NCBI RefSeq assembly: GCF_002218065.1
Contig: NZ_BDUB01000001.1
Location: 631,567-695,566 of the forward strand
DNA: 64,000 bases
Reading direction: 5' to 3'
Source: Nodularia sp. NIES-3585
Lineage (GTDB): Bacteria; Cyanobacteriota; Cyanobacteriia; Cyanobacteriales; Nostocaceae
This document shows positions 1 through 64,000 of this stretch, in pieces. Numbering within the stretch: the stretch's first letter is position 1; each line of letters begins with the position of its first letter. The position numbers and the translations under genes are program-made. Under the pieces are notes generated by a model. It had not been told where the DNA came from. It ran no database searches and saw only the letters and a list, made by a program, of their open reading frames with translations.

Positions 1-50
1 TGTAAAATGGCGTGACATCTGGGCATCAGGGCGGGAATCTTAGGGGGGAG

Positions 51-121
51 TTGGGGAGTGGGGAGTAGGGAGTGGGGAGTGGGGAGTGGGGAGTAGGTTT
101 TTTACTCAGCACTCAGCACTA
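51..121. repeat. GGGGAGT and ACTCAGC heptamer tandem repeats
   Basis: A degenerate run of GGGGAGT/GGGAGTA heptamers (about 51-97) is followed by two to three copies of CTCAGCA (about 107-121). Such short tandemly repeated repetitive sequences are typical of Nostoc-group genomes. The second run reaches the stop codon of the neighbouring minus-strand gene. Confidence 0.85.
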
Positions 122-523
122 CTTACTGGGTTGGGAGATTCGGGCTTCAATATCTTCTAAGGTTTGTAACAATAAACGCTTCGCCTGTAATTTCCAACCC
201 CATTTTTGAATTCTGAAAGCGGCGACAGTTCCCACTCCACCGACTAATAAAAGTACGGGCTGATTCAGAGAAATTCCGAATAATAACCCCAATCCCGCAA
301 TTCCCCAAAATGGTAAAGCTGCGGCTTGCCTTTGTTCTTCCACAATTTTAGTAAATATACTAGACTTCATAGTATTTAATAATTCAGCTTTAATTTGCCG
401 TTGTTCCACTGCCGATACAGTCAAACCGATTTTCCGGCGCATTTTTTCAATTTTACGGGCATCACTACTGTATTCAGTTAGCTCATCTTCTGCCATTTGT
501 AGTAGTCGTTCTAGTTGCGCCAT
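119..523 (-). CDS. conserved small membrane protein, function unknown
   Basis: 134 residues that I cannot assign to a named family. The first ~65 residues are charged and helical (possible coiled coil). Two hydrophobic stretches follow at about 70-85 and 88-102, separated by a short polar turn, so a hairpin membrane anchor is likely. The C-terminus is basic and then acidic. It is divergent from ppsA, with about 180 bp between the starts. The stop codon lies at the edge of a heptamer repeat, so the last residues may be recent. Coding is supported by an uninterrupted frame with ordinary composition and no competing ORF. Confidence 0.7.
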   Translation of the reverse strand: MAQLERLLQMAEDELTEYSSDARKIEKMRRKIGLTVSAVEQRQIKAELLNTMKSSIFTKIVEEQRQAAALPFWGIAGLGLLFGISLNQPVLLLVGGVGTVAAFRIQKWGWKLQAKRLLLQTLEDIEARISQPSK

Positions 524-701
524 TTTGTACTAAATTTAGGGTTGTGGTATAGCTATTATCTAAGAAAATGTTAAATTTTCCTAACTATAATCTTGCATCT
601 AATAGCACGATACCAAATCTTAAATCTAGAATTAAATATAGAGACAATATCCTAGCGATGACAAACTGACAACCAGAGCGTCTACTTGAGAGGTAATATA
701 G

Positions 702-3161
702 ATGGTTACGGTATCTCAAAACACATTGACTCAAACTGACAAAGAGCGATCGCTGATTCTCTGGTTTGATGAAGTTGGTATTGCTGATATACCGCTAGTT
801 GGGGGGAAAAATGCCTCACTAGGGGAAATGATTCAACAGTTGACACCCCAAGGCGTTAACGTTCCCACAGGATTTGCTACTACTGCATATGCTTATCGGT
901 ATTTCATCGAGTCAGCTGGGTTAGAAGCCAAGTTACGCAAACTATTTGCGGATTTAGATATTGAGGATGTCAAAAATTTGCGGGTACGGGGAAAACAAGC
1001 GCGATCGCTACTGATGCATACACGGTTTCCTGTAGAATTAAGGGATGCGATCGCCTCAGCATATCTGAAACTCTGCGAACAATACAACCCAGATACAGAT
1101 GTTGCCGTCCGTTCTAGCGCCACAGCCGAAGACCTCCCCGATGCTAGTTTTGCCGGACAGCAAGAAAGTTACCTAAATGTTGTCAGTGTTGAAGGAGTTT
1201 TAGCGGCTTGTCATCGATGCTTTGCTTCTATATTCACCGACCGCGCCATTTCCTATCGCCACACCAAAGGATTTGATCACTTTAGCATTGCCCTCGCCGT
1301 CGGTGTACAAAAAATGGTGCGTTCTGACTTAGCCACCTCTGGGGTGATGTTCTCCATTGACACCGAAACCGGATTTAAAGATGCAGCACTGATTACAGCC
1401 GCCTACGGTTTAGGCGAAAACGTAGTTCAAGGAACCATTAACCCAGATGAATACTATGTTTTCAAGCCGACATTAAAAGCAGGTTTCCGCCCCATTATCG
1501 ATAAAAAATTGGGCAGCAAAGAACTGAAAATGATTTATGATGACGGCTCAAAATTCACGAAAAATGTCGCCGTCTCCACCATAGAACAAGGTAAATTTGC
1601 TCTCAGTGATGCAGAAATTTTACAACTAGCACATTGGGCTTGTTTAATAGAAGACCATTATTCCCAAACCCACGGTAATTACTCTCCAATGGATATTGAG
1701 TGGGCAAAAGACGGAATTACCAATCAGCTTTTTATTGTCCAAGCCCGTCCCGAAACAGTCCAGTCTCAGAAAACAGGAAACGTGCTGCGGAGTTATCATT
1801 TCGTTCACACAGAGAAGGAAACAAAATTACCCCATCCCCTAGTCACCGGTCGGGCTGTGGGAGAAGCCATTAGTCAAGGTAAAGTCCATCTCATTTTAGA
1901 TGTGAACAAAATCGACCAATTCCAAGCTGGGGATGTGTTAGTCACAGAGAGAACAGACCCCGACTGGGAACCAATTATGAAACGCGCCAGCGCCATTGTC
2001 ACCAACTCCGGGGGGCGCACCTGTCACGCGGCGATTATTGCGCGAGAATTGGGAGTCCCGGCAATTGTCGGCTGTAGCAATGGCACAGAAGTCTTAAAAA
2101 CTGGTCAAGAGGTGACGATTTCTTGCGCCGAGGGAGATGAAGGCAAAGTTTATCCTGGCTTATTACCCTTTGAAGTGAAAGAAGTTCTCTTAGAAAACTT
2201 ACCCCGCACCCGGACTCAAATTTTAATGAATGTGGGTAATCCTCAAGAAGCATTAAGTTTATCTGCAATTCCCAATGATGGCGTAGGTTTAGCCCGCACA
2301 GAATTTATTATCGCCAACCAAATCCAAATTCATCCGATGGCTTTGATTCACTATGAGAAGTTAGAAGATGAATTTGTCAAAACCAAAATAAATCAAATCA
2401 CTGCCCTTTACGACGATAAACCCCAGTATTTTGTTGATAAATTAGCCCAAGGTATCGGGAGAATTGCGGCGGCTTTTTATCCTAAGCCAGTAATTGTAAG
2501 AATGTCGGATTTCAAAAGTAATGAATATGCTAATCTTTTAGGTGGTCACCAATTTGAACCCAAAGAAGAAAACCCCATGCTGGGTTGGCGTGGTGCAGCG
2601 CGTTACTATGATCAAGGATATAAAGAAGCTTTTGCTTTAGAGTGTCAATCTATCAAACGAGTTCGTGACGAAATGGGTTTGACTAACGTTATCCCGATGA
2701 TTCCCTTCTGTCGCACTCCCGATGAAGGACGTTTAGTGTTGGCGGAAATGGCAAAAAATAATTTAAAACAGAGTGTGAACGACTTGCAAGTTTATGTAAT
2801 GTGCGAGTTACCCAATAATGTGATTATGGCTGATGAGTTTGCAGAGGTGTTTGATGGCTTTTCCATTGGTTCCAATGATTTAACTCAGCTAACATTAGGC
2901 ATAGATAGAGATTCAGCATTAGTAGCGCGGTTATTTGATGAACGCAGTCAGGGTGTGAAGCGCATGGTGAAAATGGCCATAGAATCTGCAAAAAAACATC
3001 ACCGCAAAATCGGGATTTGTGGACAAGCACCCAGCGATTACCCAGAATTTGCCCAGTTTTTAGTAGAACAGGGAATTGATTCTATTAGTCTGAATCCAGA
3101 TTCAGTTTTAAAAACGATGCTGGAAATTGCCAAAGTAGAGCAAAACAACGTAAATGATTAA
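702..3161 (+). CDS. ppsA: phosphoenolpyruvate synthase (pyruvate, water dikinase)
   Basis: 819 residues, full length for the family. It converts pyruvate + ATP + water to PEP + AMP + phosphate through a phosphohistidine, in gluconeogenesis. The N-terminal PEP/pyruvate-binding (ATP-grasp-like) domain spans about residues 20-350 and contains the VAVRSSATAEDLPDASFAGQ type signature. The central swivelling domain carries the catalytic histidine in GGRTCHAAIIARELG (His442). The C-terminal TIM-barrel contains CELPNNVIMADEF, GSNDLTQLTLG and the active-site Cys773 in IGICGQAP. The start is supported by GAGAGG about 9-14 bases upstream. No downstream partner: the next 2.7 kb holds opposite-strand array genes. 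Confidence 0.97.
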   Translation: MVTVSQNTLTQTDKERSLILWFDEVGIADIPLVGGKNASLGEMIQQLTPQGVNVPTGFATTAYAYRYFIESAGLEAKLRKLFADLDIEDVKNLRVRGKQARSLLMHTRFPVELRDAIASAYLKLCEQYNPDTDVAVRSSATAEDLPDASFAGQQESYLNVVSVEGVLAACHRCFASIFTDRAISYRHTKGFDHFSIALAVGVQKMVRSDLATSGVMFSIDTETGFKDAALITAAYGLGENVVQGTINPDEYYVFKPTLKAGFRPIIDKKLGSKELKMIYDDGSKFTKNVAVSTIEQGKFALSDAEILQLAHWACLIEDHYSQTHGNYSPMDIEWAKDGITNQLFIVQARPETVQSQKTGNVLRSYHFVHTEKETKLPHPLVTGRAVGEAISQGKVHLILDVNKIDQFQAGDVLVTERTDPDWEPIMKRASAIVTNSGGRTCHAAIIARELGVPAIVGCSNGTEVLKTGQEVTISCAEGDEGKVYPGLLPFEVKEVLLENLPRTRTQILMNVGNPQEALSLSAIPNDGVGLARTEFIIANQIQIHPMALIHYEKLEDEFVKTKINQITALYDDKPQYFVDKLAQGIGRIAAAFYPKPVIVRMSDFKSNEYANLLGGHQFEPKEENPMLGWRGAARYYDQGYKEAFALECQSIKRVRDEMGLTNVIPMIPFCRTPDEGRLVLAEMAKNNLKQSVNDLQVYVMCELPNNVIMADEFAEVFDGFSIGSNDLTQLTLGIDRDSALVARLFDERSQGVKRMVKMAIESAKKHHRKIGICGQAPSDYPEFAQFLVEQGIDSISLNPDSVLKTMLEIAKVEQNNVND

Positions 3162-3164
3162 GGG

Positions 3165-3232
3165 TTTATGTTTCCAGTAGCCAAGTCCGTAGACAATGTT
3201 TCCGTGATGAACTTGCAGATGTTGTCAAACAT
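3165..3232 (-). pseudogene. 5' stub of a fourth Rpn-like array gene
   Basis: Reading leftward from an ATG at 3230-3232, the sequence encodes MFDNICKFITETLSTDLAT. It is nearly identical to the first 19 residues of the three complete neighbours (MFDNICKFIAETFSTDLAT). It then diverges and stops next to the 3' end of ppsA. The flank upstream of its start, with GATGGGCGATCGCC, is the same spacer found between the other copies. This is the broken left end of the tandem array. Confidence 0.85.
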
Positions 3233-3298
3233 GAAGAAATTGTATCACCTGATGGGCGATCGCCTTTGACATCATACTTGAGCAAACAATAGCTATGC

Positions 3299-4120
3299 TT
3301 AAGAATCACCTTGTTGTTGCTGTAACTGTTGTACTACTTCCTCAGATAAACCAGTGATGCGAGCGATCGCGGCAATTGTCATGCCTTCTGCTAGCAAGTT
3401 GAGGGCAATTTGCTCGGCTTTCTCCTGACTACCTTCCTGTTTACCTTCCTGTTTACCTTCTTCTCTACCTGCCTGTCTACCTTCTTCCAAACCTTCAGTT
3501 TTAATCAATTGATAAATCACTGACTCGCGCATCATATCCTTCCTTAGTAAGCGTTGAATCACATCTTGTTTCAATACTAACCCAGCTAAAACTGCTGTGG
3601 ATGCTGCCAGATTACTTTGCATTCGCCGGTCGGAAATATTATTAATTTCATCAGCTACCGCTTGTAATGTATTGGTTTGATTATTCGTATTACTTAACAC
3701 CGCAAATGGCAGTAAACCCGGCGTTCCCAAAAATACCTCTGTTGGTTGTTCCCACAAGCGAATTACCGTAAATTCATGATGTAAACCATCGATATTAAAT
3801 GTATTTTTATACACCTCTTCTGATTTTGTCTCAGTCAGATAAATTACTACTTGACGCATTCGTTTTTGGGGAAAGCGCCGATACACGCGTAGGCGATAAT
3901 CCGCCATGCGAAAGGGAATAGAAGCATCAGGCTGGGTTTGAAATTCCAGATGTAGAACCACTTCATCTGATTGCAGTAGTATCAATGCGTCAGCGCGAAT
4001 CGGTTCTAAAGATAATTCCTTGGGACTTAACTCAGTCAATTCTACGGGTGTTCCTAGTAGCCATGTAGCCAAGTCCGTAGAAAATGTTTCGGCGATGAAC
4101 TTGCAGATGTTGTCAAACAT
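3299..4120 (-). CDS. Rpn-like PD-(D/E)XK nuclease family protein, array copy 1
   Basis: 273 residues. The N-terminal ~130 residues match the recombination-promoting nuclease (Rpn)/putative transposase type with PD-(D/E)XK fold: Asp in RADALILLQ followed by the ExQ motif in VVLHLEFQTQPD, then ADYRLRVYRRFP. A helical middle is followed by a charged repeat of Glu-Gly-Lys-Gln units (about 215-235) and a C-terminal helix-turn-helix-like tail, MTIAAIARITGLSEEVVQQL. Family members are proposed DNA endonucleases that promote recombination; the role here is unknown. It is the leftmost intact copy of a tandem array with about 860-890 bp between starts. Confidence 0.85.
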   Translation of the reverse strand: MFDNICKFIAETFSTDLATWLLGTPVELTELSPKELSLEPIRADALILLQSDEVVLHLEFQTQPDASIPFRMADYRLRVYRRFPQKRMRQVVIYLTETKSEEVYKNTFNIDGLHHEFTVIRLWEQPTEVFLGTPGLLPFAVLSNTNNQTNTLQAVADEINNISDRRMQSNLAASTAVLAGLVLKQDVIQRLLRKDMMRESVIYQLIKTEGLEEGRQAGREEGKQEGKQEGSQEKAEQIALNLLAEGMTIAAIARITGLSEEVVQQLQQQQGDS

Positions 4121-4185
4121 GAAGAAATTGTATCACCTGATGGGCGATCGCCTTTGACATCATACTTGAGCAAACAATAGCTATG

Positions 4186-4983
4186 CTTAAGAACCACCTT
4201 GTTGTTGCTGTAACTGTTGTACTACTTCCTCAGATAAACCAGTGATGCGAGCGATCGCGGCAATTGTCATGCCTTCTGCTAGCAAGTTGATGGCGATTTC
4301 TTGTCTACTTTCTTGTTTACCTTCTTGTTTACCTTCTGTCTACCTTCTTCCAAACCTTCAGTTTTAATCAATTGATAAATCACTGACTCGCGCATCATAT
4401 CCTTCCTTAGTAAGCGTTGAATCACATCTTGTTTCAATACTAACCCAGCTAAAACTGCTGTGGATGCTGCCAGATTACTTTGCATTCGCCGGTCGGAAAT
4501 ATTATTAATTTCATCAGCTACCGCTTGTAATGTATTGGTTTGATTATTCGTATTACTTAACACCGCAAATGGCAGTAAACCCGGCGTTCCCAAAAATACC
4601 TCTGTTGGTTGTTCCCACAGGCGAATTACTGTAAATTCATGGTGTAAACCATCGATAGTAAATGTATTTTTATACACCTCTTCTGATTTTGTCTCAGTCA
4701 GATAAATTACTACTTGACGCATTCGTTTTTGGGGAAAGCGCCGATACACCCTTAAGCGATAGTCCGCCATGCGAAAGGGAATAGACGCATCAGGCTGGGT
4801 TTGAAATTCCAGATGTAGAACCACTTCATCTGATTGCAGTAATATCAAAGCGTCTGCACGTATAGGTTCTAAAGATAATTCTTTGGGACTTAACTCAGTT
4901 AATTCTACGGGTGTTCCTAGTAGCCATGTAGCCAAGTCCGTAGAAAACGTTTCGGCGATGAACTTACAGATGTTGTCAAACAT
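4186..4983 (-). pseudogene. Rpn-like PD-(D/E)XK protein, array copy 2, frameshifted 3' end
   Basis: The first ~213 residues are almost identical to copies 1 and 3, including the ExQ nuclease motif. In the Glu-Gly-Lys repeat one T is missing (CCTTCTGTCTACC here against CCTTCTTGTCTACC in copy 3, read on the plus strand). The frame shifts and ends at 4279 after 234 residues with a Lys-rich tail. The original C-terminal helix-turn-helix segment is still readable downstream in the other frame (4186-4278). The nuclease domain is complete, so the shortened product could still fold; I call it a frameshifted copy rather than surely dead. Confidence 0.75.
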
Positions 4984-5049
4984 GAAGAAATTCTATCACC
5001 TGATAGGCGATCGCCTTTGACATCATACTTGAGCAAACAATAGCTATGC

Positions 5050-5859
5050 TTAAGAATCACCTTGTTGTTGCTGTAACTGTTGTACTACTTCCTCAGATAA
5101 ACCAGTGATGCGAGCGATCGCGGCAATTGTCATGCCTTCTGCTAGCAAGTTGAAGGCAATTTGCTCGGCTTTCTCCTGAATACCTTCTTGTTTACCTTCT
5201 TGTTTACCTTCTTGTCTACCTTCTTCCAAACCTTCAGTTTTAATCAATTGATAAATCACTGACTCGCGCATCATATCCTTCCTTAGTAAGCGTTGAATCA
5301 CTTCTTGTTTCAATACTAACCCAGCTAAAACTGCTGTGGATGCTGCCAGATTACTTTGCATTCGCCGGTCGGAAATATTATTAATTTCATCCGCCACCGC
5401 TTGCAATGTATTGGTTTGATTATTCGTATTACTTAATACCGCAAATGGTAGTAACCCCGCTGTTCTCAAAAATACCTCTGTTGGTTGTTCCCACAGGCGA
5501 ATTACTGTAAATTCATGGTGTAAACCATCGATATTAAATGTATTTTTATACACCTCTTCTGATTTTGTCTCAGTCAGATAAATTACTACTTGACGCATTC
5601 GTTTTTGGGGAAAGCGCCGATACACGCGTAGGCGATAATCCGCCATGCGAAAGGGAATAGACGCATCAGGCTGGGTTTGGAATTCCAGATGTAGAACCAC
5701 TTCATCTGATTGCAGTAGTATCAAAGCGTCTGCACGAATCGGTTCTAAAGATAATTCTTTGGGACTTAACTCAGTTAATTCTACGGGTGTTCCTAGTAGC
5801 CATGTAGCCAAGTCCGTAGAAAATGTTTCGGCGATGAACTTACAGATGTTGTCAAACAT
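5050..5859 (-). CDS. Rpn-like PD-(D/E)XK nuclease family protein, array copy 3
   Basis: 269 residues, collinear with copy 1 and lacking one tetrapeptide of the Glu-Gly-Lys/Arg-Gln repeat (12-bp DNA unit). The Asp and ExQ motif are kept. Differences from copy 1 are few (for example Gly to Arg before AGLLPF, Asp to Glu in LKQEVIQ), so the duplication is recent or the copies are being homogenised. It is the promoter-proximal end of the array for the minus strand, divergent from the mannosyltransferase gene starting at 5975. Confidence 0.85.
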   Translation of the reverse strand: MFDNICKFIAETFSTDLATWLLGTPVELTELSPKELSLEPIRADALILLQSDEVVLHLEFQTQPDASIPFRMADYRLRVYRRFPQKRMRQVVIYLTETKSEEVYKNTFNIDGLHHEFTVIRLWEQPTEVFLRTAGLLPFAVLSNTNNQTNTLQAVADEINNISDRRMQSNLAASTAVLAGLVLKQEVIQRLLRKDMMRESVIYQLIKTEGLEEGRQEGKQEGKQEGIQEKAEQIAFNLLAEGMTIAAIARITGLSEEVVQQLQQQQGDS

Positions 5860-5974
5860 GAAAAAATTTTATCACCTAAACTTCAAGTCAGGTAGACAAA
5901 CAAGTATTATGGACTCAAAATGCTCTTCCACTAGATAGACCTAAAATAATCAAAGGAAGGAATACTATTGACAA

Positions 5975-7510
5975 ATGACTAAAAAGTGGTTTCAACTTGG
6001 GCTATTAAGTGTCTTTCTCCTATCACTATTTTTACGGTTTTGGGGATTAGAGCGATTTAACACTCTAGTATTTGATGAAGTTTACTTTGCCAAATTTGGT
6101 AATAATTATCTCACTAATACACCATTTTTTAATGTTCATCCACCATTGAGTCAATATATTATTGGCATTGGAATTTGGATTGGCAGTCATCTTCCCTTTG
6201 GGCAAGATACAGTAAATCAACTCACAGGTTCAGTGCGATCGCCTTGGAGTTATCGTTGGTTAAATGCCCTAACTGGCTCATTTATTCCTTTAGTTATCGC
6301 TGCTATTGCCTATCAATTAAATCGTAGTTATCGCTTTGCTTTACTGGCAGGTTTATTTACAGCTTGTGATGGTTTATTTTTAGTTGAATCTCGTTATGCT
6401 TTAAATAATATTTATATTGTCATCTTTGGTTTATTAGGGCAATGCTTTTTACTATTAGCATTAAATAAACAAAATCAACAACGTTCTTGGTGGTTAGTTC
6501 TTGCTGGCATAAGTTTTGGTGCATCTGCTGCTACTAAATGGAATGGCTTATGGTTTTTGTTAGGTGCGTATTTTATTTGGGTAGCAGCTTATATAATTCG
6601 GGGAATCCAGTCTTTTCCTGATACGCCAATTCTGCTCACATCTCCTGCAACATTCATCAGACAAACAAAAATATTTTTGAAGAATTGGTATCGCACATGG
6701 CTTGATATCAATAAAATATCCCCAGAGATTGCCCTTCAAACCCCACTACAAAATCTGACACAAATCAATATTTGGCAAATGCTATTTTATCTGGGAATTA
6801 TCCCAGCTATAGTTTACAGCATCATCTGGATTCCTCATCTTCAGTTAGATAGAAGATATGGATTTATAGCAGTACACCAAAAAATTTTGAGTTTTCACCT
6901 CCAGATGGGTGGAAATACTGCCAATGTGCATCCTTATTGTGCTGCATGGTATAAATGGCCGTTAATGAATCGGCCGATTGCCTATTATTATCAGAGGGCT
7001 GAAAGTGTTAGTCAACCATTGTCTGCATTGCAGCCGCCTTTACCTACTGGAACAGGGAAAATTATTTATGATGTCCACGCAATGGGCAATCCCTTTTTGT
7101 GGTGGTTTGGTGTCGCCGCGCTTTTGTTTTTAGCCGCAATGATAGTATTACAAGTAGTAATTCCTTGGTGTCAACAAAAACATTTTTCTTTACCAGCAAA
7201 TCTTGCAGTTCATACTTGGATTGCCCTATACTTAGTTTTAAATTATGCTGCCAACTTATTACCTTGGGTCAAAGTAACAAGGTGCGTTTTTATATACCAC
7301 TATATGAGTGCTGTGGTATTTGTATTTTTAGCGATCGCTTGGTTTGTAGACCAGTGTCTTAGCAGTTATTACCGAGAAATTCGGGCAGTAGGTGTCACCA
7401 TAACATTCCTGATTATTGCTGCATTCATTTTTTGGATGCCGCTATATTTGGGTTTACCTCTATCCCCAGAAGCTTACAAAATCCGAATGTGGTTCAACAC
7501 TTGGATTTAA
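5975..7510 (+). CDS. PMT-family protein O-mannosyltransferase (GT39-like)
   Basis: 511 residues and very hydrophobic, with about ten predicted membrane segments. The N-terminal luminal loop has the PMT hallmark Asp-Glu pair in LVFDEVYFAKFGNNYL and the following HPPLSQYIIG. Members transfer mannose (or another sugar) from a polyprenyl-phosphate donor to proteins outside the membrane. The acceptor cannot be told from sequence. AAGGAAGG lies upstream as a possible ribosome site. C-terminal hydrophobic helices end in SPEAYKIRMWF, similar to other bacterial members. It stands alone between genes on the other strand. Confidence 0.85.
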   Translation: MTKKWFQLGLLSVFLLSLFLRFWGLERFNTLVFDEVYFAKFGNNYLTNTPFFNVHPPLSQYIIGIGIWIGSHLPFGQDTVNQLTGSVRSPWSYRWLNALTGSFIPLVIAAIAYQLNRSYRFALLAGLFTACDGLFLVESRYALNNIYIVIFGLLGQCFLLLALNKQNQQRSWWLVLAGISFGASAATKWNGLWFLLGAYFIWVAAYIIRGIQSFPDTPILLTSPATFIRQTKIFLKNWYRTWLDINKISPEIALQTPLQNLTQINIWQMLFYLGIIPAIVYSIIWIPHLQLDRRYGFIAVHQKILSFHLQMGGNTANVHPYCAAWYKWPLMNRPIAYYYQRAESVSQPLSALQPPLPTGTGKIIYDVHAMGNPFLWWFGVAALLFLAAMIVLQVVIPWCQQKHFSLPANLAVHTWIALYLVLNYAANLLPWVKVTRCVFIYHYMSAVVFVFLAIAWFVDQCLSSYYREIRAVGVTITFLIIAAFIFWMPLYLGLPLSPEAYKIRMWFNTWI

Positions 7511-7529
7511 AAATTCAGCCCAGCACTGT

Positions 7530-8018
7530 TTAATCCTTTGGTAAATTTGCAAATGCCTGTCCTACTAAATCCCTAGTCTTATCTTCCAAACACTGCCAAT
7601 CCACCTCACCCGCGTCATCAATTAAACTAAGATCAATATTTGCAGCTTCACTCACAGGAGAGTAATTTATAAAACACACTTGATAACAAATTTCCCACAA
7701 ATCTATACTCACCTGATGCTGTTGACGTTGCAAAAGCAGATGATATCCTGGATGGGGCATTGGCAGACCAGCAAGAGTCGCCCTAATTTCATCTGCCTGT
7801 TCTAAGGTCGCAGTTTCCATTTCCTGTAATAACTGAGTTACCAAAGTTTTAATTTCATCAGTGGTGTTAGCTGGCCAAATCAGAACATCATGGTAAGTTC
7901 CCTTCCAAGTAGACGTATCAAGATGCTTGCGAATATTATCGACAACACGAATAAACGCAGGTTGCATGAGAAGTTCAGCCTGCTGCCATGTGACAGGATT
8001 AGTTATTTTAGGTGGCAT
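7530..8018 (-). CDS. conserved hypothetical protein
   Basis: 162 residues, not recognised. It is soluble, with no signal peptide or membrane segment, and has an amphipathic N-terminal half rich in Leu, Gln and Glu and an acidic C-terminal tail (DLSLIDDAGEVDWQCLEDK). Its stop lies 19 bases from the stop of the convergent mannosyltransferase gene, and its start is 164 bases from the divergent kinase gene. Frame length and composition support a real gene; nothing visible points to a function. Confidence 0.65.
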   Translation of the reverse strand: MPPKITNPVTWQQAELLMQPAFIRVVDNIRKHLDTSTWKGTYHDVLIWPANTTDEIKTLVTQLLQEMETATLEQADEIRATLAGLPMPHPGYHLLLQRQQHQVSIDLWEICYQVCFINYSPVSEAANIDLSLIDDAGEVDWQCLEDKTRDLVGQAFANLPKD

Positions 8019-8182
8019 TGGTAATACACAGGGACACTAAATGACAAATAAACAGTCTAAGTTTATTAAAAAGCTAATTTTTTAGTTTAAATCTTTATCC
8101 CAAGATAGCGGATTTCAGTTAAAAATATTTGGAGATACTTATTACCCGCCAGAAAATTAAGTAATAACTCTGAGAGGAAAAT

Positions 8183-10036
8183 ATGATTGGCAAGCTACTA
8201 GACCATCGTTACCAAGTGATTCAAGTCCTGGCTCAAGGGGGATTTGGTCAAACCTATATTGCTCAAGATACTAGGCGACCAGGCAACCCTGTCTGCGTTG
8301 TGAAGCACCTCAAGCCTGCAACTTCCGACCCCAGAGTTTTTGAAACAGCCAAGCGTTTATTTAACAGCGAAGCTGAAACTCTCGAAAATTTAGGCAATCA
8401 TGACCAGATACCCCGGCTACTGGCTTACTTTGATGAAAACCAAGAATTTTATTTAGTCCAAGAACTTATTGCTGGACAGACTCTAGCTGAGGAACTCATA
8501 CCTGGTCAGCCTTGGAGTGAAAGCCAAGTTATGCAACTGTTGCAAGGAGTTCTGGAAATCCTAGTGTTTGTTCACGGACAAGGGGTGATTCACCGCGATA
8601 TTAAGCCAGATAACATTATCCGCCGCGCCTGTGATCAGAAATTAGTTTTAGTCGATTTTGGCGCAGTCAAGCAGTTAAGATTACCAATGGTCAGCGTTGG
8701 TGGGCAACCTACAGCTACAGTTGCCATTGGCACTCCGGGCTATATGCCGACGGAACAAGGGCAAGGTAAACCCCGTCCCAACAGTGATATTTATTCTCTG
8801 GGCATTATTGCTATTCAAGCCCTAACAGGAGTACCAGCAGTTGAATTACAAGAAGATCCCAATACTGGAGAACTCCTTTGGCAGCATTTAGCAAATGTTA
8901 ATTATCGATTGGCAGCAGTGTTAACCAAAATGGTGCATTATCACTTCAAAGACCGCTACCAAAGCGCATCAGAAGCACTGCAAGCTTGTCTAAGCACCAC
9001 TAACCCAGTATTTATACCTGCCACACCTCCAGAAACCCCTGACAATTCTCAACTATCCCCACACAAAACAGTTGCAGTAGCACCAGCAAATCCTGTGGCT
9101 GCTAAACCAGTCCGTCAAGAATCTCACAAACCCGACCCGTGGCCGTTCTTAATTGGTTTATTTTTGGCTGGTGGGGCTGCGGCTTTGGCAACAAATGTAT
9201 ATCCAAGTATGAGGAATTTAGCTGCTAATTTTACGGGGAATAATACCGCAACGGACAAATGCTTGGCTGTGGTCGCAGGTAATTCTAATGTTCGTTCTGA
9301 ACCTAGCTCGATTAATTCTGATACTGTTTTGCAAACGGTTGGTGACAATACTGGATTTGAGGTGACTGGTAAACGCACAAAACGCGGTTGGGTAGAAGTT
9401 AAAACTAACTCTGGTGATTTGGCTTGGGCGCACCTAGATGTAATTACTAATAATGAACAGTGGGTTTCTTGCCTACGAGACAAAGGTATTGCTGTTAACA
9501 CAGTCGATGATAGTAATTTGATTGCAGCTCGACCGATTCCTCAGCCCAAACCACAATCTACACCAGAAGCAACAGAGACACCAAAGCAATCAGAGTCTAG
9601 TGATGATAGTGAGAAAATTATAGCAGAAGCCAAACAGAAGTATGAATCAGGAGACTTGCGAGGCGCGATCGCTCTACTACGGTCTATTCCTGCTAATGCT
9701 TCTTCTGGCTTGAGAGAAACAGTGGCTATGGTTAATCAGTGGCAAAAAGATTGGGCGCAGGCCGAGGAGTTATTTAATGAAATCAATCAGGCAATAGACA
9801 ACGGTGAATGGGACAAAGTTTTAGATTATAAAAATCATGCCGAAAAGTTTCCCGATACTCAATACTGGCGCAACAAAATACAACTTTTATTTGAACAAGC
9901 AGATGAAGATTTGGCAAAAAAGGGATCACCTACGGTAGATAATTACCATCAGTCCCAAACAGAAATTCCCAATGCTGAAAAAACATCGGCAACAGAAGAG
10001 GCAGGGGAGCAGGGAGCGGGGAGCAAGGGGGAGTAA
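8183..10036 (+). CDS. membrane Ser/Thr protein kinase with SH3b domain
   Basis: 617 residues. The kinase domain covers about 1-275: glycine loop AQGGFGQTY, ATP-binding Lys41 in VCVVKHLKP, catalytic loop HRDIKPDN, DFGAVKQL, and the GTPGYMPTEQ activation segment. A Pro/Thr linker is followed by one membrane helix (about 320-340). An SH3b domain with SNVRSEPS and GWVEVKT (about 365-430) would lie outside the membrane and may sense the cell wall. The tail has a helical repeat-like part. The last residues (EQGAGSKGE) read through a GGGGAGC-type repeat, so the native C-terminus may have been extended. The start is preceded by GAGAGGAAA. Confidence 0.92.
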   Translation: MIGKLLDHRYQVIQVLAQGGFGQTYIAQDTRRPGNPVCVVKHLKPATSDPRVFETAKRLFNSEAETLENLGNHDQIPRLLAYFDENQEFYLVQELIAGQTLAEELIPGQPWSESQVMQLLQGVLEILVFVHGQGVIHRDIKPDNIIRRACDQKLVLVDFGAVKQLRLPMVSVGGQPTATVAIGTPGYMPTEQGQGKPRPNSDIYSLGIIAIQALTGVPAVELQEDPNTGELLWQHLANVNYRLAAVLTKMVHYHFKDRYQSASEALQACLSTTNPVFIPATPPETPDNSQLSPHKTVAVAPANPVAAKPVRQESHKPDPWPFLIGLFLAGGAAALATNVYPSMRNLAANFTGNNTATDKCLAVVAGNSNVRSEPSSINSDTVLQTVGDNTGFEVTGKRTKRGWVEVKTNSGDLAWAHLDVITNNEQWVSCLRDKGIAVNTVDDSNLIAARPIPQPKPQSTPEATETPKQSESSDDSEKIIAEAKQKYESGDLRGAIALLRSIPANASSGLRETVAMVNQWQKDWAQAEELFNEINQAIDNGEWDKVLDYKNHAEKFPDTQYWRNKIQLLFEQADEDLAKKGSPTVDNYHQSQTEIPNAEKTSATEEAGEQGAGSKGE

Positions 10037-10169
10037 GAAATTACTTTCAACTTTCGGTTACTTAACAACCATTCCTCTTCTCCTCTGACCCCTGCACCCT
10101 GCCCTCGTTCCTCTTCTCCCCTGCCCCTTGTCCTCTGCCTTGATATAAAATTAATATTCTATTTTGCCG
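10037..10169. repeat. pyrimidine-rich repetitive spacer
   Basis: Between two convergent genes the spacer is a run of CCTCT/CCCTG-type units, the complement of the GGGGAGC-type purine repeat at the kinase 3' end. No gene is seen. Confidence 0.6.
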
Positions 10170-10838
10170 TTAGTGCATTTCGTCATATTCTGGGGCTTCA
10201 ACTCGTCTTGCTTCCATCCGAGGAGAAGGCAAAAATTCAGCGCGACGTACAGGAGCTAAAGGTGGGGTGGCACCGTGATAAGGATGCATCACTTGTACTG
10301 TCCGTGTAGGACGCTGCCGTGGCGAAAATAAAGCCAATACACCAGCAACTACAACACCACCGCCAATGGTGAGAGTAGCGCCTCCTACAGCCCAAAGCAT
10401 GGGCGAAGACCACCAAGAATCTTCAGTTTGTTGAGGCTTGAATATTTCTGTTGCAGCTTTTTGGCTATTTTGTTGGGCTAATTGCATCTGCTGGTTATTC
10501 CAATTTTGGTATTGGAACTGGAGTTGTTGGTTTTGCGCTCTCAACTGCTCGTTATCGCTTTTTAGCCGTTCCAACTGCATATTCAGCCGTTCCATTTCCA
10601 CACGCTGCTCTGGATTAGCCTGGGCAGGTGGTTGATTGGGATTAGGATAATATGGATTCACCCCGTAAGGCGGATACATTGGGGTTTGCGGCATCATCGG
10701 CAGCGCTAGATTAGCCGGCATCTGCGGCGAAGAAACAGCGAAATTACTTTGCATGGGACTATCTGCCCCCCTGAGCATTACAAGCGCAGCCAGCCCAGCT
10801 ACGGCGACTCCGCCGATAAATGCCATACTCTCACTCAT
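10170..10838 (-). CDS. coiled-coil membrane protein, function unknown
   Basis: 222 residues. An N-terminal hydrophobic helix (about 6-24) is followed by a Pro/Asn/Tyr-rich segment, then a Gln-rich coiled coil (about 80-130, ERLNMQLERLKSDNEQLRA). A second hydrophobic segment rich in Gly lies at about 147-170, and a basic tail follows. The arrangement suggests two membrane segments with an exposed coiled coil, perhaps a scaffold. I do not recognise the family. Confidence 0.7.
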   Translation of the reverse strand: MSESMAFIGGVAVAGLAALVMLRGADSPMQSNFAVSSPQMPANLALPMMPQTPMYPPYGVNPYYPNPNQPPAQANPEQRVEMERLNMQLERLKSDNEQLRAQNQQLQFQYQNWNNQQMQLAQQNSQKAATEIFKPQQTEDSWWSSPMLWAVGGATLTIGGGVVVAGVLALFSPRQRPTRTVQVMHPYHGATPPLAPVRRAEFLPSPRMEARRVEAPEYDEMH

Positions 10839-11066
10839 CGCCTTTGCTCCTCTTTCACTTGTGACTGACTCACTCTCACACTCATTATTATTCGCCTACT
10901 GAACGTCACATAATACTCAACTATAAGCGACCGGACTAGCTAGTTTTTTTACAGCCTATTTATGTGCTGTTAATATTCAAAACTATATTTGCTAAATTGT
11001 CCACCAAATCATGGTAAAAAAACAACGCTGTTATCTTTTTTAATCTACTTTTTCCTTTTGAGCAAG

Positions 11067-11885
11067 TTAGATATTTGTACTGTTGTCAGTTGTCTGAAGA
11101 GCAGCCTTGAGACTTTGGCAAAACTCCGCGATCGCCTTGAGTCCCTGCTCTGGTGTACCCTCTGCTAGACGTTTGACAAAGGCACTACCGACAATTGCCG
11201 CATCTGCCCCCCATTCTTTGACTTGACGCGCTTGTGCAGTTTCAGAAATCCCAAAGCCGACTCCGATAGGTTTATCTGTAAAACTACGAATTTGTTGCAG
11301 TGAATTTGATACTCGTGAGTCCATTTGAGTTCGCATCCCGGTGACACCAGTGACACTGACCAAATAAATAAATCCTTGGGAAGAACGAGCGATCGCTTCA
11401 ATCCGTTCAGCCGAACTGGTAGGAGCCACCAACAAAGTTAAGTCTATCCCCACCTCACCGGCTGGTTTGAGCAAGCCTGCTGCCTCTTCTAAGGGCAAAT
11501 CCGGGACAACTAAGCCTGATACCCCAGCCGCCGCAATTTGTTCCAAAAACTTGTCAATGCCACGGTACAAAATGGGATTGTAGTAAGTAAACAGGATAAT
11601 AGGCGATCGCAAACTAGGAGTAGTAGCTTGCAACATTTCCAACACCTGTTCTAATTTTGTCCCTCGTTGCAAAGCGCGGGTAGCAGCCGCTTGAATTACT
11701 GGACCATCTGCAAGCGGATCGGAGTAAGGCACACCCAGTTCAATAATATCGGCTCCATGAGTATCCAGAACTTGCAAAGCTGCTGCCGTTGTGGCTAAAT
11801 CTGGATCTCCAGCAGTAATAAACGGAATCAGCGCGCACTCTCGATTTCGTCCCAAGGTGTTAAAGCAATCAGAAATCGCGGTCAT
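11067..11885 (-). CDS. trpA: tryptophan synthase alpha chain
   Basis: 272 residues, usual length. It cleaves indole-3-glycerol phosphate to indole and glyceraldehyde-3-phosphate; TrpB uses the indole. Catalytic acids are visible as Glu49 in [10 protein letters not shown] and Asp60 in PLADGPVIQ. The phosphate-binding loop GVGFGISE and the C-terminal AIVGSAFVK strand complete the TIM barrel. It is the last gene of a minus-strand cluster with ndhL and a DUF3007 gene. trpB is not in the window, consistent with the scattered trp genes of cyanobacteria. Confidence 0.97.
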
Positions 11886-11894
11886 TAATCAAAA

Positions 11895-11930
11895 ATTATG
11901 AGTCAGTGGTCAGTGGTCAGTTAACAAACA
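11895..11930. repeat. CAGTGGT heptamer repeats
   Basis: Two to three TCAGTGG units between trpA and the DUF3007 gene. They interrupt the short spacer of a likely operon. Confidence 0.6.
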
Positions 11931-11954
11931 ATGAATAACTGACCAATGATAACT

Positions 11955-12266
11955 TTACACTTGACTTTGTTCTTCTTGTGCGATTTCGGCTTGAATTTTT
12001 GCTAGTTCTTCAGGAGAAAGTTCATCCAACCGTTTTTGCAGAAAAGCCTGTTCATACTGTTCGCGTTGTTCATGGTAGGTCATTTTATTTCCCACCGCGC
12101 GGAATATGTAGGAAGCTAACCAGCCAAGCAACCCACTTACCAGTAAGACTTGGCTCCAGATTCCAGCTTGTTGACCATCTAAACCCACTAGCTGTAAACC
12201 TACATATCCCAAACCACCAGCAATAAAAACACCCAAGCCAATTCCAATAGCGTCAATGCGTCGCAT
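11955..12266 (-). CDS. DUF3007 family membrane protein
   Basis: 103 residues. Two membrane helices (about 5-28 and 38-56) are followed by a charged helical tail ending EELAKIQAEIAQEEQ. This matches the small cyanobacterial/plastid DUF3007 type, whose role is not established. The gene lies between ndhL (24 bp upstream) and trpA (about 70 bp downstream) on the same strand, so co-transcription is likely. The link to NDH-1 suggested by this position is inference. Confidence 0.8.
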   Translation of the reverse strand: MRRIDAIGIGLGVFIAGGLGYVGLQLVGLDGQQAGIWSQVLLVSGLLGWLASYIFRAVGNKMTYHEQREQYEQAFLQKRLDELSPEELAKIQAEIAQEEQSQV

Positions 12267-12290
12267 GAGAGTTATGACCTACCAATCTAT

Positions 12291-12503
12291 TTACACTTCA
12301 ATTTGTCGCGGCCGGGGGCGAAGATTCACAAAAGGTGATAAAACTAACATCCCTGGCAAGAAGAAAAACACCATAAAATACATCACCGTCCGCTCAATGG
12401 AGCTAGCAACATACCAGCGCTGTTTCAGGTACAGCATAACAACAGCAGGGATTGCTAACAGGTAAGCTCCAGCCAAAGCTAGATACAGCAGGGCTACAAT
12501 CAT
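12291..12503 (-). CDS. ndhL: NAD(P)H-quinone oxidoreductase subunit L
   Basis: 70 residues from the internal ATG at 12503 ([16 protein letters not shown]); upstream in-frame residues to 12542 are not part of the usual protein. Two membrane helices and a basic tail (NLRPRPRQ) match NdhL (IctA) of cyanobacterial NDH-1. That complex works in cyclic electron flow and CO2 uptake in the thylakoid. NdhL is a small membrane subunit specific to oxygenic phototrophs. It is the first gene of the ndhL-DUF3007-trpA cluster. Confidence 0.9.
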
Positions 12504-12858
12504 AGATTTTCTCTTTAAAGTGGACAAGAGCATTAAGTGCATCTATTTTCCATCATAGGCTGAACCACTCCGCAAGGCGTTCGTCTTGTATTCATAAAGA
12601 CGAATATTTGATTTTTACCAGACGGGGAGAATTTTTTTGATATTTCTGATATGTATGCTACAATCGCTAAGGCAGTAACAAAGAATTGCTTAAATCAAGC
12701 AAAATTGAAGATCCTAAACCCAGAGAAAATCAGAAGAAACAGCAGAAACTTCCAAATCTGGAAATATTTTTTCAATTTAGTTGTACAAAAGACGCAATTG
12801 ATGCTAGATTAATCAAGAGTTATTTGCTGCTTAAGCAAAAGCCGATCCCAAAAAGAAT
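12504..12858. other. intergenic region before tRNA-Leu
   Basis: The region holds the probable ndhL promoter on one strand and, on the other, a good sigma70-type promoter (12637-12664) about 190 bp before the tRNA. The AT-rich stretch 12680-12858 shows no convincing gene. Confidence 0.6.
12637..12664 (+). promoter_or_regulatory. sigma70-type promoter upstream of tRNA-Leu
   Basis: TTGATA (12637-12642) and TACAAT (12659-12664) are separated by 16 bases. Transcription from here would give a 5' leader of roughly 185 bases before the tRNA. An alternative is that another promoter closer to 12859 is used. Confidence 0.5.
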
Positions 12859-13196
12859 GGGGGTGTGGCGGAATGGTAGACGCTACGGACTTAGAAAACT
12901 GGGCCTTGATCGAGAAATCTTTCAAGTGGAAGCTCTCAAATTCAGGGAAACCTAAATCTGTTCACAGATATGGCAATCCTGAGCCAAGCCGAAACAAGTG
13001 CTGAGTGTTGAAACTCATAACTCATCGGAAGGTGCAGAGACTCGACGGGAGCTACCCTAACGTTAAGCCGAGGGTAAAGAGAGAGTCCAATTCTTAAAGC
13101 CGAAGGTTGTGAAAACCTGGCAGCAGTGAAAGCTGCGGAAGAATGAAAATCCGTTGACCGTAATAGGTCGTGTGGGTTCAAGTCCCTCCACCCCCA
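12859..13196 (+). tRNA. trnL-UAA: tRNA-Leu(UAA), split by a group I intron
   Basis: The 5' exon is 12859-12892 and the 3' exon is 13146-13196, together 85 nt. The acceptor stem pairs GGGGGTG with CACCCCC (13189-13195), with discriminator A at 13196 and no encoded CCA. The TTCAAGTC T-loop is present. The anticodon is formed by T12892 plus AA at 13146-13147. The exons are interrupted between the first and second anticodon bases, the site used by the ancestral cyanobacterial and plastid trnL intron. Confidence 0.96.
12893..13145 (+). other. group I intron of trnL(UAA)
   Basis: 253 nt. The core is clear: CTCAAATTCAGGGAAACC, GGCAATCCTGAGCCAAGC, then AAGGTGCAGAGACTCGACGG and GAGAGAGTCCAATTCT, corresponding to the P3-P8 catalytic region of the Anabaena trnL intron. 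The intron ends in G (13145), as group I introns do. It has no ORF. The variable loop near 12990-13020 contains a CTGAGTGTTGAAACTCA-like stem. Confidence 0.95.
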
Positions 13197-13254
13197 CTGA
13201 AAAACTGAACATACAAGCTGACCTGCCTAAATGAACATAGGCAGGTTTAATTGT

Positions 13255-14178
13255 TTAGATAACTTTCCCCAGGCGTTCATCCAAGGAAGCGAGAGTTGCA
13301 CCAGCAGCTTCAGCGATAATACTAATCAGACGATAGGAAGCGATCGCACTAATGATAACAGCAGATGGAAAGCTGTGCTGCAAAAGAGCGATCGCAGTCA
13401 CTTCAAATACACCCAAACCTCCAGGCGCACCCGGAACCACTAAACCTAACAACCAAGCAAAGCTAAAAGCCCCTAATAATAGAGGTAACTGGCTCAGATG
13501 CAATGGAGTTAGGGCAAACACAGTTAAAATAAATCCAGTCCCACGCAATCCTAAAAAACCTAATTCCCCTAACAAAGGTAGTAGGGGATAGCGTTTAACT
13601 TTGAAGGGAATACTAGGCTGAGTATTAACAGCAGACCCTTTCACCTTTAATTTATAGACAAAGCCAATGGCTGGATTTAAAAACCGGGGATGAACGGCAC
13701 AAAGCACCACAGCCAAACTCAAAAATTTTAAGATTTGTAGAGACAGAGTACTATAAGCAGCTGCAAATTGGCTTCCGAAGACAACAATGATGATTAAAGC
13801 CGCAGCCACCATTAGTAGAGGTTCTAGCAACACACTTAAGGTAGCAGCACCAGCAGGGATATTCGCATTTTTAGCCGCCACAATTCGCCCATAATAATGC
13901 CAGACATTACCAGGCAAATACTTAGCCATATTAGTTTTTAAGTAGACTTGAATAAATTCAGAACATGGCACAGATTGATTTAATTCGTTGAGAATCCAAG
14001 TCCATATCCAACCACCCCAAATATGTGCCAGTAAGGTTAAGCCTGTAGCTATGGAGAGAATTGCCCATCCCACTGCATCAATTTGGATTGCGACCACTTC
14101 AGACCAGTTATCCTTCAGGGCTTTCCCTAAAAAAAATAGCGTTCCCCCTAAAATGAGCCAGCGTAAAAATTGCTTCAT
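13255..14178 (-). CDS. lysylphosphatidylglycerol synthase-like membrane protein
   Basis: 307 residues with about eight membrane helices. It matches the flippase/synthase-TM (UPF0104, LPG_synthase_TM) family: early Leu-rich helices, then a conserved stretch NMAKYLPGNVWHYYGRIV and a GLVVPGAPGGLGVFEVTA motif near the C-terminus. There is no C-terminal soluble acyltransferase-like domain, so it is the membrane part only. Such proteins may move lipids or assist glycolipid synthesis; the substrate is unknown. Its stop faces the 3' end of tRNA-Leu at about 60 bp. Confidence 0.8.
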   Translation of the reverse strand: MKQFLRWLILGGTLFFLGKALKDNWSEVVAIQIDAVGWAILSIATGLTLLAHIWGGWIWTWILNELNQSVPCSEFIQVYLKTNMAKYLPGNVWHYYGRIVAAKNANIPAGAATLSVLLEPLLMVAAALIIIVVFGSQFAAAYSTLSLQILKFLSLAVVLCAVHPRFLNPAIGFVYKLKVKGSAVNTQPSIPFKVKRYPLLPLLGELGFLGLRGTGFILTVFALTPLHLSQLPLLLGAFSFAWLLGLVVPGAPGGLGVFEVTAIALLQHSFPSAVIISAIASYRLISIIAEAAGATLASLDERLGKVI

Positions 14179-14501
14179 ATTTTAAAAAAATAAAAATAAT
14201 TTAAATCACCACAACCGGATTAATTACCGCCATAAATCTCTCTACAGTTAGATAATAGGTTAATTTCAGTAGCAAGAATAATGTGACCTGCGCTAGAGGC
14301 GAACTTGTTTTTTTATTCGTATTATTGTCAAGGATTACGCAACAAAAACTTGCTGATTATCCAAACTACTAAACTAACCAAATCAATGACCACTAGTTTC
14401 TTAATGGTATAAACCCCTAGATGTATCTGTGGAATCAATCCAAAATTTCAAAGCTCAAATCCCAAATTGTTTGATCTAATTTTTTGTAAAAGGAGGGCTA
14501 G
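14179..14501. other. intergenic region
   Basis: Divergent spacer of 323 bp, AT-rich. A strong ribosome site AAAGGAGGG ends just before the downstream ATG. No repeat or clear regulatory site was recognised. Confidence 0.5.
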
Positions 14502-15068
14502 ATGAACAACGTGATAGCTTTCTGGAAAAAGTTAAAACTACGTCAGATTCTAACTATCTTTATAGCTGGTCTATTGTTGATAGTTAGCACTGCTTGTAGT
14601 GGCGCAAATCCTCAAGGTGCAAATCCCGAAAATCCTGCCGTTCAAGCTGGTGGCGCTAACAATCCTTATAAGGGTGGTGGAGACAAATATACCAAATATA
14701 GAATGACCACCGATCCTAAAGCGATTGAAAGAGAAGAGAAAAAAGAAAGTGATCGAGCTAGTTTACCGTCAGATTTACCAGTATTGATTGCCATACATAG
14801 AGATTCCGAAATACTTTATCCCGGCGCTGAAACACCCAGAGGTAGAGTTGAAAAAGAAAAAGAATTGCCAATCATCACTGAGAAAAACTTTCAAAGACCT
14901 GCTCCTGGTGGTTTGATTCAACGAGAGCCAAATGTAGGAACTCGCATTCAAAAACGTGTTGAAACAGTGCAGGATTCAGTTAAAGATGCTTCTAGTTTCT
15001 TGAAAGACAAGGCAGAAGAAGCAAGTTCTCGACCTGAATTACAAAAAAATCCAGCCGTGGGTAAATAG
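14502..15068 (+). CDS. lipoprotein of unknown function (paralogue 1)
   Basis: 188 residues. A basic N-terminus and hydrophobic helix lead to a lipobox VSTAC, so Cys32 or so would be lipidated and the protein anchored on the outer face of the plasma membrane or in the outer membrane. The mature part is polar, rich in Glu, Lys, Pro and Gly, without a recognised domain, ending in a helical segment. AAAGGAGGG lies 7 bases before the ATG. It resembles the next gene in signal peptide layout and in its C-terminal amphipathic helix; the two are likely old duplicates. Confidence 0.8.
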   Translation: MNNVIAFWKKLKLRQILTIFIAGLLLIVSTACSGANPQGANPENPAVQAGGANNPYKGGGDKYTKYRMTTDPKAIEREEKKESDRASLPSDLPVLIAIHRDSEILYPGAETPRGRVEKEKELPIITEKNFQRPAPGGLIQREPNVGTRIQKRVETVQDSVKDASSFLKDKAEEASSRPELQKNPAVGK

Positions 15069-15138
15069 AAATTGTCTTTTATGCCCCGATTAGAGATGTA
15101 AAAGCAATCCCAAATCCCATAAAGAAACTGTGCTAAAT

Positions 15139-15160
15139 AGAGACGCGATTAATCGCCTCT
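15139..15160. repeat. AGACGCGATT palindromic dispersed repeat
   Basis: AGAGACGCGATT / AATCGCCTCT near-palindrome in the spacer between the two lipoprotein genes. Related copies lie at 19930, 47438, 52975 and 53097. Confidence 0.7.
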
Positions 15161-15209
15161 GAGTGGAGCATAGATTTAACTTAATTACAAGCATTGCAGG
15201 AGTAACAGT

Positions 15210-15815
15210 ATGAAAAAAGTCATTACTTGGCTAAAAAATATCCGTCCCGTTAAAATTTTAACAGTCTTTTTGGCAGCAACATTCCTGTTGATGACACAGG
15301 CTTGCAATCGGGGAATAGCACAGCAGCCACCCCAACCCAACGCCCAACCACCTAACGTTGAGCGATATGATCCCACAAAAACTTATGATCTCAACACCCC
15401 TGAAGGTGGGATGAATAACTTTAGTGATGTAGATCCTAGAGCTAAAGCAGCTGAAAGAGCGGCAAATGCTAGAGCTGAAGAACTGGCGAAAAATGCCCGG
15501 AGAAACGTTGAGCAGAAGGGTATTGATAGTTCAGAGCAATATGTCCGTAATTACCGGGAAGGTACACCCTTGGATGAAAGAGTCAAGCGCCTCGGTGAAG
15601 ATGTGGGCAGTTCTACGGAAGAATTAGGTAAAGGTGTCACCAAAGGAACTCAGCGCGGAGTAGAAAATCTCCAGAAAAATACTGAACGTGCTGCTAAAGA
15701 CTTGAGTAAAAATGTCAGACGCAGCACTGAGGATACTACAACTAATCTGCAACGCCAAGCTGAGGATACAGCTGATGCGGTGAAAAGGACAATGAGAGAA
15801 GTTGATTTAGATTAG
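15210..15815 (+). CDS. lipoprotein with amphipathic repeat helix (paralogue 2)
   Basis: 201 residues. The signal peptide ends in a lipobox-like MTQAC. From about residue 75 to the end the protein is one long charged helix of roughly 11-residue periods (for example GVENLQKNTERAAKDLSKNV and RRSTEDTTTNLQRQAED). This is reminiscent of LEA/apolipoprotein-type helices that bind membranes or protect during drying. That role is inference; the family is not named here. AGGAG precedes the start and a strong terminator follows the stop. Confidence 0.8.
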   Translation: MKKVITWLKNIRPVKILTVFLAATFLLMTQACNRGIAQQPPQPNAQPPNVERYDPTKTYDLNTPEGGMNNFSDVDPRAKAAERAANARAEELAKNARRNVEQKGIDSSEQYVRNYREGTPLDERVKRLGEDVGSSTEELGKGVTKGTQRGVENLQKNTERAAKDLSKNVRRSTEDTTTNLQRQAEDTADAVKRTMREVDLD

Positions 15816-15830
15816 TTTGAAGTAAAATAG

Positions 15831-15860
15831 CCCCGTTTTATGCAAGAAAGCGGGGTTTTA
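15831..15860 (+). terminator. rho-independent terminator
   Basis: CCCCGTTTT pairs with GAAAGCGGGG (one G-T pair) around a 7-base loop, followed by TTTT. It ends the lipoprotein transcription unit. Confidence 0.85.
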
Positions 15861-15908
15861 TCGACTCATTAACCTTCTTTGCTCACTCTGCGGAGATAAA
15901 AATAATAG

Positions 15909-16103
15909 TATAGGACTTACGCAACGACCCTCTGAAACCTTCTTTCCTTTGTGTTCTTTGTGTCCTAAAGCCCTGGGGGCATACGCTGCGCGAATGCGGT
16001 ATGCGCTTCGCGCACGCTTCGCGTTAAGCGGAAGCTATGCCGTTGGCGAAGCCTCTCGAAGAGAAGGCTATACGTTTTTTCATGATTTTGCGTAAGTCCT
16101 ATA
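15909..16103. mobile_element. MITE-like element with 16-bp inverted ends
   Basis: TATAGGACTTACGCAA at 15909-15924 is exactly mirrored by TTGCGTAAGTCCTATA at 16088-16103. The interior (about 160 bp) has no gene and includes further palindromic stretches (GCGCTTCGCGC, CTTCGCG). Size and perfect termini fit a non-autonomous miniature element; the transposase source is not in the window. Confidence 0.7.
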
Positions 16104-16107
16104 GTAC

Positions 16108-16189
16108 GTAGTTTGGGTTGAGGCTTTGCAAAACCCAACGCCAAAAAACCTCGCTTTTGTTGGGTTTCATTGCATTCAACCCAACCTAC
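16108..16189. mobile_element. second MITE-like palindromic repeat
   Basis: GTAGTTTGGGTTGA (16108-16121) and TCAACCCAACCTAC (16176-16189) form a 13/14 inverted repeat. The inner part is also self-complementary (AAACCCAAC / GTTGGGTTT), so the whole 82 bp can fold as a hairpin. It lies only 4 bp from the preceding element. Confidence 0.65.
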
Positions 16190-16219
16190 ATTTTATGTTT
16201 TCAGAGTCATAGAAAAGCG

Positions 16220-16259
16220 CTAATGACTAATGACTAATGACCAATGACTAATGACTAAT
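16220..16259. repeat. TAATGAC heptamer repeat
   Basis: Five to six TAATGAC/CAATGAC units, ending at the stop codon of larC. Confidence 0.8.
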
Positions 16260-17514
16260 TTTGCGAATACCAAGTTTGTAGTGCCAATTGTTGAACTTCA
16301 CGCCAGGGGATATTGTGGTTGCGAGCTAACTCTGCACAATCTTCATATTCTGGCTGGATGTTAGCAATAGATTTATCTTTGTTTTCTCCATGCCATGCTA
16401 CCTTAACGCGGACTTGGCCATATTTAAGTTCTACTGATTGAATTTCCCGTTGTAAAATAGCGCGCTGTTGGGTACTCCGCCGAATTCCTAAAGTTGTGGT
16501 TTCTCGGAATACAACTGCTTCACAAGTCTGTAAATTCTCTGGGTGACAGATGACAGTTAATAAAATTCCTGGACGGGACTTTTTCATGCCGATGGGCTGG
16601 GTGAAAACATCCACCGCACCAACGGCAAACAAGGCTTCAAAGATATAGCCGATGGCCTGGGGATTTAAGTCATCAATTTGGGTTTCAAGTACGGTGATGG
16701 TTTCTAAATTTGGACTGGTATCTTCAGAATTATTAGCGCGATCATCGCCCAGCCAAAGACGTAATATATTAGAAATAGGTAAATTGATAGTTCCGGCTCC
16801 CAGTCCTACTTGTTTAATGGCCATTGGTGGTGGTGAACCAAATTCTGTAGTTAGGGTAGTCGCGATCGCCGCCCCTGTTGGTGTCACGAGTTCCCGATCA
16901 ATGCCGTTACTAAAAACCGGACAACCCCGCATTTCCCACAACTTCAATACAGCTGGTACTGGTACAGCCATCTCACCGTGGGCAGCTCGCACTGTTCCCC
17001 CACCTGTGGGCAACGCTGAACAGTATAGTAAAGGTAATCCCTCATGATTACTTTCAATCCCTAACCAATCCAACCCCAAGCACGTACCCACAATATCCAC
17101 AATGGCATCGACAGCGCCCACTTCATGGAAATGAACCTTTTCTGGCGCAATGCCATGTACTGCCCCTTCTGCCACTGCTAGCTGTCGAAATACGGACAAA
17201 CTCCAAGCTTCTGCCCGTGATGGCAATTCGGCTTTGAGGATCATATTTTCTATTTCTGGCAGGTGGCGACCGTGATGATGATCATGTTCGTGGTCGTGGT
17301 GGTGATGGTTGTGAACTAAATCTACATGAACTTTCGTCGCCTCCTGACCATTGCGTTGCACAAGTTCGACTCTGAGTTTATATTCCTGGGCAATTCCCAA
17401 TTTATTCAGTTTTTCAGTTAAATATTCCACAGGAACACCCAAACTGACTAAAGCCCCTAGACACATATCACCAGAAATTCCCGTCGGACATTGAAGATAA
17501 GCAACTTTAATCAT
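16255..17514 (-). CDS. larC: nickel insertion protein LarC (nickel-pincer cofactor synthesis)
   Basis: 419 residues. It matches LarC (DUF111), the CTP-dependent cyclometallase that inserts nickel into the pincer nucleotide made by LarB and LarE. N-terminal features are YLQCPTGISGDMCLGALV and a His-rich nickel-binding segment of alternating His/Asp at about 69-84. Later come HFHEVGAVDAIVDIVG and LVTPTGAAIATTL, and the C-terminal half (EAVVFRETTTLGIRR) corresponds to LarC2. Unlike lactobacilli, where a programmed frameshift joins larC1 and larC2, this is one continuous frame. larB, larE and a lactate racemase are not nearby. Confidence 0.93.
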   Translation of the reverse strand: MIKVAYLQCPTGISGDMCLGALVSLGVPVEYLTEKLNKLGIAQEYKLRVELVQRNGQEATKVHVDLVHNHHHHDHEHDHHHGRHLPEIENMILKAELPSRAEAWSLSVFRQLAVAEGAVHGIAPEKVHFHEVGAVDAIVDIVGTCLGLDWLGIESNHEGLPLLYCSALPTGGGTVRAAHGEMAVPVPAVLKLWEMRGCPVFSNGIDRELVTPTGAAIATTLTTEFGSPPPMAIKQVGLGAGTINLPISNILRLWLGDDRANNSEDTSPNLETITVLETQIDDLNPQAIGYIFEALFAVGAVDVFTQPIGMKKSRPGILLTVICHPENLQTCEAVVFRETTTLGIRRSTQQRAILQREIQSVELKYGQVRVKVAWHGENKDKSIANIQPEYEDCAELARNHNIPWREVQQLALQTWYSQN

Positions 17515-17678
17515 ATAGATAACTTAATCAGCTTTATTTTGAGACTTGGCACAATTATTTTGATGTAAATCATTGCCTATTTGCGGCAAATGCTCATCTA
17601 TCCGTGAAAATATGTGTAACACAGAATTTTATCTTTTCCCTGGAATCACAGTTACCCACCTCTTATTTAGAACTTGCT

Positions 17679-18329
17679 ATGGCAAAAATTTTCGCAGTCC
17701 ATCCTGATAATCCCCAAACCCGCCGTATAGAGGAAATAAAGTCAGCGCTCTCCAGTGGCGCAGTTATGCTCTACCCTACAGACACAGTTTATGCTATTGG
17801 TTGTGATTTAAATGCCAAGTCGGCAGTAGAACGAGTGCGGCAAATTAAACAGCTAGCTAATGATAAACCACTGACATTTTTGTGTCCTTCCCTATCGAAT
17901 GTGGCAACTTATGCCTTTGTCAGTGATACAGCTTATCGGATTATGAAGCGCTTGATACCAGGGACTTACACGTTTTTACTGCCTGCTACGAAGTTAGTGC
18001 CGCGACTAGTACAAAGTCCCAAGCGAAAAACTACTGGGATTCGTGTACCAGACCATTCAGTATGCTTGGCATTGCTAGCCGCGTTGGAAAATCCGATTAT
18101 TTCAACTTCGGCACATCTACCGCCAGATGATGAACCATTAGAGCTAGATTTAGAACCTAGACTATCACGGGTGGAGCTGTTTGACCGTTGGGATAACTTA
18201 GTGGATGTAATTATAGACACTGGAGAGGAACCAACTTATGAGGTTTCTACGATTTTGGACTTGACGGGAGACGAACCAATGATCACAAGGCAGGGTTTAG
18301 GTTGGGAAGAAGCAGCAGGGTGGGTATAA
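17679..18329 (+). CDS. Sua5/YciO/YrdC family protein, YciO-like
   Basis: 216 residues from ATG 17679 (MAKIFAVHPDNPQTRR); an in-frame ATG at 17604 would add 25 residues not seen in relatives. The HPDNPQ start, VMLYPTDTVYAIGC, KRKTTGIRVPDHS and STSAHLP motifs resemble E. coli YciO more than TsaC/Sua5. The family binds L-threonine and ATP and makes threonylcarbamoyl-AMP for t6A in tRNA. YciO members are paralogues with debated function, so assignment as the t6A enzyme is not certain. Single gene, divergent from larC. Confidence 0.85.
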   Translation: MAKIFAVHPDNPQTRRIEEIKSALSSGAVMLYPTDTVYAIGCDLNAKSAVERVRQIKQLANDKPLTFLCPSLSNVATYAFVSDTAYRIMKRLIPGTYTFLLPATKLVPRLVQSPKRKTTGIRVPDHSVCLALLAALENPIISTSAHLPPDDEPLELDLEPRLSRVELFDRWDNLVDVIIDTGEEPTYEVSTILDLTGDEPMITRQGLGWEEAAGWV

Positions 18330-18695
18330 GAAACAAACGTCACAGGCAAATCCTTCAATTTCGCACAAATGTCATAACAAGGCTCCAGTTTTGAGATCGT
18401 CATATTTACAATATCTGGCAGTGGGTAGAACAGAATGACGATAAATGTCGATATAACAAGTCTTTTAACCACTTTTAAGGCGTGGCAGATATCTATGTGT
18501 CATACTCAATGTGGTTGCTTGTACAAAAAGCGACACACTACTTTCCCTGTAACTGTTTAAATTGCCTACAGTCTTATATATGAGCAGTGCTTGCGGTGGG
18601 TTTTGAGAATGCAAAATATTTCTCCAGCCTTGGCTGGCCTCATTTGCTGTATCTGCGTTGTAGTTACGGTGCAATACCACACTCAAAGAAAAGTC

Positions 18696-19916
18696 ATGAA
18701 AGCCAACCTTGCAAATCTACCTACTTCACAATCTGCTTTTTTCTGCAATGTTTCACCGTCAGAATTGCTAGCGGATAATCACAATGGCTTGAAACAACTG
18801 CTATATCAAGAAATGCGATCGCAAGTCAAGGCGACATCTGAGTGTGTAGAAGCTGTATCACAGCGTATAGCTACAGAAGTTAAAAGAATATGTGATAAAA
18901 GCTCCCGCATTCAACAATCTGGGGAAATCGAGTCATGGCAAGTTAATTTAGCGAAGCATCGCCTGCAAAAGTGCCTACATTATTACCAACTGGGTTCCAG
19001 ACGGGGAAGAGTGGAATTACATAGTACTTTAGGTGCTATGGTTTACCGCCATGTGACTATTTCTGGTTCGGAGTTGGGGTTTAATGCTCGTTACAGTCTG
19101 ATTGAAGATTTTCTGCAAGCGTTTTATATCGAAGCTATCAAAGCTTTTCGACGGGAAAACGAACTACCAGAAGATTATCAGCCCCGGACTCAGTTGCAAT
19201 TGGCAGAATACATTGCGTTTACAGAACAATACGCCAAACGCCGGATTAATTTACCTGGGGGCAATAATCAGCAATTAATTATTCTCCGCGCCCAAGGTTT
19301 TGCCCGTCGTCAGCCTCAGGAAACGACTGTAGATATTGAAATGGCGGTGGAATCTGCTAAGAGTGAAGAGGCGGAATCTTACCAGCGTAACTCGGCGGTG
19401 CAACAAATTCGGTCACAGATGGTTGCCCAAACTAATTTTGATCCTTCCGAGGAGTCGGAACGCGATCGCGTGATTGCCGAATTGGCTAAATACTTGGAAT
19501 CTCAAGGTCAATCTGACTGTGTGGACTACCTGACGCTGAAGTTACAAGACCTCTCCGCCCCAGAAATTGACCAAATTCTCGGTTTAACTAGCCGTCAGCG
19601 CGATTATTTACAACAGCGGTTTAAATACCATGTGGAAAAATTCGCCAAAAATCACCATTGGCAATTAGTTCATCAATGGTTAGGTGCGGGTTTAGAGCAA
19701 AAGTTGGGTTTAACTTCTGGGCAATGGGAAACTTTTGTCAGTGTACTATCTCCTGAGCAGCAAGAAATTTTGCAGTTGAAAGTTAGCCGACAGAGTGATC
19801 AGGCGATCGCTAAAACTATTAAATGCACACCCAAACAGCTACAAAAGCGCTGGACTCAAATGCTAGAACTAGCATGGGATATCCGTAATGGTCAAAATGA
19901 TGTTCAAGCCAGTTAA
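18696..19916 (+). CDS. HetZ-family protein (HetZ or HetZ-related)
   Basis: 406 residues from ATG 18696; a TTG at 18591 could extend the frame by 35 hydrophobic residues. Features recalling HetZ are an all-helical layout, RRGRVELHSTLGAMVYRHV, RYSLIEDFLQAFYIEAIKAF, and a C-terminal part with two HTH-like segments (GLTSRQRDYLQQRFKYH, ILQLKVSRQSDQAIAKTIKC). HetZ acts early in heterocyst differentiation. The usual patU genes do not follow here, so this may be a HetZ-related paralogue rather than HetZ itself. Weak AAAGAAAAG site upstream. Confidence 0.7.
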   Translation: MKANLANLPTSQSAFFCNVSPSELLADNHNGLKQLLYQEMRSQVKATSECVEAVSQRIATEVKRICDKSSRIQQSGEIESWQVNLAKHRLQKCLHYYQLGSRRGRVELHSTLGAMVYRHVTISGSELGFNARYSLIEDFLQAFYIEAIKAFRRENELPEDYQPRTQLQLAEYIAFTEQYAKRRINLPGGNNQQLIILRAQGFARRQPQETTVDIEMAVESAKSEEAESYQRNSAVQQIRSQMVAQTNFDPSEESERDRVIAELAKYLESQGQSDCVDYLTLKLQDLSAPEIDQILGLTSRQRDYLQQRFKYHVEKFAKNHHWQLVHQWLGAGLEQKLGLTSGQWETFVSVLSPEQQEILQLKVSRQSDQAIAKTIKCTPKQLQKRWTQMLELAWDIRNGQNDVQAS

Positions 19917-19929
19917 AACAGAATCTTCA

Positions 19930-19955
19930 CCAGAGGTGCGATTCATCGCGTCTGG
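19930..19955. repeat. AGACGCGATT palindromic dispersed repeat
   Basis: CCAGAGGTGCGATT / CATCGCGTCTGG hairpin 14 bp after the hetZ-family stop codon. It may also act as a transcript end, but no T-run follows. Confidence 0.6.
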
Positions 19956-20013
19956 ACAACGAAGGCAGGGAATAACCAAGAGTTTATCCTAACTGGTAGA
20001 AAGATCATATTTG

Positions 20014-20027
20014 AGTACAAAAGTACC
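20014..20027 (+). promoter_or_regulatory. candidate LexA box
   Basis: AGTACAAAAGTACC fits the cyanobacterial LexA consensus RGTACNNNDGTWCB at all positions. It lies about 130 bp before the PD-(D/E)XK gene. One chance match per window of this size is not unlikely, so the context carries the weight. Confidence 0.4.
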
Positions 20028-20158
20028 ATATTTTTCCTCAAATTAAGCGTCTCTAACCATTCAAATGGTTTTGGACAAATTCATCTGAAGTAACTGAGCA
20101 TTTATGACCACTTCCGTGGAATCATAGAAGAAACGGGAGTTTCGGCAAAAGGTTGAAA

Positions 20159-20635
20159 ATGGCTCTAACTCAAGGTGGACGGGCAAATCAGGCAGGTAGA
20201 ATTTTAGAAACTAATGTAGAAAGTATCTTAATTGGACATAGTTATTTCCAAGTAGGAAACCATGTAAGCAAAGACTTTTTATTAACTGCCAACTTATTAA
20301 AAAAACGCTATGCAAAACAAGTTAGTATCGGCAATGGAATTTATCAAACTAGCCTGAAAGTTGACTTTTATGTAGTCGGGTTACCTGTCATGCCATCTGG
20401 ATTAATTATTGAATGTAAATGGCAAGAAAGTGGTGGCTCAGTTGATGAAAAGTATCCTTATTTGAATTTGAATATTCAAAACTCTTACCCAGCACCAACT
20501 ATAGTAGTCATCGGCGGTGAAGGCATGAGAGAAGGTGCAATTCAATGGCTCAGAAAACAAGTTACAGCTAACAATAATTTATTAGCTGTACAAACTTTGG
20601 ATAGATTTATCGCCTGGTCAAATAAAAATCTTTAA
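20159..20635 (+). CDS. PD-(D/E)XK nuclease-like protein, putative restriction endonuclease
   Basis: 158 residues from ATG 20159 (MALTQGGRANQAG). The core nuclease pattern is visible: Asp in SLKVDFYVVG followed by an E-x-K in LIIECKWQES, then a Gln-rich helix and a beta strand APTIVVIGG. Size and motif fit small type II restriction enzymes. It converges on a Dam-type adenine methyltransferase gene, the two stops overlapping by 4 bases, which is a common restriction-modification layout. Cleavage specificity cannot be read from the sequence; a repair or stand-alone nuclease role is possible. Confidence 0.7.
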   Translation: MALTQGGRANQAGRILETNVESILIGHSYFQVGNHVSKDFLLTANLLKKRYAKQVSIGNGIYQTSLKVDFYVVGLPVMPSGLIIECKWQESGGSVDEKYPYLNLNIQNSYPAPTIVVIGGEGMREGAIQWLRKQVTANNNLLAVQTLDRFIAWSNKNL

Positions 20636-21465
20636 TATGATGTAATCAATAATTCGTTAATCATCCCCCGATTTTTAATATTACAATTAATTGAACGTGA
20701 TGCTGCTATGGGATAAATCTTAAAATTAATTTGACTGTACAGTTTTCTCACCAGTTCACAATCAGAATTACACACCATAACTTTCACTCCCCGACTGGCT
20801 AATTCGGCACAAGTATCTCTCAAGCGTTCTTGGTCTTTCTCAATAAAAGAATTTCCATTATAACCTGTGAAATAGCTAGTATTACTTATGGGATGATAAG
20901 GTGGATCTAAAAACACGAAATCATCACTGCTAGTCGCATACTTGAGGATATTTGTAAAATCAGCTTGTTTAATTTCTGCTGTAGCAAGGGCGGCTGAGGC
21001 GGCGCGCAGGATATTTTCCGGACAAATATTAGGATTTTTATATCTCCCTAACGGCACATTGAATTTACCTTGGGAATTAACTCGATAAAGTCCATTAAAA
21101 CAAGTTTTATTCAGATAAATTAAACGAGCCGCTTTTTCTAAATCGCTGCCTCCAGGAGAGGCTCTGACATCATAATAATAGTCTTTGTTATGCCACTTTT
21201 GGTGTTTTTGCAGCAGACCGATTAATTCCTCAACACGATCTCTAACACAGCGATAAGTTGTAATTAATTCGGCATTAATATCAGTTAATATTGCTGCTGG
21301 AGGATGGAGATAGAAAAAAATCGCTCCCCCACCTAAAAATGGCTCGTAGTAAGTTTTATATTGCTTGGGGAAATAGGGAATATATTGTGAAATTAACCGA
21401 CTTTTCCCCCCTGCCCACTTTAAAAAGGGACGCGGGCAAGTTTCTTTGGGGATTTGACTTACCAT
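20632..21465 (-). CDS. D12-class (Dam-type) adenine-N6 DNA methyltransferase
   Basis: 277 residues. SAM-binding motif FLKWAGGKSRL is near the N-terminus, followed by YYEPFLGGGAIFF, LNKTCFNGLYRVN and the catalytic DPPY in FVFLDPPYHP. The C-terminal VMVCNSDCELV and RSINCNIKNRG complete the alpha-class D12 order. Such enzymes methylate adenine in GATC or related sites. Cyanobacteria often carry a solitary GATC enzyme (DmtA), so this could be that orphan rather than a modification subunit. The convergent nuclease-like gene supports a restriction-modification pair. Confidence 0.88.
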   Translation of the reverse strand: MVSQIPKETCPRPFLKWAGGKSRLISQYIPYFPKQYKTYYEPFLGGGAIFFYLHPPAAILTDINAELITTYRCVRDRVEELIGLLQKHQKWHNKDYYYDVRASPGGSDLEKAARLIYLNKTCFNGLYRVNSQGKFNVPLGRYKNPNICPENILRAASAALATAEIKQADFTNILKYATSSDDFVFLDPPYHPISNTSYFTGYNGNSFIEKDQERLRDTCAELASRGVKVMVCNSDCELVRKLYSQINFKIYPIAASRSINCNIKNRGMINELLITSY

Positions 21466-21713
21466 TTATTTACAGTTGAACTAAAACTCAGCTACTCAAT
21501 ATAACAAATATAGCTACCAAAGCATATTAGACATTTCCCATAAATGATCTAGAGACTTGTCATGCCACGTCTGTATAAGGGTTCACCGCAGACGCAGATT
21601 TTAATTTGGTCAATGTCTATTTTAGATGAATTTAGTAATTTTTTGGCTGCATAGATTACAATCGTATAGACGAAAAGCAAATGTAATTGTATAACAAGGC
21701 AGTCTATATTCAA

Positions 21714-21920
21714 ATGTTTGACGGATTTTGGGATAACGTCTTTCGCTACCCCCGGTACTTCATTACTATCCTCTTAGGGGTGTTTCTGAACTCAATTGAG
21801 CCATTAATGCCACTGCTAAAACGCCCTGTCACTATGATCGCTCTCTTGGGTTTCTTTGTGGGTACTCTAGTTTTTGTGAGTCTCACCGTCCGGGCGATGC
21901 TGGGCTTTAGTGCAGTCTAG
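21714..21920 (+). CDS. Ycf33/DUF751 family small membrane protein
   Basis: 68 residues from ATG 21714 (MFDGFWDNVFRYPRYFITI). Two membrane helices are separated by a short Pro-rich loop. The length and the FWDNVFRYPRYF start match Ycf33/DUF751, conserved in cyanobacteria and algal plastids with unknown function. It is 122 bp upstream of rbfA on the same strand. An in-frame ATG at 21687 is less likely, as the family begins at MFDGFW. Confidence 0.85.
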   Translation: MFDGFWDNVFRYPRYFITILLGVFLNSIEPLMPLLKRPVTMIALLGFFVGTLVFVSLTVRAMLGFSAV

Positions 21921-22042
21921 GCTAAAAGTGTCCAGATGTTGATCTCTAGGCAGCAGCTATGGGCGTTGAATGGGCCAAACTGTGTTCTGCCCAATTTATA
22001 TATAATTTATGTCGTACAACCTCTGTGAGGAGGCAAAAATTT

Positions 22043-22453
22043 ATGGCTACTAATCGCCGCATTTCCCGCGTTGCTGAGTTGATTAAACGGGAAGTTAGCC
22101 AAATGCTACTCCACGGTATTAAAGACGATCGTGTGGGTACTGGAATGGTCAGTGTTACCTTTGTAGATGTTTCGGGTGATCTCCAACACGCCAAAGTCTA
22201 CGTCAGTATTTATGGTACAGAGTCAGCCAAATCAGAAACAATGGCAGGCTTAAAGTCAGCTACGGGTTATGTTCGTAGCGAACTTGGTTCACGAGTTAGG
22301 TTGCGTCGTACCCCAGAAGTGATTTTTATCGAAGATGATTCCATAGAAGAGGGTAATAAGGTGCTGTCACTCTTAAACAAACTCGAAGATGCGCGATCGC
22401 CTGACAGTTTGATAGCGGCCGAGAATACTACCGCTGAAGATGATGAATTGTAA
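22043..22453 (+). CDS. rbfA: ribosome-binding factor A
   Basis: 136 residues from ATG 22043, which has a strong GAGGAGG site 9-15 bases upstream; the frame stays open for 28 codons before it, but those residues are not RbfA-like. It binds the 30S subunit and helps 16S rRNA 5' maturation. Hallmarks are [37 protein letters not shown] and [18 protein letters not shown]. The C-terminal tail is acidic. It is followed by a terminator at 22511-22540. Confidence 0.95.
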
Positions 22454-22510
22454 CTGATTAACAATGTCACTTTGGAACAATTAACCCCTAGGGAATTCGC
22501 TAAGGAGTTT

Positions 22511-22540
22511 ACAGACGGGAATATATCACGTCTGTTTTAA
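22511..22540 (+). terminator. rho-independent terminator of rbfA
   Basis: ACAGACG (22511-22517) pairs with CGTCTGT (22529-22535) around an 11-base loop, followed by TTTAATTT. Confidence 0.75.
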
Positions 22541-22614
22541 TTTGACTATAACGAAATGTAAAGAGTTGGTAGTCCCAGGTAGTTAGCAGAACATTTCTTT
22601 TGAGAGGAAACAGT

Positions 22615-22701
22615 ATGAAAGAAACACCTCCGCTACAAGCCGCTAATAACCACCACGTCCCCTTTGCAACCTGTTACGTAGCAAAGCGTTTTGACCTGTA
22701 A
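22615..22701 (+). CDS. candidate 28-residue small protein
   Basis: ATG at 22615 is preceded by TTTGAGAGGAAACAGT, a good ribosome site at normal spacing. The frame reads MKETPPLQAANNHHVPFA then TCYVAKRFDL and stop. No relative is recognised. It starts about 75 bases after the rbfA terminator. Support is only the ribosome site and position, so it may be spurious. Confidence 0.3.
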   Translation: MKETPPLQAANNHHVPFATCYVAKRFDL

Positions 22702-23026
22702 GTTAGGAGTCAACAACAAAATCAAAGATTTCATGCCTTGATAAATTTATGGCTTGCATAAATAATGATTACAGGAAAAATTTATCATGATCTCGTTGAT
22801 TATTTACGTAACCTTGAGTGACAAATGAGCAGTCTATTCATGTTGTGATCATCTCATCCTCAAATATGACTCAAATTGGCACTAGCTTGACATAAATACT
22901 GTTAACCTGATTATCAAGGCAAAAAAACATATTTCATGACAAGTGTTTACCGATACGATCCAGTTATCTAAGGTGCTGCAATTTACCAAAAAAATGTTTG
23001 CTTTTTTAAGCAATTATTCACAGATG

Positions 23027-23054
23027 TTAAACTATGAAGCTTTTCTGGTATAAT
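23027..23054 (+). promoter_or_regulatory. possible sigma70-type promoter in gene-poor region
   Basis: A perfect TATAAT at 23049-23054 with TTAAAC 16 bases upstream. The nearest downstream gene begins 445 bp away, so the product could be a small RNA or a long leader. Confidence 0.3.
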
Positions 23055-23498
23055 CACCCCTCATATTTGGCGATAGTTTATAGCGATTTTTCTGCTCAAA
23101 ATTAGCCATAACCAAATCCCAAAATATCCCAGGTAGGCTTCAATGTGATTATTGTGTATATGAGCCATCCACTATGTGATATACTACCGCCCGCTCTACC
23201 ATGTTCAAAATTAACAGCAGCAAGACCTTGAGATATATTGAAAATAAATCGAATCATCTTGCCAGCAAGTTAAGTTAATTACGCTAAGATCACAAATTCA
23301 AGTACATTTCTCGTTAGAGTCAGGATTTGTTGACATTCTTCACATTTCTTTAGATAATTTGAAGGTGTATAGCGTCAAAATAAAATCAGTTCCGTATAGC
23401 AAACTACAAAAACCTAGCCACAAGTGTAATCTTTGTCATGTTTGTTCCCAGTATTTAAGGGGAACACTATCTACTTGTAAACTTTGTGAGTAAAAACC

Positions 23499-23744
23499 AT
23501 GAGTGTGAATACGGTGCCTTCTATAAACTACTACTCTTACTACTCTTTGGATGTGATCCAAGATGAAGCTCGCCGACTGGTGGAAAGGGGAATGGTCAGC
23601 CGGCAACAGCCAATATATACCCTGTGCCAATACATTCCTGCGAGAGAGTGGGTTTGTGTTGAATGTGAGTTAGAAAAATGTGATTTTTTATTACGCGATC
23701 GCATTGGTGATTTGATTGGTCGTGAACAATGGGAAAACGACTAA
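23499..23744 (+). CDS. DUF4327 family protein
   Basis: 81 residues. YYSLDVIQDEARRLVERGMV followed by ECELEKCDFLLRDRIGDLIG is the pattern of the small cyanobacterial DUF4327 family, function unknown. It is soluble and mostly helical, with two Cys in CVECELEKC. It stands alone after a long AT-rich spacer. Confidence 0.85.
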   Translation: MSVNTVPSINYYSYYSLDVIQDEARRLVERGMVSRQQPIYTLCQYIPAREWVCVECELEKCDFLLRDRIGDLIGREQWEND

Positions 23745-23799
23745 TCAAGATGTGACTCAGATTTTGGATTGGGAGTTTATTTTGGATGTCTATATTTGA

Positions 23800-24290
23800 C
23801 AGTGAGCAATTGAGTGCTTAATTTGAGGGATAATCTGCTATATAAAAACTAGACAAATCTAGACATTTATTTCTTACTTCAATGGGAGCATGGGAGCAGT
23901 TATCCCTCTGTAAGCTTTCACGCTTTAGCCAAACGCGATAAATTAATCGATGCGTTTAAATCCCTAATTGAGTAATTTTTTGACAGATACCTTTTTCTTT
24001 AATCCAGGTATATTCAGGCTTGACGTGGTTGTTAAAGAATTTCTTGAGGAGGTATTTATCAGGCTTTAATCCATCGTTGTACAAATTTTGCCAAGTAGCT
24101 AAACCCCAGTTGTAAGTAAACCGAGCAATGCCTGCGTGTTTACTCATCATTGTTTTTTGAGATTCGTTCAACTTGAGTTTGGTTTTGATAGATAAAAGCA
24201 TTGAACGACCTTCAACACTGGATTTCTTGATCGTCTAATTCTGCCAGAACGTGAGGTCTTAAGAATCTCCGCACCTAAAGGCGCGGAGAG
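23800..24290 (-). mobile_element. non-autonomous IS200/IS605-type element
   Basis: It contains the deleted tnpB. Left end: hairpin TCTCCGC-10 nt-GCGGAGA (24266-24289), typical of this group. Right end: the region after the TnpB stop (about 23880-23917) has a GGGAGCAG/CCCTC fold; the exact right boundary is not visible. No tnpA is present. Confidence 0.55.
23918..24201 (-). pseudogene. tnpB with internal deletion (IS200/IS605 remnant)
   Basis: The first ~78 residues are TnpB-like (HAGIARFTYNWGLATWQ, TWIKEKGICQKITQ) and then run out of frame to a stop at 23956. Immediately downstream, in the other frame, DLNASINLSRLAKA and a stop (23918) correspond to the DRxxNAxxN C-terminal RuvC III motif of TnpB. 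About 300 central codons are missing, so the nuclease is dead while both gene ends remain. The likely left-end hairpin lies at 24266-24289. A full TnpB is about 400 residues. Confidence 0.8.
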
Positions 24291-24292
24291 TG

Positions 24293-24646
24293 TCAACCTA
24301 CTTGTTCTAGATACTGGTTAACGTCTTCAATAATTCGTGTTAGTTCAGCTTCTGTAGTTAAGCGAATATTGATATCGCGAACAGTCAGCAGGACTTTAGC
24401 AGCAAAAGGAGTAGGCCAAATATTAGGATTACAAAAAACTTCTAAAAATACATCACCAGTATAGCGATACTCCACCGGAGGCTGAGGAGTCACTTTCGCG
24501 CCCCCTGGAGTCGGTTTAGCAGCGACAGCTTTTAGGCGTTCCATTAATTGATCCGTTGCTGCCTTTAATTCCTGTGCCGCCTGGAGTGAAAAATTGAAAG
24601 AGACAGAACCTTCAACCAGATTCAGTGTCAGAGGAGTTGAAGACAT
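24293..24646 (-). CDS. conserved hypothetical protein
   Basis: 117 residues, soluble, with an N-terminal beta part (LTLNLVEGSVSFNFSLQ), a helix, a Pro/Ala/Lys linker (about 42-57) and a second alpha/beta part ending INIRLTTEAELTRIIEDVNQYL. I do not recognise the family. The stop is directly next to the IS left-end hairpin. Confidence 0.65.
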   Translation of the reverse strand: MSSTPLTLNLVEGSVSFNFSLQAAQELKAATDQLMERLKAVAAKPTPGGAKVTPQPPVEYRYTGDVFLEVFCNPNIWPTPFAAKVLLTVRDINIRLTTEAELTRIIEDVNQYLEQVG

Positions 24647-24799
24647 GAGTTATTTATAAAAACTGATTGATAATTACCTATGTTACCGGAATAGGTGATC
24701 TGATATCTAACTATAGGATTACTAAAGGAAAAAATTACAAAAAATATCCCCAACTTATTAAAAAATCGGGGATCTCAAACTCAAAGTTATTTCAAAAAT

Positions 24800-26965
24800 T
24801 TAAGCCCCAATAATGCCACCGTCATCACGGGTAATTACCACAGTTGCAGAACGGGGGCGACCAGATGGGCCATAACCTTGACTATGTGGCCAGTCGCTGT
24901 TGCTGTTAGGATTGGCAGCACTTCCGCGAGAACCTGGGTGCTGAACGTTAACGAACATGGTTCTGTGATCAGGTGTAGTGATCACACCAGTCACTTCACA
25001 GTCTGTGGGGCTGGTCAAGAAAAGCTTAATCTCTCTAGGATCATTAGGGTTGGCACAAACCATTGAGTTACTGCCGATATTGATATAGTCACCTGTACCG
25101 GTACCTGATTGGTCAGTTTGAATCCAGAGACGACCGTAGTAGTCGAACCAAAGACCGTCTGGTGAGCCGAAGTCATCACCATTGATGTTGCCTTGACGAA
25201 TTGGGTCGGGGTTTTGTTTGTCCCCATTCAAAACATAAATATCCCAATTGAAGGTGTTCGCTGTCACGCTGCGTCCAGTCTCACGCCAACGGATAACGTG
25301 ACCGTAAGAGTTGTTAGGACGTGGATTAGCAGCATCAACTGGAGGACGCGCACTACCAGCAGGGTTTATGCCGTCTGGAGTATTCACCGAAGGCGGATTT
25401 GTTCCCCGACGACTGTTATTAGTCAAAGTACAGTAAACTTCAACTTCATTGAAACCACCAATGCGAGGACGTACACCCATCCACTCTGGGCGGTCCATCA
25501 TGGTTGCGCCAACTCTGTCAGCAGCCTGTCTGGTCTTAATCAGGACTTCAGCTTGGTTCTTAAATCCGTTCTCTTCTGTGAGGCCGCCTTGACTGTGAAC
25601 CAGAGGTAGCCATTCACCAGTACCGTTATCGTTGAATTTGGCAACATACAGAATACCTTCATCAAGAAGGTCACGGTTAGCACCACGAACTCTAGAATTA
25701 TATTGTCGAGAGCAAACGAACTTATAGATATACTCGTTTACGTTGTCGTCACCCATATAATAAGCCAGACGGTTGTTTTCATCAACAACATACTGAGCGC
25801 TCTCGTGTCTGATGCGACCCATAGAAGTGCGCTTCACAGGTTTGCTTTGGGGATCATAAGGATCAATCTCCACTACCCAGCCGAACAAATGGGGTTCCAG
25901 GGGATTGTTATAAGCATCAAAGCGTGGATCAACTTCAGGCCAGCGATAACTGTTAGACGCAGCGGGGATACCGTATCGGCTCTGTCCATTGCGGATATCA
26001 GCTGCTTTATCCTCTAGACCAGGAATGTTAACTATATCTGGATTAGGGTTGGCAAAGTAGCCTTGAAAGTTCTCTTCACAGGTGAGGTAAGTACCCCAGG
26101 GAGTTACACCGTGGGCGCAGTTGTTAACTGTACCATAAGCAGTGTAGCCATCGTTGATGCCAATTTCAACCGAGCCAGTAGGTTGAATCGAGAATTTCTT
26201 TGATTTCATCAGCGCATCACCTGCCGCAGGTCCAGAAACTCGCATTTCTGTGTTAGCAGTGATACGGCGACCATAACTAGAATTGCTATTAACACTCCAG
26301 CTATTACCAAATCTGTCTTTGGATATTTCTTGGATAGATACGCCGTGAGCAGCTTGAGACTTCCTAGCTTTCTCAATTGTCATGACGGTATTACCGCCGG
26401 GATGCAGGAAGTATTCTTGGGTATACTCGTGGTTAACGCATAGTATCCCCCGATTATTGTATGCGCGTCCTTCAACAGGCACTTGCAACCCCGATGTCCG
26501 GTTGTAAAAGCTCAGTCCTGGGAGAGGGAAGAAGTGCATCCCGTCATGGTTCATTCCGACTTGCTTTTCCTGTGCAGCAGCATCCTGGGAAGCATTAGGT
26601 AGCCAGTTTGGCGCACCGGGCATGATGGGATCACCCCAAGCCGATAATATTCTGGCTGTGTAACCTTTAGGAACGGTAACAAGATCCTTCTCTAGTAGTC
26701 CTGTGGCTGGGTTACGGAGATTTGGCTCAATGCTCTCGAAACCGATACCACCAAATCCCAGCCCGGCGGGAACTGGTGCTGCTTCCACAGTTTGGAGAAA
26801 ACCACTGAGGGAGATATCACCTAATACAGTTAGGGCTGAGGTACCTACAGCTGTCATCACAAAGCGTCTACGCTTAATGCTGACGCGCCCAATCACGTCA
26901 AGGATTGACTCGTTACCGGATGGGTTGATAGTGATATTATTCTTAGGATGAAGGTGACCTTTCAT
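24800..26965 (-). CDS. phoX: PhoX-type alkaline phosphatase (Tat-exported)
   Basis: 721 residues. A twin-arginine signal (SIKRRRFVMTAVG, about 29-41) followed by a hydrophobic stretch and a VEA cleavage region indicates Tat export of a folded metalloenzyme. The DUF839/PhoX body includes NHDGMHFFPLPG, CVNHEYTQEYFLHPGG, GTYLTCEENFQGYF and MGRIRHESAQYVV. PhoX releases phosphate from organic esters using Ca and Fe. The start has GGAGAA upstream. A candidate Pho-box-like array lies about 210-240 bp upstream, consistent with phosphate control. Confidence 0.9.
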   Translation of the reverse strand: MKGHLHPKNNITINPSGNESILDVIGRVSIKRRRFVMTAVGTSALTVLGDISLSGFLQTVEAAPVPAGLGFGGIGFESIEPNLRNPATGLLEKDLVTVPKGYTARILSAWGDPIMPGAPNWLPNASQDAAAQEKQVGMNHDGMHFFPLPGLSFYNRTSGLQVPVEGRAYNNRGILCVNHEYTQEYFLHPGGNTVMTIEKARKSQAAHGVSIQEISKDRFGNSWSVNSNSSYGRRITANTEMRVSGPAAGDALMKSKKFSIQPTGSVEIGINDGYTAYGTVNNCAHGVTPWGTYLTCEENFQGYFANPNPDIVNIPGLEDKAADIRNGQSRYGIPAASNSYRWPEVDPRFDAYNNPLEPHLFGWVVEIDPYDPQSKPVKRTSMGRIRHESAQYVVDENNRLAYYMGDDNVNEYIYKFVCSRQYNSRVRGANRDLLDEGILYVAKFNDNGTGEWLPLVHSQGGLTEENGFKNQAEVLIKTRQAADRVGATMMDRPEWMGVRPRIGGFNEVEVYCTLTNNSRRGTNPPSVNTPDGINPAGSARPPVDAANPRPNNSYGHVIRWRETGRSVTANTFNWDIYVLNGDKQNPDPIRQGNINGDDFGSPDGLWFDYYGRLWIQTDQSGTGTGDYINIGSNSMVCANPNDPREIKLFLTSPTDCEVTGVITTPDHRTMFVNVQHPGSRGSAANPNSNSDWPHSQGYGPSGRPRSATVVITRDDGGIIGA

Positions 26966-27277
26966 TCTGTGTTCTCCGTTTAAAGTTTAGAAAGTTGCTA
27001 TTCAATTAATTTCTTAATTACAAGTGCAATCTAGTAAAGAAAAACTCTACATATTGACAGGAAATACCCAGATATAAGTTGAAAACTCCCGCAAGTCTAA
27101 TTTGTGTTCAATTGATAACAAGTAAAATTGCGCTTGTACTGCTGACGCATACAAGATTTATCCAGTTTGTTTCAATTTAAGTAACAAGCATTAACATCAG
27201 GTTATGTGTTGTTTAATTTGAATTTATAAATAGGCTTTTTTCTAAATAAACACTAATTATTGATAAATTTTTCTATT
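26966..27277. other. divergent phoX / glycosyltransferase spacer
   Basis: 312 bp, AT-rich, holding the phoX ribosome site and a weak Pho-box candidate at 27177-27206. Nothing else was recognised. Confidence 0.5.
27177..27206 (-). promoter_or_regulatory. weak Pho-box-like repeats upstream of phoX
   Basis: Read on the minus strand: CATAACCT, 3 bases, GTTAATGC, 3 bases, TTACTTAA. The 8+3 spacing and the first unit (7/8 to CTTAACCT) fit the cyanobacterial Pho box; the other units are poor. Confidence 0.3.
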
Positions 27278-28243
27278 ATGGGTAATACTGTTAAGGGTGA
27301 GACTGTGTTTTTTAGCGTTGTTATACCGACTTACAATCGCCAGCCGATTTTAGAAAAATGCCTCCGCGCTTTGGAGGTGCAGGAGTTAAGGATATCTAGT
27401 GCAGTTACTGATTACGAAATCGTCCTAGTTGATGATGGTTCTAGCGATCGCACCTTAGAATGGTTGGTAGCACACAAAGAAGAATTTCCCCATGTCCGAT
27501 GGTTTCAACAAGACCACGCGGGACCTGCTGCTGCTCGCAATTTGGGGGTAGAGAAAGCACGGGGAGACACAATTATCTTTATTGATAGTGATTTGGTGGT
27601 GCTGCAAAATTTCCTGCAAGCTCATGCAGATGCACTGATGCAGGGAAGGGAGAAATTGGCAAGCGATAGTTTTTTTACCTACGGTGCAGTCATTAATACT
27701 TGCAACTTCGATAACCCAACAGCAGAACCTTATAAAATCACAGATTTTTCCGCAGCTTTTTTTGCCACAGGTAATGTAGCTATTTCCAAACATTGGCTAG
27801 AGAAAGCCGGACTGTTTGATAACAGATTTCAACTCTATGGTTGGGAAGATTTAGAATTAGGTGTCAGACTGAAAAAGCTGGGACTACAACTGATTAAATG
27901 TCCAGCAGCAGTTGGCTATCACTGGCATCCACCATTTAACTTAGAGCAAATACCTCGTTTGATTGACCAAGAAATTCAACGGGGACGCATGGGAGTTTTA
28001 TTTTATCAAAAGCATCCCTCTTGGGAAGTGCGAATGATGATTCAGATGACTTGGTTTCATCGTTTACTTTGGGGTATTCTCTCGCTCAATGGCACACTTA
28101 ACGAGCGCACAATGGCTCCTTTCTTGCAATGGCTAATCAATTTAGGTAAACCCCAGTTAGCGTTAGAAATTGCGCGAATTTTCTTGAATTGGTACAACGT
28201 CAAAGGAGTTTATGCTGCTTATAGGGAAATGCCAGATAAATAA
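27278..28243 (+). CDS. family 2 glycosyltransferase
   Basis: 321 residues from ATG 27278 (a TTG at 27260 is less likely). GT-A fold: SVVIPTYNRQP, EIVLVDDGSSDRTLEW, GPAAARNLG, the metal-binding DSD in TIIFIDSDLVVL and the catalytic-base region GWEDLELGVRL. The C-terminal third is helical, with HWHPPFNLEQIPRL. It would transfer a sugar from a nucleotide donor to a polysaccharide, lipid or protein; the acceptor is unknown. No other sugar genes are adjacent. Confidence 0.9.
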   Translation: MGNTVKGETVFFSVVIPTYNRQPILEKCLRALEVQELRISSAVTDYEIVLVDDGSSDRTLEWLVAHKEEFPHVRWFQQDHAGPAAARNLGVEKARGDTIIFIDSDLVVLQNFLQAHADALMQGREKLASDSFFTYGAVINTCNFDNPTAEPYKITDFSAAFFATGNVAISKHWLEKAGLFDNRFQLYGWEDLELGVRLKKLGLQLIKCPAAVGYHWHPPFNLEQIPRLIDQEIQRGRMGVLFYQKHPSWEVRMMIQMTWFHRLLWGILSLNGTLNERTMAPFLQWLINLGKPQLALEIARIFLNWYNVKGVYAAYREMPDK

Positions 28244-28314
28244 CTGCAAGTAATGGTTAGATGAAATAATAGGGATTGGACAAAATTTAGTTTTTCCGTC
28301 ACCGAATCAATAGC

Positions 28315-29757
28315 TTAATTTTTGAGGGGAATTTCAATAAAAAACTCAGTCCCCTTGCCTAATTGTGTTTTATATTTGAGATTACCACCATGTTTTTTAA
28401 CTACAATCTGATAGCTGATTGATAAGCCTAATCCTGTACCTTTGCCTACACTTTTGGTGCTAAAAAATAGGTCAAACATCCGTTTTTGAATTGCTTCTGC
28501 AATACCGATTCCATTATCAGCAATCCGCACAACTGCATAGTTTTCCGGAGAAATTTCGGTACGAATCACAATTTTTGGCGTTATTGTTTCTAAATTGATT
28601 GAGTCGAGATTATTTTTGTTTTTTGTCCATAAGTATTCTATAGCATCGATAGCATTAGATAAAATATTCATAAATGTTTGATTCATTTGTGCTGCATAGC
28701 ATTGAACCTGTGGTAAGTTACCATATTTTTTGATAATTTTAATTTCTGGATATGTTGTTGTATCATTCAGTTTATGCTGCAAAATTAACAGCGTATTATC
28801 AATTCCTTCGTGGAGGTCAACAAATTTTCTCTCAGCTTCATCTAAGCGAGAAAAATTACGTAAAGATAAAATAATTTTTTCAATCCGCGTACTACCAGTT
28901 TCCATAGAGGCAAAGATATTTGGTAAATCTTTAACCAAAAACTCCACATCTATGGCATCTGCTTGAGTTTGAATTTCCTGATGCGGCTGGGGATAGTATT
29001 CTTGGTAAAGAGATAGTAAGTTAACAACGTCTTTAAAAGCAGTCTTCAAATATCCGATATTAGCATGAATAAAGTTAATGGGATTATTGATTTCGTGAGC
29101 TATCCCGGCTACCATTTGACCCAAGCTAGACATTTTTTCATTTAGAATTAGTTGGACTTGAGTTTGTCGCAACTTACCGACCACTTGATTTAAATTCAGA
29201 TTAGTCCTGCGTAGAGTTTTTTCGACTTGTTGACGGTGGATAATATTTTGTTTTAATTTACCTAGATTGATTCTAAGTTCTAACTGACTAATTACTTGAC
29301 GACTCAAGGCTGCTAATGCTTGCTTTTGTTCTATACTCAATTCTCTTGGTGTAAGGTCAATTACACATAAAGAGCCAATAGCAAAACCATCAGGTGTAAC
29401 TAGAGGTGCGCCGGCATAAAACCGAATATTGGGGTCTGATGTCACCAAAGGGTTATCAGCAAAGCGCTGATCATTTAAGGTATTGGGTATGATTAGTAAA
29501 TCTGTGGGCTGACATATAGTGTGGGCGCAAAATGCCATTTCTCTGGGTGTTTCTGTCGCTTCTATACCAACTTTTGATTTAAACCATTGCCGACTATGAT
29601 CTACAAGACTGACTAAAGCAATGGGAGTACCACAAATATAGGCAGCTAAAGCAGTTAAATCATCGAAAGCCTGTTCTGAATAGCTATCAAGAATGTTATA
29701 TTTTAGCAACGCCTTGAGTCTATCTTGCTCGTTGTGCGGAATAGGGAAGTCTTGCAT
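28315..29757 (-). CDS. GAF-domain sensor histidine kinase
   Basis: 480 residues, no membrane segment. The N-terminal GAF domain (about 15-165) has DDLTALAAYICGTPIALVSL and FYAGAPLVTPDG. A coiled linker leads to HisKA with the phospho-accepting His in VAGIAHEINNPINF, then HATPase: N box MNILSNAIDAIEY, G1 RIADNGIGI, and GKGTGLGLSISYQIV. A signal in the cytoplasm is sensed by GAF; no response regulator is adjacent. The C-terminal ~290 residues resemble the kinase at 36379-37986, so the two are paralogues. Confidence 0.92.
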   Translation of the reverse strand: MQDFPIPHNEQDRLKALLKYNILDSYSEQAFDDLTALAAYICGTPIALVSLVDHSRQWFKSKVGIEATETPREMAFCAHTICQPTDLLIIPNTLNDQRFADNPLVTSDPNIRFYAGAPLVTPDGFAIGSLCVIDLTPRELSIEQKQALAALSRQVISQLELRINLGKLKQNIIHRQQVEKTLRRTNLNLNQVVGKLRQTQVQLILNEKMSSLGQMVAGIAHEINNPINFIHANIGYLKTAFKDVVNLLSLYQEYYPQPHQEIQTQADAIDVEFLVKDLPNIFASMETGSTRIEKIILSLRNFSRLDEAERKFVDLHEGIDNTLLILQHKLNDTTTYPEIKIIKKYGNLPQVQCYAAQMNQTFMNILSNAIDAIEYLWTKNKNNLDSINLETITPKIVIRTEISPENYAVVRIADNGIGIAEAIQKRMFDLFFSTKSVGKGTGLGLSISYQIVVKKHGGNLKYKTQLGKGTEFFIEIPLKN

Positions 29758-29890
29758 TTATTGTAATTAACACTTGAAAAAAATTTTAATAGCTAAAATA
29801 TTACAATAAAATGAACGGGGTGTTAGTTGCTAGTTCAAAATTTTATACAAACACTTAAAAAGCAAGATGAGCTTTAAAGGAATTATTTAG

Positions 29891-29919
29891 TTTCAATAGC
29901 AAATCTATTGTGATATACT
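29891..29919 (+). promoter_or_regulatory. probable rpsB promoter
   Basis: TTTCAA (29891-29896) and TATACT (29914-29919) with 17-base spacing. Transcription would start about 25 bases before the leader hairpin. Confidence 0.55.
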
Positions 29920-29950
29920 AGAAGGGTTGTCTAAACTCGCACATCCAGTA

Positions 29951-30003
29951 ATTCGGGTGTTTCCTCATAGGGAAATACAACTGGGTGGAGGTTTAACCCG
30001 AAT
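29951..30003 (+). promoter_or_regulatory. structured rpsB leader
   Basis: ATTCGGGT (29951-29958) pairs perfectly with ACCCGAAT (29996-30003), enclosing an inner hairpin TTTCCT-CATA-GGGAAA (29960-29975). A competing pairing GGGT (29983-29986) with ACCC (29996-29999) is possible. The closing stem ends right at the AGGAG ribosome site (30004-30008). This position suits autogenous control by S2. Confidence 0.5.
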
Positions 30004-30018
30004 AGGAGATAAAAAAAT

Positions 30019-30825
30019 ATGCCAGTAGTTTCATTGGCTCAAATGATGGAGTCTGGGGTACATTTCGGGCATCAAACCCGGCGTTGGAACCCAAAAATGT
30101 CTCCGTACATTTATACTTCTCGCAATGGCGTACACATTATCGACTTGGTGCAGACTGCCCAGTTGATGGATAATGCCTACAACTATATGCGATCGCAGTC
30201 TGAGCAAGGTAAGAAATTCCTCTTTGTCGGTACTAAGCGCCAAGCAGCCGGAATTATTGCCCAAGAAGCCCTTCGTTGTGGCTCTCATTATATTAACCAA
30301 CGTTGGTTGGGTGGAATGCTCACCAACTGGGCGACCATCAAAACCAGAGCCGACCGTCTCAAAGATTTGGAACGCCGGGAAGAAAGCGGCGCACTAGATT
30401 TATTGCCCAAAAAAGAAGCTTCGATGTTGCGTCGAGAGATGACGAAGCTGCAAAAATACCTGGGTGGTATTAAGAATATGCGGAAAGTCCCCGATGTGGT
30501 GGTGATTGTAGACCAACGGCGGGAATATAATGCAGTTCAAGAATGCCAAAAACTGGGACTGCCAATTGTGTCTATGCTAGATACAAACTGTGACCCTGAC
30601 GTAGTAGATATACCCATCCCAGCTAACGATGATGCCATTAGATCAATTAAGTTGATTGTGGGCAAATTGGCGGATGCGATTTATGAAGGTCGTGGCGGTA
30701 CCCTCGAAGGTGAAGAAGATTACGAAGATTATGATGGTTCAGAGTATGACGACGATTACGACGAGGGCGAATACGCACAAGGGTCTACCGCAGACTCCAC
30801 CTCTGATGAAGAAGCCAAAGTATAA
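30019..30825 (+). CDS. rpsB: 30S ribosomal protein S2
   Basis: 268 residues. Starts [22 protein letters not shown], with [16 protein letters not shown] and [16 protein letters not shown], all hallmark S2 segments. It has a cyanobacterial acidic Asp/Glu/Tyr tail of about 35 residues ([18 protein letters not shown]). AGGAG is 11-15 bases before the ATG. First gene of the conserved rpsB-tsf pair. Confidence 0.98.
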
Positions 30826-30846
30826 GCATAATTAAGTAGCTGAATC

Positions 30847-30889
30847 ATTGAGTATGGAGACTAAAACAAGCTCACGCTTCATACTCAAT
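30847..30889 (+). other. hairpin between rpsB and tsf
   Basis: ATTGAGTATG (30847-30856) pairs perfectly with CATACTCAAT (30880-30889). No T-run follows, so it more likely attenuates, protects or processes the rpsB-tsf message than terminates it. Confidence 0.5.
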
Positions 30890-31000
30890 TCTTCTCAGTT
30901 CGTATTTCATCGCTTTTTCTTCACCAGCCCTGAGTAAGATAGAAATACTCAACATCCGTGAGCGATTACAACTCAAGGTTAAGTTAGGAATTGAGGCAAC

Positions 31001-31945
31001 ATGGCGGAAATATCTGCAAAACTCGTCCAAGAGCTACGCCAAAAAACTGGTGCAGGCATGATGGACTGCAAAAAAGCGCTAAAAGAAAATGACGGCGACA
31101 TCGAAAAAGGTATAGAGTGGCTGCGACAAAAGGGGATTGCTTCAGCAGGTAAAAAAAGCGATCGCATTGCAGCAGAAGGTCTAGTAGACACCTACATTCA
31201 ACCCAGTGGTCGAGTTGGTGTGCTAATAGAAGTAAACTGTCAAACCGATTTTGTTGCCCGTAACGAAGCTTTTAAAGCTCTAGTTAAGAATCTAGCCCAA
31301 CAAGCAGCAACGGCTGATAGTGTTGAGTCTTTGTTGGCTCAACCCTATATTGAAGAAACCAGCGTCACTGTAGATCAGTTCATCAAGCAAACCATTGCCC
31401 AGCTAGGTGAAAATATTCAGGTGCGTCGCTTTATCAATTTTGCTCTCCCAGAAGGCAAACAAGGTATTGTAGACAGCTACATTCACACTGGTGGTCGAGT
31501 TGGTGTTTTGGTAGAACTCAACGCCCAAACTGAGTCAGCAGCTCAGAATGAAGAGTTTCAAACTCTGGCTAAGAATGCGGCGATGCAAGTTGCTGCTTGT
31601 CCCAATGTTGAGTATGTCAGTGTAGACGAAATCCCAGCTGAATTTGCCCAAAAAGAAACAGAAATTGAAATGGGGCGGGATGATTTGGGTAACAAACCAC
31701 AGAACATCAAAGAAAAAATTGTTCAGGGACGGATTGAAAAACGCCTGAAAGAATTGACTTTGCTGGATCAGCCTTTCATTCGTGATCAGAGTATTTCTGT
31801 GGAAGACTTGGTAAAACAAGTTAAAGCCAAAGTCGGCGAAGAGATCAAAGTTAATCGCTTTGTTCGCTATATCCTGGGTGAAGGCATTGAGAAGCAAGAA
31901 AGTAATTTTGCTGAAGAAGTTGCTGCACAAATGGGTAGCAAATAA
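31001..31945 (+). CDS. tsf: translation elongation factor Ts
   Basis: 314 residues. N-terminal UBA-like domain with [18 protein letters not shown], then two related core halves: [19 protein letters not shown] and [19 protein letters not shown]. It catalyses GDP release from EF-Tu. The C-terminal [16 protein letters not shown] matches cyanobacterial members. It is the second gene after rpsB, with 175 bp between them; a terminator follows. Confidence 0.98.
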
Positions 31946-31996
31946 CTTTAGTTAGAAGTTGAGAGTTGCTTTTGTAACTCATCACTTGTATAATCG

Positions 31997-32030
31997 CAGG
32001 TCAGTGATCATCAACTGGCCTGTGTTTTAT
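31997..32030 (+). terminator. terminator after tsf
   Basis: CAGGTCAGT pairs with ACTGGCCTG (one G-T pair) around GATCATCA, followed by TGTTTTATT. Confidence 0.75.
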
Positions 32031-32415
32031 TAATTAGGAGTGCAAAACCTCACCCCCCACCCCTCTCCTTACTAACTATCCATTACCCACAAAATTCTTA
32101 ACAATCTTGAAACCTTTATTTTGCAGGGGTCACAAGGATTCAAATTTATTACACACTTGACAAATCAGCCCTTGTTGTTCTCGCTAAAAACCCACTTTTA
32201 TTGAGAATTGACAACGTAGGTTTAAGGCTTTGCGATTTGGTGAGCGATGGGCAAAGCTATGCCGTCAGGCTTATCGCTCTCGCAAATGTTAAGAAAGATC
32301 CGGGTAATGGATAGCCTTACGAAGGAGAGGGGAGATTTTGAGCAAAGTGAGTGAGCATTGTAGTGGGTAGGAAGAAGTTAAGAACTACAGATAAACACAG
32401 ATAAATAGAATAATA

Positions 32416-32429
32416 GGTACGTTTGTACC
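32416..32429 (+). promoter_or_regulatory. candidate LexA box of the recG operon
   Basis: GGTACGTTTGTACC is a perfect 5+4+5 palindrome and fits RGTACNNNDGTWCB. It overlaps the start of a CATAAT -10-like hexamer (32429-32434), 60 bp before the first gene of a unit that contains recG, so a bound repressor would block transcription. Confidence 0.55.
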
Positions 32430-32489
32430 ATAATAAAGTATGGCTGATGCCACGCCAGCTATTAGATGAACAATTAAGTAAGAGAAGAT

Positions 32490-33359
32490 ATGGCTAGAGC
32501 AATTGAGCTAATTGAACGGGATATAGCAGCTTTGCAAGAAGCAATCCGAGCGATCGCGGCAGAACTCCACAATGCTTATGCCAGTTATTTAACCATCTTA
32601 GGTCAATCTGTAAAGAAACAGTTGATTCTAGCAAGTTACCATCTATGTACCCAAGGATACCCCGAAAACTTTCTCAAGTTATCCCTAAGTCAGCGCCAAC
32701 AATTGCAGCAAGCTATCCGCAATTTGGGTCAAGAGGCGGCTGAGTTATTACTTTCTTATCTCCGGGATGAGGAAGATGAAGAAGATGAAGGGGATGAAGG
32801 GGATGAAGGGGATGAGGGATTTGAGGTAGATGAGGTAGTAACATATATTTTATCTGAATCATCTACTTTGCCTGTAATCACTTCAGCCGTGAAAAGTTTC
32901 ACTCCTGATTTCTCCAACCCCATAGAACTAGCAAAATGGCAACAGAATCTGGAAGATTTAACGCAACAGGCGCTAAAAAAAGTCTCCCACGATGCTAACC
33001 TTTTGTTACAAAAAGCTAGCATTTTACCGAATAAATTACCCAAACCAATTTTAGAAGCGGCGGCGGCTGTCTCAGAAGCATCTGGTGAAGTTATGCCAGG
33101 GCCACCCAACCTCTTAAACTTGGTGGTGGAAATTGAAAATGAACAAGATCCCGAAGACTCCAGACTTACACAGATTATGGCTATTAACCTACGATTGGGG
33201 GAAATTGAATTTGCGGACACGAAACTTTCATCTGGACGCAGGCAAATTCGCAACATTTTAGTTGAGTTAAATAAGGTAGGGCGAGATTATCAAAAAAAGC
33301 AACGGGAACGCTCAGTTTCTGAAGCTGAATCTGCATGGCGTGCGAGTTGGTTTGAGTAG
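32490..33359 (+). CDS. conserved hypothetical protein upstream of recG
   Basis: 289 residues, soluble and helical, not recognised. N-terminal half: AIELIERDIAALQEAIRAI and GYPENFLKLSLSQRQQLQQA. In the middle is an acidic insert of Glu/Asp with three Gly-Asp-Glu units (about 91-112), encoded by a GGGGATGAA-type 9-bp repeat. The C-terminal ~80 residues form a coiled coil ending EAESAWRASWFE. It is co-directional with recG, 89 bp upstream, behind a candidate LexA box, so a DNA-repair link is possible but unproven. Confidence 0.75.
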   Translation: MARAIELIERDIAALQEAIRAIAAELHNAYASYLTILGQSVKKQLILASYHLCTQGYPENFLKLSLSQRQQLQQAIRNLGQEAAELLLSYLRDEEDEEDEGDEGDEGDEGFEVDEVVTYILSESSTLPVITSAVKSFTPDFSNPIELAKWQQNLEDLTQQALKKVSHDANLLLQKASILPNKLPKPILEAAAAVSEASGEVMPGPPNLLNLVVEIENEQDPEDSRLTQIMAINLRLGEIEFADTKLSSGRRQIRNILVELNKVGRDYQKKQRERSVSEAESAWRASWFE

Positions 33360-33448
33360 GGAGTAAAGAATTTTGGATTTTGGATTTGCGATTTTAGATT
33401 GCAGTCTAATCCAAAATTTAAAATCTAAAATCTAAAATTGATTGACTA
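33360..33448. repeat. inverted AT repeat and TAATGAC units before recG
   Basis: TTTTGGATTTTGGATTTGCG-type sequence with its complement (CCAAAATTTAAAATCTAAAA) followed by TGACTAA/TGACTAATGAC units. The recG ATG itself lies in the last heptamer, so the repeat has reached the start codon. Confidence 0.6.
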
Positions 33449-35920
33449 ATGACTAATGACAATCCAGATTGGGTAAGATTGCACAAAGCCTTGACAATAG
33501 AAGCAGATAAAGGCTTTACAGACTTGATGGGTAAACAATACCGCTTCAGTGAATTTCTCTGCTTGACCTTTGGGAAATTCCCCACAGCTTTGTCCCCATT
33601 AGAACGTGGCCGTTGGCAAGAACTAGCGGCAAAATTTGCTAACTATCCCGATCTGGAACAGTCAGAAAGACAGCATCTCATAGCTGAAACTCGTAGGTAT
33701 CTCTATTATCTACAGCAAGAACCAAAAGAAAGTAGCACAGAGAAAGAACAGATATACCAACGCCAAAAACTTCAACCGAAATCGCCAATTGTGGCGGAAG
33801 TAAGTCGGAGGTTAGCACCAAACATTGACCAAAAACTCAGCGATTTGCCAGAAATCGGCCCTCGTCAAGCTGATAAATTAGCGGCGCTGAATTTATATAC
33901 TGTGCGCGATTTGCTTTTCTACTATCCCCGTGACCATATTGACTATGCGCGTCAGGTAAATATCCGGGAATTGCAGGGGGGTGAAACAGTGACAATCATT
34001 GCGAATGTGAAGCGTTGTAACTGTTTTACTAGCCCTAAAAATAAGAAATTATCGATTTTAGAATTAGTCCTCAAAGATAATACAGGCGAAATTAAAATTA
34101 CCCGCTTTTCTGCGGGGGCGCGTTTTGCTAGTCGCGGTTGGCAAGAAGGTTTAAAACGTCGTTACCCAGTGGGTAGTATTTTGGCGGCTTGTGGGTTGGT
34201 GAAAGAAAGTAAATATGGTTTGACCCTGGATAACCCAGAACTTGAGGTGTTAGCACATCCCGGAGATACCATTGATTCTTTGACTATTGGTCGAGTAGTG
34301 CCGATTTATGCCCTAACTGAGGGCGTGATGGCAACTATGGTGAGACAGGCGATAACGGCGGCTTTACCAGCTACGGTTCACCTCAAAGATCCTTTGCCTG
34401 GAGGGTTACGGAAAAAGTATAATTTGATGGAATTGAAGGATGCGATCGCTAACATCCATTTTCCCGATGACAGCATGACTCTGCAAGCTGCTCGTCGTCG
34501 CCTAGTATTTGATGAATTCTTTTACCTGCAACTGGGCTTATTACAACGTCAGCACCAAGCCCGCCAAATTCAAACCAGTGCGATTCTTGCCCCCAAAGGT
34601 CAGCTAGTCGAAAAATTCTCCGAAATTCTGCCTTTTCAACTCACCGGCGCACAGCAACGAGTCCTCAACGACATTCTCTCAGACTTGGAAAAATCCACCC
34701 CGATGAATCGTCTGATCCAGGGCGATGTGGGTTCGGGTAAAACTGTGGTGGCTGTAATTGCTATCCTCGCCGCCATTCAATCTGGCTATCAAGCGGCGTT
34801 AATGGCTCCCACGGAAGTTTTAGCAGAACAGCATTACCGTAAGTTAGTGAGTTGGTTTAACCTGTTGCATTTACCCGTGGAATTACTCACAGGTTCTACC
34901 AAAGTTGCCAAACGGCGAGAAATTCACTCTCAGCTAGTCACAGGTGAATTACCTTTATTAGTGGGAACTCATGCTTTAATTCAAGACACTGTTAATTTTA
35001 ACCAATTGGGCTTAGTGGTAATTGATGAACAACATCGCTTTGGGGTAAAACAAAGGGCGTTGTTACAGCAAAAAGGCGACCAACCCCATGTATTAACTAT
35101 GACCGCGACCCCCATTCCGCGGACATTGGCATTAACAATACATGGCGATATGAATGTTAGCCAGATTGATGAATTACCACCAGGACGGCAAAAAATTCAA
35201 ACAACTCTATTAACAGGTAAACAACGCACCGAAGCTTACGACTTAATCCGCCGAGAAATTGCCCAAGGAAGGCAAGTTTATGTAGTTTTACCTCTAGTGG
35301 AAGAATCGGAAAAATTGGACTTGCGATCAGCCGTAGAAGAGCATCAGAAGTTACAAGAAAGTATTTTTCCTGACTTTCAGGTGGGATTATTGCATGGTCG
35401 GATGACTTCCGCAGATAAGGACGAAGCGATTACCAAATTCCGCGATAATCAAACGCAAATATTGGTTTCTACTACCGTTGTAGAAGTGGGTGTGGATGTC
35501 CCCAATGCAACTGTGATGCTGATTGAAAATGCCGAAAGATTTGGCTTGTCACAACTGCATCAATTGCGCGGGCGTGTTGGTCGTGGTGCGGCTCAATCTT
35601 ACTGTTTATTGATGAGTAGTTCTAAGAGTGCTGATGCTCAACAACGGCTGAAGGTATTGGAACAATCCCAGGATGGTTTTTTTATCTCGGAAATGGATAT
35701 GCGGTTTCGTGGACCAGGGGAAGTACTGGGGACTCGCCAATCGGGTGTAGCTGATTTTACTTTAGCCAGTTTGGTGGAAGATGAGGAAATTTTGCTGTTA
35801 GCCAGACAAGTTGCGGAAAAGGTGATCGAGATGGATGCAACTCTGGAACGTTGGTTGTTGATGAAAGCTGAGTTGAAATATCGCTATGAACGGTTAATGG
35901 GTGGGGCGATTTTGACTTAA
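33449..35920 (+). CDS. recG: ATP-dependent DNA helicase RecG
   Basis: 823 residues, about 130 longer than E. coli RecG because of an N-terminal extension seen in cyanobacteria. The wedge (OB) domain begins around LSDLPEIGPRQADKL and has FYYPRDHIDY. Helicase motifs: GDVGSGKT (Walker A), MAPTEVLAEQ, VVIDEQHRFG (DEQH), TMTATPIPRTLA, LLHGRMTSADKDEAI, VSTTVVEVGVDVPNA and QLHQLRGRVGRG. The C-terminus ends MGGAILT. It remodels stalled forks and branched DNA. A second decayed copy of its last 20 codons lies at 38408-38470. Confidence 0.97.
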   Translation: MTNDNPDWVRLHKALTIEADKGFTDLMGKQYRFSEFLCLTFGKFPTALSPLERGRWQELAAKFANYPDLEQSERQHLIAETRRYLYYLQQEPKESSTEKEQIYQRQKLQPKSPIVAEVSRRLAPNIDQKLSDLPEIGPRQADKLAALNLYTVRDLLFYYPRDHIDYARQVNIRELQGGETVTIIANVKRCNCFTSPKNKKLSILELVLKDNTGEIKITRFSAGARFASRGWQEGLKRRYPVGSILAACGLVKESKYGLTLDNPELEVLAHPGDTIDSLTIGRVVPIYALTEGVMATMVRQAITAALPATVHLKDPLPGGLRKKYNLMELKDAIANIHFPDDSMTLQAARRRLVFDEFFYLQLGLLQRQHQARQIQTSAILAPKGQLVEKFSEILPFQLTGAQQRVLNDILSDLEKSTPMNRLIQGDVGSGKTVVAVIAILAAIQSGYQAALMAPTEVLAEQHYRKLVSWFNLLHLPVELLTGSTKVAKRREIHSQLVTGELPLLVGTHALIQDTVNFNQLGLVVIDEQHRFGVKQRALLQQKGDQPHVLTMTATPIPRTLALTIHGDMNVSQIDELPPGRQKIQTTLLTGKQRTEAYDLIRREIAQGRQVYVVLPLVEESEKLDLRSAVEEHQKLQESIFPDFQVGLLHGRMTSADKDEAITKFRDNQTQILVSTTVVEVGVDVPNATVMLIENAERFGLSQLHQLRGRVGRGAAQSYCLLMSSSKSADAQQRLKVLEQSQDGFFISEMDMRFRGPGEVLGTRQSGVADFTLASLVEDEEILLLARQVAEKVIEMDATLERWLLMKAELKYRYERLMGGAILT

Positions 35921-36160
35921 TTCATACTCAGAAACAAAAATGTTAAACTTGTCATCAGTTTGTCAGTAAGTTTGCATAAATACATCTAAACTATGTAACA
36001 AATTGTTAAATTCCTCAGACCCTTGCATTTCGCTAAAGCAAAGGTGACAGTTTCGGTCTGATGCTTCGTTTCGCTATGGCTAACGCCAGTGTGCGGCTTG
36101 CAGAAATCAAAGTGCTGTAAAGCCCTGCTGGTATGGCTGCGCTTAGAGTAGTAGCGGGGT

Positions 36161-36233
36161 ATTTATAGCAACCGCCAAAGAGGTTAAGACATAAACGGAT
36201 AATCAAACTTAGACACCAAAAGGGTTTTAACCC
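36161..36233 (-). repeat. 73-bp dispersed repeat, copy A
   Basis: It begins ATTTATAGCAACCGCCAA and ends AAAAGGGTTTTAACCC. Its reverse complement occurs at 61329-61401 with only two mismatches. No inverted ends or ORF. Confidence 0.85.
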
Positions 36234-36270
36234 ACTCCCCACTCCCCACTCCCCACTCCCTACTCCCTAG
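36231..36270. repeat. CACTCCC heptamer tandem repeat
   Basis: Five units of CACTCCC/CTACTCC, the reverse complement of the GGGGAGT array at 51-97. Confidence 0.85.
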
Positions 36271-36378
36271 CTATAGCTTGTATAAACCCAGTCGCTTCCA
36301 AGCTTTGACAAATCAACAGTTTATTACCGTCTTAGAAATTGCTTTAACTCCAAATATACGATATATCAAGGTAGGAAA

Positions 36379-37986
36379 ATGCATTTATTTAATAAGCTGA
36401 AATTTACTCCTTCTCAGCTAGTAAGTGTGACAGTATTGCTGACATTACTATTGTTTATTCCTCAAGTTTGCCTCAACTGGCAAGCATATTATAACTTCAA
36501 TAGTATGAATAAACAGGAATTTAAACTACAAAAACTCAGTGATAAAATTACTTATTTTGATGAAGTATTAACCATGTCTGCTCGAATGAATGCAGCTACA
36601 GGTAATGTTATGTGGGAAAAACGATATCGCCAATTTGAACCAGAACTTGATCTGGCGATTCAAGAAGCTATTAAACTTGCTCCTGAAAGATATGAAGATG
36701 AGAATTCCCAAAAGATTAATCTTGCTAATCAGCAGTTAGTTGCAATGGAATATGAATCTTTTGATTTAGTTAATAAAAATCAAAATCAGGCAGCACAGCT
36801 ACTATTATCCAGCCGCAAATATGAAACTCAGAAGCAAATTTATGCCAATGGTGTTGCGGAAAGGAACCGTAATATCTCACTTGGTTTGCAAGAAAAAGTT
36901 GCGGCGTATCGCCAAAGAATGATTTGGGCTATTTTAGTTTCTACTATCAGTTTAATCATACTTATTCCAGCGTGGCTTTTAGTATTACGTTTATTGCAAG
37001 AATACTTAAAAGCTAAAAAAACTGCTCAAGCTGCCTTAGAAGAAACTAATTCTATGTTAGAAATGCAAGTTGCGGCTAGAACGGAAAAATTAAACCAAAA
37101 AAACATTCAATTACAACAAACACTGGAATTTTTACAGCAAACTCAAGTTCAACTGATTCAAACTGAAAAGATGTCTTCACTCGGTCAGTTAGTCGCTGGT
37201 GTTGCTCATGAAATTAATAATCCTGTTAATTTCATTTATGGTAACTTAATACACGTTAGGGAATACACTCAAAAATTATTAATTTTGATTAACGCATACC
37301 AGCAAGAATATTCTAATTGCAATCCCGAAATAAATATTTTAATTGAGGAGATGGATTTATATTTTATTATTGATGATTTGCCAAAAATATTAGATTCAAT
37401 GACCATTGGCGCTGAACGTATCCGTGAGCTTGTTTTAAGTTTACGTAATTTTTCGCGTCTTGATGAAGCAGAAATGAAACCTGTTAATATTCACGAAGGG
37501 ATTGATAGTACGCTGTTAATTTTGCAAGATCATCTCAAAGGTCAGAATAAACAGCAGGAAATTGTAGTTATTAAAAACTATGGGTATTTGCCTCTTGTTG
37601 AATGTTATGCAGGAGGATTAAATCAGGTATTTATGAATATTTTTATTAACGCTATTGATGCTTTACGCCAACAGGAAATTAATGCTTGTAAAGATATGAA
37701 ACAACACTCCAGTTCAATTATTATCCATACTCAATTAAAAAATGCAGAGAACGTAATGATTAGTATTAAAGATAATGGCACAGGAATAAGAGAAAAATTT
37801 AAAAATAAGTTGTTTGAACCGTTCTTTACTACTAAGCCTGTAGGTAAAGGTACTGGTTTAGGTTTATCTATTAGTTACCAAATTATTGTAGAGAAGCATA
37901 GGGGAAAAATCGAGTGTGTTTCTGAACCTGGAAAGGGAACAGAATTTTTGATTGAGATTCCTCTGAAGCATACAGCAAATATATAG
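36379..37986 (+). CDS. membrane sensor histidine kinase
   Basis: 535 residues. Two membrane helices (about 16-34 and 184-208) enclose a ~150-residue helical extracytoplasmic sensor with no recognised name. A coiled coil (about 215-255) leads to HisKA with VAGVAHEINNPVNF and HATPase motifs MNIFINAIDAL, KDNGTGIREKF and GKGTGLGLSISYQII. It autophosphorylates on the conserved His; the partner regulator is not adjacent. It is a paralogue of the GAF kinase at 28315-29757. It is flanked by recG and a duplicated recG tail, so the gene may have been inserted there. Confidence 0.9.
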   Translation: MHLFNKLKFTPSQLVSVTVLLTLLLFIPQVCLNWQAYYNFNSMNKQEFKLQKLSDKITYFDEVLTMSARMNAATGNVMWEKRYRQFEPELDLAIQEAIKLAPERYEDENSQKINLANQQLVAMEYESFDLVNKNQNQAAQLLLSSRKYETQKQIYANGVAERNRNISLGLQEKVAAYRQRMIWAILVSTISLIILIPAWLLVLRLLQEYLKAKKTAQAALEETNSMLEMQVAARTEKLNQKNIQLQQTLEFLQQTQVQLIQTEKMSSLGQLVAGVAHEINNPVNFIYGNLIHVREYTQKLLILINAYQQEYSNCNPEINILIEEMDLYFIIDDLPKILDSMTIGAERIRELVLSLRNFSRLDEAEMKPVNIHEGIDSTLLILQDHLKGQNKQQEIVVIKNYGYLPLVECYAGGLNQVFMNIFINAIDALRQQEINACKDMKQHSSSIIIHTQLKNAENVMISIKDNGTGIREKFKNKLFEPFFTTKPVGKGTGLGLSISYQIIVEKHRGKIECVSEPGKGTEFLIEIPLKHTANI

Positions 37987-38064
37987 CAGGCTAGAGTATA
38001 AAGCAAGAATTTTTGAGAGTTTTGCTAAAATATAAATACGTGTAACACAAGGGAAGATTCAGCT

Positions 38065-38340
38065 ATGACACTTGCTAATTCATCAATTCCTCAACAATTT
38101 ACACTTTATATTGAACCGGAAGGACGTTTAACTTTACCTAAAGAAATACAAGAAAAACTAAATTTAGAATCAGGCGATCGCTTAATTTTAACACTTCAAG
38201 ATAGTGGCAAGCTCCAATTAGTCAGCCTTAAACAACAAATTAAAAAAATCAGAGGTTTATTAAAAGATAAATCCCCAGAGAGAAACTTGGTAGATGAACT
38301 CATCCAGGAACGCCGCACACAGGAATATTTAAGTGAGTAA
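38065..38340 (+). CDS. AbrB/MazE-like antitoxin
   Basis: 91 residues. A swapped-hairpin AbrB domain at about 10-55: FTLYIEPEGRLTLPKEIQEK and LNLESGDRLILTLQDSG. The C-terminal acidic/basic tail would wrap a toxin. The stop codon overlaps, in the form GTGAGTAA, the start of a PIN-type toxin reading frame that ends after 16 residues. It is therefore probably an orphan antitoxin. Confidence 0.85.
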   Translation: MTLANSSIPQQFTLYIEPEGRLTLPKEIQEKLNLESGDRLILTLQDSGKLQLVSLKQQIKKIRGLLKDKSPERNLVDELIQERRTQEYLSE

Positions 38341-38383
38341 ATCAGTGTTAGATGCTTCTGCTTTTTTAGCTTATCTTAGATGA
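38333..38383 (+). pseudogene. truncated VapC/PIN toxin start
   Basis: GTG at 38333 gives SKSVLDASAFLAYLR after the start residue and then TGA. The VLDASAFLAYL segment, with the first metal-binding Asp, is the classic N-terminal strand and helix of PIN toxins. The remaining ~110 residues are absent. The overlap with the antitoxin stop is the normal vapBC arrangement. Confidence 0.75.
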
Positions 38384-38407
38384 TTTCAGGAGTTAAAATG
38401 TTGATTT

Positions 38408-38470
38408 TTGATGAAAACCGAGTTGAACTATCACTATCAACGGTTTATGGGTGGCGCTATTTTGACTTGA
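38408..38470 (+). pseudogene. decayed copy of the recG 3' end
   Basis: In frame it reads LMKTELNYHYQRFMGGAILT and stop, against LMKAELKYRYERLMGGAILT at the end of recG (35858-35920). About 75% of residues agree and no other part of recG is seen. It marks the right side of a ~2.5 kb segment holding the histidine kinase and antitoxin genes. Confidence 0.85.
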
Positions 38471-38487
38471 ATAAAACCTCACCCCAA

Positions 38488-38510
38488 CCCTCTCCTTAGT
38501 AAGGAGAGGG
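38488..38510. terminator. hairpin repeat at the parA-like gene 3' end
   Basis: CCCTCTCCTTAGTAAGGAGAGGG is a 23-base palindrome, 22 bases after the stop of the minus-strand ATPase gene. It is preceded by AACCTCACCCC, the same dispersed module as at 41518-41590. It probably ends transcription. Confidence 0.6.
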
Positions 38511-38532
38511 AGCAGTAATTTTGTTTTCCCGT

Positions 38533-39627
38533 TTACTCATGATCTACAAAATTCTCAATTATATGTAATGCTAGACGATCATATTCTTCTTCCATTCTTT
38601 GCATTAATTCTTTTTGATATGGTGACCAAGATGAAAAAATAGTTGGCCTTTGGCTGGATAAATATTTTAGTGGGACATTTAATTTTTGAATTTCTGAAGC
38701 CATTACATTCAAATCTTCTATTTTTACGATAGGTTCATTACTAAGGAATGTAGGTAAACATTGATAAGCAGATATAGATTCCAACTTCGGAATTAAATCT
38801 TTTTTAATTGTCTCTGTAATTCTGTCTAAATGAGCTTTATCTGCTCCAATTTCTTTTCTTTCGCCTGTGCTAGTATATTTTTTTGTGTCAAAACCGTTAA
38901 ATATCCATCCACCAAATTTTGGTTTACCTTTTAACGGAATAATCTTGTCGTATTTATTTGATATTTCATAACGTCGTTTACCTTGATTCCAGTCATCTAT
39001 AAAGGTGGGTAAAACTTCACCAATTAGACTAACGCAATATGCAGAAAAAGAGTCTGGTGTACAGGGTACTAAAAAATAATCTGAGCAGTATAAAGCTGAA
39101 CGGACAAGTGTATTGAATGATGGAGGTAAATCAATTAATACATAGTCATAATAACAATTACGTCTTTTTAGCTCTTCTACTAACAAAAATGGAATAAGAA
39201 ATCGATATAAACTAGTACCTTGTACTACATCTGTACCCACAGTAAGGATATCAGCAAAACTATTAAGCCAAAAATCTCCGGGAACTACATCTATCATGCT
39301 CTGATTAAAAATGGTTTTCTCCTGATCATTAAGTACAGACATTTGATATTTTGGATGAGTAAGAAAAACATCAGCATTCTGTGTAGGTTGGAGAGATGGT
39401 TGAGCAAAAGCTCTTATTGTCTTTCCGTATTGATGTGTTTCTGTTCTATTTAAATATGCAGAAAATTCCTCATAACCAATAGTTGCAATTGAAAGATTGC
39501 ACTGTGGGTCAAAATCAATCAATAGAATCTTTTTTCCTTGGGCGGCAAGTGATGCACTCAAATTGAAAATAGTGGTTGTTTTACCTACACCACCTTTGTT
39601 ATTGAATAAAGAAATAATTTTTGTCAT
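38533..39627 (-). CDS. ParA-family ATPase
   Basis: 364 residues. Deviant Walker A in FNNKGGVGKTTTIFNL, Walker B-like ILLIDFDPQCNLS and YVLIDLPPSFNTL place it in the ParA/MinD group. Large inserts relative to Soj (about 60-110 and 225-300) and a C-terminal helical tail are plasmid- or phage-like. No ParB gene or parS site is visible, so it may be an orphan acting on another cargo or a remnant of a replicon. It lies beside toxin and nuclease fragments, which suggests accessory DNA. Confidence 0.85.
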   Translation of the reverse strand: MTKIISLFNNKGGVGKTTTIFNLSASLAAQGKKILLIDFDPQCNLSIATIGYEEFSAYLNRTETHQYGKTIRAFAQPSLQPTQNADVFLTHPKYQMSVLNDQEKTIFNQSMIDVVPGDFWLNSFADILTVGTDVVQGTSLYRFLIPFLLVEELKRRNCYYDYVLIDLPPSFNTLVRSALYCSDYFLVPCTPDSFSAYCVSLIGEVLPTFIDDWNQGKRRYEISNKYDKIIPLKGKPKFGGWIFNGFDTKKYTSTGERKEIGADKAHLDRITETIKKDLIPKLESISAYQCLPTFLSNEPIVKIEDLNVMASEIQKLNVPLKYLSSQRPTIFSSWSPYQKELMQRMEEEYDRLALHIIENFVDHE

Positions 39628-39758
39628 AATTTTATGATTTTTGTAGGGGTAGATTTACAAAAGTTGGCACTAGGAGTAATCAAGCTCACTTCTTCTATCG
39701 TCACAATGTCTATTGTGGCATAGTTTTCCAGTATCGGATTTGTCTTTAAACCTACCTC

Positions 39759-40406
39759 TCATTCCCCTAGAACGGAACGCACCCACTGCCGAAAAGCTCG
39801 CCGCGCTGCACTAGCACCCTCTATCTCGCTCAACTTCAAAAATTGCAAAATACCCTCAAATACAGGCAAATCTCCAAATGTAGGGCTATTTGCTACCTGC
39901 ACATACTCACCTTCACGTAACAGAAAAATCTGCAATTGACTATCCGCATAACACCAAAGTTCAGGAACACCCAACGCCACATAAGCTGAAAGTTGAGTCT
40001 TTGAGGTTACGTCTATTTCAAGTGCTAAATCTGGAGGCGGATCAACTGATAAATTCAGTCGATTTTTACCGATCATTTGTGCCGCATTTTGAATATAAAA
40101 ACAATCATCTGGTTCTAACCCTGCGAACATTTCTTGACGCTTAAATGTGGTTGAACCATAAGGTTCCCAGTCTATTTCTAATTCATCAAGCAAAATTTTC
40201 ACAAATTCGCCAATTATTATCTTAGCTTTTTCATGTTCTGGCAACGGCATCCGAATTTCTAACACTCCCTGATAGTAAGCGACTCGCGCACCGCGATGTT
40301 CTCCTAATTCTTCTAAAATTGCTTCAAACTCTGTCCAACTAATCTCGCGTAATATCAAACATTGTCCTGGTTGAACATCAATTTGGCGCAGTTGTAGTGT
40401 AACCAC
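39759..40406 (-). CDS. Uma2-family (DUF820) PD-(D/E)XK protein
   Basis: 215 residues. A restriction-endonuclease-like fold family very abundant in cyanobacteria: ISWTEFEAILEEL, PEHEKAKIIIGEFVKILL, then Asp in PPPDLALEIDVTS with Glu-x-Asp and the strand GVPELWCYADSQLQIFLL. Function is unproven; a nuclease is inferred. Single gene with a short C-terminal tail containing GASAARRAFRQW. Confidence 0.88.
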   Translation of the reverse strand: MVTLQLRQIDVQPGQCLILREISWTEFEAILEELGEHRGARVAYYQGVLEIRMPLPEHEKAKIIIGEFVKILLDELEIDWEPYGSTTFKRQEMFAGLEPDDCFYIQNAAQMIGKNRLNLSVDPPPDLALEIDVTSKTQLSAYVALGVPELWCYADSQLQIFLLREGEYVQVANSPTFGDLPVFEGILQFLKLSEIEGASAARRAFRQWVRSVLGE

Positions 40407-40715
40407 CGTTGTTCCTCCGTATCATTTGCGGTTCAGGGTCTAGTGTCACTCCCTGAAATCTGCACTCTTAACTAAAACCCAATCCATAATTAATATTTTG
40501 ACGTTGAATCGATTTGTGAACAACAAGAATTTGAGCCTCTGAAATATAATTATGTAATATATGATACTGTTAACTAGCAATCATCAGCGATCGCTCACGT
40601 CACCATCAGCAAAATGAATGTGGCGATAGCGAAGCGCTGCTGCAAACAGATCGCTTGCGCTATTCTTCACGATTTGTTACAAAAGTATAAAGAACTTCTA
40701 GAGATCCAAAACTTC
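40407..40715. other. spacer before the DUF2993 gene
   Basis: 309 bp. It contains a HIP1-like site and a fragment of a GCGATAGCGAAGCGCT-type dispersed repeat (about 40621-40665). In-frame codons run from an ATG at 40614, but they are repeat-derived and not part of the family. Confidence 0.55.
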
Positions 40716-41510
40716 ATGTTCGGCGGACTTACTGGTTTAAAAGATTCTCAAAGCACAGATTGGGGAGAGCGAATGCTAAACACAGTCGCCAGCCAAACGA
40801 TTCGCCACTTGTTTACCCAAAGCAAGTCAGTAGAAGTCTTTGTGCGCTGCTATCCCTCCAGCAAACTGTTGCAAGGCAGCATTGATAGCTTCAAAATGAG
40901 CGGTACTGGCTTGGTGATTCGTAAAGATTTTTTGGTCGAGGAAATGTCCTTTGAAACCGATGCAGTTGCCATTGACTTCGGCGCGGTTCTGAGTGGTAAG
41001 CTCAACCTCAAACAGCCTACCCAAGCGATCGCTAACGTCATACTATCAGAAGCAGGCATTAACCAAGCCTTCAATGCCAAACTGGTGACACAGCACCTGG
41101 TTAACCTCACAGTACCCTCCTTGACGGCAATCTCTGGAGGTACACCAGTTTCCTTTACCGATATTCAAGTAGAACTCTTAGCAGAAAATCATCTGCGGAT
41201 TTTAGCTAAAGCAGATTTAAATAATGGCGAAATCATCCCATTGAGCATGGTGATGACTGTAGCCGTAGAAAGACGGCGACGGATTTCTTTTAAAAACCCC
41301 CAAATTGAGCTTGACTCAGTACCAGAAGCACAACGGGAAATCTCCCAAACATTGAGTATGGCACTGGCGGACATTTTAGATAATATGGTTGATTTAGATC
41401 GCTTTGACCTTGATGGTGTGAAAATGCGGCTGAATCGTTTAGAAACTGAAGGTAAAAATTTAATTTTCAGTGGATATGCGGAAATAGAGCGTATTCCTAG
41501 TAACCCTTAA
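40716..41510 (+). CDS. DUF2993 family protein
   Basis: 264 residues from ATG 40716 (MFGGLTGLKDSQSTDWGER). It matches LmeA/DUF2993-type proteins of cyanobacteria: VEVFVRCYPSSKLLQGSID, a repeated beta pattern, and DGVKMRLNRLETEGKNLIFS at the end. Members are thought to handle lipids; no signal peptide is seen. It converges on the UDP-glucose dehydrogenase gene across a large hairpin repeat. Confidence 0.85.
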   Translation: MFGGLTGLKDSQSTDWGERMLNTVASQTIRHLFTQSKSVEVFVRCYPSSKLLQGSIDSFKMSGTGLVIRKDFLVEEMSFETDAVAIDFGAVLSGKLNLKQPTQAIANVILSEAGINQAFNAKLVTQHLVNLTVPSLTAISGGTPVSFTDIQVELLAENHLRILAKADLNNGEIIPLSMVMTVAVERRRRISFKNPQIELDSVPEAQREISQTLSMALADILDNMVDLDRFDLDGVKMRLNRLETEGKNLIFSGYAEIERIPSNP

Positions 41511-41517
41511 AATACAG

Positions 41518-41590
41518 AACCTCACCCCGCCTTTGACTTGCGTCAAAGTCTCCCCTCTCCTTAGTAAGGAGAGGGGTTAGGGGTGAGGTT
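41518..41590. terminator. bidirectional hairpin repeat between convergent genes
   Basis: Outer arms AACCTCACCCC (41518-41528) and GGGGTGAGGTT (41580-41590), an inner CTTTGAC/GTCAAAG stem (41531-41548) and the palindrome CCCCTCTCCTTA/TAAGGAGAGGGG (41552-41576), then TTTTT. It is a dispersed module also at 38478-38510, and suits termination in both directions. Confidence 0.75.
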
Positions 41591-41596
41591 TTTAAT

Positions 41597-42988
41597 TTAT
41601 CTTCCCACACCGACATATTGGAAACCAGCCCGAACCATGCTTTCAGGGTCGAGGAAGTTACGACCATCGATAATCACAGGATGGGTCATTAATTTTGCCA
41701 TCTTGGCGTAATCTAAACTGCTAAACTGCTGCCATTCGGTGACTAATACCAAAGCGTCGCAGCCATCGGCTAGGCGTTCAGCATCAGTTTCTACTAACAC
41801 GCCAGTTAGACCATGACGTAAACCTGTTTGGGAAACAATGGGGTCATAGGCTTTGACTTTAGCTCCTAGTCGGTTTAGCTGCTCAATCAAGTTGAGTGCT
41901 GGCGCATCCCGCATATCATCAGTATCTGGCTTGAAGGTTAAACCTAGAAGTCCGACGGTTTTACCTTTGAGAATTTTGAGAACTTGCTGGAGTTTTTCCA
42001 AAGCAATCAACCGCTGGCGTTCGTTGACACTGACAGCAGCTTTCATTATCTGGGCTTCATAGCCATAGTCATCAGCTGTGTGAATCAGTGCGGAGACATC
42101 TTTCGGGAAGCAGGAACCACCCCAACCAATCCCAGCGTTTAAAAATTTGTTCCCAATCCGGGAGTCTAAACCAATACCTTTTGCTACTTGGGTAACATCC
42201 GCACCGACGCGATCGCAAATATTCGCCACTTCGTTAATAAAGCTAATTTTGGTGGCTAAAAAGGCGTTAGCAGCGTATTTGATCATTTCTGCGGAACTGA
42301 GGTCTGTAGCTAGTACAGGCACTGCTGGTAAAGATTTATCAGCCGCATACTGACGTTCCACAATGGGCGTGTACAGTTCCTTCATCAAAGCGATCGCTCT
42401 TTGACTATTACCGCCTAAAACGATGCGATCTGGGTTAAAAGTGTCATACACCGCCGAACCTTCCCGCAAAAACTCTGGATTGCTGACCACATCAAATTGG
42501 GCTAAATCCTCTGGTGATTTTCCATCACTTGGTACTCCACCAGCGGGAACAAGTGTTTTCTGACGTTCCGCAATCCCATCTAAAACAATCATGCGTACCC
42601 AGTCACCAGAACCAATGGGAACTGTAGATTTATTCACAATTACCTTATAACCACCGTTGAGATTTTCTCCAATCCCACGAGCTACAGCTTCCACATAACG
42701 AGTATCACTTTCGCCAGTAGGTAAAGGTGGTGTTCCCACAGCGATGAATAAAACTTCCCCGTGAGCAACTCCAGCAGCAATATCTGTAGTGAAGTGGATT
42801 TTCTCTGTTTGAATGGCAGACTGCATAATCTCTGAGAGTCCCGGCTCAAAAATTGGGGACTGCCCAGATTTCATTAATTTAACTTTTTCTTCATTATTAT
42901 CTACGCAAATTACATCATGCCCGATGTGAGCCAAACAAGCACCTGTAACCAAACCAACGTAACCAGTACCAATTACGCAAACACGCAT
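41597..42988 (-). CDS. UDP-glucose 6-dehydrogenase
   Basis: 463 residues. NAD-binding VIGTGYVGLVTGACLA at the N-terminus, middle domain with SSAEMIKYAANAFLATKISF, catalytic Cys in GIGWGGSCFPKD and C-terminal GLTFKPDTDDMRDAP. It oxidises UDP-glucose twice to UDP-glucuronate with NAD. The next gene upstream (43149-44084) makes UDP-xylose from that product, so the two form a pathway pair for xylose or glucuronate in exopolysaccharide or glycan. Confidence 0.96.
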   Translation of the reverse strand: MRVCVIGTGYVGLVTGACLAHIGHDVICVDNNEEKVKLMKSGQSPIFEPGLSEIMQSAIQTEKIHFTTDIAAGVAHGEVLFIAVGTPPLPTGESDTRYVEAVARGIGENLNGGYKVIVNKSTVPIGSGDWVRMIVLDGIAERQKTLVPAGGVPSDGKSPEDLAQFDVVSNPEFLREGSAVYDTFNPDRIVLGGNSQRAIALMKELYTPIVERQYAADKSLPAVPVLATDLSSAEMIKYAANAFLATKISFINEVANICDRVGADVTQVAKGIGLDSRIGNKFLNAGIGWGGSCFPKDVSALIHTADDYGYEAQIMKAAVSVNERQRLIALEKLQQVLKILKGKTVGLLGLTFKPDTDDMRDAPALNLIEQLNRLGAKVKAYDPIVSQTGLRHGLTGVLVETDAERLADGCDALVLVTEWQQFSSLDYAKMAKLMTHPVIIDGRNFLDPESMVRAGFQYVGVGR

Positions 42989-43148
42989 TTAGTTTAACTC
43001 CTCGCTTTTTTGGGATTAATCTGGAAAAAATTGTCAAATATGACACTTGTATCCACTGGTAAAACCAGTAACTTAAGTACAGGCTACTGAGAGGATGAGC
43101 CTGCACAAAGATTTAGAGTAGCGCTGAACACTCCCCCAAACCTAAATA

Positions 43149-44084
43149 TTATGTATCGCTTTGCATACGATTGCGGAAATCTTCTACTGTGAGTTTTAAA
43201 CCCTCTTGTAGCGGAATAGTAGGTTCCCAATCTAACAAGGTTTTAGCTTTGGTAATATCAGGCTGACGACGACGTGGATCATCAGAAGGTAGTGGCTCAA
43301 ACTTAATTTTTGCGTCCGGGTTCACCATGTTTTGTACAGCTTGTGCCAATTCTAAAATTGTGTATTCACCAGGATTACCCAAATTCACTGGGCCAACATA
43401 GTCCCCATTCATCAGGCGGATAAACCCATCTACCAAGTCAGAAACGTAACAAAAACTCCGAGTTTGCGAACCATCGCCGTACACAGTTAAAGGATTACCC
43501 TGTAAGGCTTGAACTACGAAGTTGCTCACTACCCGACCATCGTTTTCTAACATTCTTGGTCCGTAGGTATTGAAAATCCGCGCCACCCGAATTTCGACTT
43601 TATTTTGTCTGTAATAATCAAATGCCAAAGTTTCCGCAATGCGTTTACCTTCGTCGTAACAGGAACGGATGCCGATAGGATTAACGCTACCCCGATACTC
43701 TTCTGTTTGGGGATGAACTTCAGGATCACCATAAACTTCGCTGGTTGAGGCCAAAAAGAACCTAGCCTTAACGCGTTTAGCCAACCCCAACATATTCAGT
43801 GTTCCCATGACGTTAGTTTTCACCGTTTTCACTGGGTTGTACTGGTAATGTACAGGAGAAGCTGGACAGGCTAGATGATAAATTTGATCCACTTCTAAGC
43901 GAATTGGTTCTGTGATGTCATGGCGGATAAGTTCAAAATTTGGATTATTCATCCATTTCAAGATATTGCTTTTATTACCTGTGTAAAAGTTATCTAAGCA
44001 AATCACCTCATGCCCTGCGGGTATTAATCTGTCAATGAGATGAGAACCAATAAATCCAGCACCGCCTGTCACCAAAATTCTCAT
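43149..44084 (-). CDS. UDP-glucuronate decarboxylase (UDP-xylose synthase)
   Basis: 311 residues. Short-chain dehydrogenase fold: [29 protein letters not shown], the YxxxK pair in [11 protein letters not shown], and [11 protein letters not shown] with [13 protein letters not shown]. The [17 protein letters not shown] and [14 protein letters not shown] segments are typical of UXS. It acts on UDP-glucuronate made by the neighbouring dehydrogenase. The 160-bp gap between them may hold a promoter, but the strand and order favour a shared unit. Confidence 0.93.
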
Positions 44085-44472
44085 AGTTTCTGAGTTATTT
44101 TATAAATATTTCTAGTGGCTTTCTCACTTATTGTTAGAGTACCCACTTTTGATACAAAAATGTAGGACGAACAGAGTGAATTTGAAAGCAACATTTTCAT
44201 GCAGTATATACGTAATTCTGTGCAGTTGAAACTCAATTGTTAGACAATTCATATAGCAAGTTACCAAACATCACCTGAAAATTGTCTTGTTTGGCTGATA
44301 ATTTATCAAATCTTTATTCAGATAAAGTTTTTTTCACAATACTGCCATAGATGGGATCTGAATCCTGGGATGACTAAAAAAGGCGGTAGGGAGCGGGGTG
44401 TAGAATTTATGGTGGGTTACGCGATCGCTTTCCCCGACTACAATTTTTGGGGAATTAATTTTTTGGTGTTCC
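44085..44472. other. intergenic region
   Basis: 388 bp between same-strand genes. A CCCCGACTACAATTTTTGGGG hairpin-like site (within 44433-44453) lies close to the antiporter stop and could terminate it. Nothing else was recognised. Confidence 0.45.
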
Positions 44473-46614
44473 CTAAACAGCAGATGTAGAGTGAAAAATC
44501 TCTGGTGTTGACATTTTGGTTTCAGTATGATGTGGTTCTCCCAGGAGGACAATAGAGCAGGTAAGTTGCCCAGCTAACTGGGTTGTGACATCGCTAAGAG
44601 CTAACCCCCCAGAATTTGAACGATTCCGTATAAAAGGTAACACCACTAAATCATATAATCTTGCTGCCTGTAAAATTGCTTGGGCAACATTTTCATGAGC
44701 CATGATTTGAATTTCCGGGGGATGAGGCACATCCAATTGAGACATTAACAGGGCGAGGTGCGATGTTCGCTTGGCGGCGATTTTGTGGGAACGACGAGGT
44801 TCACCCATGCACACATGAAGTACAGTTACTTGGGCTTGATTCGCCTCAGCCAGCATCTGGGCAAATCGTACAGGTTGCAATGATGATGCTGCTAAATTTT
44901 CTAAGGGTACTAAGATGCGTTGAATTTTTTTGGGTGAGTCCATCAGACGTGTCACGGCCACTGGACAATGAGAAGCCCAAAGTACGTTATCAATCACATT
45001 GCCAAACAAACGCGCTCTCAAGCCAGTGCGTTTACCCCAACCCATGATCATTAAACTCGCCTTTTGTTCGCGAGCTGCTCTACTAATACCTAGAGCAAAA
45101 GCATCATCAATTCGTAGCAATGGTTCTGCTTCTACTCCCAATAATCGACTTTGGGCTGTGGCTTTTGCTAGTAACCGCTCACTTCGACGCAGAGAAGTTT
45201 CTAACTGTGGTGCATCCATCTGAGCCGCAGCAGTGGCGATCGCTAATGGTACAATTCTACTTTGGGCTTGATTTGCTAATAAAGCCGCCATTTCAATCAA
45301 ATACTGCTGAGTGTGAGGATTATAGACAGGGACAACTATCGTCACAGGACTGTGTTTTTCTGCTGTCTTCTGCTCAAATAAAGTTGGGATAGGTGCTTCT
45401 ATAACTGGTGTGGAAACCAACGCTACGGCTGTCTGACTGGTAAGCCATAGACCTAAGAGTGAAGTAACCAACATTAAAACAAATACACTATTTAACACTG
45501 GTTCTGTCAGTAAACCAGCCCGATATCCCACGAACGTTGCAGCTAAAGTCGTACCCATTTGAGGTATGGAAAGCGACCACATAGTTAGCATTTCCCCCCA
45601 ATTGTAGCGGTAAAGCAATTTTGTGAATAAAGCTGCAATGAATTTGCTAGCAATTAAACCGACTAGAATAAAAAGCGTTAATTGCAGGGTGTCAATCCTA
45701 GTAATTAACCCAGAAATATCAATCATTGACCCAAATTTAACTAAGAAAATGGGGATAAATAGCACACTACCAATAAATATCACCTTTTCCTTAACTGGCC
45801 CTTCGCCCACAGTTTCATTTACTACCAAACCTGCTAAAAAGGCTCCGACAATTGTTTCTACCCTAATGAATTGAGCGCCCACCGCAGCTAGAAATACGGT
45901 AAGTAAGACAAACAAAAACTTATTGCCCTCGTCGTCTCCACATCGGCGGAAAAACTCTTGGCCTGCCCAGTCAAATCCCAGTAAAGTAATCAGGGTGTAA
46001 ACAGTCAACGCAACCAAGAGGGGAAGGAGTTGAGTTAAGTTAAATGGCCCTGTGTTCGTAGTAGCTACACAAACAGCTAATATCAGCACAGCGCTGAGAT
46101 TGGTAAAAATTGTGGCTCCCATTGTGATAGTCACAGCTTGATTATTTAGCACCCCTAGACGACTAAGCATGGGATATGCCAAAAGGCTATAGGAAGCCAA
46201 CAAAGAACCAATTAAAATCGAAGCATTCCATTCCCAATGAAAAAATTGTCCTACTAAGATTCCCACGACTAGGGGAAAACTAAAGGTGAGGATACCAAAT
46301 CCCAAGGAACGTTTTTTGCAGCGGCGGAAATGCTGAATTTCCACTTCTAAACCTGCTACAAACATCAAATAAAATAAGCCAATATCTGCTAGCAGGCTAA
46401 TTATCGGTGATTCTGTGCGGAAAAGATTCCATCCTGATGGCCCCAGTACTACCCCAGAGAAGACTAAGCCGATTAATCCTGGTAGTCTCAGCCGCTCAAA
46501 TAGGATAGGTACAACGAAGATGACCACCAGCAAAACAGCAAAGGTCACAATTGGTTCCTCGCCGAGAACTTGAGAAGTTGGTTCGGTGAGCAGAACTTGT
46601 GATATTAGTTCCAT
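44473..46614 (-). CDS. CPA2-type Na+/H+ (K+) antiporter with universal-stress domains
   Basis: 713 residues. About 12 membrane helices over residues 20-400, with PGLIGLVFSGVVLGPSG, and FLAGLVVNE in the family order. The cytoplasmic C-terminal third has two UspA-like repeats: TIVVPVYNPHTQQY and KASLMIMGWGKRTG, then RILVPLENLAASS and LVVLPFIRNRSNSG. The Usp pair may sense nucleotides. It would exchange Na+ or K+ for protons. Single gene, strand shared with its neighbours. Confidence 0.92.
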   Translation of the reverse strand: MELISQVLLTEPTSQVLGEEPIVTFAVLLVVIFVVPILFERLRLPGLIGLVFSGVVLGPSGWNLFRTESPIISLLADIGLFYLMFVAGLEVEIQHFRRCKKRSLGFGILTFSFPLVVGILVGQFFHWEWNASILIGSLLASYSLLAYPMLSRLGVLNNQAVTITMGATIFTNLSAVLILAVCVATTNTGPFNLTQLLPLLVALTVYTLITLLGFDWAGQEFFRRCGDDEGNKFLFVLLTVFLAAVGAQFIRVETIVGAFLAGLVVNETVGEGPVKEKVIFIGSVLFIPIFLVKFGSMIDISGLITRIDTLQLTLFILVGLIASKFIAALFTKLLYRYNWGEMLTMWSLSIPQMGTTLAATFVGYRAGLLTEPVLNSVFVLMLVTSLLGLWLTSQTAVALVSTPVIEAPIPTLFEQKTAEKHSPVTIVVPVYNPHTQQYLIEMAALLANQAQSRIVPLAIATAAAQMDAPQLETSLRRSERLLAKATAQSRLLGVEAEPLLRIDDAFALGISRAAREQKASLMIMGWGKRTGLRARLFGNVIDNVLWASHCPVAVTRLMDSPKKIQRILVPLENLAASSLQPVRFAQMLAEANQAQVTVLHVCMGEPRRSHKIAAKRTSHLALLMSQLDVPHPPEIQIMAHENVAQAILQAARLYDLVVLPFIRNRSNSGGLALSDVTTQLAGQLTCSIVLLGEPHHTETKMSTPEIFHSTSAV

Positions 46615-46758
46615 AGGTTGGACTTTAAGGAGCGACGGTGAGGTTGCGATTATTTAACAGGAAATCGATTCAAAAATGATCAATGAACGAAAAAGACACC
46701 CTGGCGAAAAATTAAAAAATATTCATACTACCTAAGTAATTATCTCAGAAATAACTAC

Positions 46759-47415
46759 CTAAGCATGGATTTGATTTAAAATAAACCGTAACCGATCATA
46801 GTCGTCTTTTAACAAAACGCTCAGAGTACGTCCAGCTTTGATTAGCCATTCTCGGTCAGCTTTGCGTAACTGGTAGATTTCGCGGATAGCGGCTGCCGTT
46901 AATGCCTCTACTGGCGCGCCAGTTACAGAGAGCAATGTCCGTAAAAAATCTACTGACTCAGTGAATTTGATGATAGCTTCTGGTTCACACCGATAAACAG
47001 CTTGATGAATTTGCGGAGGACGGGGTGGTAGATACTGATAAACACCTTGGTTTGTCCCTAGAGTCCGGGACGAATGCTCAAACCCCACAATCGCTGCCCG
47101 AAATTCAGTTTTAAGCATGGCAAAAATTTGGGGTTGTTCCTCGCGTAAATCTTGCAGTGACAACCCCAGCGCCACAGCCCGATGCACTGAATCGATAGGC
47201 ATGGTTGTAGCGTGATACAACACAGCATAAATCTGATTGCCTGATTCTTCATCCGCAGCACAAACCCAACTACCGAAAGGAGGCATGGGGGGAAAACTTA
47301 AGTCTTCTGGTTCCAGACACTGTGAGAGAAATTCGGTAGAAGTGGTTTCGATCACCTCCGCAATGTGGTTGGGATGGCGATCGCCTGTGGCAAACTGTGG
47401 TAGAGGTAGGCGCAT
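46759..47415 (-). CDS. HAS-barrel domain protein
   Basis: 218 residues from ATG 47415 (MRLPLPQFATGDRHPNHIAEV); a TTG at 47463 would pass through a palindromic repeat. It resembles the cyanobacterial HAS-barrel proteins, the small beta barrel also found at the N-terminus of HerA/HAS ATPases. Here it stands alone, without an ATPase. C-terminal helices: LTAAAIREIYQLRKADREW. Function unknown. Confidence 0.7.
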   Translation of the reverse strand: MRLPLPQFATGDRHPNHIAEVIETTSTEFLSQCLEPEDLSFPPMPPFGSWVCAADEESGNQIYAVLYHATTMPIDSVHRAVALGLSLQDLREEQPQIFAMLKTEFRAAIVGFEHSSRTLGTNQGVYQYLPPRPPQIHQAVYRCEPEAIIKFTESVDFLRTLLSVTGAPVEALTAAAIREIYQLRKADREWLIKAGRTLSVLLKDDYDRLRFILNQIHA

Positions 47416-47437
47416 GAAAGTGCTGATTGCTGAATAG

Positions 47438-47457
47438 AGACGCGACGAATCGCGTCT
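47438..47457. repeat. perfect AGACGCGA palindromic repeat
   Basis: AGACGCGA-CGAA-TCGCGTCT in the 5' leader, 22 bases before the HAS-barrel ATG. A copy of the dispersed family at 15139 and 19930. It could form a hairpin on the message. Confidence 0.75.
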
Positions 47458-47504
47458 GTACAAGAAATTGCTGTGTTAGGAAGTATTCTGACTGCTAACT
47501 AACT

Positions 47505-47699
47505 CTACTTCCCTTTGCGTCCGGCTGTAAGTTCGACAACTTCCAATTCTGATAGGCGAAAGGTAATTAATTTATCCCAATTGCCACCTTCAAAGAGTAC
47601 AGCTACCTTGCCATCACTGATACGTTGTACAAGTCCTTCGTAGCGATAATAGGTGTCTGCGGGATTTTTGACGCGAACTGTTGATCCAGGCAGAATCAT
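47505..47699 (-). CDS. ndhS: NAD(P)H-quinone oxidoreductase subunit S
   Basis: 64 residues, an SH3-like barrel: [38 protein letters not shown]. It matches NdhS (CRR31-like) of cyanobacterial NDH-1, which helps ferredoxin dock to the complex for cyclic electron flow. It is 90 bp upstream of the HAS-barrel gene on the same strand. Confidence 0.88.
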
Positions 47700-47997
47700 G
47701 ATGTTTACCCTCGCTGGTTTACCTTAATAGCTTAATACTTATTCTTAGTCTCTAGTCAATATCTGATAGTTCCTAAGCCCGTTAATGAAGAGGAACGGGG
47801 GCAGTCACCCCAGTAGGGTGTGTTATGGACGTTATTCCTAACCCACGGAAAATTGAGGATGGTGCGTTGCGCTGCGCGACAACACACCCTACAAAAAAGT
47901 GTGTACACGACGGTAGGTAACCTTGGTAAGGAGAGGGGATAATTTGAAGAAATTCAGGGACAATATGATAGATAACAATACTTCATGAATTTTAATA
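47700..47997. other. repeat-containing spacer
   Basis: 298 bp, divergent. It holds the small element at 47813-47892 and a GGTAAGGAGAGGGG fragment of the dispersed module near 47925. No gene. Confidence 0.55.
47813..47892. mobile_element. 80-bp MITE-like element
   Basis: GTAGGGTGTGTT (47813-47824) and AACACACCCTAC (47881-47892) form perfect 12-bp inverted ends. The core contains GCGTTGCGCTGCGCGAC. Typical of short palindromic repeats in Nostoc-type genomes. Confidence 0.6.
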
Positions 47998-48888
47998 ATG
48001 ACCGGAACGACACAGCAGCTACCTTCAGTCACCTTAGAAAAATTTGTTTGGACTTGGCAGGGACACAAAATTCAATATACCGTCATGGGTACTGGTCGTC
48101 CTTTAGTCCTGGTTCACGGCTTTGGTGCTTCCATCGGACATTGGCGGAAAAATATCCCGGTGTTAGCTGACGCAGGCTACCAGGTTTTTGCTTTGGATCT
48201 TTTGGGTTTTGGTGGTTCAGATAAAGCACCCATTAATTACACTGTAGACGTATGGGTAGAACTGCTGAAAGATTTTTGGGATGCACACATCCAAGAACCT
48301 GCGGTATTTATCGGTAACTCCATTGGCGCACTTATCAGCTTGATGGTGTTGGCAGAACATCCAGAAATTAGTGCTGGTGGTGTTTTAATTAACTCGGCTG
48401 GTGGTTTGAGTCATCGTCCTCATGAGTTAAATCCACCTTTACGGATGGTTATGGGAGCTTTTAACAGATTTGTGCGATCGCCGATTACAGGTAAATTTGT
48501 CTATAACCGCATTCGGCAAAAATCCCAAATTCGTCGCACTCTATACCAAGTGTACCGCAACCGTGAAGCCGTCACAGATGAATTAGTCGATATCCTTTAT
48601 ACCCCATCTTGTGATCCGGGAGCGCAGCAAGTTTTTGCCTCCATCCTCACAGCCCCTCCTGGCCCTAGTCCAGAGGAACTATTGCCCAAAATCCAACGTC
48701 CTTTATTAGTAATTTGGGGTGCGGATGATCCTTGGACACCAATTACCGGGGCGAAGATTTATGAACAGGCGTGTGAGAACGGCAAAGACATCAAGATTGT
48801 TCCTATTCCTAACGCTGGCCATTGTCCCCACGATGAAGTTCCAGATGTCGTTAATGCCCAGATTGTCGCTTGGTTGGCGCAAAATTAA
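47998..48888 (+). CDS. alpha/beta hydrolase
   Basis: 296 residues. Oxyanion-hole VLVHGFGASIGHW, nucleophile Ser in FIGNSIGALI, acid Asp in VIWGADDPWTP and His in NAGHCPHDEVP complete the triad. The length and PF00561-type layout are close to pheophytinase-like and haloalkane-dehalogenase-like cyanobacterial hydrolases. The substrate cannot be told. Single gene, divergent from ndhS. Confidence 0.88.
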   Translation: MTGTTQQLPSVTLEKFVWTWQGHKIQYTVMGTGRPLVLVHGFGASIGHWRKNIPVLADAGYQVFALDLLGFGGSDKAPINYTVDVWVELLKDFWDAHIQEPAVFIGNSIGALISLMVLAEHPEISAGGVLINSAGGLSHRPHELNPPLRMVMGAFNRFVRSPITGKFVYNRIRQKSQIRRTLYQVYRNREAVTDELVDILYTPSCDPGAQQVFASILTAPPGPSPEELLPKIQRPLLVIWGADDPWTPITGAKIYEQACENGKDIKIVPIPNAGHCPHDEVPDVVNAQIVAWLAQN

Positions 48889-49026
48889 CAGTTGAGCATA
48901 CAGATGCCCTCTGGGCATCTAGCCTGTGGATAGATGCAAAAACTATTTTCTATTGGTGTCTGCAAGTAATAATACTGGGTGAATACTGCTGATTTTTTAA
49001 TTTCATCTTGACAAAATCAGACTCAG

Positions 49027-50043
49027 ATGGTGTGTGTAATGGAGCTTGATATAGATAATCCAAACGTGATTCGCCAAAGTCATTATCCTGATTTTTCACA
49101 GCTAGGCTATCAAGTTATTAAAGAACTAGGACGCAATCAGTTAGAGGGGCGGATTACTTACCTAGCTAATGTTTGCAAATCTCATCAACAGGTAGTAATT
49201 AAAGAGTTCAATTGTGCCATTACTAGTGCTGACTGGTCAGGTTTGAAAACTTATGAACATGAAATTAAAATATTACAACAACTAGATCATCCTCGTATCC
49301 CCCGCTACATAGACTCCTTTACAATGCCAAATAATTTCTATTTGGTACAGGAGTATAAAAACGCTCCATCTCTGGGGTTACGACGCAGTTTTAAACCGGA
49401 AGAAATCAAACAAATAGCGGTATCAATTTTAGAGATTTTAGTTTATCTGCAACAACGAAGCGACCCAATTATTCATCGGGATATTAAACCAGAAAACATC
49501 TTAGTTGATGAGCATTTAAATGCTTACTTAGTTGATTTTGACTTGGCTAGGTTACAGGGGGTAAAAATGGCTCTGAGCAGCTTTGCTTCGGGAACCCCAG
49601 GTTTTATGCCACCAGAGGAACAGCTTGGTCATACCCTCACCCAAGCGTCAGACTTGTATAGTTTAGGGGTAACACTGATTTGCTTACTGACTGATACCCG
49701 CGCTATTGATATTTGTAAGTTGATAGATCATAAGTATCGTTTAAATTTCCAGAAATTAGTTCCCCAACTTAATCCACGGTTTAGATTATGGTTGATGAAG
49801 TTGGTGGAATGTAAGTATAAACATCGATATGCTAATGCATTTCTGGCTTTAAAAGCACTTAAAGCAATTAAAGTTACTGGTGCTGACCATACCAGAGATA
49901 CTTTGGTGGCGCGAATAAAATTGAGACAAAAAACAGTTGTGCTGTGCCTAGCCATGATTAGCCTGATGGCAGTAGCAACAACAACTTTGATACTTTCCGA
50001 GACAGGTGACATGACCCAGCATCTGCTGAAAAGTGGGGAGTAG
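49027..50043 (+). CDS. Ser/Thr protein kinase with atypical motifs
   Basis: 338 residues (ATG 49027; ATG 49039 is an alternative). Kinase domain about 28-285: Lys59 in VVIKEF, catalytic HRDIKPENIL with Asp152, SGTPGFMPPEEQ. Two departures: the glycine loop is replaced by ELGRNQLEGRITY, and DFG is DFD (170-172). The metal-binding Asp remains, so activity is possible but may be low. A C-terminal membrane helix (about 298-318) anchors it. The last residues border a GGGGAGT repeat (50031-50056). Confidence 0.85.
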   Translation: MVCVMELDIDNPNVIRQSHYPDFSQLGYQVIKELGRNQLEGRITYLANVCKSHQQVVIKEFNCAITSADWSGLKTYEHEIKILQQLDHPRIPRYIDSFTMPNNFYLVQEYKNAPSLGLRRSFKPEEIKQIAVSILEILVYLQQRSDPIIHRDIKPENILVDEHLNAYLVDFDLARLQGVKMALSSFASGTPGFMPPEEQLGHTLTQASDLYSLGVTLICLLTDTRAIDICKLIDHKYRLNFQKLVPQLNPRFRLWLMKLVECKYKHRYANAFLALKALKAIKVTGADHTRDTLVARIKLRQKTVVLCLAMISLMAVATTTLILSETGDMTQHLLKSGE

Positions 50044-50056
50044 GGAGTGGGGGGGA
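50031..50056. repeat. GGGGAGT heptamers at the kinase stop codon
   Basis: GTGGGGAGTAGGGAGTGGGG spans the stop codon (50041-50043). Confidence 0.75.
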
Positions 50057-50136
50057 GAAGCAGGGGCGCAGGGTGCAGGGTGCAGGGGGGAGAAACTTAT
50101 AAATCCCAGTAGTATCCATTACCCATTACCCATTAC

Positions 50137-50850
50137 TTACCCATGACCTAGTTCTAGTAATCCAGGGGGGGGAGTAATTTCAATGCGACGGGATTCGACA
50201 TCTACTACGGGGGCGATCGCTTTGACAAATGGTATCAAAAGATGCTTCTGTGATTTAGGCGGTGATTTTTCCGACTGAACAGTTTGATGTTGCTGATGCA
50301 GCTTGACTTCCAATAAAAAATTACCAGCCGGAATGACATCTACCACCTCCCCCACAAGTTCCCCAGATTCTTGCATAAATACCAACATCCCGATCAAATC
50401 GGTGACATGATATTCATCTTCAGCTAACTGGGGGCGATCGCTTGCTGGTACCATCAACTTATAATCGCGCAAAGCCTCAGCATCATTGCGATTTTTCACC
50501 CCAGCCAAAGAAATCACACACAAATTTTTCCCTTCCACATAACGTCCCGACAATAACTCCACCGGTTGCGGTTCCTGATCCCCAGGATGCCATAACCAAC
50601 GAGTCCCCGGAATTTCAAACCGTTCGGGAAAATCCGATTCAGGATAAACCCGCAACTCCCCAGCCAAACCTTGAGGAGCGACAATTTTACCAATTTCTAA
50701 CCATTCATCGGGAGTGGGGAGTGGGGAGTGGGGAGTGGGGGAAGACTTTGGGCTAGTACCACCATCCTTGTTCAGCCTTTTCCCTTTCTTATCCATCTCC
50801 TTCTTGGCGACCTTTGCGCCTTGGCGGTTCGTTTTCATTATCTTAGGCAC
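50137..50850 (-). CDS. rimM: ribosome maturation factor RimM
   Basis: 237 residues in the longest frame. The RimM body starts near residue 47: [38 protein letters not shown], then the PRC barrel [12 protein letters not shown] and [15 protein letters not shown]. It binds S19 and assists 30S head assembly. The first ~46 residues are repeat-derived: a basic stretch ([18 protein letters not shown]) and Pro/Thr/Ser codons from a GGGGAGT array. The true start may be an internal codon. It overlaps the 3' end of the aminotransferase gene by 8 bases. Confidence 0.9.
50709..50742. repeat. GGGGAGT heptamers inside the rimM frame
   Basis: Four to five GGGGAGT units within the 5' part of the rimM reading frame; on the gene strand they encode SPLPTP-like residues. 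Confidence 0.8.
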
Positions 50851-52126
50851 TCACAACAGCACGCTGATAAACTCGTTCAGCCACCTGAGCCAAACGTTGC
50901 ATACCCGTGACAATTTCCTCATCACTACCAGTCAGACTAATGCGTAAACATTGGTGCTTGTGCAGCCATTCTTCCCGCAAACCAGGGAAAAACCCACTTC
51001 CAGGCACAACAATCACACCAACCTGCTTCAGTTCCTGGTAAAATTCCCAATCAGTCATGGGTAAATCCTGTAGCCATAACCAAGCAAAAATCGCTCCTTC
51101 ACCGCGATGGAGGAACCAAGGTAAATCCTTAGGCATTGCCGTATCTAAAGTATCTTCAAGCACAGTAAACTTTTTCTGATAGAAAGGACGAATCACTTCC
51201 TCAGCGATTTGGCCTAAAGCACCAGAATTAATCGCAATAGCGGCTATAGCTTGACCATAGCGTGAGGGATGAATACACAAATTTGTCTGAAAGCACTCCA
51301 AGGCTTGAATGATGCCTTCATCACCAATGGCAACACCAATGCGTTCTCCAGGTAATCCCACCTTTGATAAACTCATGCAGTGCAGGATATTTTCACCAAA
51401 CACCGGAGTCATTTCTGTAAAATTCAAAGCTGGGAAAGGAGGCGCATATGCCGAATCAATTAATACAGGGACATTGAAAGGTGCAGCCAAAGCCGCAATT
51501 TTTTTCACTTCGTCATCAGAAAGCACATTGCCCGTCGGGTTACAGGGACGAGAGAAGATAACGCAACCCGTGCTTTGTGTCATTGATAATTGGCTGAAAT
51601 CTGGACGATATTTAAACCTGTGAGCCGCCGCATCAATATCCAAAGTTGGCTTATAGGCAATTAAGGCATCTTGCTCTAAACAAACACCGCCGTAGCCCGT
51701 ATAGTCGGGACTCAGAGGTAAAACGATTTGTTTGAGTTGTCCTTGATTTGTATAACCACCGAAGGCATTGGCAGCGTAGAAGTAGAGGCTTTGACTGCCG
51801 GGTGTAATTAGGATATTGCGATCGCTTAAGTTTAAACCATAGCGTTTGTTAAAGTCATTGGCGATCGCCTCAATTAAAGGGGCATAACCCTGACTCGAAC
51901 CGTAACGACAAACCACCTCACCGTATTCCGAACCAGCTAATAATTCTGCCGTGCAGTCGCGCCACAACTGTTCAACCTCCGGCAAAATCAACGGGTTGCC
52001 AGCGCTCAAATTCATAAATTCTTGCCCTGCCCCAGCTTTTAACGTTTCGACAATATCCTTCATAATCGCTCTTACGCCAGTCAACTTAGACATTTGAGCG
52101 CCAATTTTCGTGAGGGCAGGGTTCAT
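50843..52126 (-). CDS. class I aminotransferase, valine-pyruvate type (AvtA-like)
   Basis: 427 residues. PLP fold-type [44 protein letters not shown] and the Schiff-base Lys in [14 protein letters not shown], then Arg in [10 protein letters not shown] near the end. The closest family by these signatures is valine-pyruvate aminotransferase (AvtA), which interconverts valine/2-oxoisovalerate and alanine/pyruvate. It is upstream of rimM with an 8-base overlap, so the two share a message. Confidence 0.88.
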
Positions 52127-52313
52127 AAGCTTTGTAACAATAAAGATAAGATCAAACTTAGCAAAATTCTAGCGGCTTGATATCACTATCGAGAATTGCC
52201 GCCTGTAACTAATGTACCAATCTCATGGGAAAAAGCAATTGGGCAATTTTATCATCCTGGACGCAAGACCCCATATAAAATGTAGTGCGATTTGGGGAAT
52301 GAGCGATCGCAAC

Positions 52314-52358
52314 TCAGTTATCAGTTATCAGTTATCAGTTATCAGTTATCAGTTATCA
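52314..52358. repeat. (TCAGTTA)6 heptamer array
   Basis: Six perfect 7-bp units plus TCA. Perfect repetition suggests recent expansion. Confidence 0.95.
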
Positions 52359-52433
52359 TTCTATAGGGGTATGCACTTAAACTATAGCGGTATGCACTTA
52401 AATGAAGTACATCATAGCCCCCTCCTCGCTTGC

Positions 52434-52589
52434 GCTATCGTGTACACACAAGTCTTATCAAGTTGCCTCATCAGGTTTTGATCCCCCCTAGCCCCCCTTG
52501 AGAAGGGGGGAAATTTTCTTAAAGTCCCCCTTTATAAGGGGGATTTAGGGGGATCAGATCACTTGTGTGTACACCGTAGCCTCGCTTGC
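52434..52589. mobile_element. MITE-like element with 14-bp ends and flanking direct repeat
   Basis: GTGTACACACAAGT (52440-52453) and ACTTGTGTGTACAC (52561-52574) are perfect inverted ends. CCTCGCTTGC occurs on both sides (52424-52433 and 52580-52589), like a target duplication. The core has CCCCCTTGAGAAGGGGG and CCCCCTTTATAAGGGGG palindromes. Confidence 0.6.
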
Positions 52590-52646
52590 ACCGGAGGGGG
52601 TTGGGGGTGGGGTTCTTATCTCTCACTCAACCGAGAACCGCTATAT

Positions 52647-52856
52647 TTATTCCCTGTCTTCATAAGCTTTAATTTTTTCATACAAACTATCAACATCCTC
52701 CTGAGCAAACAAATTTTCTTTTAGTTGTAAATAATCACCTTTGCCTAATTGACACGCAGCCCAAAATTTCATCACCTTGGATGGCTCTAAATGTGTGAGT
52801 AAAACCTCTATTACTTCTTTTAAGTTTTGCTGTTCGTTAATAACTTTAATTGTCAT
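52647..52856 (-). CDS. small conserved protein downstream of a broken PIN toxin
   Basis: 69 residues, helical and acidic (EVIEVLLTHLEPSKVMKFW, SLYEKIKAYEDRE). Its ATG overlaps the stop of the PIN-domain remnant (ATGACAATTAA), a toxin-antitoxin-like coupling. It could be the antitoxin or an accessory protein of that system; the family is not recognised. Confidence 0.6.
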   Translation of the reverse strand: MTIKVINEQQNLKEVIEVLLTHLEPSKVMKFWAACQLGKGDYLQLKENLFAQEDVDSLYEKIKAYEDRE

Positions 52857-53280
52857 CTTCTATATCCAAAATAAAATCAGTTGGGTTGACTGTTTTGAGT
52901 GTTAAACTTTGACAGCGATTGATTAATCTCTTATCACAAGTGATAAAATAATTACTCTGAGAAAGACCTAGCCCAGGCGATTACAAATCGCGGCTATACA
53001 AACATGACGCGAAGTGTCTTCCCGTAGGGAAGGCCGCCTGCGCGGACTAACATAAAATTGAGGTCTTCAACCCGCGTAGGCGGGTTTTGCCTGTGTAGAC
53101 GCGATTTCTAATCGCCTAGTGCAAGATATGTGTTACTGAAGAACTAACTAATTTTATTAATTGTGCTTCGACCATTTGTAAAATTAAGATTACAGCTTGT
53201 GTTTCTAGAAATATTTTTGGCTGTATTTGGTCATCGAAGGGGCGGTTATAAATACTTGTATCTAAATAAACCCTGGTCAT
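52846..53280 (-). pseudogene. PIN-domain toxin gene disrupted by a repeat
   Basis: The N-terminal part (53280-53116) reads MTRVYLDTSIYNRPFDDQ and continues to KLVSSSVTHILH and stop. The C-terminal part (about 52970-52846) reads SQSNYFITCDKRLINRC and ends FILDIEDDN, with the third-motif Asp of PIN nucleases. The middle ~55 residues are missing and about 140 bp of palindromic repeat sits there. It is inactive as a single protein. Confidence 0.8.
52975..53117. mobile_element. palindromic repeat inserted in the PIN gene
   Basis: Ends CAGGCGATTACAAATCGCGG (52977-52996) and GACGCGATTTCTAATCGCCT (53099-53118) are near-inverse. The interior has CCGCCTGCGCGG and CCCGCGTAGGCGGG stems. Related to the AGACGCGATT repeats at 15139, 19930 and 47438, but longer. 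Confidence 0.65.
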
Positions 53281-53369
53281 GTCAGCGGCGAGTTTGCACA
53301 GTTGTCTTGACAAAATTTACCATTCATTGCATACTATAGATAGTCGTGCTAAATATAAAAAAATATCGA

Positions 53370-53382
53370 CCGCCTTCGGCGG
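53370..53382 (-). other. hairpin after the variable protein gene
   Basis: CCGCC-TTC-GGCGG, 54 bp beyond the stop codon, with a T-run after it on the gene strand. It can serve as a terminator. It is also at the place where retroelement-diversified genes carry a cruciform that aids retrohoming. Confidence 0.6.
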
Positions 53383-53435
53383 AGGGTCAGGGAAAAGAAA
53401 AAGCGGAGAGGACTCAAGAGCAAGAGTGTAAAGAA

Positions 53436-54932
53436 TTAAGTCCTCGCGGCGGAAACAGCAACCCGAAAACCGAAGGTGTTGCTCCTAAAGTCCGGGAAGA
53501 AGCTGCCACGACACGCAGAACGGCAATACCTCGTATCGTTGTCCCAGGAACCACCGCGCAGCAGCCGCGATTGATTATTATTCTCATCCTTATTGTTATT
53601 TAGCCAAGCACCACCATCATTGGGCGCACCTTTATAATTTTCATGCCAATGGTCGTGACACCAATCATAAACATTACCGTGCATATCATACAACCCAAAG
53701 GCATTGGCTACATAGCTGCCTACGGGACTTGTCTGACCTACAGATTTGCCTTTTGGCTCATCACCATAGGTAGTTTCAGCACTGTAATTTGCTAAATCCG
53801 ATGTAATAGTTTCGCCAAAGTGGAATGGAGTTGTCGTGCCTGCTCTACAAGCGTATTCCCATTCAGCTTCACTAGGCAATCGGTAGTCTTTATTGGTGTG
53901 TATTTTTAGTCTATCACAAAACTCCACCGCTTCATACCAAGAAATTTTTTCTACTGGTAAATTGTCACCTTTAAATTTCGATGGGTCAGGCTTCAGTTCC
54001 CTATTTACTTGCGGGAGAGTTGCTACAGCCCGCCACTGTGCTTGAGTGATGGGGTATTTACCCATAAAGAATGGCGAAACAGTGACTTTATGCTGAGGTT
54101 TTTCGTCATCATCACTTTGAGCTTCACCTTCTAGTGAACCCATGAGGAATTTACCACCGCGAATAGACACCATTTCTAAAGTGACATTATTGGGTAGGCT
54201 TTCGCTGAAATATTGGGCGGTTTTAGTTTCTGTGTTGATAATTTCCCCGCGACGGTTAACTGTAGGCGTTTGATATGTAAACACCATTGGACTAGGAGGA
54301 GAAATTTCACCTTTGAGCAACCTGCCAACTTCTTCAGCAAGTTCTCTTAATGAGTCATACTGACTTAACTGGGGTTGAAACTCTGTAATCAAACGCTGTA
54401 ACCGGGCTAATTCTGCTTGTCCATTTTTCCCACCCTTAATTAATGCTTGTAGCGCCTTCTTAATTTCCTCTTCGGCTTGAGTACGCTGTTCATCTAAATA
54501 AACCATTGCAGCCCATTGTTGCGCCTGCAATTGATCTGGTTGATGGGGGTGAGTTCGCATTAAATAAGTTACATAGTCCAGCAATAATTGGGCTATAGAC
54601 TTGAGACGATTTCTGCCAAATTTCTGCTGAAATCCTGGTTCTGTAAATTTTGCTAATAAATTTGACCGGACAACCGGAGTCATGGCGTACAATTCATAAC
54701 CCACTGGACGACACAAATCCGACAACAGTAAATCTGCTTCTGCTATCCACGGGACTTCTTCGTTGAGTAAAAATTGCACTCGGATATAATTGACCAATTC
54801 GGGAGTTAAAACCAAGGGTAAAGCGCAGTGAGCAGCTAAATATTCATAGGATGGCTCAAATCGTCCCACAAAGCGGTTAATTTGCTGCTCGGCTATTTCT
54901 TGAATTAATTCATCAGATAAGGGACTATTCAT
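53436..54932 (-). CDS. FGE/sulfatase-fold protein with predicted retroelement-diversified C-terminus
   Basis: 498 residues. The N-terminal ~210 residues are helical, not recognised, likely an adaptor. The C-terminal formylglycine-generating-enzyme fold (C-type-lectin like) covers about 250-498: MVSIRGGKFLMGSLEGEAQ, YPITQAQWRAV, RLPSEAEWEYACRAGT, GLYDMHGNVYDWCHDHWHE, RLLRGGSWDND and FGFRVAV. In the last ~35 residues, positions usually Asn are D, Y, G, S, F and T, mostly with NNC codons. This is the pattern of adenine mutagenesis in a variable region. Catalytic FGE Cys are not evident, so ligand binding rather than catalysis is likely. Confidence 0.88.
   Translation of the reverse strand: MNSPLSDELIQEIAEQQINRFVGRFEPSYEYLAAHCALPLVLTPELVNYIRVQFLLNEEVPWIAEADLLLSDLCRPVGYELYAMTPVVRSNLLAKFTEPGFQQKFGRNRLKSIAQLLLDYVTYLMRTHPHQPDQLQAQQWAAMVYLDEQRTQAEEEIKKALQALIKGGKNGQAELARLQRLITEFQPQLSQYDSLRELAEEVGRLLKGEISPPSPMVFTYQTPTVNRRGEIINTETKTAQYFSESLPNNVTLEMVSIRGGKFLMGSLEGEAQSDDDEKPQHKVTVSPFFMGKYPITQAQWRAVATLPQVNRELKPDPSKFKGDNLPVEKISWYEAVEFCDRLKIHTNKDYRLPSEAEWEYACRAGTTTPFHFGETITSDLANYSAETTYGDEPKGKSVGQTSPVGSYVANAFGLYDMHGNVYDWCHDHWHENYKGAPNDGGAWLNNNKDENNNQSRLLRGGSWDNDTRYCRSACRGSFFPDFRSNTFGFRVAVSAART
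53440..53550 (-). other. predicted DGR variable region (VR)
   Basis: On the gene strand from TGG: GAC AAC GAT, then TAT, TGT, GGC AGC TTC TTC, TTT, AGC AAC ACC TTC. Each is explained by A changes in AAC, AAT, TAT or ATC codons, while intervening codons (CGT, TCT, CCG, GGT) are the expected consensus. A GC-rich stretch CCGCCGCGAGG follows, like an initiation-of-mutagenic-homing site. Confidence 0.7.
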
Positions 54933-55021
54933 AGTTCGCCAAGATTGCCAGTACCAAAACCTTCAATTTTACCATCTGATTATCTATAATATAATTGTTT
55001 ATCGCTCTAATCATTGGCAAA

Positions 55022-55276
55022 ATGACCATGACGACTGTAACAAAGACTCAGAAAATCTACGATGAGTTTATTGATTTTATGGCTCAAGGAACTAGCTCAG
55101 AAAGAATGACCAAGTTTCAATTTTCTGAGGCGACGAAAGAACAGATAGCAGATTTAATTGAACGCGCCAAAATAGGAGATTTATCTTCGTCTGAAAAAAC
55201 TGAGTTTGAGCAGTTTTTAGTGATAGAGCATCTGATCCGATTAGCAAAAGCTAAAGCTCATCAATACCTTAAGTAG
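55022..55276 (+). CDS. small conserved cyanobacterial protein
   Basis: 84 residues from ATG 55022 (ATG 55028 also possible). Helical, with KTQKIYDEFIDFMAQGTS and VIEHLIRLAKAKAHQYL. I recall similar small genes beside nucleases or toxin-antitoxin loci in cyanobacteria, but do not know the function. It is on the opposite strand within the island, and the following bases hold a palindromic repeat. Confidence 0.6.
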   Translation: MTMTTVTKTQKIYDEFIDFMAQGTSSERMTKFQFSEATKEQIADLIERAKIGDLSSSEKTEFEQFLVIEHLIRLAKAKAHQYLK

Positions 55277-55571
55277 GTAGTTGGAAAAATTTCCAGGTAT
55301 GTCATTGCGTTAGCGGAGCGTGGCGTTAGCCATACGAAGCGTAGCGGAGTGAAGCAATCGCAAGAGTTCTGAGGATTTTACATTTTGTTACACAGTTAGG
55401 TTTATTTGTGCCTACCTACTTAAATCAGTTTCTCACTAGAGAGATTAATTATGCTTGACAGTTTAATAATAGCGATCGCCTCATAGAAAGACAATTATTG
55501 ATTGATGTCAATAGATACCCTTCACCTGAAGCTTTAAAACGAATGAAATAATGATCGAGAAAATATCCTTT
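55277..55571. other. spacer with palindromic repeat and a gene fragment
   Basis: 295 bp. About 55305-55365 is a GTTAGCGGAGCGTGGCG-type dispersed repeat. 55459-55551 is an open frame without a start that reads DRLIERQLLIDVNRYPSPEA and then LKRMK and stop, which looks like the tail of a lost gene. Confidence 0.45.
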
Positions 55572-56627
55572 TCAACGAATCTCGGCGATCGCCTGATTTA
55601 AGCCATGAGGATCAAGGGGATACATTGGTAATAAATTGGCGATAAATTGGGCTGTAGTTCCGCGCCAGCGTTCTGGGGGTATGGGATTCAACCAAGCGAT
55701 TAACTTGGTATGTTGTTTAATTTGCCACAAAACTTCCGCCGTAGCTGAAAATCTTTGAGAACGGCGATCGCCTCTTGCTGCTCCCCCATCACTGACAATT
55801 AATATACTGGTATTGCCGTCGCCAGCTGCTAAAGTTGACTTCAATAGAACTTTCTCTGTTAAATAGGGATCTCGATAGATATATTCTGCCGGTACGTTGT
55901 GAAAATAACCCACCCGTACCTGCTGGATGTTACTTTCGTATTGGGCAGTTTGAACCAAATCCCGTGTAAAGTGGTGAAAAGGGGTCATAGAGCCTTCTTG
56001 ATCGATTAATAGCAGCAAATCGGCGTGATTTCGTTCTCTGCGTCCATATTTTGGTTCTAAGAAAAATCCCTGTTTGCAGACTTGAGCGATGGTTGCGGCC
56101 ACATCTAAAACATCCTCTCTACCATCCCCTACCATGCGCCGTAAATACCGCCAGCTATAAACCATATACCTGCGCGAAATGGGAGCATAAGTTTGGAAAT
56201 CCCGATCTTCTGTTTGCTGTTCTAATAAACTAATGGGGGATTTGACGGGAAGTAAGGAAAATTCCGGTGTGGGAGTGGGAAAACTGTCTACAGGCGAAAC
56301 TTGTTTTTCAGAGGATGGAGGGGAAGGATTGGAAGATGGAGTTGATTCTGAGGATGAATCTGGGTTATTTTCCCTTAATTCTTCCTCCTTTGGGGCTGCT
56401 TCAGCACTGATAGACCGAAAAATCACTTCTAACTGGTCTTGTTGTGCTAGAGAATGACACCATAGCGATTTTAAAAGTTTTTTCAGTGCATTTGCATCTT
56501 CAGTTCCCCACCCGCCATCAATAGCTTTTAGCGTGACTAAATATTCACTGACACCCAAAGCAAATCCATCGCGCCGCAAGCGGTAGAATAGGGGATCTAA
56601 CAGAGGATAGGGGTTAAAGTCACTCAT
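55572..56627 (-). CDS. vWA-domain protein (CoxE-like), partner of MoxR ATPase
   Basis: 351 residues. The N-terminal helical part has FYRLRRDGFALGVSEYL; a Ser/Pro-rich low-complexity linker lies at about 85-130. The C-terminal vWA domain has a degenerate MIDAS: LLLLIDQEGSM (DxSxS is DQEGS), GDGNTS and VSDGGAARGD. Loss of the first Ser may weaken metal binding. The ATG overlaps the MoxR stop (ATGA), so translation is coupled. MoxR-vWA pairs act as chaperone or switch modules. Confidence 0.85.
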   Translation of the reverse strand: MSDFNPYPLLDPLFYRLRRDGFALGVSEYLVTLKAIDGGWGTEDANALKKLLKSLWCHSLAQQDQLEVIFRSISAEAAPKEEELRENNPDSSSESTPSSNPSPPSSEKQVSPVDSFPTPTPEFSLLPVKSPISLLEQQTEDRDFQTYAPISRRYMVYSWRYLRRMVGDGREDVLDVAATIAQVCKQGFFLEPKYGRRERNHADLLLLIDQEGSMTPFHHFTRDLVQTAQYESNIQQVRVGYFHNVPAEYIYRDPYLTEKVLLKSTLAAGDGNTSILIVSDGGAARGDRRSQRFSATAEVLWQIKQHTKLIAWLNPIPPERWRGTTAQFIANLLPMYPLDPHGLNQAIAEIR

Positions 56628-57589
56628 GCTGAGGGATAATTGGGATTTTGCCAGTCTTGTCGTAATTTAAAGAGTAAGTCTCGATAGGGAATTGTATTTC
56701 CTTGCTGGAGTTGAGTTACAGGATAGGGTTTTGGGGTAAAATGGTCTAAAGCAGCCAGCCAATCCAGAAATTCACTTGTACCAGGGAGCTTAAACAAGCT
56801 TTTATCTTCACGTATCTTTAAAAATTTAGCGATCGCTGACTTGACTAAATCTGCTTTAGGTATGGTAGTTTTATCTACTTTCTGTTTCTGTGCATAGTGA
56901 GCATTAACAATCTTTTGCAACTCTTCTGGTTGACTAGGAAACCTGACATAGTGATATAAACAGCGTCGTAAAAAGGGAGTAGGTAAGCTACCTTTTTCTT
57001 TATTACTGGTAATAATAATAATTGGTAATTTGTCTGGATTAGCTTGGATTTCTTCTCCAGTTTCTCGAATAAAGAATTTCCAAGGCTTTTCTAATATCGA
57101 AAGTAAATCATTGGGGAAATCCACATCAGCCTTATCAATTTCATCAATTAACAAAACGGCGGGATATTCCTGAGATTGAAAAGCTTTACCCAGAGAACCT
57201 AATTCACGGTAATCTTGAGGTTCTTGAGGATTGCGAGGTTTTTTAGTTTGGGGATTAATTGATGGACTTAAATTTTGGGTTTGGACATCATGGAGGCGCA
57301 AAATTGCATCATATTCATATAATCCCTCTTGAACTTTCGTAGTTGAGCGAATATCCCAGCGATAAAAGGGTAATCCTAATTCATAAGCGATGGCGACTGC
57401 TAATCGAGTTTTACCACATCCGGCTTCTCCTTCTATTAAAAGTGGTCTTTGGAGAAATATTGCCAAATTCACAGCTTCAATTAATGCGCTATCTGCAATA
57501 TATGGTTCTAATTCTGTGGGGGAATCAGGATGAGGTTTTTCCGGTCGTGCTTTAGGGTCGCATTGGAAGGTGTATGGAGGAGGATTCAT
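56624..57589 (-). CDS. MoxR-family AAA+ ATPase
   Basis: 321 residues. Walker A EGEAGCGKTRLA (about 53-64), FYRWDIRSTTKVQEGLYEY, Walker B AVLLIDEIDKADVDFPND, sensor 1 IIIITSNKEKG and arginine finger TPFLRRCLYHYV. A hexameric remodelling ATPase. It works with the overlapping vWA gene. In conflict-type systems this pair is linked to a trypsin-like or CHAT-type effector, as is found upstream here. Confidence 0.92.
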   Translation of the reverse strand: MNPPPYTFQCDPKARPEKPHPDSPTELEPYIADSALIEAVNLAIFLQRPLLIEGEAGCGKTRLAVAIAYELGLPFYRWDIRSTTKVQEGLYEYDAILRLHDVQTQNLSPSINPQTKKPRNPQEPQDYRELGSLGKAFQSQEYPAVLLIDEIDKADVDFPNDLLSILEKPWKFFIRETGEEIQANPDKLPIIIITSNKEKGSLPTPFLRRCLYHYVRFPSQPEELQKIVNAHYAQKQKVDKTTIPKADLVKSAIAKFLKIREDKSLFKLPGTSEFLDWLAALDHFTPKPYPVTQLQQGNTIPYRDLLFKLRQDWQNPNYPSA

Positions 57590-57707
57590 TATTATGCCTT
57601 TTGAGAGAGGATGATTAGAGGGGAGTTTTAAACGCAGAGGGGCGCGGAGGTTTACGCAAAGGGGCGCGGAGGTTTTATTATGGGGTAATTTAAATTTGAT
57701 TCACGCT

Positions 57708-58682
57708 TTATGCAATTTTATTGAATCTGCGTTCTAAAAATAGACAGGTTTTAATTGGGTCTCCTTGCGATAAGTTAAATATTGTTGTTGATTCGTTTAT
57801 ACCTTCTTGTCGTGAATATTTATAAGTTTCTTCAATCCAGTGAGTAATATCCTGGTGCTTCCATTTTTTTGGTAAAGATAATTTTAAAATTTTTTGATTA
57901 CAAAATTGAGATTGATTACAAAAATACGGTAGGCGTTTCATTTTTTGCGAGAAAGAAGAACCTGTTGTCATAAAAATCAGGATTTTAACGTTCGCATATC
58001 TTTGAGATATTTGATTATGTTTTTTAGTTAAAGGAGTCCAAAAGGTTTCAACGAACCAGGATAATAAAGAATCTTGATTTTCGCCAAGAGCGTCCCAACA
58101 ATCCAATTCAAAAAAGATAATACTTCCAGTTTGTAAACTTACTTCAAGGGTATCAATAATATTACTAGCGTAATTATCAGGATTTTCATGTTTTTTAGTA
58201 TTAGGAATAAATTGAACAATCGCATCTAATAAAGTTTCTTTATTTGTAATATTATTGTCTAATAAATTAATCTGAAAATGTTTTATATGATCAGACTCCT
58301 TAGTTAGAAAGTCATGCGTTCTGCGAATCAATAAATCACCCCTATTGGAACCGATGTTCTCAATTATAAAGAAAGCTGATACACCATCACGATTACCTAA
58401 TATTTTCTTTATCGTCTTTTCACTTTGTGAAAAGTCAATATTAGGCAGCGTTTTATCAAATATATTTCCTTTGTGATTATTAGTTAATGATGCTCCTAAA
58501 AATTCACTAAGTTGACTTTCAATTTTCTCCAATTCATCACATAAATTTTTATGCTCATTTTCTAAATCCAAATATGTTGTAGATGCTGGATTTTCAAATC
58601 TCATTCGCTTAGAGATTATATCTGCTTTTTCTTCAAAAATTTTTCTTTGCTCTTCAAGATGTTTTTTGCGATACTCGTTCAT
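57708..58682 (-). CDS. probable inactive STAND-type protein with N-terminal adaptor segment
   Basis: 324 residues. The N-terminal ~60 residues (LEEQRKIFEEKADIISKRM, YLDLENEHKN) are a coiled coil matching the C-terminal end of the neighbouring protease. The following domain has an alpha/beta NTPase look: FFIIENIGSNRGDLLIRR in place of a Walker A, SIIFFELDCWDAL as a Walker-B-like strand and KILIFMTTGSS. No GxxxxGKS is present, so it probably does not hydrolyse NTP. Assignment to the iSTAND group is inference. Confidence 0.65.
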   Translation of the reverse strand: MNEYRKKHLEEQRKIFEEKADIISKRMRFENPASTTYLDLENEHKNLCDELEKIESQLSEFLGASLTNNHKGNIFDKTLPNIDFSQSEKTIKKILGNRDGVSAFFIIENIGSNRGDLLIRRTHDFLTKESDHIKHFQINLLDNNITNKETLLDAIVQFIPNTKKHENPDNYASNIIDTLEVSLQTGSIIFFELDCWDALGENQDSLLSWFVETFWTPLTKKHNQISQRYANVKILIFMTTGSSFSQKMKRLPYFCNQSQFCNQKILKLSLPKKWKHQDITHWIEETYKYSRQEGINESTTIFNLSQGDPIKTCLFLERRFNKIA

Positions 58683-58701
58683 CTTTAATTTATATATTTA
58701 T

Positions 58702-59568
58702 CTAAAAATCAGAAAATTCTCGTTCAATCTTTTTAAGCTCTTCAAAATAGAAAGTAATTTGTCTTTCCAAATTCAAATAATTAGCTAAATTGGACTCAAA
58801 ACTCATCTGCTTACTCACCGCTTCAATATTTTCCTCAAACTGTTGCTTCCGTTGTTCAAGAAACCTTCTCTTGGCTGGTAATAAAGCTGGATTAATTGAC
58901 TTCTCTATGGGCTTACTTCCAATAACAACTGACTCCAAATATTGCCAAGCCTTGACTAAAGTTTGAATGGGAATCATAAAAGAGACTTTTGCAGCTTCTC
59001 GGCGACTATCTGCTGCAACTACCATCCCAACTACTCCCTGTAATTGTTCATCCCAAACCGGAGAACCACTAAATCCTTTTGCAATAGCGTATCCAGTCAC
59101 CTTAGTATCTTCCAGTTGTACCCATTGTTTAGCATTTTGCTCTGATAATACCCCAGTTGCCCAAACTCCAAAAGCAACACCCTGGGGACAACCAAAAACT
59201 TTAAATGGATGCTTTGAGATATTTTCTGATACAATCAACCGAGTTGGTTGGGCTTGAGAAGGTAAATGTTCCAGCTTTAAAACAGCAATATCTTCAATTA
59301 TGAGATCCGAATTTAAGTCAGATGTAGGATGCCAATGAACAACCGTCGCCTTAATTTTTTCAGTTGAATTAGCTAAGGGAAAATCAACCTGAATTTCTCC
59401 ATCAGGGATGTTTGCTATCGAGTCAGAAATGAATAACGCCTCTCCCACGACATGAGCGCAAGTCAAAGCATATTTTTCTGCCACCAGAAAGCCAATACCG
59501 ACTACATCATCCTGATAAAATATCCGAATAATTGAATTTTTATGACTATTAAAATCAATAGCATTCAT
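58702..59568 (-). CDS. trypsin-like serine protease with C-terminal adaptor segment
   Basis: 288 residues. Protease domain about 1-210 with full triad: His39 in ALTCAHVVG, Asp93 in IEDIAVLKL and Ser167 in AKGFSGSPVW. No signal peptide, so it is cytosolic. The C-terminal ~55 residues (LEQRKQQFEENIEAVSKQM, YLNLERQITF) form a coiled coil repeated at the start of the next gene. This fits a protease that is recruited and switched on through homotypic contacts. It is followed after 20 bp by that gene. Confidence 0.9.
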   Translation of the reverse strand: MNAIDFNSHKNSIIRIFYQDDVVGIGFLVAEKYALTCAHVVGEALFISDSIANIPDGEIQVDFPLANSTEKIKATVVHWHPTSDLNSDLIIEDIAVLKLEHLPSQAQPTRLIVSENISKHPFKVFGCPQGVAFGVWATGVLSEQNAKQWVQLEDTKVTGYAIAKGFSGSPVWDEQLQGVVGMVVAADSRREAAKVSFMIPIQTLVKAWQYLESVVIGSKPIEKSINPALLPAKRRFLEQRKQQFEENIEAVSKQMSFESNLANYLNLERQITFYFEELKKIEREFSDF

Positions 59569-59574
59569 TAACTA

Positions 59575-59916
59575 TTAACCCTCACCTTTACTACTCCATT
59601 TCAAAGTAATTTCATAGCTAACTTCGCCACCAACAGACGCAAAAATTGCTCCAGCATCCGCCGTTAACTTCAGCCCAAATTTAACCTCTACCTCATCGAT
59701 GGGCTGGTTGAGGTCGCGTAATTTAGAGATAATAGTAGAAGCAACGGGTTTAATGTTCTCTAAGGCTTCTTCAAATGTCTGCTGCACCTTGAGGACTTGT
59801 CTTCCTGATGGTAGCGAAGCTCGCTCAATTCCACCACGACCTTCTGGTTCATCCACTTCCACCAGAAATTTAGTTCCATCTGCTAGGGAAAACTCAGCTA
59901 TTTTTTTTTCTTTCAT
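59575..59916 (-). CDS. Trypco1 (CU044_2847 family)-like protein
   Basis: 113 residues. FLVEVDEPEGRGG, TFEEALENIKPVASTIISKL, EVEVKFGLKLTADAGAIFAS and YEITLKW match the small trypsin-co-occurring domain. It is the first gene of the minus-strand unit, 6 bp before the protease. The domain is known mostly as a neighbour or fusion of trypsin-like enzymes and may regulate or target them. Confidence 0.8.
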   Translation of the reverse strand: MKEKKIAEFSLADGTKFLVEVDEPEGRGGIERASLPSGRQVLKVQQTFEEALENIKPVASTIISKLRDLNQPIDEVEVKFGLKLTADAGAIFASVGGEVSYEITLKWSSKGEG

Positions 59917-60136
59917 CGTTTATGTACTAATGTGCATAATGGTAAGTCTAGGTAGTGCCTATACAAAGCTACGAATGTACAGAACATTATTCTAGACTTA
60001 TATTATCAGTAAAATTACGAAAATTATTACGCTTAAGCAAATCTAAACTTTTGGCTAAATCTTGCTGTATCCTCTCGCCTCTGGGTCTTCCCTGAGATAA
60101 ACTCATAACAGCCCATGATAAAATTTTTATAACATA
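59917..60136. other. divergent spacer island / adhC
   Basis: 220 bp, AT-rich, with the promoter for the conflict-type operon on one strand and adhC on the other. No specific site recognised. Confidence 0.4.
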
Positions 60137-61246
60137 ATGGAAGTTAAAGCAGCGATCGCTTACGGCGCGGGTAAGCCGTTAACTATAGAAACCGTGGAAT
60201 TATCACCACCACAAGCCGGGGAAGTTTTAATTGAGATTAAAGCCTCTGGAGTTTGCCATACCGATGCTTATACCCTTTCTGGTAATGATCCTGAAGGTTT
60301 ATTTCCCGCCATTTTGGGACACGAAGGCGCTGGTGTAGTGGTAGAGGTTGGTACTGGTGTCACTAGCCTGAAACCAGGAGATCATGTCATTCCCCTATAT
60401 ACTCCAGAATGCCGTCAGTGTGAATATTGCTTGAGCATGAAAACCAATCTTTGTCAAGCAATTCGCCTCACTCAAGGACGAGGTGTCATGCCCGATGGGA
60501 CGAGTCGCTTTAGTATTGGTGGAGAAATGCTACATCACTACATGGGTACATCTACCTTTGCTAATTACACCGTGTTACCTGAAATTGCCGTAGCTAAAAT
60601 TCGTCCAGATGCCCCCTTTGATAAAGTTTGTTATATCGGCTGCGGTGTAACTACTGGTGTGGGTGCAGTGATTAATACAGCTAAAGTAGAACCAGGGGCA
60701 AACGTGATAGTTTTCGGCTTAGGCGGTATTGGCTTAAATGTCATCCAAGGGGCGCGGATGGTAGGAGCGAATATGATTATTGGCGTAGATATTAATCCCA
60801 CTAAACGGGCTTTAGCAGAAAAGTTTGGCATGACGCACTTTGTCAATCCCCAAGAAGTTGAAGGTGATTTAGTGCCTTATTTGGTGGACTTAACCAAAGG
60901 CGGTGCTGATTATACTTTTGAATGTATTGGCAATGTAAATGTGATGCGTCAAGCGTTAGAATGCTGCCATAAAGGTTGGGGCGTAAGTGTAGTTATTGGT
61001 GTGGCTGGTGCTGGACAAGAAATTAGGACTCGTCCTTTTCAACTGGTAACTGGACGCGTTTGGAAAGGTTCGGCCTTTGGTGGCGCTAGGGGGCGTACCG
61101 ATGTGCCAAAAATTGTTGATTGGTATATGGATGGGAAAATAAATATTGATGATTTAATTACTCATGTCATGCCCATTGAGGAAATTAATACAGCGTTTGA
61201 TTTGATGCACAAAGGTGAATCAATCCGCAGCGTAGTCACATTTTAA
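60137..61246 (+). CDS. adhC: S-(hydroxymethyl)glutathione dehydrogenase (class III alcohol dehydrogenase)
   Basis: 369 residues. Catalytic zinc ligands Cys40 ([12 protein letters not shown]) and His62 (GHEGAG); structural zinc Cys cluster [20 protein letters not shown] site [15 protein letters not shown]. It oxidises S-hydroxymethylglutathione, the adduct of formaldehyde and glutathione, and also reduces S-nitrosoglutathione. fghA for the next step lies 766 bp downstream on the same strand. Confidence 0.96.
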
Positions 61247-61328
61247 TTTCCATGGGATCAGAGATTGCTGCTCAAATTATAGCTGGGGAGTAGGAGTTAC
61301 TTCGACTGCGCTCAGTAACCGGGGGGGT

Positions 61329-61401
61329 GGGTTAAAACCCTTTTGGTGTCTAAGTTTGATTATCTGTTTATGTCTTAACCTCCTTGGCGGTTGCTATAAA
61401 T
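61329..61401 (+). repeat. 73-bp dispersed repeat, copy B
   Basis: Begins GGGTTAAAACCCTTTTGGTG and ends GCGGTTGCTATAAAT. It is the reverse complement of 36161-36233 with two differences. Confidence 0.85.
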
Positions 61402-61465
61402 GAAAATTGGGGAAGATTTCGGAAAAAAACTGCTGAATGTTCACGAATAAATGCCAAAATTAATC

Positions 61466-61490
61466 AGCACTCAGCACTCAGCGCTCAGAA
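61466..61490. repeat. CAGCACT heptamers before a start codon
   Basis: CAGCACTCAGCACTCAGCGC, three units ending 5 bases before the DUF29 ATG, so no clear ribosome site remains. Confidence 0.75.
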
Positions 61491-61994
61491 ATGCAGACAC
61501 CAGAAACCGAAGAAACAGCAGTAAACCAGAAAGCCAACCTCTATAAAACCAACTTTTCCGCTTGGACTCAGCAACAATCCCAACTGCTGCGTCATCAACA
61601 ATGGAACCAGCTTGACTTGCCCAATTTAATTGCGGAGATCGAATCCTGGAGTAAACAGGAACGTCAAGAATTGCGAAATCGCCTCAGCATATTAATTGGG
61701 CATTTACTCAAATGGGAATTTCAATCAGCAAAACGCAGTCGTAGTTGGTTGGCAACTATTCGAGTAGAACGGCGAGAAATTCTCAAGTTACTCAGCGAAC
61801 ATTCTCGTCTGAAGCCTTACCTCGAAGAAGCACTCCCACAAGCCTATGAAAATGCTAGAGATTTAGCATCGGGTGAAACTAACTTGCCACTCTCGACTTT
61901 TCCCCAGCAATGTCTGTATACTTTGGCAGAAATTATGAGCGATCGCTTTTATCCATCCTCTGAAGCTACAAATGATGATTTGATGGAATCATAG
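61491..61994 (+). CDS. DUF29 family protein
   Basis: 167 residues, all helical. FSAWTQQQSQLLRHQQWNQL, LDLPNLIAEIESWSKQERQE and LIGHLLKWEFQSAKRSRSWL are typical of DUF29, a cyanobacteria-rich family of unknown function. It sits between adhC and fghA with 18 bp to fghA, an unusual insertion in a detoxification pair. Confidence 0.9.
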   Translation: MQTPETEETAVNQKANLYKTNFSAWTQQQSQLLRHQQWNQLDLPNLIAEIESWSKQERQELRNRLSILIGHLLKWEFQSAKRSRSWLATIRVERREILKLLSEHSRLKPYLEEALPQAYENARDLASGETNLPLSTFPQQCLYTLAEIMSDRFYPSSEATNDDLMES

Positions 61995-62012
61995 CCTAAA
62001 ACTGGATCAATC

Positions 62013-62882
62013 ATGACCAATCTCAATCTGCTATCAGAATATCAAAGCTTTGGCGGCAAACTCGGCTTTTACTCTCACCTGTCTTCAACCTGTAAAAGTG
62101 AAATGCGCTTCGCTGTCTATCAACCACCACAAGCCACTCAACAGCCAGTACCCGTTCTCTATTTCCTTTCAGGCTTGACTTGTACTGAAGAGAATTTTAT
62201 GGTCAAGGCTGGGGCGCAGCGTTATGCATCTGAGTACGGCTTGATATTAGTTACACCAGATACTAGCCCCCGTAACACTGGTATTGTGGGTGAAGATGAA
62301 GATTGGGATTTTGGTACAGGCGCGGGCTTTTATGTGGATGCTACCGAGGAACCTTGGCATCAACATTACCAAATGTATAGTTATATTGTCGAAGAATTAC
62401 CTGGGATAATTGCCGCAAATTTTCCCATACAACCTGATAGACAAGGTATTTTTGGTCATTCAATGGGAGGACATGGGGCGCTACTATGTGCCATGAGAAA
62501 CCCGCAACTATATAAATCAGTTTCAGCGTTTGCACCTATTGCCGCACCGATGCGTTCTCCTTGGGGTCAAAAGACGTTCAATCGTTATCTAGGGAGTAAT
62601 CAAGAAACGTGGCGTAATTATGATGCTAGTGAATTAGTCCGACAACTAGGATATCACAGTCTGATTTTGATTGACCAAGGAACTGCTGATCAATATTTAG
62701 CTGAACAATTACTCCCAGAGGTGTTTGAACAAGCTTGTAAATCTGTGAATCAGCCTGTTAATTTACGTTATCAAACAGACTACGACCACAGTTATTATTT
62801 TATCGCTAGCTTTATTGAAGACCATATCCGCCATCATGCGATCGCACTGAGTGAAAGTTACTCAAATTTGACAAAAAAATAA
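62013..62882 (+). CDS. fghA: S-formylglutathione hydrolase
   Basis: 289 residues. Esterase D family: LYFLSGLTCTEENFMVKAG, DTSPRNTGIVGEDEDWDFG, nucleophile Ser150 in GIFGHSMGGHGAL, Asp in LILIDQGTADQYL and His in DYDHSYYFIASF. It hydrolyses S-formylglutathione to formate and glutathione, finishing the pathway begun by adhC. Confidence 0.96.
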   Translation: MTNLNLLSEYQSFGGKLGFYSHLSSTCKSEMRFAVYQPPQATQQPVPVLYFLSGLTCTEENFMVKAGAQRYASEYGLILVTPDTSPRNTGIVGEDEDWDFGTGAGFYVDATEEPWHQHYQMYSYIVEELPGIIAANFPIQPDRQGIFGHSMGGHGALLCAMRNPQLYKSVSAFAPIAAPMRSPWGQKTFNRYLGSNQETWRNYDASELVRQLGYHSLILIDQGTADQYLAEQLLPEVFEQACKSVNQPVNLRYQTDYDHSYYFIASFIEDHIRHHAIALSESYSNLTKK

Positions 62883-62910
62883 TTAAAAACTAGGTGGTTA
62901 TAAATCGCTG

Positions 62911-64000
62911 ATGAATCGAAATTTTTGGATTACCGCCTTAATTGCTTTTATTAACTCCCTGAGTTTGACCATTTTAATTCCCATTATCTATCTTTATGGC
63001 AAGCGATTTGGTCTCAGCGATTTCCAGACTAGTTTGTTATTTTCGACTTACTCTATAGCTCAATTTTTGGCAACGCCTGTTATTGGTAAACTTTCAGATC
63101 GCTTTGGACGTAAACCTTTATTGATTATCAGTTTAGCTGGGACTGTAATTGCTAACTTAATCGCTGGAACTGCGACAACAGCAGGGATTCTCTTTTTAGC
63201 GCGATTTCTGGATGGCATAACTGGAGGTAATGCTTCTGTTGCTCAGGCAATTATTTCCGATGTCACCACTTCAGAAAACCGAGCCAGAGGGTTTGGGGTT
63301 TATGGAGCAGCATTTGGTTTGGGTTTTGTATTGGGGCCAGTTACGAGTTTGCTAGCGCAGCAGATTTCTTTGGGGGCGGCTTTTTTAGTTTCGAGTGCCG
63401 TTGCATTTGTAGGACTTTTAGTAACAATCTTTCTTTTACCTGAAACCCTGGAACACAAAGCTGACAAGGCGCAAAACATTTTTGATCTAGGTTTAGGAAA
63501 CTTAATTAGCGGTTTGGCTATGCCGAAAGTTGGTGTACTTTTAGTAATCAACTTTTTTATTGGCACTACCTTCACCATTTTTACCTTTGCTTTTCAACCC
63601 TACTTTATTAATGTGTTGGGTCAAAATAGCGAGTCTTTGACGCTGATGTTTCTAGCCTTTGGAGTCCTGGGCGTAATCATGCAGACTTGGGGAGTTTCAA
63701 TTCTCAGTCAGAAATTTAATCTAGTAAATATATTATTTCTAGCTTTATTTATCCGCAGTTTGTCTTTTGTTATCATGCCAATTTGGCAGAATATCATTTA
63801 TTTTGTAGTAGTTTCCATCTTCTTTTCTCTATTCAATTCTCTAGTTCAACCCATGATTAATACACTAATTTCTCTGAATGCTAAAGCACAAGACCAGGGA
63901 ACTGCTATGGGTTTGAACGCATCTTATTTAAGTATATCTAATGGTATTGGTCCGGTGATTGCTGGCACACTGATTCATCAATCGCATCCCATAACCTATG
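62911..64000 (+). CDS. MFS transporter, partial at window end
   Basis: 363 codons, open to the last base. ATG at 62911 gives MNRNFWITALIAFINSLSL. Motif A of the major facilitator superfamily is in GKLSDRFGRKPL, and motif C-like GFGVYGAAFGLGFVLGP is in helix 5, as in TetA-type drug/proton antiporters. About ten of twelve helices are present. It follows fghA by 28 bp, so it may be co-transcribed. Substrate unknown. Confidence 0.88.
   Translation, partial: MNRNFWITALIAFINSLSLTILIPIIYLYGKRFGLSDFQTSLLFSTYSIAQFLATPVIGKLSDRFGRKPLLIISLAGTVIANLIAGTATTAGILFLARFLDGITGGNASVAQAIISDVTTSENRARGFGVYGAAFGLGFVLGPVTSLLAQQISLGAAFLVSSAVAFVGLLVTIFLLPETLEHKADKAQNIFDLGLGNLISGLAMPKVGVLLVINFFIGTTFTIFTFAFQPYFINVLGQNSESLTLMFLAFGVLGVIMQTWGVSILSQKFNLVNILFLALFIRSLSFVIMPIWQNIIYFVVVSIFFSLFNSLVQPMINTLISLNAKAQDQGTAMGLNASYLSISNGIGPVIAGTLIHQSHPITY

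What the first reader, a model, noticed from the sequence alone, without database searches (positions are those of the whole stretch)
53436..53560. Predicted retroelement-diversified variable region at the C-terminus of an FGE-fold protein
Seen: codons after GGTTCCTGG read GAC AAC GAT ... TAT ... TGT ... GGC AGC TTC TTC ... TTT ... AGC AAC ACC TTC. Where relatives have Asn, Tyr or Ile, every change is at an adenine of AAC, AAT, TAT or ATC, including paired AA to GG and AA to TT, while third bases and intervening codons are unchanged. A GC-rich stretch and a CCGCC-TTC-GGCGG hairpin follow. Known: diversity-generating retroelements (DGRs) mutate adenines of a template and install them in C-type-lectin-fold proteins. 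Inferred: this is a remote DGR target. The reverse transcriptase and template are not in the window, so it would be a trans target.
Basis: partly seen in the sequence, partly recalled or inferred. Interest (0 to 1): 0.9.

Follow-up and report, generated by a model that had tools for sequence, protein, structure and literature searches.

The report
Orphaned hypervariable receptor gene in cyanobacterium
The tail end of this cyanobacterial sensor gene really was rewritten by a retroelement that randomises adenines, but the rewriting machinery is missing from this genome while a sister species still has it, so the gene looks like a frozen product of hypermutation rather than one still being mutated.

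Summary
The 3' end of the 498-aa FGE-fold gene (53436-54932, -) is a DGR variable region (VR). The orthologous operon in a same-genus genome (G001) carries avd, a DGR reverse transcriptase (RT) and a template (TR) just after this gene. Against that TR the window VR has 19 differences in 125 nt, 16 at TR adenines (P 1.5e-9); third positions in the 24-codon core are unchanged. A second gene of the genome has a sister VR: 22 differences between the two, 20 at those adenines. In the window the avd-RT-TR segment is gone: homology ends in the avd leader (53291) and resumes at 52311 by the aminotransferase gene, with about 980 bp of other DNA between. No intact DGR RT was found in the genome, only a 132-aa stub with the genome's one Avd, and two TR-like sequences that do not fit this VR. 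So: an orphaned former cis target in a MoxR/VWA-type operon, target-site signals kept, variation probably frozen. Known kind; the clean before/after pair is the useful part.

The parts
53436..54932 (-). variable protein gene, 498 aa: N-terminal part without Pfam match, C-terminal FGE-sulfatase domain (aa 253-492)
   Evidence: PDB sequence relatives PvdO 5hha and the Treponema variable protein 2y3c
53443..53567 (-). DGR variable region (VR), the 125 nt that align to the sister genome's template
   Evidence: 16 of 19 differences at TR adenines
53472..53543 (-). diversified core, 24 codons
   Evidence: codon-position changes 11/7/0 vs ortholog, 13/9/0 vs paralog
53443..53471 (-). nearly constant 3' end of the VR (IMH-like; the name is by analogy with BPP-1)
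   Evidence: 2 differences from the G001 TR here; G001's VR and TR agree up to GCCGCGAG, then part
53383..53435 (-). pyrimidine-rich tract after the stop codon, a recurrent mark of cyanobacterial VRs and not of TRs
53370..53382 (-). GC-rich hairpin CCGCC-GAA-GGCGG, target-site hairpin/cruciform candidate
   Evidence: the 32-nt hairpin segment occurs in the genome only here and at the L002 VR (up to 3 mismatches)
53306..53369 (-). conserved AT-rich stretch ending GGTAAATTTTGTCAAG; with small changes it stands 32-35 nt before avd in four relatives
   Evidence: avd start read by eye in three of the four
53291..53305 (-). deletion scar: last 15 nt resembling the avd leader (13 of 15 vs G005)
52312..53290 (.). 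other DNA in place of avd-RT-TR: repeats and short ORFs (53116-53313 -, 52647-52856 -), no Pfam match for the two pieces tried
50843..52126 (-). aminotransferase-like gene (named by eye) that flanks the site of the lost cassette in both species
   Evidence: synteny with L066
55572..56627 (-). VWA (CoxE-like) protein of the operon
56624..57589 (-). AAA ATPase, MoxR-like (the name MoxR is recalled)
57708..58682 (-). iSTAND protein
58702..59568 (-). trypsin-like peptidase with effector-associated domain EAD9
59575..59916 (-). Trypco1 protein

Best explanation
This is an orphaned DGR variable region. In an ancestor, a DGR directly downstream of the FGE-fold gene (avd, RT, TR) copied its template with random bases at adenines and wrote the copy into the gene's 3' end, using the constant end of the VR and the hairpin behind the stop codon as target signals. 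Later a segment holding avd, RT and TR (about 1.8 kb in the sister species) was lost and other DNA now stands in its place. The gene, its last written variant and its target site remain. With no DGR RT found in the genome the variant is now inherited as ordinary DNA. The protein is probably a ligand-sensing part of a MoxR/VWA-type conflict operon. Shown by sequence: the adenine-specific pattern, the intact sister locus, the missing cassette, no RT found. Inferred: the mechanism of writing, deletion as the event, present inactivity, and the sensor role.
For: Sister locus in G001 in the same synteny with Avd (NCBIfam DivGenRetAVD 139.6 bits, cut-off 80), RT (RVT_1 78.2 bits; motifs IGNLTSQ and YVDD read by eye) and TR; G001's own VR has 12 differences from its TR, 12 at adenines. 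Window VR: 16 of 19 at TR adenines; second G000 VR (L002): 15 of 16; the two compared directly: 20 of 22, P 8e-14. Window vs G001 (NG86): core dN 0.41, dS 0; upstream dN 0.045, dS 0.153. The 3' module through GTCAAG lies 32-35 nt before avd in G001, G008, G025 and G005; the window keeps 15 nt more, 13 of 15 like G005, so the window locus most likely once had the leader. No intact DGR RT found in the genome, listed at 100% completeness in 4 contigs: the RVT_1 search gave 5 hits (three group II types, one group II fragment, one retron-like); the G001 RT matched a 132-aa stub and two of the group II proteins.
Against: Three of 19 differences are not at adenines of the sister TR; the window's own TR is lost, so whether they are TR differences or later point mutations is open. 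No strain of the same species could be compared, so frozen versus recently active is inferred. One intact outgroup from the same genus only (G001); of the other same-genus genomes searched, G002 has only a distant homologue of the N-terminal part (36%) and G003 and G004 none at E 1e-5. The boundary on the TR side is judged from one species.
Confidence: 0.9

Rival explanations
1. Live remote (trans) target: an RT and a TR elsewhere in the genome still diversify this VR.
For: Remote VRs are common in cyanobacteria (PMC7517822, section 6 read), and G001 has remote VRs with 12 of 12 and 15 of 16 differences at TR adenines (the second with 5 gap columns). TR-like sequences without RT persist in this genome at C1:1970498-1970610 and, degenerate, at C1:1427867-1427968.
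Against: No intact DGR RT found in the genome. Neither TR-like sequence fits this VR: at 1.97 Mb 21 of 35 differences are at non-adenines; at 1.43 Mb 7 of 12 over only 51 alignable bases.
Confidence: 0.06
2. The window locus never had a cis cassette; G001 gained one, and this VR was diversified in trans by a DGR since lost.
For: The window, the L002 locus and G001 all diverge at or near the same GTCAAG, as an insertion in G001 would also give.
Against: The same module stands before avd in three other genera, and the window keeps 15 nt beyond GTCAAG that match G005's avd leader at 13 of 15 (binomial tail 9e-7 for one fixed alignment).
Confidence: 0.08
3. Ordinary positive selection or recombination among FGE paralogues, no DGR.
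For: FGE paralogues abound in the genome, and lectin-like ligand sites can evolve fast.
Against: Adenine specificity against an actual TR, zero third-position changes in the core while 88 of 166 FGE-domain changes versus the paralogue are at third positions, and the TR next to avd and RT in the sister.
Confidence: 0.01

Closest known systems
Cyanobacterial DGRs with C-type-lectin/FGE variable proteins (Vallota-Eastman et al. 2020, PMC7517822)
   Same: C-terminal VR in an FGE/CLec domain, DGR cassettes, dispersed paralogues. They report one PCC 7120 gene (all3226) with remnant TR-VR homology but no RT nearby and suggest removal of diversification components after selection (section 6 read).
   Different: Here a syntenic intact locus in a sister species and a 15-nt avd-leader scar document the loss, and no intact DGR RT was found in the whole genome.
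VMAP-ternary (MoxR/vWA) conflict systems with DGR-diversified FGS domains (Kaur et al. 2020, PMC7159879)
   Same: AAA and VWA genes, trypsin/EAD parts and an FGE protein with hypervariable C-terminus; that paper gives a DGR link for about 80% of cyanobacterial and gammaproteobacterial VMAP-ternary systems (passages).
   Different: FGE is a separate gene here, whereas the paper says it is mostly fused to vWA; the DGR is absent. A VMAP protein was not looked for by its own profile.
Incomplete DGR loci of Thiohalocapsa PB-PSB1 (Dore et al. 2024, PMC10907252)
   Same: VRs left at loci with disrupted RT/TR; some best explained by trans activity, one (DGR 1) without observed variation (section 8 read).
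   Different: PB-PSB1 has intact components elsewhere in the genome or in some cells; in this genome none was found.
BPP-1 DGR target site (Guo et al. 2011, PMC3240598)
   Same: GC-rich hairpin downstream of the VR (passages).
   Different: 5-bp stem with 3-nt GAA loop here, against 7-10 bp and 4-nt GRNA; about 60 bp past the VR behind a pyrimidine tract, against 4-34 bp.

Membership tests
DGR variable region (VR) | near-repeat of a TR with differences at TR adenines | tested here: met
   16 of 19 vs sister-species TR; 20 of 22 between two VRs of this genome
DGR variable region (VR) | cognate TR in the same genome | tested here: not met
   TR search of own genome: two TR-like sequences (1.97 and 1.43 Mb), neither fits
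DGR variable region (VR) | C-type-lectin-type fold with VR at the C-terminus | tested here: met
   FGE-sulfatase 190.2 bits; 2y3c and 5hha by sequence; no structure predicted
DGR variable region (VR) | hairpin downstream of VR | tested here: met
   53370-53382; shorter stem and loop than the phage consensus
complete DGR cassette | DGR reverse transcriptase | tested here: not met
   none at the locus and no intact one found in the genome
complete DGR cassette | Avd accessory protein | tested here: not met
   none at the locus; one Avd in the genome, beside the RT stub at 4.26 Mb
complete DGR cassette | ongoing mutagenic retrohoming | not testable with these tools
   needs populations or an assay
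VMAP-ternary conflict system | MoxR-type ATPase and VWA gene pair | tested here: met
   AAA/AAA_5 and VWA_CoxE side by side; that the AAA protein is of MoxR type is recalled
VMAP-ternary conflict system | VMAP component | not tested
   iSTAND and trypsin-EAD9 genes are there; no VMAP profile was run

The most novel reading that the evidence does not exclude
DGR targets in these cyanobacteria outlive their DGRs: after the RT is lost, hypervariable conflict-system sensors are kept as fixed-specificity receptors with their target sites preserved (hairpin plus a pyrimidine tract), so that a newly arriving DGR RT/TR could restart diversification. On this reading, loss and re-acquisition of the RT would be a switch between exploring and fixing receptor specificities.
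Probability: 0.25. Interest if true: 0.7.

Novelty: new member of a known kind. Interest (0 to 1): 0.43.

Why it matters
DGRs are usually found by their RT, so VRs that outlived it are easily missed. A syntenic pair, intact in one species and cassette-less in its sister, shows what is left when hypermutation stops: the VR stays open, its target site persists, and non-adenine changes may begin to accumulate. It makes the published guess that diversification is ended by removing the machinery testable by comparing species and isolates.

Tried and rejected
Rejected: a matching template in the own genome. An ungapped scan allowing any base at template adenines was run on 5 loci only (L011, L013-L016); whole-genome searches with the window VR and with the G001 TR covered the rest. 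The two TR-like sequences left (1.97 Mb; degenerate 1.43 Mb) do not fit. Rejected: the 382-aa RT at C1:1171909 as a DGR RT; NCBIfam puts it nearest retron-type RTs (389 bits, below that model's cut-off of 600). The other RVT_1 hits are group II types. Rejected: the short ORFs that replaced the cassette as a named toxin-antitoxin pair; I thought one PIN-like by eye, Pfam gives nothing for the two pieces tried. Rfam showed no match over the DGR RNA region in three loci. Plasmid records hold related RTs (34 at E 1e-20, best 72% in Fischerella; not each checked to be DGR), which suggests such RTs can travel but not that one is here.

Errors of mine: an offset error made one search's last line and the first lines report 94 differences between the two VRs; one search corrects this to 22. 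In one search local alignments clip some candidates.

No structure was predicted: the question did not turn on it.

Full report
What is there. The window is part of G000:C1 (631567-695566), a 5.77-Mb genome in 4 contigs listed as 100% complete; the closest named matches to the gene are cyanobacterial. The finding lies at the 3' end of a 498-aa gene, 53436-54932 on the - strand, with an FGE-sulfatase domain at residues 253-492. Upstream on the same strand lie VWA, AAA (MoxR-like), iSTAND, trypsin-EAD9 and Trypco1 genes, an operon of the type described as MoxR/vWA ternary conflict systems (PMC7159879, passages seen).

The template exists, in a sister species. Searching 60 genomes (the own one and 59 relatives) with the VR DNA and with an RT fragment led to G001, same genus. 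Its orthologous locus (L066) has the same gene order with one weakly similar position (its iSTAND-place gene did not align), but between the FGE gene and the aminotransferase gene it also has Avd (115 aa), an RT (352 aa) and a TR. Avd matches NCBIfam DivGenRetAVD above its cut-off; the RT matches RVT_1. G001's own VR differs from this TR at 12 of 125 positions, all 12 adenines; two further G001 VRs elsewhere differ at 12 of 12 and 15 of 16, the latter with 5 gap columns.

The window VR against that TR: 19 differences, 16 at adenines (30 of the 125 TR positions are A), P 1.5e-9. A second FGE gene of the same genome (C1:2590415-2590567, L002): 16 differences, 15 at adenines. Compared with each other the two G000 VRs differ at 22 positions, 20 at TR adenines, P 8e-14. 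Independent of any template: in the 24-codon core the window and L002 differ at 13 first, 9 second and 0 third positions, while in 200 FGE codons upstream the counts are 42, 36 and 88. Against the G001 ortholog the core has 11, 7, 0, and the 462 upstream codons 28, 13, 46; core dN 0.41 and dS 0, upstream (452 codons) dN 0.045 and dS 0.153. As calibration, TR-VR pairs in loci that keep their RT have 0 to 2 non-adenine differences (16 such pairs in 17 printed, one of them G001's; only loci where both were found and at least 60 bases aligned). The window has 3 against a different species' TR. Two of them (C>A, G>T) are private to the window VR; the third is shared with L002, so it was probably already in their common lineage. 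The two private ones may be point mutations after the loss or differences of the lost TR; I cannot tell.

The cassette was lost. Window-to-L066 homology runs 50118-52311 and then 53305-55431. L066 positions 4848 to about 6627, which hold TR, RT and avd, have no counterpart next to the gene (the TR's only match is the VR itself). In G001, G008, G025 and G005 the stretch ending GTAAATTTTGTCAAG (GTAGATTTTGTCAAG in G025 and G005) stands 32-35 nt before avd, whose start I read by eye in the last three. The window keeps it (53306-53321) and 15 nt more (53291-53305), 13 of 15 identical to G005's leader. So the avd leader was most likely once there. The replacing 980 bp carry repeats, one of them (53035-53130) also found elsewhere in L066, and short ORFs; the two pieces tried have no Pfam match.

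No machinery was found. RVT_1 in the genome: 5 hits, none DGR-type: three group II-type RTs (two above the NCBIfam cut-off, one at 287.7 of 300), one group II fragment, one retron-like. The G001 RT finds in this genome one 132-aa stub and two of the group II proteins. The stub (C1:4261236-4261619) sits after a TIR/SEFIR-FGE gene and the genome's one Avd, and runs directly into sequence like the conserved stretch downstream of TRs: a second cassette that lost most of its RT and its TR. A third locus at 1.97 Mb has an FGE gene and a TR (15 of 17 differences at adenines) and no RT in the 16 kb held around it. A fourth place, 1.43 Mb, has a decayed TR-like sequence with its downstream stretch. Neither TR-like sequence fits the window VR. 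G002, G003 and G004 of the same genus showed no DGR-type RT either (weak hits of 27-29% identity only). G002's best VR differs from the G001 TR at 28 positions, only 13 at adenines (P 2.6e-3), and its hairpin is imperfect, which may be a later stage of decay; its lineage may also have had another TR.

Target site. Behind the stop codon lie a pyrimidine tract and a hairpin; the 32-nt hairpin segment is identical at L002 and occurs nowhere else in the genome at up to 3 mismatches. Over the loci then held, after dropping duplicate and short flanks, 116 VR-type 3' flanks: 76 have a 45-nt stretch of at least 80% pyrimidine; TR-type flanks 0 of 22; other ORFs 12 of 653. A hairpin of the set kind: 42, 2 and 80. 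Tract plus hairpin: 39, 0 and 2. Of 17 VRs paired with a TR in the same locus, 14 have the tract. VR-type and TR-type were told apart by a regular expression and asparagine counts, flanks of related genes are not independent, and some VR-type genes are plain FGE homologues. The hairpin may also be a terminator, as T-runs often follow it. A paper search for DGR with pyrimidine gave 10 papers; by title and abstract none is about DGR target sites, so I have not seen this tract described. In 31 of the 60 genomes, those with a fetched locus, 11 of 17 without and 12 of 14 with a DGR RT of this family (at least 65% identity and long frame) have a VR-type gene with the tract. One of the 17, G010, has an RT fragment, two gave no scorable flank, and their weaker RT hits were not classified. 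Orphan targets may thus be common, but this was tested by the tract alone and not by TR comparison.

How it most likely works. Shown: adenine-specific pattern, intact sister locus, absent cassette, no RT found. Established for DGRs (recalled, and PMC3240598 passages): adenine-mutagenic cDNA copied from TR replaces VR, with a downstream hairpin needed. Inferred: the gene was last written before the loss and has been static since; it senses a ligand for the conflict operon.

Against what is known. Vallota-Eastman et al. 2020 (section 6 read) already note a PCC 7120 gene with TR-VR homology and no RT nearby and propose removal of the components; Dore et al. 2024 (section 8 read) describe incomplete loci. 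The searches run for orphan or lost DGR targets listed no paper that by title or abstract is on this point beyond Dore et al. So the case is a new, unusually clean member of a known kind.

Noticed in passing
53383-53435 and 3' flanks of VR genes in many loci (L087, L100, L134, L022 and others): A pyrimidine tract of roughly 50 nt, often with a short GC hairpin behind it, marks cyanobacterial VRs and not TRs: tract in 76 of 116 versus 0 of 22, other ORFs 12 of 653. Possibly an undescribed part of the target site.
   Followed up: partly
G000:C1:1970498-1970610 (L016, L003); G001 L183 and L184: FGE gene plus TR pairs with no RT in the 10-16 kb held around them; in G001 L183, 14 of 14 TR-VR differences are at adenines, so an RT elsewhere may serve them.
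   Followed up: partly
L013:10100-10977: Second broken DGR of the window's genome: Avd open, RT cut to 132 aa and running into the stretch that normally follows a TR.
   Followed up: partly
L179 around 3868-4130 (G000:C1:1427867 on): A decayed TR-like sequence with the conserved downstream stretch and no open FGE frame around it.
   Followed up: partly
L066, L067, L016 and other TR loci, downstream of the TR: A conserved noncoding stretch (GGTGACGATATCC...TTGGGTAGCTTGGTAGGTG... in L066) follows most TRs seen, across genera, but not the TR of L183; no Rfam match there in the three loci tried.
   Followed up: no
L183:5433-5801: A four-helix-bundle protein (TIGR02436; that Avd belongs to this broader fold group is recalled) lies next to the RT-less TR in G001.
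   Followed up: no
52320-52357: Short tandem TATCAGT-type repeats lie right at the junction where the cassette is missing and also occur in G001.
   Followed up: no
L016:3439-3625: IsrR antisense RNA, Rfam RF01419, 168.9 bits.
   Followed up: no
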